37,496 nucleotides of DNA from a virus. The DNA lies in IMG/VR virus record IMGVR_UViG_3300037961_002992, positions 1-37,496 of that record; one strand, 5' to 3'. The notes below the pieces were generated by a model. The model worked only from the letters and a program-made list of their open reading frames with translations, made no database searches and was not told where the DNA came from. Shown piece after piece: positions 1-37,496 of this stretch. The position numbers were made by a program, and so were the translations under genes. Every line of letters begins with the position of its first letter. The stretch's first letter is position 1.

Positions 1-1
1 G

Positions 2-172
2 TGTGCCTACGTTGATGACACAAATGCCGACATCGATATGGCATATGATTGGGTATGTGAGATGCTCAACATTTCTTCCTTTGTTGATAACAAGTCTGCA
101 TGGGATTCATTCTACGAAACTTGGGAATCTTGCGACAATCGCAATGATCTGAGCACCTTTGTTATCAACTGA
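2..172 (+). CDS. Hypothetical protein, 5'-truncated by window edge
   Basis: An open frame runs in from the left edge and ends at TGA 170-172, leaving the last 56 residues of a protein whose start lies outside the window. The visible part is acidic and aromatic-rich, with residues such as Asp-Asp-Thr-Asn-Ala-Asp near the left edge and a Trp/Phe/Tyr-rich middle ending in Phe-Val-Ile-Asn. I do not recognise the family. The next gene starts only 5 bases after this stop, so it is probably part of the same small-gene operon. The frame assignment is firm because it is uninterrupted and its composition matches its neighbours. Confidence 0.6.
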   Translation, partial: CAYVDDTNADIDMAYDWVCEMLNISSFVDNKSAWDSFYETWESCDNRNDLSTFVIN

Positions 173-177
173 TTATT

Positions 178-342
178 ATGAACACTAAAGTCGCAAAGCA
201 TCTCTCAATCCCCGAAAATCGCATCAATTATTCTTTTCACTTTCTTGACAACTTTAATGACACTTTTGTTGACTACAAAAAATGTTATGATGCGATAGCA
301 AAATGGTCTGATAAACTTGACACTTCCGAATCACACTTCTGA
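178..342 (+). CDS. Small hypothetical protein, 54 residues
   Basis: ATG at 178 opens a 54-residue frame ending at TGA 340-342. It is soluble-looking, rich in Asn, Asp and Phe, and ends in Ser-His-Phe. Its stop codon shares a base with the ATG of the next gene (TGATG), the stop/start overlap typical of translationally coupled phage genes, and this is the main support for it. No Shine-Dalgarno sequence is obvious, so translation probably depends on the upstream gene. No family recognised. Confidence 0.55.
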   Translation: MNTKVAKHLSIPENRINYSFHFLDNFNDTFVDYKKCYDAIAKWSDKLDTSESHF

Positions 343-629
343 TGAACTACACTCTCAAACAACTGCAAGAACGAGTCAACACTCTCATCGAACAACAGGG
401 AGAAGATGCATACTGTGCGGCATGGATTTATACCAAGGAAGATTGCTTTATGACCAAAGATGATGGTGATCAAGAATATCCGTGTGATGAACATCCTGAG
501 TTAAGTGAGCGTATCTTTAATGATATTGGGAACAATGATTACATCTATCAGGTGATTCAAGAGAGTGTCGATGAAGCAACTGAGGAACAATATATGGCAT
601 ATCAACAAGAACTTGTGGAGGTTGAATGA
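342..629 (+). CDS. Conserved-looking cyanophage hypothetical, 95 residues
   Basis: A 95-residue acidic protein starting at the ATG that overlaps the previous TGA by one base. It has a helical N-terminus (Leu-Lys-Gln-Leu-Gln-Glu), a Trp-Ile-Tyr-Thr-Lys-Glu-Asp segment, a Cys/Asp-rich middle and a Glu-rich end. From memory, proteins with this opening are common as uncharacterised genes in T4-like cyanophages; I cannot check that here. The stop overlaps the next ATG in an ATGA arrangement (626-629), continuing the coupled operon. No catalytic motif, membrane segment or signal peptide is visible. Function unknown. Confidence 0.75.
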   Translation: MNYTLKQLQERVNTLIEQQGEDAYCAAWIYTKEDCFMTKDDGDQEYPCDEHPELSERIFNDIGNNDYIYQVIQESVDEATEEQYMAYQQELVEVE

Positions 630-811
630 AAACAACAACTGCAACTTATTCCATACAAGTTACAACTGACGAAGGGCATTTGTCTTTTCTAAAAGATATG
701 CCAACAAGACCAAAAACACAGAAAGGGATTAAGTCACAGAACTATCAGTTATCGAAGTGGGTAGAACAACAATATCCTAACTTTACATCATACGATATTA
801 CATTGCTTTAG
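626..811 (+). CDS. Small hypothetical protein, 61 residues
   Basis: A 61-residue frame whose ATG overlaps the preceding stop (ATGA). It starts with a Thr-rich beta-type segment and contains the basic stretch Pro-Thr-Arg-Pro-Lys-Thr-Gln-Lys-Gly, followed by Trp-Val-Glu-Gln-Gln-Tyr-Pro. The net charge is mildly basic. No family recognised. The coupled start and the next gene beginning 4 bases after the stop support its reality. Confidence 0.65.
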   Translation: MKTTTATYSIQVTTDEGHLSFLKDMPTRPKTQKGIKSQNYQLSKWVEQQYPNFTSYDITLL

Positions 812-815
812 ACCA

Positions 816-995
816 ATGCTCAACACAATGACAAAAACTCAGGTTGTGAAAGTTGTCCGCGAAACTGCAATGAAAGTAGACAAGAACCTGACAAGAGAAG
901 AGAAACAACAAGTTTTCAATCGTGTGGTTGATGGTTTATTTACAGATGGAAGAATCACCAAGAAGCAACAAGTTTCATGGACACATCCGTTCTGA
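816..995 (+). CDS. Small basic hypothetical protein, 59 residues
   Basis: A 59-residue frame from ATG 816 to TGA 993-995; ATG 828 is an alternative start. It looks helical and basic, with Lys-Val-Val-Arg-Glu-Thr-Ala-Met-Lys followed by Thr-Arg-Glu-Glu-Lys-Gln-Gln-Val-Phe-Asn, ending Trp-Thr-His-Pro-Phe. The amphipathic helices could suit a small nucleic-acid- or protein-binding role, but that is only inference. It lies 4 bases after the previous stop. The next gene is separated from it by the repeated leader motif at 1001, so the operon may be re-initiated there. Confidence 0.6.
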   Translation: MLNTMTKTQVVKVVRETAMKVDKNLTREEKQQVFNRVVDGLFTDGRITKKQQVSWTHPF

Positions 996-1000
996 TTAAA

Positions 1001-1032
1001 GTTACTCACCTTGAAAGTGTTGTAGTTGTATG
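1001..1032 (+). promoter_or_regulatory. Leader motif copy 1 (GTTACTCACCT)
   Basis: GTTACTCACCT at 1001-1011 is followed by an AAGTGT-containing stretch and GTTGTATG. The same 11-mer occurs at 1298 and 2649, each time upstream of an ORF. It is probably a transcriptional or translational control element; the type is unknown. Confidence 0.45.
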
Positions 1033-1287
1033 AATGACACTATGAACAACAAAATGAAAACATCTGCTCTCACATTCCGTCAAGCATTAAACATTTTGGA
1101 AGAGAAGTATGATGCAACTTATCGCGGTATTTCTACTGTGAAAGAGATGACAACTGATCTCATCTCTGCTATTAGTTTTGAGGGTGAAAACCCCGAGACT
1201 GTTTATCATCGGTTTGAGACTAAAGTTGGTCCGAATACTATTGTAAAAGATGACCAAGTGATGCAACTTGCATTGCACTATGTTTGA
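1030..1287 (+). CDS. Hypothetical protein, up to 85 residues
   Basis: A frame of 85 residues from ATG 1030, with in-frame alternatives at 1042 and 1054. In the two other genes carrying the GTTACTCACCT leader, the start lies 48-49 bases after the first base of that motif. That spacing favours 1042 or 1054 over 1030 here. The product is helical at the N-terminus (Phe-Arg-Gln-Ala-Leu-Asn-Ile-Leu-Glu-Glu-Lys-Tyr) with a mixed remainder that includes Ser-Phe-Glu-Gly-Glu-Asn-Pro-Glu-Thr-Val. No domain recognised. It stands alone between two leader copies, so it may be transcribed or translated independently of its neighbours. Confidence 0.65.
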   Translation: MNDTMNNKMKTSALTFRQALNILEEKYDATYRGISTVKEMTTDLISAISFEGENPETVYHRFETKVGPNTIVKDDQVMQLALHYV

Positions 1288-1297
1288 GGTCTTAAAA

Positions 1298-1345
1298 GTT
1301 ACTCACCTCTAAACTGTCTCATTAACGTAAGCACTCTTCTTCATT
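1298..1345 (+). promoter_or_regulatory. Leader motif copy 2 (GTTACTCACCT...GTAAGCAC)
   Basis: GTTACTCACCTC at 1298-1309 is followed by GTAAGCAC at 1326-1333, ending just before ATG 1346. The third copy (2649) shares both blocks with near-identical spacing. The CTCTAAACTG inside it (1307-1316) also recurs at 1859-1868, upstream of the gene at 1899. Confidence 0.45.
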
Positions 1346-1822
1346 ATGCTCAAAGGTCAAGAACTTCTCAATGCTGTCCAACTCTACACTCAACAGGGAA
1401 TGTCCCGTGTTGATATGTGTGCCGCTTGCGGTTATGTTGTAGACGGTAAGGCAAAGTACACTGCATTTTACGAGTCTATTATGGAAGCAAAAGGCATCAT
1501 CACTGCTGCTGTTGCTGAACAACAAGACGAAGTAATTGCAGAGGATAGCAACAACCAAGAGACTATCAATGAACTCCTGGAAGACTATCCTGCTGCTGCT
1601 ATTGAGGAGTTTATTGAATACTTCGGTGAAGGTAGTATTGACTCCTTCACTGATAGTTACCAAGGCGAAATGTCTGGTTCTGAGTTTGCAAAACAACTGG
1701 TAGAAGATTGCTACGGACTAGATGTTCCTGGGTTTGTTGAGATCGACTGGTCTTACACTTGGGATAACCTTCGTCATGATTATGTTGAGTTGGAAGGTTA
1801 CATCTTCTGCCTTAACTTCTGA
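1346..1822 (+). CDS. cyAbrB-like / ArdA-like antirestriction fusion protein
   Basis: A 158-residue acidic protein with two recognisable parts. Residues 1-50 match the pattern of the cyanobacterial AbrB N-terminal region: Lys-Gly-Gln-Glu-Leu-Leu, then Cys-Gly-Tyr-Val, then Tyr-Thr-Ala-Phe-Tyr-Glu and Glu-Ala-Lys-Gly. Residues about 83-158 resemble the end of ArdA antirestriction proteins: Phe-x-Asp-Ser-Tyr-Gln-Gly-Glu, Phe-Ala-Lys-Gln-Leu-Val-Glu-Asp, then Ile-Asp-Trp, and a closing Asp-Tyr...Glu-Gly-Tyr-Ile-Phe. ArdA proteins are acidic DNA mimics that block type I restriction enzymes. The AbrB C-terminal DNA-binding part is absent. A role in countering host defence or regulation is inferred. 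It is shorter than full ArdA (about 165 residues for the ArdA part alone), so only the distal ArdA region may be present. Preceded by leader copy 2. Confidence 0.75.
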   Translation: MLKGQELLNAVQLYTQQGMSRVDMCAACGYVVDGKAKYTAFYESIMEAKGIITAAVAEQQDEVIAEDSNNQETINELLEDYPAAAIEEFIEYFGEGSIDSFTDSYQGEMSGSEFAKQLVEDCYGLDVPGFVEIDWSYTWDNLRHDYVELEGYIFCLNF

Positions 1823-1854
1823 TACTAACTAACACAAACTAACAAGTCCTAAGT

Positions 1855-1883
1855 ATGACTCTAAACTGCTTATTTTTTATACA
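1855..1883 (+). promoter_or_regulatory. Possible sigma70-type promoter for the gene at 1899
   Basis: ATGACT (1855-1860), a 17-base spacer, then TATACA (1878-1883) in an AT-rich stretch. This would start transcription about 10 bases before ATG 1899. It is a weaker match than the promoters at 2401 and 3065. Confidence 0.3.
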
Positions 1884-1898
1884 TTTTTTCTTTTCATT

Positions 1899-2033
1899 AT
1901 GTCTCGCGAAACTGCACTCGGTATGCTCAAGGTTGGTAACACTGGGGATGAAATTCTTCAGATCCTAGATGTTATCGTAGAGGATATTGAGTCTGAAAAG
2001 AACATGAATGATATTGTAGAATTGCTCTTCTGA
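1899..2033 (+). CDS. Small hypothetical protein, 44 residues
   Basis: A 44-residue acidic, helical protein opening Ser-Arg-Glu-Thr-Ala-Leu-Gly-Met-Leu, with Gly-Asn-Thr-Gly-Asp-Glu-Ile-Leu and an Ile/Val/Asp/Glu-rich remainder. I recall similar short proteins as unannotated but common genes in marine T4-like cyanophages; this is memory, not a search. It is followed 42 bases later by the intrinsic terminator at 2076, so it closes the leftmost transcription unit. Its leader resembles that of the gene at 1346 (shared CTCTAAACTG and a pyrimidine-rich run into CATTATG). Confidence 0.65.
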   Translation: MSRETALGMLKVGNTGDEILQILDVIVEDIESEKNMNDIVELLF

Positions 2034-2075
2034 ATGTCTCTCTAGACGAGAGGATTACGATTCTACTTTATAAGC

Positions 2076-2102
2076 AAAGAGGGGCAAAAAACCCCTCTTT
2101 TT
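2076..2102 (+). terminator. Intrinsic (rho-independent) terminator
   Basis: AAAGAGGGG at 2076-2084 pairs perfectly with CCCCTCTTT at 2092-2100 around a 7-base A-rich loop, followed by more T. It ends the gene cluster finishing at 2033 and separates it from the early-promoter region downstream. Confidence 0.9.
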
Positions 2103-2458
2103 ACTGCATATACATAAAGATTATGCTTTTTTTATATTAAAAAAGGTTTTATAAATGTATTTGCATTGTTTGTATCGGAGGAAACATTGTGTGAAATGTA
2201 GTTACTTAAGGGGGTATGTGGAGTGCCTTTGTAGTTACTTTCCAGTCACTTTATGTCTCTGATAAATGTCTCTGGACCTTGTGATCTTAGCGAGCAGTCT
2301 ATCACACTCTCGCAGAAAAGTCAAGGGGGACGGAGATAAGTATTGCCAGGGGTTGACAGCACAAAAATATCAGACTTTCTGATAAATACACTGAGGAACA
2401 TTGACAGTTACTCTCTGTTATTCTATACTGTAAAAGCATCACTCAGGGAGCACCAACC
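2103..2458. other. Gene-free regulatory interval
   Basis: These 356 bases hold no convincing gene; the longest candidate, from ATG 2253, is 28 codons with no ribosome site. The interval contains a late-promoter-like TATAAATG (2150-2157), another TAAATA-type string inside 2381-2390, and an isolated TTGACA (2353-2358) without a well-placed -10. Two interleaved inverted repeats lie at 2280-2313. The sigma70 promoter at 2401-2429 closes it. It may encode a small untranslated RNA, but nothing proves that. Confidence 0.5.
2401..2429 (+). promoter_or_regulatory. Strong sigma70-type (early) promoter
   Basis: TTGACA at 2401-2406, exactly 17 bases, then TATACT at 2424-2429. This is a near-perfect host housekeeping promoter, with predicted transcription start near 2436 and the next ATG at 2459. 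T4-like phages use unmodified host RNA polymerase at such sites for early genes. Confidence 0.8.
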
Positions 2459-2632
2459 ATGCCTACTATCTACCATCAAGCACAGAAGAGTAAGTATCGC
2501 ATCACCTTAGAGATTGATGCGCTGGGAGACTTCGACCCACATAATATCAACTGGGAGAAACTCTTTGAGTTGGAGGGTTCTGAACACTGTGATGCATATG
2601 TAGAGGACCTGAGTACACCTGATAGATGGTAA
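2459..2632 (+). CDS. Small hypothetical protein, 57 residues
   Basis: A 57-residue frame from ATG 2459, 8 bases after an AGGGAG ribosome site (2445-2450) and about 23 bases after the predicted start of the 2401 promoter. It is acidic, with a beta-type opening (Lys-Tyr-Arg-Ile-Thr-Leu-Glu-Ile) and then Gly-Asp-Phe-Asp-Pro-His-Asn-Ile-Asn-Trp-Glu, ending Pro-Asp-Arg-Trp. The promoter, ribosome site and frame all agree, which makes this a credible early gene. Function unknown. Confidence 0.7.
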   Translation: MPTIYHQAQKSKYRITLEIDALGDFDPHNINWEKLFELEGSEHCDAYVEDLSTPDRW

Positions 2633-2648
2633 GTTATGGCGCTTCATT

Positions 2649-2697
2649 GTTACTCACCTCAGAAGTGTAGTAATAGTGTAAGCACCACACTTCTGCA
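2649..2697 (+). promoter_or_regulatory. Leader motif copy 3 with perfect hairpin before the start codon
   Basis: GTTACTCACCTC (2649-2660) and GTAAGCAC (2678-2685) repeat the layout seen at 1298. In this copy a perfect 9-base inverted repeat, CAGAAGTGT (2660-2668) and ACACTTCTG (2687-2695), would fold over the ribosome-binding position, two bases before ATG 2698. Confidence 0.5.
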
Positions 2698-3042
2698 ATG
2701 AACACTGCAACTCACCTGGTCAACATTTGCGATACGTTGAGTGCTTCTGGTGTCACTCCTAAGTATACCAAACTGAAGAGCACTGTCGGTCGTAAGCGTA
2801 AGTCTGCACTGAACAAAACTGCCTCTAGTGGTAAGAATGCTCTGGGCACTCATGATACACAAAAGGGGTCGTATGTTGGTTCTAGTGATATTGCTATCGG
2901 TGCGGGTCGCATGGGTACACTGAACCCCGTAAACTCACTGGGTCGGCAGTACACTGGAGATAAGGCAAAAGTCGCTGCTAAGTATCAGAAACAGGTTGCC
3001 GCTGATCGTAAAGCAGCAGCACTTGATCGTATTGCTGGTTGA
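2698..3042 (+). CDS. Basic hypothetical protein, 114 residues
   Basis: A strongly basic protein of 114 residues. The first 25 residues look helical, followed by Val-Gly-Arg-Lys-Arg-Lys-Ser, a Gly/Ser-rich centre (Gly-Ser-Tyr-Val-Gly-Ser-Ser), and a Lys/Ala-rich helix at the end (Lys-Val-Ala-Ala-Lys-Tyr-Gln-Lys-Gln...Ala-Asp-Arg-Lys-Ala-Ala-Ala). The charge pattern suits nucleic-acid binding, which is inference. The start codon lies directly behind a hairpin and lacks a Shine-Dalgarno sequence, so expression may be controlled by RNA folding. No family recognised. Confidence 0.7.
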   Translation: MNTATHLVNICDTLSASGVTPKYTKLKSTVGRKRKSALNKTASSGKNALGTHDTQKGSYVGSSDIAIGAGRMGTLNPVNSLGRQYTGDKAKVAAKYQKQVAADRKAAALDRIAG

Positions 3043-3054
3043 TAGTAACCGTAG

Positions 3055-3079
3055 CGGGCAGTTGTTGACACTCTGCCCG
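3055..3079 (+). repeat. Inverted repeat enclosing a -35 box
   Basis: CGGGCAG at 3055-3061 and CTGCCCG at 3073-3079 are perfect reverse complements with an 11-base loop that contains the TTGACA of the next promoter (3065-3070). There is no T-tract after it, so it suits an operator or attenuating stem better than a terminator. Confidence 0.6.
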
Positions 3080-3093
3080 ATATGTGCTAATAT
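3065..3093 (+). promoter_or_regulatory. Strong sigma70-type promoter with extended -10
   Basis: TTGACA (3065-3070), a 17-base spacer and TAATAT (3088-3093), with TGC just upstream of the -10 giving an extended -10 element. Transcription would start near 3100 and read through the structured leader 3122-3163 into the small genes at 3198/3246 and 3415. Confidence 0.75.
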
Positions 3094-3121
3094 CAGTGTA
3101 TGCGTATTCGGCAGTTATTAT

Positions 3122-3163
3122 GCGGGGCGGTGTTGATGCCCTGCGGGCGTAGCGTTGCCCCGT
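3122..3163 (+). ncRNA. GC-rich structured 5' leader (unclassified)
   Basis: In an otherwise AT-rich genome this segment is strikingly GC-rich. The outer arms 3122-3128 and 3157-3163 pair over 7 positions (one G-T). Inside, ATGCCC (3136-3141) pairs with GGGCGT (3145-3150) over a 3-base loop. It lies just downstream of the predicted start of the 3065 promoter, so it would form the 5' end of that transcript. No known RNA family recognised. Confidence 0.4.
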
Positions 3164-3197
3164 ATATAAAAATCGATCACTACCCTAACCTACAGAG

Positions 3198-3386
3198 GTG
3201 ACAAAACGCCCGATCAATATCATTCTCATAAAAAATTTACCGGATATGAAGAAACGTCCCTATTGGTCTTTTTGGAAGGTAGTACTAGCAGGATGGCTCA
3301 TTAGGTATCCGAAGACGATGTCCAAGGTGGTATTAGTACCTCTTGGATTTTTGATAGTCTTGGTGTATAATGCTTTGGTGAGTTGA
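3198..3386 (+). CDS. Small membrane protein, 46-62 residues
   Basis: The frame is open from GTG 3198 (62 residues), with ATG 3246 as an alternative start giving 46 residues; neither has a good ribosome site. The C-terminal half holds a convincing membrane helix (Val-Val-Leu-Val-Pro-Leu-Gly-Phe-Leu-Ile-Val-Leu-Val-Tyr) preceded by basic residues. A second, shorter hydrophobic and Trp-rich patch (Tyr-Trp-Ser-Phe-Trp-Lys-Val-Val-Leu-Ala-Gly-Trp) comes before it. The positive charges before the helix suggest the N-terminus stays in the cytoplasm. It lacks the hallmarks of high-light-inducible proteins. Probably expressed from the 3065 promoter. Function unknown. Confidence 0.45.
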   Translation: MTKRPINIILIKNLPDMKKRPYWSFWKVVLAGWLIRYPKTMSKVVLVPLGFLIVLVYNALVS

Positions 3387-3414
3387 ATAACTAGAAAAAA
3401 AACCCGGAGGTAAA

Positions 3415-3612
3415 ATGAACCCCACAAAGGTTTATCACGTATATGCAAAGAATGAATGTTTGTATAATAACTTAAGCGAGAAGCAATTTAATAGAGTATG
3501 GGAGACCCTCAAGGGAATGGTAGGTTTAATGAAAACCAACTATGAACTTGAGGACTTATCATATGAGGAGGTAGAGGTAATACGACAAACCAATGAGGAA
3601 CATTCGTATTGA
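3415..3612 (+). CDS. Hypothetical protein, 65 residues
   Basis: A 65-residue soluble protein starting at ATG 3415, 4 bases after an excellent ribosome site CGGAGG (3405-3410). It begins Lys-Val-Tyr-His-Val-Tyr-Ala-Lys-Asn with a Cys at residue 15, then a helical Leu-Ser-Glu-Lys-Gln-Phe-Asn-Arg-Val-Trp segment, and an acidic end (Leu-Ser-Tyr-Glu-Glu-Val-Glu-Val). I recall similar short proteins as common but uncharacterised in cyanophages. The strong ribosome site implies high expression. Function unknown. Confidence 0.75.
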   Translation: MNPTKVYHVYAKNECLYNNLSEKQFNRVWETLKGMVGLMKTNYELEDLSYEEVEVIRQTNEEHSY

Positions 3613-3659
3613 CAAGGTATAGATAAACTGTTAGAATTGAACTGAAGTTATTTTCAACT

Positions 3660-4427
3660 ATGGCAAAAGGATTTACTGTAAAAGCTGCTGCACCTAAGAA
3701 GAAGGAAGCAGAGTGGGACTATGATGCTATCAAAGCACGGATGAAAGGGAAGACTATTGTATTTTGTCTTCCAGGACGTGGATGTAGTTTTATCTTCCTG
3801 AAGAACTTTGTACAACTGTGCTTTGATATGGTACAGAATGGAATGAGTATTCAGATTAGTCAAGACTATTCTTCTATGGTTAACTTTGCACGTTGTAAGG
3901 TTCTTGGAGCAAATGTATTGCGAGGACCGAAGCAAATTCCATGGGATGGTAAGTTGGAGTATGACTATCAGTTGTGGATTGATAGTGATATTGTATTCAA
4001 CACAGAGAAGTTCTGGCAGTTGTGTGATGTGGCATTTCCTGCAGAAGGAGAGGAGAAACAGATTGCTGCTGGATGGTATGCAACAGAAGATGGTCACACG
4101 ACATCAGTTGCCCACTGGTTGGAAGAAGATGACTTCCGTAAGAATGGTGGAGTCATGAACCATGAAACAGTGGAATCTATCAGTAAGCGGCGTAAGCCAT
4201 TCACTGTAGACTACACAGGTTTTGGATGGGTGCTCATTAAGAAGGGTGTCTTTGAGAACCTTGAGTATCCTTGGTTTGCTCCTAAGATGCAAATCTTTGA
4301 GTCTGGTGCAGTACAAGATATGTGCGGCGAGGATGTCTCGTTCTGTCTTGATGCAAAGGAAGAAGGGTTTGATATTTGGTGCGATCCTCGTATTAGGGTT
4401 GGGCACGAAAAAACTCGCGTTATCTAA
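3660..4427 (+). CDS. Putative GT-A-fold glycosyltransferase
   Basis: A 255-residue protein. Residues 32-37 (Ile-Val-Phe-Cys-Leu-Pro) form a hydrophobic strand followed by Gly-Arg-Gly-Cys. Residues 101-110 read Tyr-Gln-Leu-Trp-Ile-Asp-Ser-Asp-Ile-Val, where Asp-Ser-Asp after hydrophobic residues is the DxD metal/nucleotide-sugar motif of GT-A glycosyltransferases. Near the C-terminus, Gly-Phe-Gly-Trp-Val-Leu-Ile is followed by Gly-Glu-Asp-Val-Ser-Phe-Cys and a His-containing Val-Gly-His-Glu-Lys, the usual acceptor/catalytic region. It probably transfers a sugar to a phage or host molecule; the substrate cannot be read from the sequence. No signal peptide, so cytoplasmic. Its TAA shares a base with the next ATG. 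The exact GT family is uncertain. Confidence 0.7.
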   Translation: MAKGFTVKAAAPKKKEAEWDYDAIKARMKGKTIVFCLPGRGCSFIFLKNFVQLCFDMVQNGMSIQISQDYSSMVNFARCKVLGANVLRGPKQIPWDGKLEYDYQLWIDSDIVFNTEKFWQLCDVAFPAEGEEKQIAAGWYATEDGHTTSVAHWLEEDDFRKNGGVMNHETVESISKRRKPFTVDYTGFGWVLIKKGVFENLEYPWFAPKMQIFESGAVQDMCGEDVSFCLDAKEEGFDIWCDPRIRVGHEKTRVI

Positions 4428-4522
4428 TGGATATTTTGTTTGTGTTTGCCTTTACAAGTTTACTCGTTAGTGGTATGCTTTGTATTGGCAATAAAACTTC
4501 TACAACACCAAGGGACTATTAA
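4427..4522 (+). CDS. Tiny single-span membrane protein, 31 residues
   Basis: The ATG at 4427 shares its A with the glycosyltransferase stop (TAATG), and the frame runs 31 residues to TAA 4520-4522. Residues 3-20 are one hydrophobic helix (Leu-Phe-Val-Phe-Ala-Phe-Thr-Ser-Leu-Leu-Val-Ser-Gly-Met-Leu-Cys-Ile), followed by a short polar tail. The stop is two bases before the next ATG, so three genes form a coupled chain. The clean helix and the coupling are the evidence. It might anchor a partner at the host membrane; function unknown. Confidence 0.5.
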   Translation: MDILFVFAFTSLLVSGMLCIGNKTSTTPRDY

Positions 4523-4524
4523 CT

Positions 4525-4659
4525 ATGGCAATGATGAAAGGTGGCAGTTATGTGCCGTCAAAACCGAAGAAGACTCGTCAAGGTAACTCACAGCACACGT
4601 TGCTTTCCGCTACCTCTCGTAATAAGGCAAAAAAGAAGTATCGCGGACAAGGTAAATAA
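4525..4659 (+). CDS. Tiny highly basic protein, 44 residues
   Basis: A 44-residue protein with about a dozen Lys/Arg and no acidic residue: Met-Lys-Gly-Gly-Ser-Tyr-Val-Pro-Ser-Lys-Pro-Lys-Lys-Thr-Arg, later Arg-Asn-Lys-Ala-Lys-Lys-Lys-Tyr-Arg-Gly. From memory, closely similar peptides are found in many marine T4-like cyanophages. The composition suggests binding to nucleic acid or to an acidic surface, perhaps packaged in the virion, but this is inference. It starts two bases after the preceding stop. Its last codons create a GGTAAATAAG string that resembles a late-promoter box for the gene at 4681. Confidence 0.65.
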   Translation: MAMMKGGSYVPSKPKKTRQGNSQHTLLSATSRNKAKKKYRGQGK

Positions 4660-4680
4660 GTGAAGAGTTACGTTATGTAA

Positions 4681-5394
4681 ATGGCAGCACTTATTTGTAA
4701 CCTACCTTCAGTTGAAGTATGGGTTAGAAAAGAATATCTTACAGACCATCAAAGTGGTCATGGTGAGTTTGTTAAAGGCGTCTGGGTGTCGTGTAAGTCG
4801 ATACCTGGGCGCACTTTTTATTTTGAAACTTACTTACCAGAATATGCAGCAATGTATGATAAGTTACCTATCAGTGCATTTGTATCGGCACCAGAGACAC
4901 CAAGTCCTGATATGAACCTACCAAACTTACAGTTTTGGAATTGTATGGACTATGGTGTTGTTGCAGTTACAAAACAGTTTATTGGTAGTATGGACTATGA
5001 GTTGTATACTAGAGACTATGGTATACAGAAAGGTACATATATCTGTACTATCGATAACTATCATCAAGATCCAGAAGTTGTTGACTATGCTACAAGTGAA
5101 AACCCAGCAGAACATAAGTCACATAACCTAATTGAGTTAGAAAATGGTCAATATGCATTGTATCCTAACAATAGAATGCGTATCTATGATAATAGTTTGA
5201 CACCAATGGAACCAAAGATGCCTGACTTTAAGGTTTCAACGCAATATTATCAAGTTGAAAATGGTTTTGAACGTCTTGGTATGGGTCGTGAGGATGAATA
5301 TTTCTGGAAAACTTCAAAAGAACGTGTAGAAGAGAAAGAAACTATTGAAGAAATGTACAAATCACAAGATGGAAGACCACTTGACTCACAATAA
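4681..5394 (+). CDS. Conserved-looking virion-region hypothetical, 237 residues
   Basis: A 237-residue, Tyr/Asp/Glu-rich soluble protein just left of gp25. The first two thirds look beta-rich (Glu-Val-Trp-Val-Arg-Lys-Glu-Tyr; Gly-Val-Trp-Val-Ser-Cys-Lys; Phe-Tyr-Phe-Glu-Thr-Tyr-Leu-Pro-Glu-Tyr). A conserved-looking Asn-Met-Arg-Ile-Tyr-Asp region follows, and a charged helical tail (Lys-Glu-Arg-Val-Glu-Glu-Lys-Glu-Thr-Ile-Glu-Glu) closes the protein. It does not match gp53, gp5 or gp48 motifs I know. Position next to baseplate genes and a TAAATA-type box upstream suggest a late structural or assembly role. The ATG follows immediately after an out-of-frame ATG-TAA. Confidence 0.7.
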   Translation: MAALICNLPSVEVWVRKEYLTDHQSGHGEFVKGVWVSCKSIPGRTFYFETYLPEYAAMYDKLPISAFVSAPETPSPDMNLPNLQFWNCMDYGVVAVTKQFIGSMDYELYTRDYGIQKGTYICTIDNYHQDPEVVDYATSENPAEHKSHNLIELENGQYALYPNNRMRIYDNSLTPMEPKMPDFKVSTQYYQVENGFERLGMGREDEYFWKTSKERVEEKETIEEMYKSQDGRPLDSQ

Positions 5395-5398
5395 ATAA
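5391..5398 (+). promoter_or_regulatory. Late-promoter-like box ATAAATAA
   Basis: ATAAATAA overlaps the stop of the 237-residue gene, 28 bases before ATG 5426. T4-like phages direct late transcription from a TATAAATA -10 box recognised by the gp55-type sigma factor, with no -35. Confidence 0.5.
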
Positions 5399-5425
5399 AA
5401 ATAACTGGCACTTGCAGAGAAAAAT

Positions 5426-5596
5426 ATGACAACACAACACGATTTTTTAGATAATTTGGCAAATCACCAGCATCAAAAGATGCTTCGTGAGATTGCAAAT
5501 GATGATAGGACACCAAAAAAGCGCGATTATTTGATTCAGACTGAATTATATGAGGTCGATGGTGATAGTGACGACAATAATGTCCTAAAAGGGTAA
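5426..5596 (+). CDS. Small acidic hypothetical protein, 56 residues
   Basis: ATG 5426, behind a GCAGAG stretch, opens a 56-residue frame ending TAA 5594-5596. The N-terminal half is helical and His/Gln-rich (Asp-Asn-Leu-Ala-Asn-His-Gln-His-Gln-Lys), and Thr-Pro-Lys-Lys-Arg-Asp-Tyr then leads to an acidic end (Glu-Val-Asp-Gly-Asp-Ser-Asp-Asp). It sits neatly between two late-promoter boxes, and its last codon abuts the gp25 promoter. Its location in the baseplate block suggests a small assembly or structural helper. No family recognised. Confidence 0.6.
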   Translation: MTTQHDFLDNLANHQHQKMLREIANDDRTPKKRDYLIQTELYEVDGDSDDNNVLKG

Positions 5597-5602
5597 TAAA
5601 TA
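5595..5602 (+). promoter_or_regulatory. Late promoter AATAAATA for gp25
   Basis: AATAAATA lies 20 bases before the gp25 ATG (5623). It is the same box, at about the same distance, as at 20265 and 32063. Confidence 0.65.
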
Positions 5603-5622
5603 AGATAGAATTATAATTTTTT

Positions 5623-6024
5623 ATGCCTGTAGAACGGGTAAGTAAGGGTTTCAAAGATGTCAGTTCGTCATTTCAGGATAATCCCCTGACAAATGACCTG
5701 CTGGCTATTACTAATGAGACTGCGATTGCCCGTTCTGTACGCAATCTTGTCTTGACATACCAAGGTAAGCGTCCATTTAACCCACTTTTGGGTTCAAAAG
5801 TAAGTCGTTTACTATTTGAGTCTGTTGATAATATTACAGCATCTGCAATAAAGGATGAAATTGAGACAACTATCAATAATTTTGAACCCAGAGTGAATTT
5901 AACTAGGGTTGATGTTTCTCCAGATTTCGATAGTTATGAATTTAATGTGACTGTACGTTATGAAATTGTTGGAATTGAAGTACCACCCCAACAATTATCA
6001 TTTGCATTACAACCAACACGCTAA
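5623..6024 (+). CDS. gp25: Baseplate wedge subunit gp25
   Basis: 133 residues, the usual size of gp25 proteins (T4 gp25 is 132). gp25 is the conserved core of the contractile baseplate wedge, binding gp6 and contacting the first sheath ring. Family features: an early Asp-Asn-Pro-Leu-Thr-Asn-Asp-Leu, then Ala-Ile-Ala-Arg-Ser-Val-Arg-Asn-Leu-Val, Gly-Lys-Arg-Pro-Phe-Asn-Pro-Leu-Leu-Gly-Ser, and the hallmark Glu-Pro-Arg-Val motif at about residues 88-91 with the following beta strand. Its TAA shares a base with the gp6 ATG, so the two wedge partners are translationally coupled. Late promoter upstream at 5595. Confidence 0.93.
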   Translation: MPVERVSKGFKDVSSSFQDNPLTNDLLAITNETAIARSVRNLVLTYQGKRPFNPLLGSKVSRLLFESVDNITASAIKDEIETTINNFEPRVNLTRVDVSPDFDSYEFNVTVRYEIVGIEVPPQQLSFALQPTR

Positions 6025-8084
6025 TGGCACTAGTAAATTTCTCAAATCTAGACTTCGACCAAATAAAAACGTCGATTAAGGACTACCTTAGGTCGAACTC
6101 GAACTTTACTGACTATGATTTTGAAGGTTCAAACCTTTCAACTATTATAGATGCACTTGCATACAATACTTACATCACCTCATACAATGCCAATATGGTG
6201 GCAAATGAGGTGTTTATTGATAGTGCCACATTAAGAGAGAATGTAATTTCTCTGGCAAGGAATATTGGATATACCCCAAGGTCAAGAAGAGCAGCAAGAG
6301 CAAAAATATCTTTCTTTGTTGATACTAGTGGACTGTCAAACCCACCTACATCATTAACCTTAAAGGCAGGTGTTGTATGTACAACTCGTAGTTTTGGTAG
6401 TGAGAGTTATTCATTCACTATTCCATCAGATATAACTGTACCTGTCGTAAACAATATTGCTACCTTTGATGATGTAGAAGTATATGAAGGCACAAGAATT
6501 GTAGAAACCTTTACTGTAGACGCATTTAACTTAAACCAAAGATACCTTTTAGGTAATGCTGGTATTGATACTAGAACTCTTTCAGTTTCTATAAAACCTT
6601 CTGAGTCATCTACTGTATCCAGACAATACAACCTGGCAACTAGTTTATTTGATATTAAGTCCGACTCTGCCATATACTTCCTGCAAGAGATAGCAGACGA
6701 AAGATATGAGTTGATATTTGGTGATGGTGTCTTCGGAAGAAAACTAGAAGAACCAGACTTTATTACTGTAGAGTATAATGTATCAACTGGTGCTGCTGCA
6801 AATGGTCTATCATCGTTTGCGTTTAATGGTAGGTTGCTTGACCAAGCAGATAGAGTTATCACATCTGGCATCTCTCTTATCACTACATTAGAAGCATCAC
6901 AACTTGGTAGTGATATTGAAAGTGTTGAGTCTATTAAGAAGTATTCAACCAGAATATATGCTTCAAGAGAAAGAGCAGTAACTGCTGCTGACTACGAAGC
7001 ACTTATTCCTATGGTTTATCCTGAAGCAGAGTCTGTTTCAGCATATGGTGGTGAAGAACTGTCACCTCCTCAGTTTGGAAAGGTATTCATCAGTATCAAA
7101 CCATACAATGATAGATATCTGTCAAACTTGATTAAAGATAATATCAAGAGAGACTTAAAGCGTTATTCTGTTGCTGGTATCATTCCAGAGATCATTGACC
7201 TCAAGTATCTCTACCTTGAAGTTGAAACTAATGCTTATTATAATACAAACTTAGCACCATCATCCAATACTGTAAAGTCTGCGATATCAAGTAATATCGG
7301 TGCATATGCAGACTCAACAGAGTTGAATAAGTTTGGTGCTAGGTTCAAGTATAGTAAGTTCTTAAAAATTATTGATGACAGTCACGCAGCTGTCACTTCA
7401 AATATCTCTACTGTGAACATGAGAAGAGATATGAGAGCATCTATCAACTCATTTGCTGAGTATGAGGTATGCTTCGGTAACCGCTTCCATATCCAAAACC
7501 ATGGACACGGTACACATAATGGTCAAATAGGATACAATATTAAGTCTTCTGCTTTCTCTGTAAGTGGTATTGGTGGTTCAGTTTACTTTGCTGATGTACC
7601 CAACCAAGGTTTGAAGACTGGCACCTTGAACTTGATAAGACTCATCTCACCAACTGAAGCACAAGTTGTCAAGAAGAATGTTGGGGAAGTTGACTATGTG
7701 AAGGGTGAAGTAAAGATATATCCTATCAACATTACTTCAACAGTTGTCAATAAAGGAACTCCTATTATTGAAATTTCTGCCACACCATTCTCAAATGATG
7801 TCATCGGATTACAGGATCTTTATTTGCAACTAGATATTAATAACACAATGATTACTATGTTGCCTGACGGTATATCCTCTGGATCTGATGTCTCTGGAAG
7901 TAACTATTCAGTCTCCTCCAGTTATTCTAATGGTTCTCTTGTTCGTGGTCCAGTTGTCTTAGCATCAACGACTAGCACAACCTTGAGTGGTACAACTAGC
8001 ACTACTACAACTTATACAGCACCAACATCCACATCTACATCCACAAGCACAACTACCTCCACATCTGGTGGTTCTACCTACTAA
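6024..8084 (+). CDS. gp6: Baseplate wedge subunit gp6
   Basis: 686 residues, against 660 for T4 gp6. gp6 forms the dimeric wedge core that closes into the ring around the baseplate hub. The N-terminus has the family pattern: Phe-Asp-Gln-Ile-Lys...Leu-Arg-Ser, Phe-Thr-Asp-Tyr-Asp-Phe-Glu-Gly-Ser-Asn, then Ala-Tyr-Asn-Thr-Tyr-Ile and Ala-Asn-Met-Val-Ala-Asn-Glu-Val-Phe. Residues about 225-245 contain the conserved Phe-Gly-Asp-Gly-Val-Phe-Gly turn. The segment around 310-350 (Arg-Ala-Val-Thr-Ala-Ala-Asp-Tyr-Glu-Ala-Leu) is shared with J-type baseplate proteins. Odd feature: the last 40 residues are nearly all Ser/Thr. Coupled to gp25; a 17-base gap leads to the giant gene. Confidence 0.93.
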   Translation: MALVNFSNLDFDQIKTSIKDYLRSNSNFTDYDFEGSNLSTIIDALAYNTYITSYNANMVANEVFIDSATLRENVISLARNIGYTPRSRRAARAKISFFVDTSGLSNPPTSLTLKAGVVCTTRSFGSESYSFTIPSDITVPVVNNIATFDDVEVYEGTRIVETFTVDAFNLNQRYLLGNAGIDTRTLSVSIKPSESSTVSRQYNLATSLFDIKSDSAIYFLQEIADERYELIFGDGVFGRKLEEPDFITVEYNVSTGAAANGLSSFAFNGRLLDQADRVITSGISLITTLEASQLGSDIESVESIKKYSTRIYASRERAVTAADYEALIPMVYPEAESVSAYGGEELSPPQFGKVFISIKPYNDRYLSNLIKDNIKRDLKRYSVAGIIPEIIDLKYLYLEVETNAYYNTNLAPSSNTVKSAISSNIGAYADSTELNKFGARFKYSKFLKIIDDSHAAVTSNISTVNMRRDMRASINSFAEYEVCFGNRFHIQNHGHGTHNGQIGYNIKSSAFSVSGIGGSVYFADVPNQGLKTGTLNLIRLISPTEAQVVKKNVGEVDYVKGEVKIYPINITSTVVNKGTPIIEISATPFSNDVIGLQDLYLQLDINNTMITMLPDGISSGSDVSGSNYSVSSSYSNGSLVRGPVVLASTTSTTLSGTTSTTTTYTAPTSTSTSTSTTTSTSGGSTY

Positions 8085-8101
8085 GACAAAGATAATAACA
8101 A

Positions 8102-11100
8102 ATGGCAGAAACTAGAGTAAAAATCCAAACGATTCTTGAGAGTCAGCTTCCAGAGTATCTTGTGGAGGAAGCACCACTTCTTGTTGAGTTTCTTAAACAG
8201 TATTATATCTCACAAGAGTATCAAAGTGGACCAGCAGATATTGTTCAAAACATTGATAAGTATCTGAAACTGGAAGAAAACTCAGAAACAAAGGAGTTTA
8301 CTTATCTGTCTGATGACATTACGTCGTATGATACAGAGATTCCTGCCAGTGCATTGGGTGTTGGTGGGTTAATTAGTACCTTCACTCAGGGTTTTCCTGA
8401 TGAATATGGACTTTTACTCATTGATAATGAAATTATTACCTATGAAAGACGTAGTCAATACGCTTTTGAAGGATGTAAGAGGGGTTTTAGTGGCGTAAAG
8501 TCATACAGAAAGGACTCTACACCCGATGAACTGGAATTTTCAGAGTCTTCTGCGGCAAGTCACAAGAGAGAAGCACTAATTTACAACCTTAGTGCCAAGT
8601 TTTTAACAGAATTTTTCACAAAAGTCAAGCGACAGTTCATTCCAGGTCTCTCTGATAGAGAATTAGCATCAGGATTGAACCAAAGAAGCTTTGTTCCTAA
8701 TGCAAAAGACTTTTATGAGTCAAAAGGAACGGATGATTCGTTCAAAATTCTGTTTGGAGCACTTTATGGCGAAAGAGTTGACGTAATTAAACCCAGAGAA
8801 TACCTTTTCAGACCATCTGATGCTGGTTACAGAACAACAAAGGACTTAGTTGTTGAGGCACTTGAAGGAAATCCTTTAGATCTCTTAAATAACACCTTAT
8901 ATCAAGATGCATATCCTGAATATGGCATTGAAAACTCCTATGCATCCATCACTGACGTTCAAAAAATATTTGAAGACGGCAAAGAATTCTACAAATTGAG
9001 TTTTGATGCCGATTATGACAAAGATTTGACCCTTGAGGGAACTTTGTATGGCAATTTTGTTGTTCATCCCAAAACAAGAGTCATAACATCGACCAATTCT
9101 GGCGATACTATCATCGATGTTGACTCAACTGTTGGTTTTGGAACAACTGGCACCTTAGTTACTAAGTCTTCTTCGAGTGCAGACGTAAGTATTGCATACA
9201 CTGGCAGGTCAGTAACTCAGTTTTATGATATTGTTGGACTGACCACCACCGTTAGTAGTGGAACTGATGTTAGACTTGATGTTTTTGCATATGGTTACTC
9301 TGGTATAACTACTGAAAACCCAATTAAGGTAAGAATTGGTTCAGTTCTTGATGAAGTTAATATTTTAGGAGATACCACTCTCTTTACAGATAACGATACT
9401 GCAAAAATCAAGACTTTAGGTATTTCTTCAGAGACTATTAGAAGAAATAACTGGATTTACAACATTGCAAACAGTTATGATGTCTTATCCTTCACTTTGC
9501 GGGATAGATCTAACTTTACATATGACATTGAACTGCATGATGACCATATCTTCTACCTTGGAGACAGAATAAAACTCACCGACAGCACTTCGGAAACTGA
9601 AAATTCAACTGTTGTCGATATTTTGGGTCCAAGAAGAATATCTATCAGAGGACAAGGCGAATTAGACTCTGATTTGACTTATAGTATTGACAGATATATC
9701 CGTAAACCAAATTCTAGACGATATGGTGATGTCGTTGATAACACAGCGAACATACAAAACGTATATACCGACTATTCTGATAATGTTTTAGTTGCTTCTC
9801 CATCAATACCTTTTTATTATAACCAAGTCTTAGAACCCAATAATAAAAAGGTCACGTTCTCTGGCACTTTTAGTGGAGAACAGATTAAAATCATTTCCAG
9901 AAAGGACCACGGTTTCTATACAGGCGATAAAGTATATTATACTCCAAATCAGACCACATCAACTCTTCTTGATGATGATGGTGAAGTCATTGAAGTCACA
10001 AAAACTATTAATAGTAAACTTGATAATCTTGATGAAGGTTTATACTATGTTAAGAGAGTAAGTTCAACCACTATCAGTCTTGCAAAGAGTCCTTCAAACC
10101 TCAATAGTGGAGTTTTCATCACTGTTACTGGAACTGTAACTGATAACATTATTGAGTTCTACGATTTTAAGGATAAAGAACTTGAAATACAAAATATTGT
10201 AAGAGAATTTAAACCACCCGTCAATAAGAGTGAGACTTTTGAGACTAAACCTGGTAGAACTGGTATTTTCATCAACGGCGTTGAGATCTTAAACTATAAG
10301 TCTTCCGAAACTGTTTTCTATGGAGAAATTAGTAGCGTAGACGTTGCTGCTCCTGGTTTTGGATATGATGTTATCAATCCACCAAGTTTACATATCAGTG
10401 ACTCTCAAGGTATTGGTGCAACAGGAACTTGTGCTGTTACTGGTGCATTAGAAAGAATTGAAATAGTTGATACTGGGTTTGATTATGTCAACAAACCATT
10501 CGTCGTCATTACTGGTGGCGAAGGAAAGGGTGCATCTGCTGAAGTTAACACCACTAATGTTGAGCATAGTGTAACTTTCAACTCTGAGTCTTCATCGTCC
10601 GATCTTAACATCTTTACTGATACTATTGGGTTCTCTACCTATCATAAGTTCAGGGAAAATGAGCGTGTAATATACCTCTCAGACGGGCAGGAAGGCATCG
10701 CTGGACTTGGCACGGGGTCATCTTATTATGTGCGCCTAATTGACGGGTTCAGCGTCAAATTACACGCCAATGAGGATGATGCTATTGCTGGTATCAACAC
10801 AGTAAACATCAATGATTATGGTGTTGGTATTCATAGACTGAAGTCTGCGGAAGGTAAAGATATAATCACGGATATTGTTGTTACAAACTCAGGTGAAGGA
10901 TATAAGAACAAGGAAAGAGTAGCAACAACTGCAGGTATCAATACTGCACTTAGTTCTGTCAATATTGTATCTCATGGATACGAAACTGGTGAAGAAATTA
11001 AGTATTCAACCACTGGAACTGTTGTATCTGGTTTAACCACGACTACAAACTACCTGGTTAAGAAAGTAAGTGATGATTCGTTTAAGTTGGCACCAGTCGG

Positions 11101-14100
11101 TCTTGGAACTATTGCAAAAACATATTACTTGGATACTGAGCAGTATGCAGAGTTAGACTCTATTGGCGCTGGAGACCATAAGTTCAACTATACACCCATC
11201 ACTGTAAGTATTGTTGGTAACGTTGGAGTTTCTACCTTAGCAGGTCAAGACTTCTCAGCAAAAATTCAACCAGTATTCAGAGGATCGATTGATTCCGTTC
11301 AAGTTACCGCAAAAGGTTCTGAATACGGTTCTGACACAACTATCAACTATAATAGACAACCACAGTTCCACTTTAGAAGTGGAAATGCTGCCCAGTTGAT
11401 TCCTATCATCAATCGTGGTGTTATTCAGGAGGTTCTGGTAGTTAGAAATGGATCTGGTTTTAATAGTCCACCAGACCTTGTCATCAAAGGTAATGGCAAC
11501 TATTGCAAACTTACTCCTATCATTGATGGAGGAGAACTTAAGGAAGTTAAGGTCATTAATGGCGGTATTGGGTATGATGATACAACTACCATTGAAGCAG
11601 TTGGTGCTGGACAGAATGGTAGACTGTTGGCAAATATTCAGAGATGGACTGTCAACAACTTCCAAAAGTATTTCAACATTATTAGTAATGATGATGGTAT
11701 CATTACAGAGGCTAATAGAAGTGATAAAGGACTTCAGTATTGTCACCTTTATGCTCCCAGAAAACTAAGAGAGTCGGTATATGCCAGATCTCAAAGTTCA
11801 GGTAGTGCAGATATCAAAGACCTCATTCTGTATGGAATATCTGATCTTAGAAAGGTTAACAGTGAGGAAACTACTTCAACAAGTCACTCTCCAATAATTG
11901 GATGGGCATATGATGGTAACCCAATTTATGGACCATATGGTTTCTCCGAACCCAATGGCGGTACTGCCAAGTTGATGGAAAGTGGATATGAGTCGGTAAC
12001 TAAAACAAATAGACCACCAGTTGGCAACTTCCCTCAAGGATTCTTTAACGAAGACTTTGAGTATAAGGGAAGTGGAGACCTTGATGAACATAACGGAAGA
12101 TTCTGCGTAACTCCAGACTATCCAAATGGCACATATGCTTACTTCTCCACAATTAACCCTGGTGATGTAGATACTGATGGTCCATTCAAAAACTATAAGA
12201 GACCTGTATTCCCATACTTAATTGGACCCACCTTCCAGTCTGAACCCAATGCCTTCAACTTTAGTAAGGAGTCAAACCAAGATGAGTATGAGTTCACTGG
12301 GTTCAAGTGGTTCAGAAATACAACAAACTATCAACTGACATCATCTAACAGTTCTTACAAGTATGTCTTTGAACCTTATGATATTAAGGAGCAAAATGTA
12401 AATATTGAATATGTTACAAGAGGTAGCGTAGATAACATTGGCATTACAACTGGTGGTGATGGATATCAAGTTAACGATAGACTTAAGTTTGATAACTCAT
12501 TGACTGGTGGTAAAAATGCTTCTGCAAAGGTTGAGAAGGTTTTTGGTAAGAAAGTTCTTTCTGTTAGTGCTGCAACCACTTCATTTACTTCCGTTGAGTT
12601 TGCAACAATAGATGGTGTCGGAAATGTCATTGGTTTTACAACTTCACCACACGGACTGAAGAACCTTGAACTTGTTAATGTTTCTGGTCTCAATACTTCT
12701 TTCTCCAAGATTGAAGGTTCGTACTCTTTAGGAATTAGAACTGACAACTTTGTAACTACTCTTGGTATTAGCACAGTTGGTGTTACTGGTTTAACGACAT
12801 TCTTCTATGTTTCTGGTATCCTCGAATATCCATATGTCAGAGAGAATGACATTCTTGGTATTGGAACTCAAGAGAAAGTCAAAGTTCTGAATGTAGACCC
12901 AGATGCTGGAAGACTTAGAGTTCTTAGAGAATATGAGTCAACTGTAAGTTCTGCATACACTGCAACTTCAGTTCTTTATGAAGATCCCAGAAAGTTTAGA
13001 ATTAATACAGGGTTCAGAACTGACTACGCTTACAATGTAAACAGAGAACTGTATTTTGATCCATCTGAGTCTGTTGGTATTGGCACAACAACTGCTGTTG
13101 GTATTGGAACAACTATTGTATTCTCTGTTCCTGGTGCAGGTTCTACTCAGGTCTTTGTCCCCTCACAGTCAATCTTCTTACCAAAACACAATATTAAAAC
13201 TGGCGATAAAGTAAGATACTCCACTCACGGTGGTAGTGAAATTCGTGTATCGAATGGTTCAACTTCATTCTCACTGTCACAAACAGAAGATCTTTTTGCG
13301 GCAAGTATCACAAATGATTTCGTTGGCATTTCTACGGTAAAAATTGGTCTCAGCAGTGAAGGTTCCTTCGTAGGTGTTGGAACAACAAACTCTGCTGGAC
13401 TGTTGTTCTTTGAGTCCTTCGGTAGTGGTGTTCAGCATAGTTTCACAACCAAAAATGATTCTATTGTTGGAGAAGTTTCTAAAAATATCATTACAGTTGC
13501 AACTGGTTCAACTCACGGTCTTCTCACTGGAGATACTGTAGAACTGAGCAACATTGTTAGTGCTGCATCGACTATAACTGTAAAATATAATGACAACAAT
13601 AGAAGAGCAGTATTCAATCCAAAAGACTTCACTGCATCCGATGTAAGTGCTTCAGAAGATACTATTCGTATCTTAGACCACAACTTAGTGTTTGGTGACA
13701 AAGTAATCTACACCTCAGCATCTCCATCTGGTGGTCTTGAGAATGAAAAGATTTACTATGTTCTTCCTTTCACGAAGGATAAGGTAAGACTTTGTGCTAC
13801 CAAGTATGACTTAGAACTGGCAGATCCAAATTATATAAACATCACTAGCACATCTAGTGGAACTCTTTCTCCAGTCAACCCACAACTCAACCTTTATAAG
13901 AATAACTCTGTAAAGTTTGATGTTTCCGACTCTTCACTCTCCGCTATTAATGGTTCTACCGTTTATTCAGCATTCCAACTCAACTTCTACACTGACTCAA
14001 ACAACCACTATGAGTTTACAGCAACTGGAACTTCCAAGAACTTTGAAGTAGTAAGAACTGGAAGAGTTGGTATTGATACGAGTGCATCAGTCACTCTGCT

Positions 14101-17100
14101 TGTAAATGATCACTTCCCAGAGAACATTTACTACAACTTAGAGAATGATAATGTTGACTTTATCTCAGAAGTTAAGAAAGAAATTGTAACTGACACTGAG
14201 GTTTATAACCATAGTCAAGTTAACTTTGTTGATAGTAAGTATTCTGGAACTCATAGAGTTACTGGTATTGGAACTACCAACACATTTACGTTTGACCTGA
14301 AAGAATACCCAGAGAAAAACTCCTACGATCAGATTGATGCTGGTATTTCCTATCAAACCACATCATCAACTGCATTTGGCGCTATTTCTTTGGTTAAGGT
14401 TATCAATGGTGGCTCAAACTATGAAATTGCACCAGGAGTTAGCACAGTAACAACTTCATATGGTTCTGATGCTATCTTTGATATCAATACTAATACTATT
14501 GGCAATATTGTCAAGACTAAAGTAGAAGATATTGGTTTTGACTATCCTTCCGACCCAACATTGAGTCCATCTCTCAACTTGCCAGAGATTCTCAAGATTG
14601 ACCCACTTTCTTCTTTTGAAAGTATTGGTATTTCTTCTGCGGGTAAGGGATATTTCAATCCACCAACTTTGGTTGTAATTGACTCCTTCACTAAGAAGAG
14701 AATTGAAGATGTAGACATTAGATACATTGTTGGTGAACCAGAAGTCAAGATTGTGAAGAATACTTATGGTATTCACAATGCTCTTCCCGATATTATTCCA
14801 ACAGCAAACCCAAATGGTGTTGGTATTAATACCATTTCTTATAACTCCAGCACAAAAGATGTTGTAGTTGGTTTCAACACTGGTTTCAGTGATGCATTCC
14901 CATTCGCAGTTGGTGATAAAGTTCTTGTTGAAAACACAAGTGTTGGTGTCGGTTCAACTGCAAGAGGATATAACTCTTCAGCATATGATTATCAGTTGTT
15001 TGAGTTGACAGCAGTCAACCCTGCTTTGGGTGGAGTCACTGGTTCTGTTACATTCAACTTGGCATCTCTGCTAGAACCAAATGAGTTCCCAGGTATTCCA
15101 GATAACTCTGTTAATTCGGGCAGAATCATTAATAAGAATGACTTCCCTGTATTTGATATTACCCTTAGAAAAAATGACTACTTTGTTGGAGAAACTGTCG
15201 TTTCAGAGCGTGGTTCTGGTGTTGTTGAGAGTTGGAATCCTAAGACTGAATACTTGAAGGTTTCCACTAACAGAGATATTCCTCTTGGGGACTATCTTGC
15301 TGGTCAAACTTCAAATACTAGAGGTATTGTCAAAGAGAAGACTGACTTTGACTCTTTCCTGACACTCAACTCTACAGCAAAGGTCAATAAAGGTTGGATT
15401 TATGACACTGGAATGTTGAATAACAACATTCAAAGAATTGCTGACAATGATTACTATCAATACTTCTCATATTCACTCAAGTCAAGAGTTGACTATGGCA
15501 CTTGGGAAGAACCAGTTCAAACTCTGAACCATACTTCAGGTTTCCTTAAGTTCTCTGACTTAGTTCTTGAAAATGCTGATGGTGATAGAACTCATGCAAA
15601 TGTATTTGGTGATGATAGCGTTGCCTCCTTGACTGTTGACCTTGTTGGTTCTGGTAATATTAACTGCTTCTATGTTTTTGACCTTGCTTCTGAAAAGACA
15701 ACAGATATTGGCGCTGGCGGTATTATCTCAAACGAAATTGTCTTTGAAAATAGAACCCTTACAGACTTCTTCGAGTCTGTTGGAAACAGAGTTCTTGTCA
15801 TTGATGACTTTAGTGACCAGTTCAATAGCAATCCAAGAGCTACAAGGTTCTCTGTTGTTGATGAGTTTGATATTACTGCAGCAAGATACTTAAAGTACTT
15901 TACTTTCGTAAAAGATAGAAGATTTAATGATGAAAGACAGACAATGATTGTCTCTCTTCTCCATGATGATTCTAACTCTTATATTAACCAATATGGAAGA
16001 CTGAGCACTCTGCAGGAGTTAGGAGACTTTGACTTTAGTATTTCTGGAACTACTGGTCAACTTGCATTCTATCCTATCAAGTTTAGCGTCAACAACTATG
16101 ATATCAACCATGTTGTACATGACCTGAAGGATACTGTTGTTGGTGTTGGAAATACTGCATTGGGTTCAGTTGTTCATGTTGGTTCTGCTCAAACAACACT
16201 CGCCTCTGGAGCGACAGCAGCAACGACCATTGTTTCAATGGCAAATACATATCGTTCCGCAAAGATCCTTGTGGAGATTGGTGGAACAGATGGTTCATAC
16301 TATGAAGTAGATGAAATCAGTCTCCTTCACGATGGAACTGATGTTGATATTCTTGAATATGGTCAAATGACCAATGAAATATCGAGTCCAGATGGAACGG
16401 CAGGACTTGGAACTTATATTCCATACATTGATGGTTCTGATGTAAAAATTGACTTTAAACCAAATGCTGCTCTGGGTGTTGGTGTTACTATCAACTCCTT
16501 ACTCATTCAAATGTCCAGTGATGGAACAACTGGTATTGGAACACAAGAACTTAACGATGGTCTTGTAAGTTCTGGCATTGCTTCTATTAGTTCTTCTGCA
16601 ACTCCAACTGAGCATGTTATCACTGAGTATCCAAATTCACACTCTGCAGCATACTATGTTGTAAGTATTGAAGATACTACAAATACAGAGTATGAGTTCT
16701 ATGAAGTCATTGTAATTGATGATGGAACTTCAGCATCCATTACAGAGTTTGCTGCGATGAGAACAAACTCTACACTTGGCACTGTTGGCGCAGCAGTAAC
16801 AACCAATGGAACTCAAATTACATTTACTCCAGAGGCGAACATTGATGTTCAAGTCAGAGTATTCCAGAATGCTTTGAGAGTTACAAGTGTAACCAACTTG
16901 GGCAGTTCTATTGATTTCAATAACGCCGAAATAACTGGTGGTTCTGCTCTGTACGAAGGAACCAATACTTCAGTTAAGAGGTCGTTTGACTTAACTCATA
17001 ATGAGTTAATGATATTCCAGAGATATTTCCTGGGAGCTGACTCTGACATTGTTAGTGTTAGCAATAATACTGTTACTGTTCCAGATCACTACTTCGTAAC

Positions 17101-20100
17101 TGGTGAAGAACTGACATATACATTTGCTGGTGCAGGAACAACACAAGCAATTAGTATTGCTTCTACCACAGTTCCTGGTATTGGTCTTACTGATAAGTTA
17201 CCATCTACAGTTTATGCTGTTAAGTCAAATGAGAGTACACTCCAGTTTGCTCCTACTGCAGAAGATGCTCTGAAAGGAACTCCAAATACATTTGATATTA
17301 CTGCAGTTGGTATTGGAACATCTCACTGCCTGATTGCAAAGAACCAGAATACGAAGAACGTTCTTGCTATTGACAACTATATTCAGTCACCTATCGTTGG
17401 AACTTCACAAACAGTATCACTGGTAGAAGCAATTGATACTGGTGATAATAGGTTGAAGTTTAGTGGTATTACATCATTCTTTGGTGGCAACTTGATTCAG
17501 GTTGATGATGAGATAATGAAGATCAATACAGTTGGTCTTGGTAGCACTAATATTGTCTTGGTCGATAGACCTTGGATGGGAACAGGTCTTGCAGACCACA
17601 GTGCTAATGCTGAAATTAAGTTGGTTGAAGGTAACTACAACATCGTAGATAACACCATACACTTCGTGGATGCTCCATATGGTCTAACACCGATAGGAAC
17701 TACAACTAACGAAGATCCAAATGAAAGAGACTGGTTAGGTATTGCAACTCACTCTACTTTCCAAGGAAGAACATTCCTGAGAAGTGGAAAACAAAATACT
17801 GACCAAGAAACTTATACAACAAACTATGTGTTTGATGGACTTTCAAACCAGTTCACTGGTATTGCTAAGACATTTACATTGCAGTCGGATGGTCAAGATA
17901 TTGCAGGTTTCTCTACCAACAATGGAGTTCTGCTTATCAACGGAGTATTCCAAGGACCACAAGGTGCTCAGGCAATAACTCAAGACTATACTCTTGGCGA
18001 AAGTGCTGGTATCACCAGTGTTACCTTCACAGGAACTGCAACTTCTGCTGCATATGATGTAAACAATGCAAACATTCCTGTTGGTGGTGTTATCGTATCT
18101 GTCGGTTCTTCTGAAGGATTCGGTTTACAACCTCTGGTTGCTGCTGGTGGAACAGCGGTTGTATCTGCTGCTGGAACTATTTCTTCTATCTCTATTGGCA
18201 ATACTGGTTCTGGTTACAGAATTGGTATTCAAACAGTTGTCAATGTTGGTGTTCAAACTTCTAGCACTGGAATACCTAACATTGAGTTTATTGGTACAGC
18301 ATCAGTAAGTAACGGTCATATTATTGGAGTTGCTATTACTAACCCAGGTACTGGATATACTTCATCCAACCCACCTGCTGTTGTATTCGATGATCCACTT
18401 TCATATAATGATCTTGACCTTCATTATAGTTCTACTTCATCGCCTGGTATTGGCACACAAGCAAAAGTTGACATTGTTGTTGGACAAGGTTCTAGTGTCA
18501 TTGACTTTACTCTTAAGAACACTGGATATGGATATGGTCAGGGAGAAATTCTTACTGTTGAGATAGGTGGTAATAGTGGTATTCCAACTGATACCTCTAA
18601 ACCATACCTTGAGTTCAACTTAGAGATTGAAAAGACTTATAGTGACTTCTTCTCTGGATGGACACTGGGTCAGTTCCAAGTTCTGGATACTTATAATGGG
18701 TTGTTTAATGGAAGAGATAGGAAGTTCCCACTGAAGGTTGGTGGAAGTGCTATTACTATTAGAGCGAAGAAAGGTTCTAATATTGATATTCAAGCAACTT
18801 TACTTGTATTCATCAATGACATTTTACAGAAACCAGGTGAGGCATACAAGTTTAAGGGTGGTAGTATTATTGAGTTTACTGAAGCACCTAAGAAGGGCGA
18901 TATTGTAAAAACTATCTTCTATAAGGGTAGTGGTGACATTGACGTTATCTTCAGAGATATTCTTGAGACTGTAAAAGTTGGTGATACATTGACTCTGCAA
19001 AATGAACCAGGTTTCGGACAAGGTCCTGGTTTAATGCAAGACTCCAGAACTGTTATTGGTATCAATACAACTGACTCTGTTGAAACCAACCCATATTCTG
19101 GTCCAGGTATCACAACTGATGATACATTATTGAGACCAATTAAGTGGTGTAAGCAAACAAGAGAGAAAGTTATCAACGGTATTGTTGTTGGTAAAGATAG
19201 AGTTCACTACGAACCAAATATTCATCCTTCATCATACCTGATCAGTTCTGTTGGTATTGGTTCAACAGTTGCATATGTTGATAACCTGAGACCATTCTTC
19301 AACCCTCAAAATGAGTCTCCATTACTTTCTTTCCAGAACAAAGTAGTTGTTACCTCTCAAAATGTAATATCTGGTGCATCTGGAACTGCCATTGTTTCTT
19401 CTACTGGAGATATTTCTAGTATTGATATTACTGATGGTGGACTTGGTTACAACTCTGCACCAAATGTTATTATTCAAACTCCAGTAGGAATTGGAACAAC
19501 TCAGAAGGCAGAAGCAACTTCTACATTAACATCTGGTTCTGTATCTGCTATTACAGTCACATCGGCTGGAACAGGATACACCACATCACAACCTCCTGCA
19601 GTTATGATTGAACCACCAACACTTCTCAGTGAAACTGTTGAAGCAACATATGAAGGTGATTCTGGTGTTGTTGTTGGTGTTGGAACTACAACTCGTCAGA
19701 ACATATTTGACCTGTTCATTCCAGGAGATTCCTTTATGAGAGATACCACAGTTGTTGGTTCTGCAGTAACTATCAGTGGTATTTCGACGGGCGACTTCTT
19801 CATTCTGTACGACACCAATATTGGACTTGCAAATACATCTATTAACTCCTTTGACTCTTCAAACCAGTTGATTGGCGTTGGAACTCAGTTCCTTGATAAT
19901 GTATATCAAGTCAATACTTATGAAGATATTGTTGTTGATGTTACTGGAATTGGAAATACTCACGTCAGAAGAGTTTATGTAAATACTGGTATCAGTACAG
20001 TTGACTTCAGTTATAACACTATTACATTTGACTCAACTAACTTTGAGTTCAGTTCTGTTGGTTTTGGTACTGGCGATGGAGCATTCCAAGGAATGCAAAC

Positions 20101-20263
20101 ATCAAATTACTTCGGTAACTTTAGTTGGGGTAAGATATCATTTGGCAAACCTCTGGCAAATGGTTCTTTCAATGCATACACATCTGGAGGTATTGGTGGA
20201 ATATCAACATCCGCACTTATCAACAGATTTGCACCACTTAAGTTTAATAACTACACCAGTTAA
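8102..20263 (+). CDS. gp7: Giant gp7-like baseplate wedge protein with repeat modules and YHYH-like domain
   Basis: 4,053 residues, about four times T4 gp7 (1,032). Residues about 1-330 resemble the C-terminal part of T4 gp7; the clearest match is Asp-Phe-Tyr-Glu-Ser-Lys-Gly...Ser-Phe-Lys-Ile-Leu-Phe...Leu-Tyr-Gly-Glu-Arg-Val near 202-226. gp7 initiates the wedge by binding gp10 and gp8. The remainder is a chain of beta-rich units: GxGY repeats, HGxxTGDxVxY repeats and many Val-Gly-Ile-Gly-Thr links. Residues about 1262-1355 form a YHYH-like domain (Gly-Trp-Ala-Tyr-Asp-Gly-Asn-Pro-Ile-Tyr-Gly-Pro-Tyr from 1267; Leu-Asp-Glu-His-Asn-Gly-Arg-Phe-Cys-Val-Thr-Pro from 1327). No signal peptide or membrane span. 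Lies between gp6 and the gp9-like gene, as expected for gp7. The gp7 assignment rests on the N-terminus and position. Confidence 0.8.
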   Translation: MAETRVKIQTILESQLPEYLVEEAPLLVEFLKQYYISQEYQSGPADIVQNIDKYLKLEENSETKEFTYLSDDITSYDTEIPASALGVGGLISTFTQGFPDEYGLLLIDNEIITYERRSQYAFEGCKRGFSGVKSYRKDSTPDELEFSESSAASHKREALIYNLSAKFLTEFFTKVKRQFIPGLSDRELASGLNQRSFVPNAKDFYESKGTDDSFKILFGALYGERVDVIKPREYLFRPSDAGYRTTKDLVVEALEGNPLDLLNNTLYQDAYPEYGIENSYASITDVQKIFEDGKEFYKLSFDADYDKDLTLEGTLYGNFVVHPKTRVITSTNSGDTIIDVDSTVGFGTTGTLVTKSSSSADVSIAYTGRSVTQFYDIVGLTTTVSSGTDVRLDVFAYGYSGITTENPIKVRIGSVLDEVNILGDTTLFTDNDTAKIKTLGISSETIRRNNWIYNIANSYDVLSFTLRDRSNFTYDIELHDDHIFYLGDRIKLTDSTSETENSTVVDILGPRRISIRGQGELDSDLTYSIDRYIRKPNSRRYGDVVDNTANIQNVYTDYSDNVLVASPSIPFYYNQVLEPNNKKVTFSGTFSGEQIKIISRKDHGFYTGDKVYYTPNQTTSTLLDDDGEVIEVTKTINSKLDNLDEGLYYVKRVSSTTISLAKSPSNLNSGVFITVTGTVTDNIIEFYDFKDKELEIQNIVREFKPPVNKSETFETKPGRTGIFINGVEILNYKSSETVFYGEISSVDVAAPGFGYDVINPPSLHISDSQGIGATGTCAVTGALERIEIVDTGFDYVNKPFVVITGGEGKGASAEVNTTNVEHSVTFNSESSSSDLNIFTDTIGFSTYHKFRENERVIYLSDGQEGIAGLGTGSSYYVRLIDGFSVKLHANEDDAIAGINTVNINDYGVGIHRLKSAEGKDIITDIVVTNSGEGYKNKERVATTAGINTALSSVNIVSHGYETGEEIKYSTTGTVVSGLTTTTNYLVKKVSDDSFKLAPVGLGTIAKTYYLDTEQYAELDSIGAGDHKFNYTPITVSIVGNVGVSTLAGQDFSAKIQPVFRGSIDSVQVTAKGSEYGSDTTINYNRQPQFHFRSGNAAQLIPIINRGVIQEVLVVRNGSGFNSPPDLVIKGNGNYCKLTPIIDGGELKEVKVINGGIGYDDTTTIEAVGAGQNGRLLANIQRWTVNNFQKYFNIISNDDGIITEANRSDKGLQYCHLYAPRKLRESVYARSQSSGSADIKDLILYGISDLRKVNSEETTSTSHSPIIGWAYDGNPIYGPYGFSEPNGGTAKLMESGYESVTKTNRPPVGNFPQGFFNEDFEYKGSGDLDEHNGRFCVTPDYPNGTYAYFSTINPGDVDTDGPFKNYKRPVFPYLIGPTFQSEPNAFNFSKESNQDEYEFTGFKWFRNTTNYQLTSSNSSYKYVFEPYDIKEQNVNIEYVTRGSVDNIGITTGGDGYQVNDRLKFDNSLTGGKNASAKVEKVFGKKVLSVSAATTSFTSVEFATIDGVGNVIGFTTSPHGLKNLELVNVSGLNTSFSKIEGSYSLGIRTDNFVTTLGISTVGVTGLTTFFYVSGILEYPYVRENDILGIGTQEKVKVLNVDPDAGRLRVLREYESTVSSAYTATSVLYEDPRKFRINTGFRTDYAYNVNRELYFDPSESVGIGTTTAVGIGTTIVFSVPGAGSTQVFVPSQSIFLPKHNIKTGDKVRYSTHGGSEIRVSNGSTSFSLSQTEDLFAASITNDFVGISTVKIGLSSEGSFVGVGTTNSAGLLFFESFGSGVQHSFTTKNDSIVGEVSKNIITVATGSTHGLLTGDTVELSNIVSAASTITVKYNDNNRRAVFNPKDFTASDVSASEDTIRILDHNLVFGDKVIYTSASPSGGLENEKIYYVLPFTKDKVRLCATKYDLELADPNYINITSTSSGTLSPVNPQLNLYKNNSVKFDVSDSSLSAINGSTVYSAFQLNFYTDSNNHYEFTATGTSKNFEVVRTGRVGIDTSASVTLLVNDHFPENIYYNLENDNVDFISEVKKEIVTDTEVYNHSQVNFVDSKYSGTHRVTGIGTTNTFTFDLKEYPEKNSYDQIDAGISYQTTSSTAFGAISLVKVINGGSNYEIAPGVSTVTTSYGSDAIFDINTNTIGNIVKTKVEDIGFDYPSDPTLSPSLNLPEILKIDPLSSFESIGISSAGKGYFNPPTLVVIDSFTKKRIEDVDIRYIVGEPEVKIVKNTYGIHNALPDIIPTANPNGVGINTISYNSSTKDVVVGFNTGFSDAFPFAVGDKVLVENTSVGVGSTARGYNSSAYDYQLFELTAVNPALGGVTGSVTFNLASLLEPNEFPGIPDNSVNSGRIINKNDFPVFDITLRKNDYFVGETVVSERGSGVVESWNPKTEYLKVSTNRDIPLGDYLAGQTSNTRGIVKEKTDFDSFLTLNSTAKVNKGWIYDTGMLNNNIQRIADNDYYQYFSYSLKSRVDYGTWEEPVQTLNHTSGFLKFSDLVLENADGDRTHANVFGDDSVASLTVDLVGSGNINCFYVFDLASEKTTDIGAGGIISNEIVFENRTLTDFFESVGNRVLVIDDFSDQFNSNPRATRFSVVDEFDITAARYLKYFTFVKDRRFNDERQTMIVSLLHDDSNSYINQYGRLSTLQELGDFDFSISGTTGQLAFYPIKFSVNNYDINHVVHDLKDTVVGVGNTALGSVVHVGSAQTTLASGATAATTIVSMANTYRSAKILVEIGGTDGSYYEVDEISLLHDGTDVDILEYGQMTNEISSPDGTAGLGTYIPYIDGSDVKIDFKPNAALGVGVTINSLLIQMSSDGTTGIGTQELNDGLVSSGIASISSSATPTEHVITEYPNSHSAAYYVVSIEDTTNTEYEFYEVIVIDDGTSASITEFAAMRTNSTLGTVGAAVTTNGTQITFTPEANIDVQVRVFQNALRVTSVTNLGSSIDFNNAEITGGSALYEGTNTSVKRSFDLTHNELMIFQRYFLGADSDIVSVSNNTVTVPDHYFVTGEELTYTFAGAGTTQAISIASTTVPGIGLTDKLPSTVYAVKSNESTLQFAPTAEDALKGTPNTFDITAVGIGTSHCLIAKNQNTKNVLAIDNYIQSPIVGTSQTVSLVEAIDTGDNRLKFSGITSFFGGNLIQVDDEIMKINTVGLGSTNIVLVDRPWMGTGLADHSANAEIKLVEGNYNIVDNTIHFVDAPYGLTPIGTTTNEDPNERDWLGIATHSTFQGRTFLRSGKQNTDQETYTTNYVFDGLSNQFTGIAKTFTLQSDGQDIAGFSTNNGVLLINGVFQGPQGAQAITQDYTLGESAGITSVTFTGTATSAAYDVNNANIPVGGVIVSVGSSEGFGLQPLVAAGGTAVVSAAGTISSISIGNTGSGYRIGIQTVVNVGVQTSSTGIPNIEFIGTASVSNGHIIGVAITNPGTGYTSSNPPAVVFDDPLSYNDLDLHYSSTSSPGIGTQAKVDIVVGQGSSVIDFTLKNTGYGYGQGEILTVEIGGNSGIPTDTSKPYLEFNLEIEKTYSDFFSGWTLGQFQVLDTYNGLFNGRDRKFPLKVGGSAITIRAKKGSNIDIQATLLVFINDILQKPGEAYKFKGGSIIEFTEAPKKGDIVKTIFYKGSGDIDVIFRDILETVKVGDTLTLQNEPGFGQGPGLMQDSRTVIGINTTDSVETNPYSGPGITTDDTLLRPIKWCKQTREKVINGIVVGKDRVHYEPNIHPSSYLISSVGIGSTVAYVDNLRPFFNPQNESPLLSFQNKVVVTSQNVISGASGTAIVSSTGDISSIDITDGGLGYNSAPNVIIQTPVGIGTTQKAEATSTLTSGSVSAITVTSAGTGYTTSQPPAVMIEPPTLLSETVEATYEGDSGVVVGVGTTTRQNIFDLFIPGDSFMRDTTVVGSAVTISGISTGDFFILYDTNIGLANTSINSFDSSNQLIGVGTQFLDNVYQVNTYEDIVVDVTGIGNTHVRRVYVNTGISTVDFSYNTITFDSTNFEFSSVGFGTGDGAFQGMQTSNYFGNFSWGKISFGKPLANGSFNAYTSGGIGGISTSALINRFAPLKFNNYTS

Positions 20264-20264
20264 T

Positions 20265-20272
20265 AATAAATA
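20265..20272 (+). promoter_or_regulatory. Late promoter AATAAATA
   Basis: AATAAATA begins right after the giant gene's stop and lies 19 bases before ATG 20292. It gives the gp9-like gene and those after it their own late start. Confidence 0.6.
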
Positions 20273-20291
20273 AAAGAAAACCTGAATTACA

Positions 20292-22508
20292 ATGGCAAGA
20301 GTAGGAATAAATACTGGTTCCACCGCTAATGATGGAACTGGTGATAGTCTAAGAGCCGCAGGTGGAATAATTAATAGTAATTTTACTGAAATTTATAGTC
20401 AGCTCGGGGACGGCACTAATTTATCTGCAACTTGGGAGAAAACTTCCGCTGGTATTAACTCAACGGCAAACGTTGGTATTGGAACAACAAATCCACAGTT
20501 CCAACTTGAAGTTGGGTATGCTGGTGTTGCAGATACCTCTCTATTCGTTCATGGAAATGCAAGAGTTACGGGCATCTTAACTGTTGGTGCTTCTTCCATT
20601 GTAATTGATGGTAGTAAGAATGAAGTTCTTATTGGAACTGGAGTTTCCCTTAATGGTGCCACTGGCATTATTAGTGCCACACAAGTTTATGCTGGAGGAA
20701 CTCTTCTCACTGGAGGTTCTGGTGGTTCTGCTGATAGTTTCTGGGTAGAAGAAGGTTCTACTGGTATTACAACAACCAAGAATGTTGGTATTGCAACTGA
20801 TTCAGCACCATCTGCATTGACTGTTGGTGGACAATCATTGCTTTTAGGTATTACAACTTTTAGAGAGAATGTTATTCTTTCTAATCCAAATTCTGGAGCA
20901 TCAAATAACCTGAACTTTGGTGGTGATACCTATATTGACCAGAGTAGCGGTGATACATTTACATTCCAAATCAATACTGGTTCAGATACAAATACTACGG
21001 ATGGTAGTTTCGTATTTAGAAATACTGAACCAAACACAGATCCAATTCCAGACTTCCAGTTAGACGCTCTGAGAATCTACACCAGAGGTGACTATTGGAA
21101 TGGTATGGTCAGATCCTATACCGACTTCCATGCAGACCAAAATGCATTTGTTGGTGGTGATCTTCAGGTTGGTGCTGCAAGCACACTCATCGGTGCAGGA
21201 AATACTCTTGGTTCATTTAAAGTTGGTGCTGGTGGAACTGTTATTAGCACCAGTGCTTCTGGTTTAGTTGGTATTGGTAGTTCAGTTCCTTCTGTTGAAC
21301 TGGATGTTTCTGGAAATGTTTCAGTATCATCTTCAGTCACTGCAGCAACTTTCTATGGTGATGGTCAGTATCTGTCCAACATTGGTACTGCTGCTACTGC
21401 TGATGTAAGAACAAATACATTTGCAGCGAGTGGTGTTTCTACTTTTAGTGGTCATGTTGCTCTTTCAACATCATTAAATGTTGCGGGCATTGTCACGGCA
21501 CAAGATGGTTTAAGAATTCCTGGAGGAACTTTCGCTGATACTCGACTTGAATTGGGAAATAGTCAAGAGTTTAGTTTCCAATACAATACAGCATCAACTA
21601 AAGGAATAGTTAGAGTTTCTTCTCAAGATCTTGATATTGAGGCAAAAAATATTGGTTTATATCCTAATAATGGTGAGAATGGTGTACTCGCAAAACAAAA
21701 TGGTGCTGTAGAACTCTATCACGCCAACTCCAAAAAATTTGAAACCACTGGTGCTGGTGTTACTGTATATGGAACTACTCAAACCCAGCAATTAAACGTC
21801 TCTGGTCTTTCTACATTTAATAGCAATATAAGATTTGATGCCACTGGTCTATTTCCTTACAGTGAAACTTTGAACTTTGGTTCAAATACTTCTCAGGAAG
21901 GACAACTTTTTGCAACCAGTGAATATTTCTACATCAATTCATCTGCTGACAATGGAGTCTATGTTCAAACAAATGGATTCATTGAGTTAAAGAGTGGCAC
22001 TGGTTCGGACAAATACATTGAAATGAACTCTCACCCGAACCATAATGGTGAGGTTTCACTTTATTATGATGGCAATAAGAAACTTGAAACCAGTTCTAGT
22101 GGCATAGAAGTTGCTGGTATTGTAACTGCAATATCTGGTGTTTCAACTTTCTATGGCGATGTTTCCAAAGCAGCTGCTGGAAGATGGTACTTAGGTGCTG
22201 GTGCTGGTAATACATCATACTTCTTCACTGGTATTGGATTTACAAACGTTGATTATGCACATAACCCAGTTATGCACCTTGCAAGAGGTCAAAGATATGA
22301 GTTTGTGAATGAGATGGATGCTCATCCATTCCAGATTCAGTCTGGAAGCATTGGTGGAGATCCATATGATCCTGGTGTTACCAACAATGGTTCACAAAAT
22401 GGAACAATTGCTATTGAAGTTCCATTCAATGCACCAAACCAGTTATTCTATCAGTGTACTTCTCACTCTGGTATGGGTGGCACCTTTACAATATATCCTT
22501 CAATCTAA
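20292..22508 (+). CDS. gp9: gp9-like tail-fibre/baseplate protein with C-terminal cupredoxin-like domain
   Basis: 738 residues. Residues 13-41 (Asn-Asp-Gly-Thr-Gly-Asp-Ser-Leu-Arg...Ile-Ile-Asn-Ser-Asn-Phe-Thr-Glu-Ile-Tyr) resemble the N-terminal baseplate-binding part of T4 gp9, which joins long tail fibres to the wedge (T4 gp9 is 288 residues). The middle has fibre-type repeats: Asn-Val-Gly-Ile-Gly-Thr-Thr-Asn-Pro, and Ala-Ala-Thr-Phe-Tyr-Gly-Asp-Gly-Gln-Tyr-Leu-Ser-Asn. The last 100 residues resemble a cupredoxin: Ala-His-Pro-Phe with His678, then Tyr-Gln-Cys-Thr-Ser-His-Ser-Gly-Met, giving Cys722, His725 and Met728. That Cys-x2-His-x2-Met spacing equals amicyanin. Copper binding is inferred. 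Sits between gp7-like and gp8 with its own late promoter. Confidence 0.75.
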   Translation: MARVGINTGSTANDGTGDSLRAAGGIINSNFTEIYSQLGDGTNLSATWEKTSAGINSTANVGIGTTNPQFQLEVGYAGVADTSLFVHGNARVTGILTVGASSIVIDGSKNEVLIGTGVSLNGATGIISATQVYAGGTLLTGGSGGSADSFWVEEGSTGITTTKNVGIATDSAPSALTVGGQSLLLGITTFRENVILSNPNSGASNNLNFGGDTYIDQSSGDTFTFQINTGSDTNTTDGSFVFRNTEPNTDPIPDFQLDALRIYTRGDYWNGMVRSYTDFHADQNAFVGGDLQVGAASTLIGAGNTLGSFKVGAGGTVISTSASGLVGIGSSVPSVELDVSGNVSVSSSVTAATFYGDGQYLSNIGTAATADVRTNTFAASGVSTFSGHVALSTSLNVAGIVTAQDGLRIPGGTFADTRLELGNSQEFSFQYNTASTKGIVRVSSQDLDIEAKNIGLYPNNGENGVLAKQNGAVELYHANSKKFETTGAGVTVYGTTQTQQLNVSGLSTFNSNIRFDATGLFPYSETLNFGSNTSQEGQLFATSEYFYINSSADNGVYVQTNGFIELKSGTGSDKYIEMNSHPNHNGEVSLYYDGNKKLETSSSGIEVAGIVTAISGVSTFYGDVSKAAAGRWYLGAGAGNTSYFFTGIGFTNVDYAHNPVMHLARGQRYEFVNEMDAHPFQIQSGSIGGDPYDPGVTNNGSQNGTIAIEVPFNAPNQLFYQCTSHSGMGGTFTIYPSI

Positions 22509-22511
22509 CCC

Positions 22512-22519
22512 AATAAATA
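22512..22519 (+). promoter_or_regulatory. Late promoter AATAAATA (tandem AATA run) for gp8
   Basis: AATAAATA, followed by a further overlapping AAATAAA, lies 18 bases before the gp8 ATG. The run could supply two overlapping boxes. Confidence 0.6.
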
Positions 22520-22537
22520 AATAAAAACTCCCGCAAA

Positions 22538-24106
22538 ATGGCTGCAATAATTACTGACCAACTTCGTATATTGAATGCAAAAAACTTTGTGGCGGGAGTT
22601 GCATCTACAAGCAACTCCTACTATTCGTTTGTTGGTCTTCCAAACCCAACTGATTATGACACTGATTGGAATACGTCACCACCTTCACCAGTAGATAACT
22701 TCAATCAAACTAACAATCATTGGGATACAATGATTGCAATGAAGAAGATATCAAAGTCTGATGTCAGGCAGGTCATCAGAAGAAGTGTGTGGACATCTGG
22801 TATCACTTATGACATGTATCGTCATGATATCAGAGCAACGAATCCATCTCAACCATCAAATGCGGTTGACTTGTATTCGGCAAACTATTATGTAATGAAT
22901 AGTGACTATAGAGTATATGCTTGTTTGCAGAATGGGACTTCTCCAGAAAACCCTTCTGGGAGACCTTCACTTGATGAACCAACTTTCACAGATCTAGAGC
23001 CAAGAGAAGCGGGAACTAGTGGCGATGGATATATCTGGAAGTATCTTTACACTATCAGTCCAAGTGATATTGTAAAGTTTGATGCTACTAACTATATGCC
23101 TGTTCCTCAGGATTGGGAAACAAGCAGCAGAGAAGCAGCCGTTAGAGATAATGCAGCAACTAGCGGACAGTTGAAAATTGTCACCATTACCAATAGGGGT
23201 GTTGCATTAGGAGAAGCAAACAAGACATATACTAAAGTTCCTATCAAAGGAGATGGTGCTGGTGCCGAAGCAACAGTTGTTATCAACAATGACTCAAAAG
23301 TTCAGTCAGTAACTATTTCAAGAGGTGGTTCTGGATACACCTTTGGAACACTGGATCTTTCTGCTGGTAATGTTCCAACTGGAACAACTGCACCAACATT
23401 TGATGTTATCATTCCACCCCAAGGTGGTCACGGTGCAGATATCTACAAAGAGTTGGGTGGATATAATGTTCTTCTTTATTCTAGAATTGAAAACGATTCA
23501 CAGAACCCAGACTTCATTACAGGCAACCAAATTGCAAGAGTTGGTATTGTAGAAAGTCCTCTTGCATATGATTCTAACAGTATTCTTACCTTAGATAAAG
23601 CAAGTGCTGTTTATGCACTTAAGTTGACTGGTGTTGGTTATAGTGAAGCAACATTCAACCCAGATACTCAAATACGACAAACCATTGGTATTGGATCAAC
23701 TGCATTTGGTAGAGTTGTTTCTTATGACTCAAATACTGGAGTTCTGAAATATTGGCAAGATAGATATCACGTTGGTTTCAACACTGATGGAACTCAAAAT
23801 GCATCTCCAACTTATGGGTTTGATATGCATAGGTTTACTGCTGACACTGGAAGTGGTGGTTCTTTCAATATTTTAGGTGGTAGCACTACGCTGGCAATTC
23901 AAACATCGTTTGGTAGCGAAAGTAACCCAGGTATAAGTACCGTAATAAATAGTAGGACATATTATTTGGGTCAGCAATTTATTAAAGGTGTGTCTCAACC
24001 AGAAGTATCAAAATACTCTGGAAATACGATTTACGTTGATAATAGACCCTCAATTACTAGGTCATCAAACCAAAAAGAAGATATCAAAGTCATTTTGCAA
24101 TTCTAA
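22538..24106 (+). CDS. gp8: Baseplate wedge subunit gp8
   Basis: 522 residues, longer than T4 gp8 (334). gp8 dimers bind gp7/gp10 and gp6 in the wedge. The N-terminal half follows the gp8 pattern: an Ile-Ile-Thr-Asp-Gln-Leu-Arg-Ile start, Tyr-Tyr-Ser-Phe-Val-Gly, Asn-His-Trp-Asp-Thr-Met-Ile-Ala-Met-Lys-Lys, then Tyr-Asp-Met-Tyr-Arg-His-Asp, and Asp-Gly-Tyr-Ile-Trp-Lys-Tyr-Leu-Tyr near 165-175. Residues about 218-290 carry a GxGY unit (Arg-Gly-Gly-Ser-Gly-Tyr near 263) of the kind found in the giant protein, which accounts for part of the extra length. The closing 20 residues return to gp8-like sequence. The next gene starts 6 bases later. Confidence 0.85.
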   Translation: MAAIITDQLRILNAKNFVAGVASTSNSYYSFVGLPNPTDYDTDWNTSPPSPVDNFNQTNNHWDTMIAMKKISKSDVRQVIRRSVWTSGITYDMYRHDIRATNPSQPSNAVDLYSANYYVMNSDYRVYACLQNGTSPENPSGRPSLDEPTFTDLEPREAGTSGDGYIWKYLYTISPSDIVKFDATNYMPVPQDWETSSREAAVRDNAATSGQLKIVTITNRGVALGEANKTYTKVPIKGDGAGAEATVVINNDSKVQSVTISRGGSGYTFGTLDLSAGNVPTGTTAPTFDVIIPPQGGHGADIYKELGGYNVLLYSRIENDSQNPDFITGNQIARVGIVESPLAYDSNSILTLDKASAVYALKLTGVGYSEATFNPDTQIRQTIGIGSTAFGRVVSYDSNTGVLKYWQDRYHVGFNTDGTQNASPTYGFDMHRFTADTGSGGSFNILGGSTTLAIQTSFGSESNPGISTVINSRTYYLGQQFIKGVSQPEVSKYSGNTIYVDNRPSITRSSNQKEDIKVILQF

Positions 24107-24112
24107 GGAATT

Positions 24113-27100
24113 ATGTCTCAAGAAACCAACCTCAACGTAGCTCCATATTTTGATGACTACAATGAACCTGTAATTGGCGGAAAAGATAACAACTATTATA
24201 AGGTTCTTTTTAAACCAGGATACCCAGTTCAAGCAAGAGAACTGACTACTTTACAGTCAGTTCTTCAGAATCAAGTTGAACAATTTGGCAACCACTTCTT
24301 CAAAGAAGGTGCTAAGGTTATTCCTGGAAACTTAACGTATATTCAAAACTTCTATGCAGTAGAAGTTGAGAGTAACTTTCTTGGGATTCCTGTATCTTTA
24401 TATCTTGACCAACTTGTAGGTACTCAGATTCGTGGTGAAACTTCTGGTGTTGTTGCTATCATCAGAAAGGTCATTACTTCTGAAGAGTCGGAAAGAGGAA
24501 ATATAACTCTGTATGTTGACTATTATCAGTCAAACCAAAACAACCTTTCTTCAAGAGACTTTGAAGATGGTGAAAACTTAATTACAGACTCTAATATTGC
24601 ATTTGGCAATACCTTCATCACTGCTGGTGAAGGTTTTTCTCGTACTATTGCTTCTAATGCAACTTCAATCGGTTCTGCATTTGCATTGGGTGCTGGTGTA
24701 TACTTTATCAGAGGATATTTTGTTGATGTTGATGACGAAATTCTGATTCTTGATCAGTATACTAATACACCAAGTTATAGAATTGGTCTTGATGTTATTG
24801 AAGAACTGATAACTGCAGACCTTGATCCAAACCTGAATGATAATGCAAATGGTTTCAATAACTTTGCAGCACCAGGTGCAGATAGACTTAAGATTACTGC
24901 ACGGTTATCCAAAAAACCGATAGATGAGTTTGACTATCCAAGTTTCATTGAGTTAGCAAATGTAAAGGATGGTGTTTTAAGAGACATCAACAAAAATACT
25001 GAATATAATCTTATTGCAGATGAGTTTGCAAGAAGAACTTTTGATGAGTCTGGTAACTATTATATTAAGTCATTTACTACTTTCTGTAAGGAGAGTCTGA
25101 ATGATGGAAAAGGAAATGGTGGACTTTATAAGACAAACCAAACAACTAGTTCTGGTGCAACACCATCAGATGACCTGTTAGTCTATAAAATTGGTCCAGG
25201 TAAGGCATATATCAAAGGATATGAAGTTGAGACCATTGCTCCTTCACTTATCGATGCACCAAAGACCAGAACCACAAATTTAATTGAGAACCAAGCAGTA
25301 AACTTTAGTTTTGGTTCCACATTAAGACTGAACAGATCTTCTGGAGCACCATCTATTGGTATCAACACCTCTTCTACTATCAGTTTAAGAGATGAGAGAG
25401 TAGGTATTAGTTCGTACTCTGTTGCTGGTAAAGAAATTGGTATTGCAAGAGTTTATGACTTTGCTCTTGAGTCTGGTTCATATGAGTTAGAAAACCAGAA
25501 CTTGAACCGTTGGGATATTTCTTTGTATGATGTTCAGACTTATGGTGACCTGGAAGTCAATGAAGCAATTACCCTCACAACACCAACATATGTAAGAGGC
25601 GACTCAAGTGGTGCTACCGCATTCTTGAGAAACGATGTAACTGCAGGAGTTGGACTGACAGTATATCAAATATCTGGAAACTTTATCAACGGAGAGAAGT
25701 TAGTCTTCGATGGTACTAGTGAAACTAGAGTCAGCACAGCATTTACAAGTTATGGCATTTCAGATGTCAAGTCTTTACATGCAAACGTAGGTTCATCCAA
25801 GACCTTTACTGCTGATACTCTTCAGTCTGTCTCATCTCTGGTTGGTAATGGAAACGCATCACTGTCTCCATTCTCTGCTGGTGTTTCTACTATCACCAGT
25901 CCAACTGTTGCTTTCCCTGGTATTGTCACCACAGGAAACTTAGTTCAGTTCACAAGACCTGAGTTTACTGTTAAGTCATTTGCAAAAATTGATGAAGTAT
26001 TAACTAACTCTATTATCGTTAGTGGTGTTACCACAGTAACTGGAGTATGTGATGGTGGACTTCCTAGTGCAACCACTGAAGTAAATGACCTCTCAGTTCT
26101 GTTTACTGAGTTAGAGACATCACAAAACAACAACAGAATATTTGCACCTCTTCCCAAAAAGAATGTTGAGTCGGTAGACCTTTCAAGTTCTTCTATCGTT
26201 GTAAGAAGAGAGTTTGATGTAACTATTACTAATAACTCTTCAAATACAATAACTGCGCCTTCTGATAATGTATTCCTTCCTTTCGATGAGGAAAGATATG
26301 TTCTTTCAAGATCTGATGGAACTCTTGAAATTCTTACAGATGATAAGTTCCAGTTTACTACAGGTTCAACTGAACTGACTATCAATGGTCTTGGAACTGA
26401 TGATAGTGGAGCAAAACTTATTGCAACTCTGAGAAAAGAGTCTGTAACCGCAAGAACAAAGAGAAAGGCATCAGTAGACTCAGTTATCGTCAATAAGTCC
26501 ATCTACGACTATTCTGGAACTGGTTCAACATCCAAGAATGATGGTCTCACTTATGGAAACTTCCCATTTGGAACAAGAGTTCAGGATGAGAAGATTTCAC
26601 TGAATGTTCCTGACGTTATCAAGATTCACGGCATCTTTGAGTCTGAAGATACAGCAAACCCAGTATTGCCAAGTATCACCGTAGGTTCTCTTGACGGTCC
26701 AACAGCAAAAACTGATGACCTTATCTTAGGAGAAGAGTTTGTTGGAACTATCAGCGGTGCAAGAGGAATTTATGCTGAGCGTTTAAATAGCAGCAAAGTT
26801 GGTTTTGTATATCTCAACCAAAATGCTTTCCAGGAAGGTGAAGTTGTCAACTTCCTTGAGTCTGGTGTAAATGGAATTGCTTTTGGTCTGAACCAAGGAA
26901 GCAAGAATGTAACTGATAACTACACATTTAATAATGGACAAACTCCAACGCATTATGGATATAGTCATATCATTAGAAAGCAGGGTATTAAAGAACCAGT
27001 AAGACAACTGAGAGTCATTTATGCCCGTGGTTTCTATGACACCGCAGACACTGGTGATGTAACCACTGCAAGTTCTTATGAAGTCTTTGACTATGGTAAG

Positions 27101-30100
27101 GACATTCAAACTGTAAATGGTATCAGAAACACCGATGTTCTTGATGCAAGACCAAGAGTAAATGAGTTCACAGTAACTTCTGGTTCAAGGTCTCCATTTG
27201 AATTCCAGGGAAGGGCATTTACTAGTGGAAACCACAGCACCACTCACGTATTTGCTTCTGATGAGTCTGAGACGTTATCTTTCACTTACTTCTTACCAAG
27301 ACTTGATAGACTTTACTTGACCCAAGATGGAGTATTCCAACTCAAAGTTGGAGAACCATCTGACAATCCAAAACTTCCAGGAGAAGTTTCTAATGGTCTG
27401 AACATTGCTAATATTGCACTTCCCCCTTATCTTTATGATGTAAAAGATGCTGAGGTAACTTTTGTAGACCATAAGAGATATCAGATGAGTGATATCTCTC
27501 GCCTTGAAACTAGAATCAAGAACCTTGAATATTATACAAGTCTTTCACTGCTTGAGAACAATACTGCAAACCTCTTTATTTCAGACTCTGTTGGTCTGAA
27601 TAGATTTAAGTCTGGTTTCCTTATTGACAACTTCTCTTCAGTTGGTGTTCAGGACAATACAGTTGGTGTTAAGAACAGTGTTGACTTACAGAATGGTCAG
27701 TTAAGAGCATCTCACTATACCACTTCATTGAACTTGGAACTTGGTTCCGACTCTATCGCTGGTATTGGTTCTACGACAAATGAGTCTCAAGATAAGAAGT
27801 ATCTGAGCAATATCTTAGGAACAAACATCAGAAAAACTGGTGATGTTATTAGTCTTGACTATGATGATGTTCTGTGGATAGACCAACCATTTGCAACAAG
27901 AGTAGAAAATGTAACTCCATATCTGGTTAAGACTTATACTGGTAGTATTGAACTGGAACCGACTGTTGATGTTTGGATCGATGTCAATCGTCTTGAACTC
28001 AGAGACGTTAGAATGGAAGGATCTTTCCGTGGTGTTGCAGAAGCACTAAGAGCAGAGATCACTGATAATGCTGACGGTTCAAGAATTGGTGTAAGTCCAA
28101 TCATTTGGAACTCTTGGGAAACTAACAACATCAGACAGGATCTTGGTTTAGAACTCAGCGCAAGCATGAATTCTTCTTCAAGCACTAGTGCTGATGGACA
28201 GGTTACTCAGTCAACTAGTATTGATATTGGCGGTAGTGTAAGTCTCACAACCAACTTAGATCAGCGTAGAACGGGTGTTAGACATACCGTTAGAGAACAG
28301 ATTGATACTGAGTCTCTTGGCGATAGAATCGTTAGCAGAGATATTATTCAGTTTATGCGTTCCAGAAACATTCAGTTTACTGGAAGAAAACTCAAACCAA
28401 ATACACAGGTATATGGTTTCTTTGATAGTGTAGATATTAATGACTTCTGTTCACCAAAACTGGTTGAAATTGCAATGGAGTCAGGAACCTTTGCAATTGG
28501 AGAAACTGTCATTGGTGTTATGCCAACCTCTGAACAAGTAAATGGTGTTGATATAAGCACTCTTCCATATATTTCGTTTAGAGTTGCAAACTCAAACCAT
28601 AAGTATGGTCCTTATAATGCCCCAACTGATATCTATGTTCAGAACCCATATGATAGAGCAAACAACGTACCAGCAGTTTACTCTTCAACCAGCACTACAA
28701 TAAACATTGATACATTTAGTCTTGCCGATGAAAGAACTCCTGAATTCTGGGGTTGGGTAAGAAGTGGAATGATTCTGAGAGGTCAAAGTAGTGGTGCTGT
28801 AGCAACAGTTTCCTCTGTAAGACTTGTTACAGATAATATTGGTACTGTTATTGGTTCTTACATGGTTCCAGACGGAAACGTTGCTGGAAACCCTGTATTT
28901 GAAACTGGAAGAACGGTATTCAGACTTACCAGTAGTTCAATAAACACTAGAATTGGTGGTGTCGTAACAACCTCTGCTGAAGAGATCTTCTACTCTCAAG
29001 GTGACATTGATAACACTCAAGAAGTTACACTTTCTCTGAGAAATGCAAGAGTTGAACATGAAGACTTTGAAGAGACAAGAACTCTCACTGCTTCTTCCGT
29101 TGCAACTGCAAACGCTGGTGCATCAACATCCTCTTCAACTCAAATTCAAACTCAAGTCGTTAATAACATTACTAATGTTACAAACGTTACTAATAACATT
29201 ACTGAGGTTAGACAAGAAAGAAGAGACCCTCTTGCACAGTCATTCTTTGTCGATGATGAGACTGGAATTTACGTAACCAAGGTTGACGTATTCTTCAGAA
29301 CTAAGGATAACACTTTACCAGTTTATGCTCAGTTGAGAGAAATTAAAGTTGGTCTTCCAACACTTAAGATTCTTCCATTCTCTGAGGTTGAAGTAGAACC
29401 AGCTAAAATTAATGTATCTGATGATGCTTCTGTGCCAACCACTATTGAGTTCAACTCTCCAGTTTATCTGAACGGAAGAACTGAGTATGCACTGGTTCTC
29501 CTCTCAGACTCTACAGAATATACCGTTTGGATCTCTAGACTTGGTGAACCAGACGTTACTTCTGCTGCAACTGAAGCAGGTCAAGTTCTGGTTTCGTCTC
29601 AGCCTATCCTTGGTTCTCTCTTCAAGTCACAGAACGCATCAAGTTGGGATGCATCACAGTATGAAGACCTTAAGTTCAGACTTTATAGAGCAAGTTTTGT
29701 TCAGAGTGGTTCTGTTCAGTTCTTTAACCCAAGTGCCCCAACAAATGGCATTGATGTACTGAGAAAAGACCCATTTGATATTGACTCTAAGAGAGTTAGA
29801 ATTGGTATTGGAACAACAGTACAAGATCCAGATCTTACAAATGGAAATACCATTATTCAGTTGAAGTCTAATGCAACTGGTAAGATTGTAGGAACTGCTG
29901 GAACTATCTCTACTCTCAACATTACAAATGCTGGTATCGGATATACGCCAAGTTCTGGTGCTGTAACTTATAACGACTTGACACTTACAAATGTGACAGG
30001 AACTGGAAGAAATGGTACTGCAAATGTCACTATTGAAGCTGGTGTAGCAGTTGCTGCAACGGTTGCTGACGGTGGAACTGGATATGCAGTTGGAGACTTC

Positions 30101-31681
30101 TTGACAGTGTCCTCTATTGGTATTTCTTCTATTGGTAGAAACCTGAGACTTAGTGTTTCTGGTCTCAATGGTTCAAATGAACTTATTCTTGATGAGGTTC
30201 AGGGAGAATTCACTGTTGGTGCAGGATACACTCTGACTTATACCAATAACTCTGGTCTTTCAACAACTCTGAATAGTGGATATAGTGGTAATGTAACTAT
30301 TACTCAACCAGTTCAGAATACCTTCGATGGTTTACACTTCAAAGTGAACCAGAGAAACCATGGTATGCACTCTGATGTCAACCAAGTCACCATCATTGGT
30401 GCAAAGTCTGATGTAACTCCAACATCACTCTCTGTTGACTATTCTGCTTCTTCAACTTCTAGCATTTCCATTGCAAGCACATCAAACTTTGCAACGTTTG
30501 AAAATATCAGTGTTGGTGCAACCAACCCAGGATATGCAAGAATAGGTGAAGAAATCATCAAGTACACTGGAGTATCTGATACAGAACTCACTGGTATCAC
30601 TAGAGAAGTTGATGGAACAAAGGCATTCCCTTATTCCAATGGTTCTCTTGTTCATAAGTATGAACTCAACGGTGTTTCTCTTTTGAGAATCAACAAGACT
30701 CATACATTAAGTGACGCAGACATTGCTGAGCAGATTGGTCTTGACTATTACTTCCTCAAGGCAGATATGTCTTCTGGAACTGATATGACTGATAGAACTG
30801 GGGCAACCTTCCCCAAACTGTTCTTCAATGAGTCTAAGAAGACTGGTGGTTCTAATGTTTCTGCAACATACAACGTACCATTTGAACTCATCACACCATC
30901 ATTTACTACTATCACACCTAAGTTCACCACTATTTCTGCTGCAGTAAGAACTGTCAGTGGTCAAAGTGCTAGTGGAACTGAAACTCCATACTTAGATAAA
31001 GGTTTCCAACCAATATCTCTGAATTCTACAAACTACTTCGATTCTCCAAGAATTGTTGCTTCTAAAGTGAATGAAGATGAAAGACTTGATAGTCTGCCTG
31101 GCAACAAGTCATTCACAATGAATATGAACCTTTTGAGTGTTGATGAAAGACTCTCACCTTGTGTTGATACAACGAAGACAAACATTATCTTCACCTCAAA
31201 CCGTGTCAACAACCCTGTCACCGACTATGTGAATGATAAGAGAGTCAATGGTGTTGATAATGATCCTAACGCATTCTACTATGTTTCAAAACCAGTAACA
31301 CTTCAGAACTCGGCATCTGCTATTAAGGTTCTTCTGACTGGTGCTATCAGTGAAGAGAATGACATCAGAGCATTCTACTCTATTCAGAATAGTGTTGATG
31401 ATGATGCTATCTACACACCATTCCCAGGTTACGCAAACTTGACTGCAGGGTCTTCTCAAGTAGTAATTGACCCAACACAAAATGATGGATCTCCTGATGT
31501 TGAAATTCTTAAGAATTCTTTCTATGACTATGTTCCTTCACCAAGATCTTTCAAAGAATATGAGTTTACTATTGATAACCTGCCATCGTTTAAAGTGTTC
31601 AGAATTAAGTTGATTATGACATCAACTAACCAGGCAATCGTTCCTGTTATTCAGGACTTGAGAGTCATTGCACTTGCTTGA
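24113..31681 (+). CDS. Giant DUF4815-type baseplate/tail-fibre protein
   Basis: 2,522 residues. The N-terminus is typical of the DUF4815 family of large virion proteins: Phe-Asp-Asp-Tyr, then Lys-Val-Leu-Phe-Lys-Pro-Gly-Tyr-Pro-Val-Gln-Ala-Arg-Glu-Leu, then Gln-Phe-Gly-Asn-His-Phe-Phe-Lys-Glu-Gly near 60, and Gly-Lys-Ala-Tyr-Ile-Lys-Gly-Tyr-Glu near 370. At about 1680-1701 a run of Asn/Thr/Val/Ile in near-heptad pattern (Asn-Asn-Ile-Thr-Asn-Val-Thr) suggests a trimeric coil. It is followed by Asp-Pro-Leu-Ala-Gln-Ser-Phe-Phe-Val-Asp, a conserved block of long phage baseplate proteins. GxGY units lie near 1940-2005 and an IDxE-like unit near 2144. Its position after gp8 is that of T4 gp10, and it may serve that role, but I see no clear gp10 sequence match. 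ATG follows AAGGAA. Confidence 0.8.
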   Translation: MSQETNLNVAPYFDDYNEPVIGGKDNNYYKVLFKPGYPVQARELTTLQSVLQNQVEQFGNHFFKEGAKVIPGNLTYIQNFYAVEVESNFLGIPVSLYLDQLVGTQIRGETSGVVAIIRKVITSEESERGNITLYVDYYQSNQNNLSSRDFEDGENLITDSNIAFGNTFITAGEGFSRTIASNATSIGSAFALGAGVYFIRGYFVDVDDEILILDQYTNTPSYRIGLDVIEELITADLDPNLNDNANGFNNFAAPGADRLKITARLSKKPIDEFDYPSFIELANVKDGVLRDINKNTEYNLIADEFARRTFDESGNYYIKSFTTFCKESLNDGKGNGGLYKTNQTTSSGATPSDDLLVYKIGPGKAYIKGYEVETIAPSLIDAPKTRTTNLIENQAVNFSFGSTLRLNRSSGAPSIGINTSSTISLRDERVGISSYSVAGKEIGIARVYDFALESGSYELENQNLNRWDISLYDVQTYGDLEVNEAITLTTPTYVRGDSSGATAFLRNDVTAGVGLTVYQISGNFINGEKLVFDGTSETRVSTAFTSYGISDVKSLHANVGSSKTFTADTLQSVSSLVGNGNASLSPFSAGVSTITSPTVAFPGIVTTGNLVQFTRPEFTVKSFAKIDEVLTNSIIVSGVTTVTGVCDGGLPSATTEVNDLSVLFTELETSQNNNRIFAPLPKKNVESVDLSSSSIVVRREFDVTITNNSSNTITAPSDNVFLPFDEERYVLSRSDGTLEILTDDKFQFTTGSTELTINGLGTDDSGAKLIATLRKESVTARTKRKASVDSVIVNKSIYDYSGTGSTSKNDGLTYGNFPFGTRVQDEKISLNVPDVIKIHGIFESEDTANPVLPSITVGSLDGPTAKTDDLILGEEFVGTISGARGIYAERLNSSKVGFVYLNQNAFQEGEVVNFLESGVNGIAFGLNQGSKNVTDNYTFNNGQTPTHYGYSHIIRKQGIKEPVRQLRVIYARGFYDTADTGDVTTASSYEVFDYGKDIQTVNGIRNTDVLDARPRVNEFTVTSGSRSPFEFQGRAFTSGNHSTTHVFASDESETLSFTYFLPRLDRLYLTQDGVFQLKVGEPSDNPKLPGEVSNGLNIANIALPPYLYDVKDAEVTFVDHKRYQMSDISRLETRIKNLEYYTSLSLLENNTANLFISDSVGLNRFKSGFLIDNFSSVGVQDNTVGVKNSVDLQNGQLRASHYTTSLNLELGSDSIAGIGSTTNESQDKKYLSNILGTNIRKTGDVISLDYDDVLWIDQPFATRVENVTPYLVKTYTGSIELEPTVDVWIDVNRLELRDVRMEGSFRGVAEALRAEITDNADGSRIGVSPIIWNSWETNNIRQDLGLELSASMNSSSSTSADGQVTQSTSIDIGGSVSLTTNLDQRRTGVRHTVREQIDTESLGDRIVSRDIIQFMRSRNIQFTGRKLKPNTQVYGFFDSVDINDFCSPKLVEIAMESGTFAIGETVIGVMPTSEQVNGVDISTLPYISFRVANSNHKYGPYNAPTDIYVQNPYDRANNVPAVYSSTSTTINIDTFSLADERTPEFWGWVRSGMILRGQSSGAVATVSSVRLVTDNIGTVIGSYMVPDGNVAGNPVFETGRTVFRLTSSSINTRIGGVVTTSAEEIFYSQGDIDNTQEVTLSLRNARVEHEDFEETRTLTASSVATANAGASTSSSTQIQTQVVNNITNVTNVTNNITEVRQERRDPLAQSFFVDDETGIYVTKVDVFFRTKDNTLPVYAQLREIKVGLPTLKILPFSEVEVEPAKINVSDDASVPTTIEFNSPVYLNGRTEYALVLLSDSTEYTVWISRLGEPDVTSAATEAGQVLVSSQPILGSLFKSQNASSWDASQYEDLKFRLYRASFVQSGSVQFFNPSAPTNGIDVLRKDPFDIDSKRVRIGIGTTVQDPDLTNGNTIIQLKSNATGKIVGTAGTISTLNITNAGIGYTPSSGAVTYNDLTLTNVTGTGRNGTANVTIEAGVAVAATVADGGTGYAVGDFLTVSSIGISSIGRNLRLSVSGLNGSNELILDEVQGEFTVGAGYTLTYTNNSGLSTTLNSGYSGNVTITQPVQNTFDGLHFKVNQRNHGMHSDVNQVTIIGAKSDVTPTSLSVDYSASSTSSISIASTSNFATFENISVGATNPGYARIGEEIIKYTGVSDTELTGITREVDGTKAFPYSNGSLVHKYELNGVSLLRINKTHTLSDADIAEQIGLDYYFLKADMSSGTDMTDRTGATFPKLFFNESKKTGGSNVSATYNVPFELITPSFTTITPKFTTISAAVRTVSGQSASGTETPYLDKGFQPISLNSTNYFDSPRIVASKVNEDERLDSLPGNKSFTMNMNLLSVDERLSPCVDTTKTNIIFTSNRVNNPVTDYVNDKRVNGVDNDPNAFYYVSKPVTLQNSASAIKVLLTGAISEENDIRAFYSIQNSVDDDAIYTPFPGYANLTAGSSQVVIDPTQNDGSPDVEILKNSFYDYVPSPRSFKEYEFTIDNLPSFKVFRIKLIMTSTNQAIVPVIQDLRVIALA

Positions 31682-31688
31682 GGTAAAA

Positions 31689-31913
31689 ATGGATTTAATA
31701 CCAGTTGAAGGTGAAAAGCATCTCTACAGAGATGCCAATACTAATGCAATCGTTAATACAAACAACTCTGACTATTCATCCTATATTATAAGACGAAAAA
31801 TTCAAGAAGATGAAAAAGATAGAATTAACAATCTTGAAAAAGATGTTAGTTCTATCAAAGGTGACTTGAATGAAATAAAAACACTTTTACGGAGTTTGGC
31901 AAATGGATCCTGA
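31689..31913 (+). CDS. Small coiled-coil hypothetical protein, 74 residues
   Basis: ATG 31689 follows a GAGG ribosome site (31680-31683) and gives 74 residues; a longer frame from 31668 overlaps the giant gene and is unlikely. The first half contains Glu-Lys-His-Leu-Tyr-Arg-Asp with an Asn-rich segment. The second half (about 35-70) is a charged coiled coil with regular Ile/Leu/Val spacing (Ile-Asn-Asn-Leu-Glu-Lys-Asp-Val-Ser-Ser-Ile-Lys). It overlaps the next gene by 11 bases. Phage genes of this kind at the end of a tail block are often assembly helpers; the role here is unknown. Confidence 0.75.
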   Translation: MDLIPVEGEKHLYRDANTNAIVNTNNSDYSSYIIRRKIQEDEKDRINNLEKDVSSIKGDLNEIKTLLRSLANGS

Positions 31914-32067
31914 TGAAATTAAACTAGAAAACTTGACCAAAAGTTTTGAATATACAAAGGCTTGTATTGAAATAGACAAAATAAGTGATATTGAAGACCT
32001 TAGGACTATTGTGAAAGCGTATATGAAACTCTATATGAAACAGCAAGAAGTAATATCTAAGATATAA
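31903..32067 (+). CDS. Small helical protein, 54 residues
   Basis: Starts at ATG 31903 inside the end of the previous gene, in another frame, behind a GGAG (31891-31894). The 54 residues are predicted almost wholly helical: Ile-Lys-Leu-Glu-Asn-Leu-Thr-Lys-Ser-Phe-Glu-Tyr, then Asp-Ile-Glu-Asp-Leu-Arg, then Tyr-Met-Lys-Leu-Tyr-Met-Lys-Gln-Gln-Glu. I recall comparable short genes before gp13 in other cyanophages. The size and two-helix layout are like NblA, the phycobilisome-degradation adaptor, but its diagnostic residues are not clearly present. The stop codon lies within the gp13 late promoter. Confidence 0.65.
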   Translation: MDPDEIKLENLTKSFEYTKACIEIDKISDIEDLRTIVKAYMKLYMKQQEVISKI

Positions 32068-32070
32068 ATA
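32063..32070 (+). promoter_or_regulatory. Late promoter TATAAATA for gp13
   Basis: A perfect TATAAATA box lies 21 bases before the gp13 ATG, with ribosome site AAGAGG (32076-32081) in between. Confidence 0.75.
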
Positions 32071-32091
32071 TCATTAAGAGGTAACGAATAA

Positions 32092-32937
32092 ATGGCGCAA
32101 CCATCTTCAAGACAAGATTTAATAGATTATTGTAAAAGAAAACTGGGTGCGCCCGTTTTGGAAATCAATGTTGCCGATGAGCAAATTGATGACTTGGTTG
32201 ATGATGCCATTCAGTTCTTCCACGAAAGGCATTTTGACGGTGTAACACAAACGTTCTTAAAATATAAGGTCACACAAGCAGACATTGACCGTGGAAGAGC
32301 AAGAGGTGGAGACAGTGCTGTTGGTATAGTTACGACAACAGCATCAGCCACTATCGCTGGAACTGCAACTACGTTCTCATATGAAGAGAACAGCAACTAT
32401 TTGCAAGTTCCTCCTGCTGTCATAGGAATCACAAAGATATTCCATTTTGATGGCACCAATACTATCACTAACAACATGTTTAGTGTTAAGTATCAAATGT
32501 TCTTGAATGACATCTACTATTGGGGTACAACAGAAATGTTGACCTATGCGATGACTAAGACTTATTTGGAGGATATGAACTTCCTCCTTACAACGCAGAA
32601 GCAAATAAGATTCAACCAAAGACAAGACCGTTTATACTTAGATATTGACTGGGGAAGTCTGACAGTTGATGACTATATCGTCATTGACTGCTTTAGAACC
32701 TTAGATCCAAATGACTTTACAAGAGTCTACAATGATAGTTTCTTAAAACTATATCTAACCGCTCTTATCAAGAAGCAGTGGGGAACAAACCTTATCAAGT
32801 TCCAAGGTGTTAAACTTCCAGGTGGTGTAGAACTGAATGGAAGACAAATATATGATGATGCACAGAAAGAACTTGATGACATTATGGAAAAAATGTCCAA
32901 TACTTATGAGTTACCACCTCTTGACATGATCGGATAA
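32092..32937 (+). CDS. gp13: Neck (head completion) protein gp13
   Basis: 281 residues, near T4 gp13 (309). gp13 and gp14 form the neck that seals the packaged head and attaches the tail. Family features: Ser-Arg-Gln-Asp-Leu-Ile-Asp-Tyr-Cys-Lys-Arg-Lys-Leu-Gly-Ala-Pro-Val at residues 6-22, Val-Asp-Asp-Ala-Ile-Gln-Phe-Phe-His-Glu-Arg-His-Phe-Asp near 35-48, and a later Asp-Trp-Gly...Asp-Tyr-Ile-Val-Ile-Asp-Cys stretch. It ends with Leu-Pro-Gly-Gly-Val-Glu-Leu-Asn-Gly-Arg and a short helix. The ATG has a good ribosome site and late promoter. gp14 starts 4 bases after the stop. Confidence 0.92.
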   Translation: MAQPSSRQDLIDYCKRKLGAPVLEINVADEQIDDLVDDAIQFFHERHFDGVTQTFLKYKVTQADIDRGRARGGDSAVGIVTTTASATIAGTATTFSYEENSNYLQVPPAVIGITKIFHFDGTNTITNNMFSVKYQMFLNDIYYWGTTEMLTYAMTKTYLEDMNFLLTTQKQIRFNQRQDRLYLDIDWGSLTVDDYIVIDCFRTLDPNDFTRVYNDSFLKLYLTALIKKQWGTNLIKFQGVKLPGGVELNGRQIYDDAQKELDDIMEKMSNTYELPPLDMIG

Positions 32938-32941
32938 GAAT

Positions 32942-34321
32942 ATGGCATTAAATCCATTTTTTCAACAAGGTTCTTCAACAGAACAAAACCTCATACAAGA
33001 TCTTATCAACGAACAGTTGAAGATGTATGGGGTAGAAGTTTATTATCTTCCAAGACAATATGCAACTGAAAATAGTGTCATAAAGGAAGTTATTCAGTCC
33101 AAGTTTGAAAATGCATATCCAATAGAAGCATATGTTGACACATATGATGGATATAATGGATTGGGAACTTTAATGTCTAAGTTTGGCATCCAAGAAATGG
33201 ATGACCTCACATTAACTATCTCAAAAGAAAGATTTGAGGAGTACATTACTCCACTATCAACAGGAACATCTAATATTAAGTTGGCAACGAGACCCAAAGA
33301 GGGAGACTTAATATATTTTCCTCTTGGTGATAGGTTATTTGAAATCAAATATGTTGAGCATGAAAAACCATTCTATCAACTTCAGAAAAACTACGTTTAT
33401 CAGTTAACCTGCGAACTCTTCAGATACGAAGATGAGGTTATTGATACTGATGTCGCAGATATTGACGATAACATCCAGGATCAGGGATATAATATTACCT
33501 TGACGATGGTTGGTATTGCATCAACAGCATCTGCAATAACTGGTATTGTCAATGGTGGTGTCAGGTTTGTCACTATGACAAACAGAGGAAATGATTACAC
33601 TACACCACCAAGAGTTGCCTTCTCTAGAAGTAGTGGTCTCACTGCTACAGGCATTTCGACAATGATCGAAGGTCTTGTCAACTGCTATGGGGTAACAGAT
33701 GCCAAGAAGGTTCAGGGTGTTGAAATAATTAACCCAGGATATGGATATACCGTAGCACCTGGCATTGGTTTCCTTGCTGGTGGTGGTGCTGGTGCCGCTG
33801 CAACCGTTGGTATTGCCACCACAGGTGGTGTTGGTATCGTTACCGTTACTGATGGTGGTAGTGGATACGCTTCTGCACCTCTTGTGACCTTCTCGGGTCC
33901 TGGAACTGGCGTAACTGCAACAGGTAGAGCACTCATTAGTTCTGCTGGTATTGTTACTGCAATTAGAATTACTGATGCTGGTTTAGGATACACTACTGCA
34001 CCAACCATTACTATTGGAGCACCAAGTGTTGGAAGCACAGGAACATTCCAATACAACGAAATCGTAACTGGTTCTATCAGCAGCACTACAGCATATGTCA
34101 ACTCTTGGAATGCAGATACAAACGTTCTTGAACTTAAGATTGTTGACGGAACTTTTGTTGCTGGAGAGTTCTTAACTGGATCAGAAAGTGGTGCAAATAG
34201 AGCAGTAATAACTGTCAATACCGATGATCTTGTAGACCCATATGCAAGTAATGACATCATAGAAACAGAAGCAGATGCTATTCTTGACTTCTCTGAGTCC
34301 AATCCTTTTGGCAATCCCTAA
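32942..34321 (+). CDS. gp14: Neck (head completion) protein gp14 with GxGY repeat extension
   Basis: 459 residues, far longer than T4 gp14 (256). Residues 1-195 are gp14-like: Asn-Leu-Ile-Gln-Asp-Leu-Ile-Asn-Glu-Gln, Gly-Val-Glu-Val-Tyr-Tyr-Leu-Pro-Arg, Ala-Tyr-Pro-Ile-Glu-Ala-Tyr-Val-Asp-Thr, then Phe-Gly-Ile-Gln-Glu-Met-Asp-Asp and Gln-Leu-Thr-Cys-Glu-Leu-Phe-Arg-Tyr-Glu-Asp-Glu. Residues about 203-363 are at least four GxGY-type units (Asn-Pro-Gly-Tyr-Gly-Tyr; Gly-Gly-Ser-Gly-Tyr; Ala-Gly-Leu-Gly-Tyr), the same module as in the giant baseplate protein. The acidic C-terminus ends Glu-Ser-Asn-Pro-Phe-Gly-Asn-Pro, as expected for gp14. The repeats look like an insertion near the C-terminus. 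Confidence 0.88.
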   Translation: MALNPFFQQGSSTEQNLIQDLINEQLKMYGVEVYYLPRQYATENSVIKEVIQSKFENAYPIEAYVDTYDGYNGLGTLMSKFGIQEMDDLTLTISKERFEEYITPLSTGTSNIKLATRPKEGDLIYFPLGDRLFEIKYVEHEKPFYQLQKNYVYQLTCELFRYEDEVIDTDVADIDDNIQDQGYNITLTMVGIASTASAITGIVNGGVRFVTMTNRGNDYTTPPRVAFSRSSGLTATGISTMIEGLVNCYGVTDAKKVQGVEIINPGYGYTVAPGIGFLAGGGAGAAATVGIATTGGVGIVTVTDGGSGYASAPLVTFSGPGTGVTATGRALISSAGIVTAIRITDAGLGYTTAPTITIGAPSVGSTGTFQYNEIVTGSISSTTAYVNSWNADTNVLELKIVDGTFVAGEFLTGSESGANRAVITVNTDDLVDPYASNDIIETEADAILDFSESNPFGNP

Positions 34322-34325
34322 ATAG
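34318..34325 (+). promoter_or_regulatory. Possible late promoter CTAAATAG for gp15
   Basis: CTAAATAG overlaps the gp14 stop, 39 bases before the gp15 ATG. A second, weaker string, CATAAATT (34351-34358), lies too close to the ATG to leave a leader. Confidence 0.35.
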
Positions 34326-34364
34326 TATTACGGTTTTGTTAAAAAACGCACATAAATTTCAAAA

Positions 34365-35360
34365 ATGTTTGAATATTTTTATCACGAAATACTTAGAAAA
34401 ACAGTAATTTCTTTCGGCACACTATTCAATGGAATGGTGATCAAGCATACTGATAGTAGTGACAATACTGTCAGTGAAATTAAAGTGCCATTGGCATATG
34501 GTCCAATGCAAAAGTTTTTGGCGAGACTTGAGCAATCAGCAGACTTGAACAAACCAGTTCAAATGAGTCTGCCAAGGATGTCATTTGAATTCATTGGACT
34601 TAATTATGATGCCACCAGAAAAGTAACAACTACACAACAGTTCATTACTACTGGTCAAGATAAGAAAGCGTACATGCCAGTTCCATATAACATGGCATTT
34701 GAACTCAACATTATGACAAAGTTGAATGATGATATGCTTCAGATTGTGGAGCAGATCTTACCTTATTTTCAACCATCATATAATCTTAGTGTAACCCTGA
34801 TGGGTGATATTTCTGAAAAAAGAGATATTCCCGTCATTCTTGATAGCGTCACCATGAATGATGACTATGAAGGAGACTTTTCTACAAGAAGAGCACTTAT
34901 TTACACTTTACGCTTTACTGCCAAAACATTTCTGTTTGGTCCTATTGCAGATGCATCCAAAGACCTCATCAAAAAAGTTTCTGTTGGTTATCTCGCTGGT
35001 GCAACTGGAGAAGGTGCAAGAGTCGTCGCAAGAGACGTTACCTACTCTGTTGAACCAAGGGCAACGAAGAACTATGATGACAATATTGCGACCACTATCT
35101 CCAACGATATTAGTAACAAAGTAACTACTATTCTGGTTGCTGACGCATCTACTATTACAGAAAACTCTTATATCATCATCGATAGTGAGTCTATGTATGT
35201 GGATAGTATTAGTAATAACACTCTTACAGTTAAGAGAGCACAAGACGGCACAACTGCCGCATCTCACGTTGCTGGAGCTAATGTAGGAACTATTACTGCT
35301 GCAGATAATGCACTGATAGAATCTGGAGATGATTTTGGATTTGACGGTAGTTACTCATGA
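34365..35360 (+). CDS. gp15: Tail sheath stabiliser / tail completion protein gp15
   Basis: 331 residues, against 272 in T4. gp15 caps the finished tail tube and sheath and meets the neck. Family features: Phe-Glu-Tyr-Phe-Tyr-His-Glu at the start, Ile-Lys-Val-Pro-Leu-Ala-Tyr-Gly-Pro-Met-Gln-Lys near 40-52, Pro-Arg-Met-Ser-Phe-Glu near 70, Pro-Val-Pro-Tyr-Asn-Met-Ala-Phe-Glu-Leu near 105, and Ile-Leu-Pro-Tyr-Phe-Gln-Pro near 130. The last about 85 residues are an extension containing an IDxE unit (Ile-Ile-Ile-Asp-Ser-Glu-Ser-Met, then Leu-Thr-Val-Lys-Arg-Ala-Gln-Asp-Gly-Thr and Ala-Ala-Ser-His), which also occurs in other virion proteins here. The stop overlaps the gp16 ATG by 4 bases. Confidence 0.9.
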   Translation: MFEYFYHEILRKTVISFGTLFNGMVIKHTDSSDNTVSEIKVPLAYGPMQKFLARLEQSADLNKPVQMSLPRMSFEFIGLNYDATRKVTTTQQFITTGQDKKAYMPVPYNMAFELNIMTKLNDDMLQIVEQILPYFQPSYNLSVTLMGDISEKRDIPVILDSVTMNDDYEGDFSTRRALIYTLRFTAKTFLFGPIADASKDLIKKVSVGYLAGATGEGARVVARDVTYSVEPRATKNYDDNIATTISNDISNKVTTILVADASTITENSYIIIDSESMYVDSISNNTLTVKRAQDGTTAASHVAGANVGTITAADNALIESGDDFGFDGSYS

Positions 35361-35791
35361 AAATGACAAAAAAGTTCGATGATCTAAACGATACCTTTAA
35401 TGTTTCTGACGACTTTACGTCACCAGAAGTTGAAGTTGCTCCAATTCAAAAAGTAGAAAAGGGGCAAATAACATCGGACGACATAAAAAAAGATTATGAG
35501 TACACAAGAGGTAATTTATATTCTCTTATAGAAAAGGGTCAAGAAGCAATCAATGGTATTCTTGAACTTGCACAAGAAAGTGAAATGCCAAGAGCATATG
35601 AAGTTGCTGGTCAGTTGATTAAGAACGTTGCAGATGCAACTGACAAGTTGATGGAACTTCAGAAGAAACTAAAAGAGGTTGAGGAAGAGAAGCAAGTCAA
35701 AGGTCCTTCAACTGTCAACAATGCACTCTTTGTTGGTTCTACCGCAGACTTAGCGAAATTGTTAAAGAAAGGACTGCCGAAAGAAGAATAA
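35357..35791 (+). CDS. gp16: Small terminase subunit gp16
   Basis: 144 residues, against 164 for T4 gp16. The small terminase recognises DNA and regulates the gp17 packaging motor. The sequence has the expected arrangement: a disordered acidic N-terminus, then a helical core with Ile-Lys-Lys-Asp-Tyr-Glu-Tyr-Thr-Arg-Gly-Asn-Leu-Tyr-Ser-Leu-Ile near 44-59, Ala-Gln-Glu-Ser-Glu-Met-Pro-Arg-Ala-Tyr-Glu-Val, a coiled-coil segment rich in Lys/Glu, and the terminal Leu-Phe-Val-Gly-Ser-Thr-Ala-Asp-Leu-Ala-Lys-Leu-Leu. ATG overlaps the gp15 stop (ATGA); ATG 35363 is an alternative. Unusually for T4-like phages it is separated from gp17 by a 481-residue gene. Confidence 0.92.
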   Translation: MKMTKKFDDLNDTFNVSDDFTSPEVEVAPIQKVEKGQITSDDIKKDYEYTRGNLYSLIEKGQEAINGILELAQESEMPRAYEVAGQLIKNVADATDKLMELQKKLKEVEEEKQVKGPSTVNNALFVGSTADLAKLLKKGLPKEE

Positions 35792-35795
35792 GATT

Positions 35796-35803
35796 TATAA
35801 ATA
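35796..35803 (+). promoter_or_regulatory. Late promoter TATAAATA
   Basis: A perfect TATAAATA box five bases after the gp16 stop and 22 bases before ATG 35826, matching the spacing of the gp13 and gp25 boxes. Confidence 0.7.
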
Positions 35804-35825
35804 ATATGAGAACTATTTCATATTA

Positions 35826-37271
35826 ATGAAAAACGGCAAATGCCCTGCTGGTGAATATTATTGTTATACAGATAAAAAGTGTAAACCCATACCCAAAGGT
35901 TTTATGGTTGACCCAGAAGGAATGCTCCGTAAGGAGAATGGACACACTGTGGATGAAGCCAATAAAAGTGGTGATAGTTCTTTGCGTGACTGGTTTGGTA
36001 AGAGTAAGTCTAGTGATGGAAAACCTGGTTGGGTTCAACTGGGTGGAAAATATGCTGGAAAACCTTGTGCCAGACAACCAGGTCAAACTACAAAACCAAA
36101 ATGCGGTTCTAGTAAGATGAAACGCAACCTCTCCAAAGATGAAGAGGAAAGAGCGTTCCGTCGTAAGAATCGTAAGGATCCAAATCCAGATAGAAGCGGG
36201 AAGGCTATTAACGTGAAGACTGAAGAAACTAACCTCGATGAGGTAAAGAAAACAGGGCAGATTAGAGTAACTGATGTAGGCAACACCCTCAAAAAATCTG
36301 TTGACAACCAAATCAACACCGATCCAACCTTACAATTAATTAAAAAGAAAATGGGCAAACCACCTATCGCTGACGAATACGTACCAGAAGCAGCAGGCGA
36401 AAAGGATGCTTGTTACCATAAAGTAAAGTCTCGCTACAAAGTTTGGCCAAGTGCATATGCGTCAGGAGCACTGGTCAAATGTCGTAAAAAAGGTGCTGCC
36501 AACTGGGGCAATAGCACCAAAAAGGAAGGATTCTCTCCATCACAAATTGCAGCACTTGAATCTGTTGGTGCTGTCGAACTGAACGAAAAGGGTCAGAAGT
36601 GCTGGAAGGGATATGAAAAGAAAGGAACCAAAATGATGTTTGGTAAACGCTATAATAACTGCGTTAAGAAAGAAGATGTTGAACTCACAGATGCTTATGG
36701 TGAGACCTTTGCAGTTATTCAAGATGTTGTAAAACCAGAACCACTCAAACCCAGTGTAAATAAAATTGAGTTTGAGACATATGATATTGAGTCTATGACT
36801 GAAGTTGAGGAAGCAGTTCGCATCCCAACCAAGACTGGTCATATTATTAAGGTTCATCTTTCCTGGAGAGGAAAGTATTATTCTATTCAGATGTTCTTCC
36901 CATCTATGAAGACACCAAGTCGCTCTGATGTTCAAGTTCAGATTGACAAGGTATATCCTGGCGCAAGAGTACAAGCTTACCAGGTATCGGACTATGTCCC
37001 AGGAAATCCACTCCTCCATACAGAAGGAGCAGCATGGACAAAAAAGGAAGGAAAAAATAAGTCTGGAGGACTTAACGAAAAAGGACGCAAGTCTTATGAA
37101 AGAGAAAATCCAGGCAGCGACCTTAAAGCACCAAGCAAGAAGGTTGGAAACCCCCGTCGCGCATCATTTTGTGCTCGAATGAAAGGTATGAAGAAGAAGT
37201 TGACTTCTAAGAAGACTGCTAGTGATCCCGATAGCAGAATCAATAAGTCTCTTCGCGCTTGGAACTGCTGA
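35826..37271 (+). CDS. Modular basic Lys-rich protein between gp16 and gp17
   Basis: 481 residues, strongly basic, built of short Cys-containing units joined by disordered linkers. Residues 1-35 include Cys-Pro-Ala-Gly-Glu-Tyr-Tyr-Cys and Lys-Lys-Cys-Lys-Pro-Ile-Pro. Residues about 60-100 (Gly-Trp-Val-Gln-Leu-Gly-Gly-Lys-Tyr-Ala-Gly-Lys-Pro-Cys-Ala-Arg-Gln) resemble DUF5872. About 196-227: Ala-Cys-Tyr-His-Lys-Val-Lys-Ser-Arg-Tyr and Trp-Pro-Ser-Ala-Tyr-Ala-Ser-Gly. About 332-395 is a compact beta/alpha piece with Trp-Arg-Gly-Lys-Tyr-Tyr. The last 80 residues (Gly-Gly-Leu-Asn-Glu-Lys-Gly-Arg-Lys-Ser-Tyr; Asn-Pro-Arg-Arg-Ala-Ser-Phe; final Ser-Leu-Arg-Ala-Trp) resemble DUF6321. Such units recur in marine-phage virion and scaffold proteins. 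Function unknown; DNA or head-interior binding is inferred. Own late promoter. Confidence 0.75.
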   Translation: MKNGKCPAGEYYCYTDKKCKPIPKGFMVDPEGMLRKENGHTVDEANKSGDSSLRDWFGKSKSSDGKPGWVQLGGKYAGKPCARQPGQTTKPKCGSSKMKRNLSKDEEERAFRRKNRKDPNPDRSGKAINVKTEETNLDEVKKTGQIRVTDVGNTLKKSVDNQINTDPTLQLIKKKMGKPPIADEYVPEAAGEKDACYHKVKSRYKVWPSAYASGALVKCRKKGAANWGNSTKKEGFSPSQIAALESVGAVELNEKGQKCWKGYEKKGTKMMFGKRYNNCVKKEDVELTDAYGETFAVIQDVVKPEPLKPSVNKIEFETYDIESMTEVEEAVRIPTKTGHIIKVHLSWRGKYYSIQMFFPSMKTPSRSDVQVQIDKVYPGARVQAYQVSDYVPGNPLLHTEGAAWTKKEGKNKSGGLNEKGRKSYERENPGSDLKAPSKKVGNPRRASFCARMKGMKKKLTSKKTASDPDSRINKSLRAWNC

Positions 37272-37278
37272 TTAATTT

Positions 37279-37496
37279 ATGGCTGATAATGTATACCTTG
37301 GCAACCCGAATCTAAAAAAAGCAAATACTCCGATTGAATTTACGGAGGAGCAGGTTATTGAGTTCCTTAAGTGTAAGGACGATCCTGTTTATTTTGCAAA
37401 CAATTATATTAAGATCGTTTCTCTTGATGAGGGTCTTACCCAGTTTCATCCCTATCATTTTCAGGAAAAATTAATCAATAACTTCCATGAAAATAG
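37279..37496 (+). CDS. gp17: Large terminase subunit gp17, N-terminal fragment cut by window end
   Basis: ATG 37279, 7 bases after the previous stop, opens a frame that continues to the end of the window (72 codons visible). The family region is already clear: Phe-Thr-Glu-Glu-Gln-Val-Ile-Glu-Phe-Leu-Lys-Cys, Asp-Pro-Val-Tyr-Phe-Ala-Asn-Asn-Tyr-Ile-Lys-Ile-Val-Ser-Leu, then Phe-His-Pro-Tyr-His-Phe-Gln-Glu-Lys-Leu. This segment comes just before the ATPase Walker A motif in gp17 proteins, which lies outside the window. gp17 is the ATP-driven packaging motor and nuclease working with gp16. Confidence 0.92.
   Translation, partial: MADNVYLGNPNLKKANTPIEFTEEQVIEFLKCKDDPVYFANNYIKIVSLDEGLTQFHPYHFQEKLINNFHEN

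Follow-up and report, generated by a model that had tools for sequence, protein, structure and literature searches.

The last ~110 residues of a 738-residue tail protein from a T4-like cyanophage almost certainly form a cupredoxin domain with a full set of copper ligands, as judged from structural models and profile comparisons. Built onto the gp9-like protein that carries it, this domain probably gives cyanophage gp9 a functional type 1 copper site, and the pattern of sequence conservation makes it likely that copper would be bound in the virion at the predicted site, His678, Cys722, His725 and Met728. Metal sites on phage tails are known already, with iron at HxH motifs (PMC11705849), and so are cupredoxins; the combination of a cupredoxin with a phage tail, and its spread among marine phages, appears to be undescribed. 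A search of the open-licence literature found nothing relevant on phage cupredoxins, blue copper or copper-binding tail proteins.

The gp9-like gene and its neighbours

The window, meaning the whole stretch of DNA that was analysed, is a 37,496-base virus fragment from a T4-like cyanophage whose nearest named relatives are Synechococcus and Prochlorococcus phages. The forward-strand open reading frame at 20292-22508 begins with ATG, is open to its stop codon and encodes 738 amino acids. By sequence comparison its product is a T4 gp9-like baseplate/tail-fibre connector. The family phrog_677, annotated 'baseplate wedge tail fiber protein connector', matches it across residues 1-737 (E 1.7e-33), and the gp9/gp10 N-terminal family PF07880 scores 27.7 bits against a cut-off of 25, two results that uphold the gp9-like baseplate anchor suggested in the preliminary description of this DNA. 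The position of the gene among the baseplate wedge genes is that of gp9, with gp25, gp6 and gp7 upstream and a wedge subunit downstream, followed by genes for head-tail and sheath proteins and for the small subunit of terminase. The same order of wedge genes around the gp9-like gene is found in RB11-B and P-TIM68. The features discussed below are as follows.

8102-20263, + strand: upstream neighbour, gp7-like baseplate wedge protein, 4053 aa (phrog_2885)
20292-22508, + strand: gp9-like baseplate wedge/tail fibre connector, 738 aa (open reading frame; phrog_677 over residues 1-737, E 1.7e-33)
20307-20429, + strand: N-terminal gp9/gp10-like baseplate anchor, residues 6-46 (PF07880, 27.7 bits; mean column identity 0.64 among full-length relatives)
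20430-22160, + strand: variable fibre-like region, residues 47-623 (mean column identity 0.26-0.48 over residues 47-600; tail fibre PHROG matches)
22161-22505, + strand: predicted cupredoxin domain, residues 624-738 (AlphaFold2 pLDDT 84; Foldseek and VIA; profile matches)
22323-22325, + strand: His678 codon, first copper-type ligand, in AHPFQI (96/96 relatives; sits on the plastocyanin ligand His in hhalign)
22455-22475, + strand: ligand loop Cys722-x2-His725-x2-Met728 (96/96 relatives; 27/31 in the ligand-masked search; on the plastocyanin ligands)
22538-24106, + strand: downstream neighbour, baseplate wedge subunit, probably gp8-like (phrog_438, E 1.6e-163)

Two further observations concern genes nearby. 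The gp7-like open reading frame contains, at window position 11900 (+), a YHYH-like motif, GWAYDGNPIYGPYG. Just upstream of the baseplate genes, at 4681-5394 (+), lies the gene for a 237-residue protein that matches phrog_3704, a family labelled 'ferredoxin' (E 5.9e-116).

Predicted fold and ligand residues

AlphaFold2, run on the C-terminal domain together with 15 relatives, returned an eight-strand Greek-key model of the cupredoxin type with a mean pLDDT of 84. When this model was compared with the PDB using Foldseek, the listed matches were copper cupredoxins. The top score in VIA, a DALI-like comparison, was a Z of 10.2 for the N-terminal domain of a three-domain nitrite reductase (2dv6), with small laccases and rusticyanin at about 9, and resemblance extended to pseudoazurin and amicyanin structures. 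Folding of the full-length protein gave a mean pLDDT of 46, with most of the C-terminal domain at 74-89 and no confident model elsewhere. In the domain model His678 lies directly before one strand, Cys722 ends the penultimate strand, and His725 and Met728 fall in the loop leading to the last strand. These are the strand and loop places of blue-copper-type ligands, and the cupredoxin-like fold first proposed from the DNA letters is thus borne out by structure prediction.

At the level of sequence, only profiles, and not single sequences, linked the domain to copper proteins. The window's protein used as a single query found no match among PDB sequences; its domain alone matched no Pfam family, PF00127 (Copper-bind) included, nor the amicyanin model TIGR02657 at E values up to 1, and it fell below the curated cut-off of every copper family searched. 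None of the family libraries searched labels it copper-binding, and a plasmid search gave no match. A profile built from 38 sequences, run against PDB sequences, listed 21 matches, 20 of which are cupredoxins: NirK (E 0.0098), amicyanins (from 0.013), then plastocyanin, pseudoazurin and azurin. Among the 38 relatives themselves, PF00127 was the most frequent Pfam family (20/38), the best relative reaching 21.1 bits, just under the cut-off of 21.2, and the NCBIfam models for halocyanin, amicyanin and plastocyanin were matched by 25, 24 and 9, the amicyanin matches being weak. The profile searches of PDB sequences and the amicyanin matches among relatives agree with the amicyanin-type loop spacing claimed in the preliminary description. 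Taken singly these matches are weak, and as a group they all lean the same way. In hhalign, the domain profile aligned to picocyanobacterial plastocyanins with 93.5% probability (E 2.4e-7, for one comparison), with each of the four ligands, His, Cys, His and Met, falling on its plastocyanin counterpart. When HMMER aligned the profile to amicyanin, the first His fell two residues away from the amicyanin ligand; its register is therefore taken from the plastocyanin alignment and the strand positions.

All four proposed ligands were recovered in the translated open reading frame at canonical sequence positions. His678 (codon at 22323-22325) lies within DAHPF, and Cys722 (22455-22457), His725 (22464-22466) and Met728 (22473-22475) lie within YQCTSHSGM. 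Since Cys722 is the sole cysteine of the 738-residue protein, no intrachain disulfide can explain its conservation. The C-x2-H-x2-M motif is absent from the eight other window products checked. When the residues of the domain were shuffled 200,000 times, the pattern H-x(38-50)-C-x2-H-x2-M came up 36 times, and a chance origin of the motif was rejected on conservation.

Every one of 96 distinct relatives has the same residues at the positions of His678, Cys722, His725 and Met728, and also of Phe671 and Tyr720, at a mean column identity of 72%, and the four ligands are kept in 102 of the 104 members of a wider set. Some of the search patterns included Cys or Met and might have selected for ligand-bearing relatives. 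A profile with the four positions hidden was run on 23 phage records, and 27 of its 31 distinct matches hold the full set, 26 of them in register; the other is S-SKS1, whose loop reads C-x4-H-x2-M, with two extra residues between Cys and His and all ligands present. Three more are short partial matches, two of them showing neither Cys nor His. The sole full-length exception is the second copy in RB11-B, from which His, Cys and His have been lost together. Furthermore, P-RSM6 gp9, which was found via its N-terminus alone, has the full ligand set, and with the masked profile this counters a selection effect as the cause of the invariance. Homologues therefore do not freely lose these residues, and the complete candidate type 1 site described for the end domain of this tail protein is confirmed as a predicted fold with its ligand set.

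The second copy in Synechococcus phage RB11-B (record positions 203664-203930) belongs to a 782-residue protein in which F, A and V stand in place of His, Cys and His and the Met is kept. Judged from its sequence, it is a natural ligand-free control that is otherwise fully cupredoxin-like.

That copy bears on a different reading of the domain, in which the cupredoxin fold serves only as a stable beta-sandwich for binding a virion protein, the ligands persist because they help packing or hold some other metal, for instance zinc, and copper is unbound in nature. Copper-free cupredoxin folds exist, for example in ephrins and some phytocyanin-like proteins; the RB11-B copy is still recognisable as this fold by its sequence although His, Cys and His are gone, and the other strictly kept residues, Phe671 and Tyr720, are structural. 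Under this reading, however, ligands should be lost piecemeal, whereas nearly every copy retains the complete set and, in the exceptions, the loss is joint, as expected for residues working as one site. Moreover, Cys-x2-His-x2-Met with an upstream His is specific to copper cupredoxins. We consider a copper-free sandwich unlikely and prefer a functional type 1 copper site.

Distribution and candidate roles

Some 324 phage records contain the domain; almost all of these are marine cyanophages, and the annotation is mostly gp9. The window's phage is one member of this large family, and it is the family, more than any single genome, that is of interest. In the cyanopodoviruses P-SCSP2 (L118:1456-2769) and P-GSP1 (L119:1444-3300) the domain stands at the start of fibre proteins, and it is therefore a movable module. 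It is also present in a tail fibre of a Pelagibacter phage and in an S-H9-1 protein described as 'subtilisin-like'. Bins assigned to Rickettsiales, Planctomycetota, Gammaproteobacteria and Bacteroidetes include contigs (L108-L112) whose genes encode the domain, mostly in gp9-like form; these are probably phage contigs in those bins. Matches in enterobacterial T4-like phages are limited to the N-terminal region of gp9, and S-CREM1 gp9 (L160:3001-4326) joins the same N-terminal anchor to a different C-terminal domain without copper ligands. That some phages, such as S-CREM1 with its gp9 and P-SSP7, do without the domain counts against a copper role. Taken together, these sequences suggest that many marine phage particles may carry a copper-type metal site on their tails.

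Among the window's closest kin, mean column identity is 0.64 in the anchor, 0.76 in the cupredoxin domain and 0.26-0.48 over most of the fibre between them, a middle region that matches tail fibre PHROGs. Host-recognition tips usually diversify, and because the cupredoxin tip does not vary in this manner, its constancy more likely stems from a partner or a chemical task that is itself conserved. A structural or junction role is the best fit to this conservation. Cyanophage gp9 would thus consist of a baseplate anchor and a C-terminal cupredoxin domain, both conserved, with a fibre-like stretch that varies between them. The cupredoxin domain may act as a junction or docking head, stabilised by metal, at the edge of the baseplate, where it would bind a partner that is conserved too. 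T4 gp9 is a fibre connector, and for that reason the docking head could perhaps hold the long tail fibre. A stabilising role for the metal at such a junction is put forward tentatively, at somewhat less than even confidence. If the T4 stoichiometry of six gp9 trimers holds, there would be ~18 sites per virion.

The fold, the ligand set, its near-invariance and the fusion to a baseplate protein are what the computations show. Copper loading would take place inside the host or, once the cell has lysed, in seawater. Because the cytoplasm in which phage proteins arise is reducing and poor in copper, loading of the domain is not self-evident.

Type 1 copper is a redox site, and copper redox at the host surface might alter the hold or release of tail fibres by gp9, tuning infection to an active photosynthetic host. 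Adsorption depends strongly on light in P-HM2 but not in P-SSP7 (PMC7112961). Four copies of the domain are present in P-HM2, and no copy was found in P-SSP7. The P-HM2 copies, however, are divergent and lie in other large proteins, and the Pelagibacter phage carries the domain although its host is not photosynthetic by chlorophyll. S-PM2, whose adsorption is reportedly light-dependent, retains only a degenerate remnant, and a light or redox role in adsorption is therefore not supported. The three phages compared thus lend no support to a link between the domain and light-dependent adsorption, and we regard such a switch as improbable.

Another proposal is that the tail displays bound copper and a host metal receptor captures the phage. 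Here there is precedent in published work on marine phages, which places iron at tail fibre HxH motifs and sets out the Trojan horse idea (PMC11705849), and the domain is located in tail proteins. No host copper receptor is implicated, however. Because the copper of a type 1 site is buried and tightly bound, such a site is poorly suited to presenting a metal, and docking of this kind seems highly improbable. One could also picture a widespread, so far undescribed class of virion proteins with type 1 copper sites, located on baseplates and fibres across marine phages, that would tune fibre deployment or adsorption through copper loading or redox state; we think this unlikely.

If the site does bind copper, cyanophages, which are among the sea's most abundant viruses, carry blue-copper-type centres in their particles, with a bearing on tail cohesion, on the light and redox response of adsorption and on the partitioning of trace copper in surface water. 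A protein family annotated until now only as connector or hypothetical also gains a concrete, testable biochemical property.

Comparison with known systems

The closest known family is the cyanophage gp9 of phrog_677, which shares with the window's protein its N-terminal anchor, its C-terminal domain (profile positions 304-411 of 412) and its place among the wedge genes. Its annotation mentions no cupredoxin or metal. The window's protein is longer, with 738 residues versus about 410, owing to the fibre-like middle.

Amicyanin, halocyanin and plastocyanin (PF00127, TIGR02657, TIGR03102, TIGR02656) have in common with the window's domain the fold, the ligand set, the C-x2-H-x2-M loop and an alignment of all four ligands. 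They are small exported electron carriers, whereas the window's domain is fused to a virion protein, scores under all the curated cut-offs and has H-P-F-x-I at the first His. The genomic setting of amicyanin also differs, in that the methylamine dehydrogenase genes are replaced here by baseplate and head-tail genes.

By structural Z, the type 1 copper domain of nitrite reductase (2dv6; 10.2) and the small laccases and multicopper oxidases (about 9) come closest. The H-P-F-x-I stretch is similar to the motif around the type 1 His in multicopper oxidases, except that the other histidines of that motif are replaced, these positions being Gln, Glu or Arg in the window's domain. Unlike nitrite reductase and the laccases, the domain has no evident second copper centre and no enzyme context. 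The T4 gp37-type HxH iron sites (PMC11705849) are likewise metal sites on a phage tail, with a different fold, different ligands and iron as the proposed metal.
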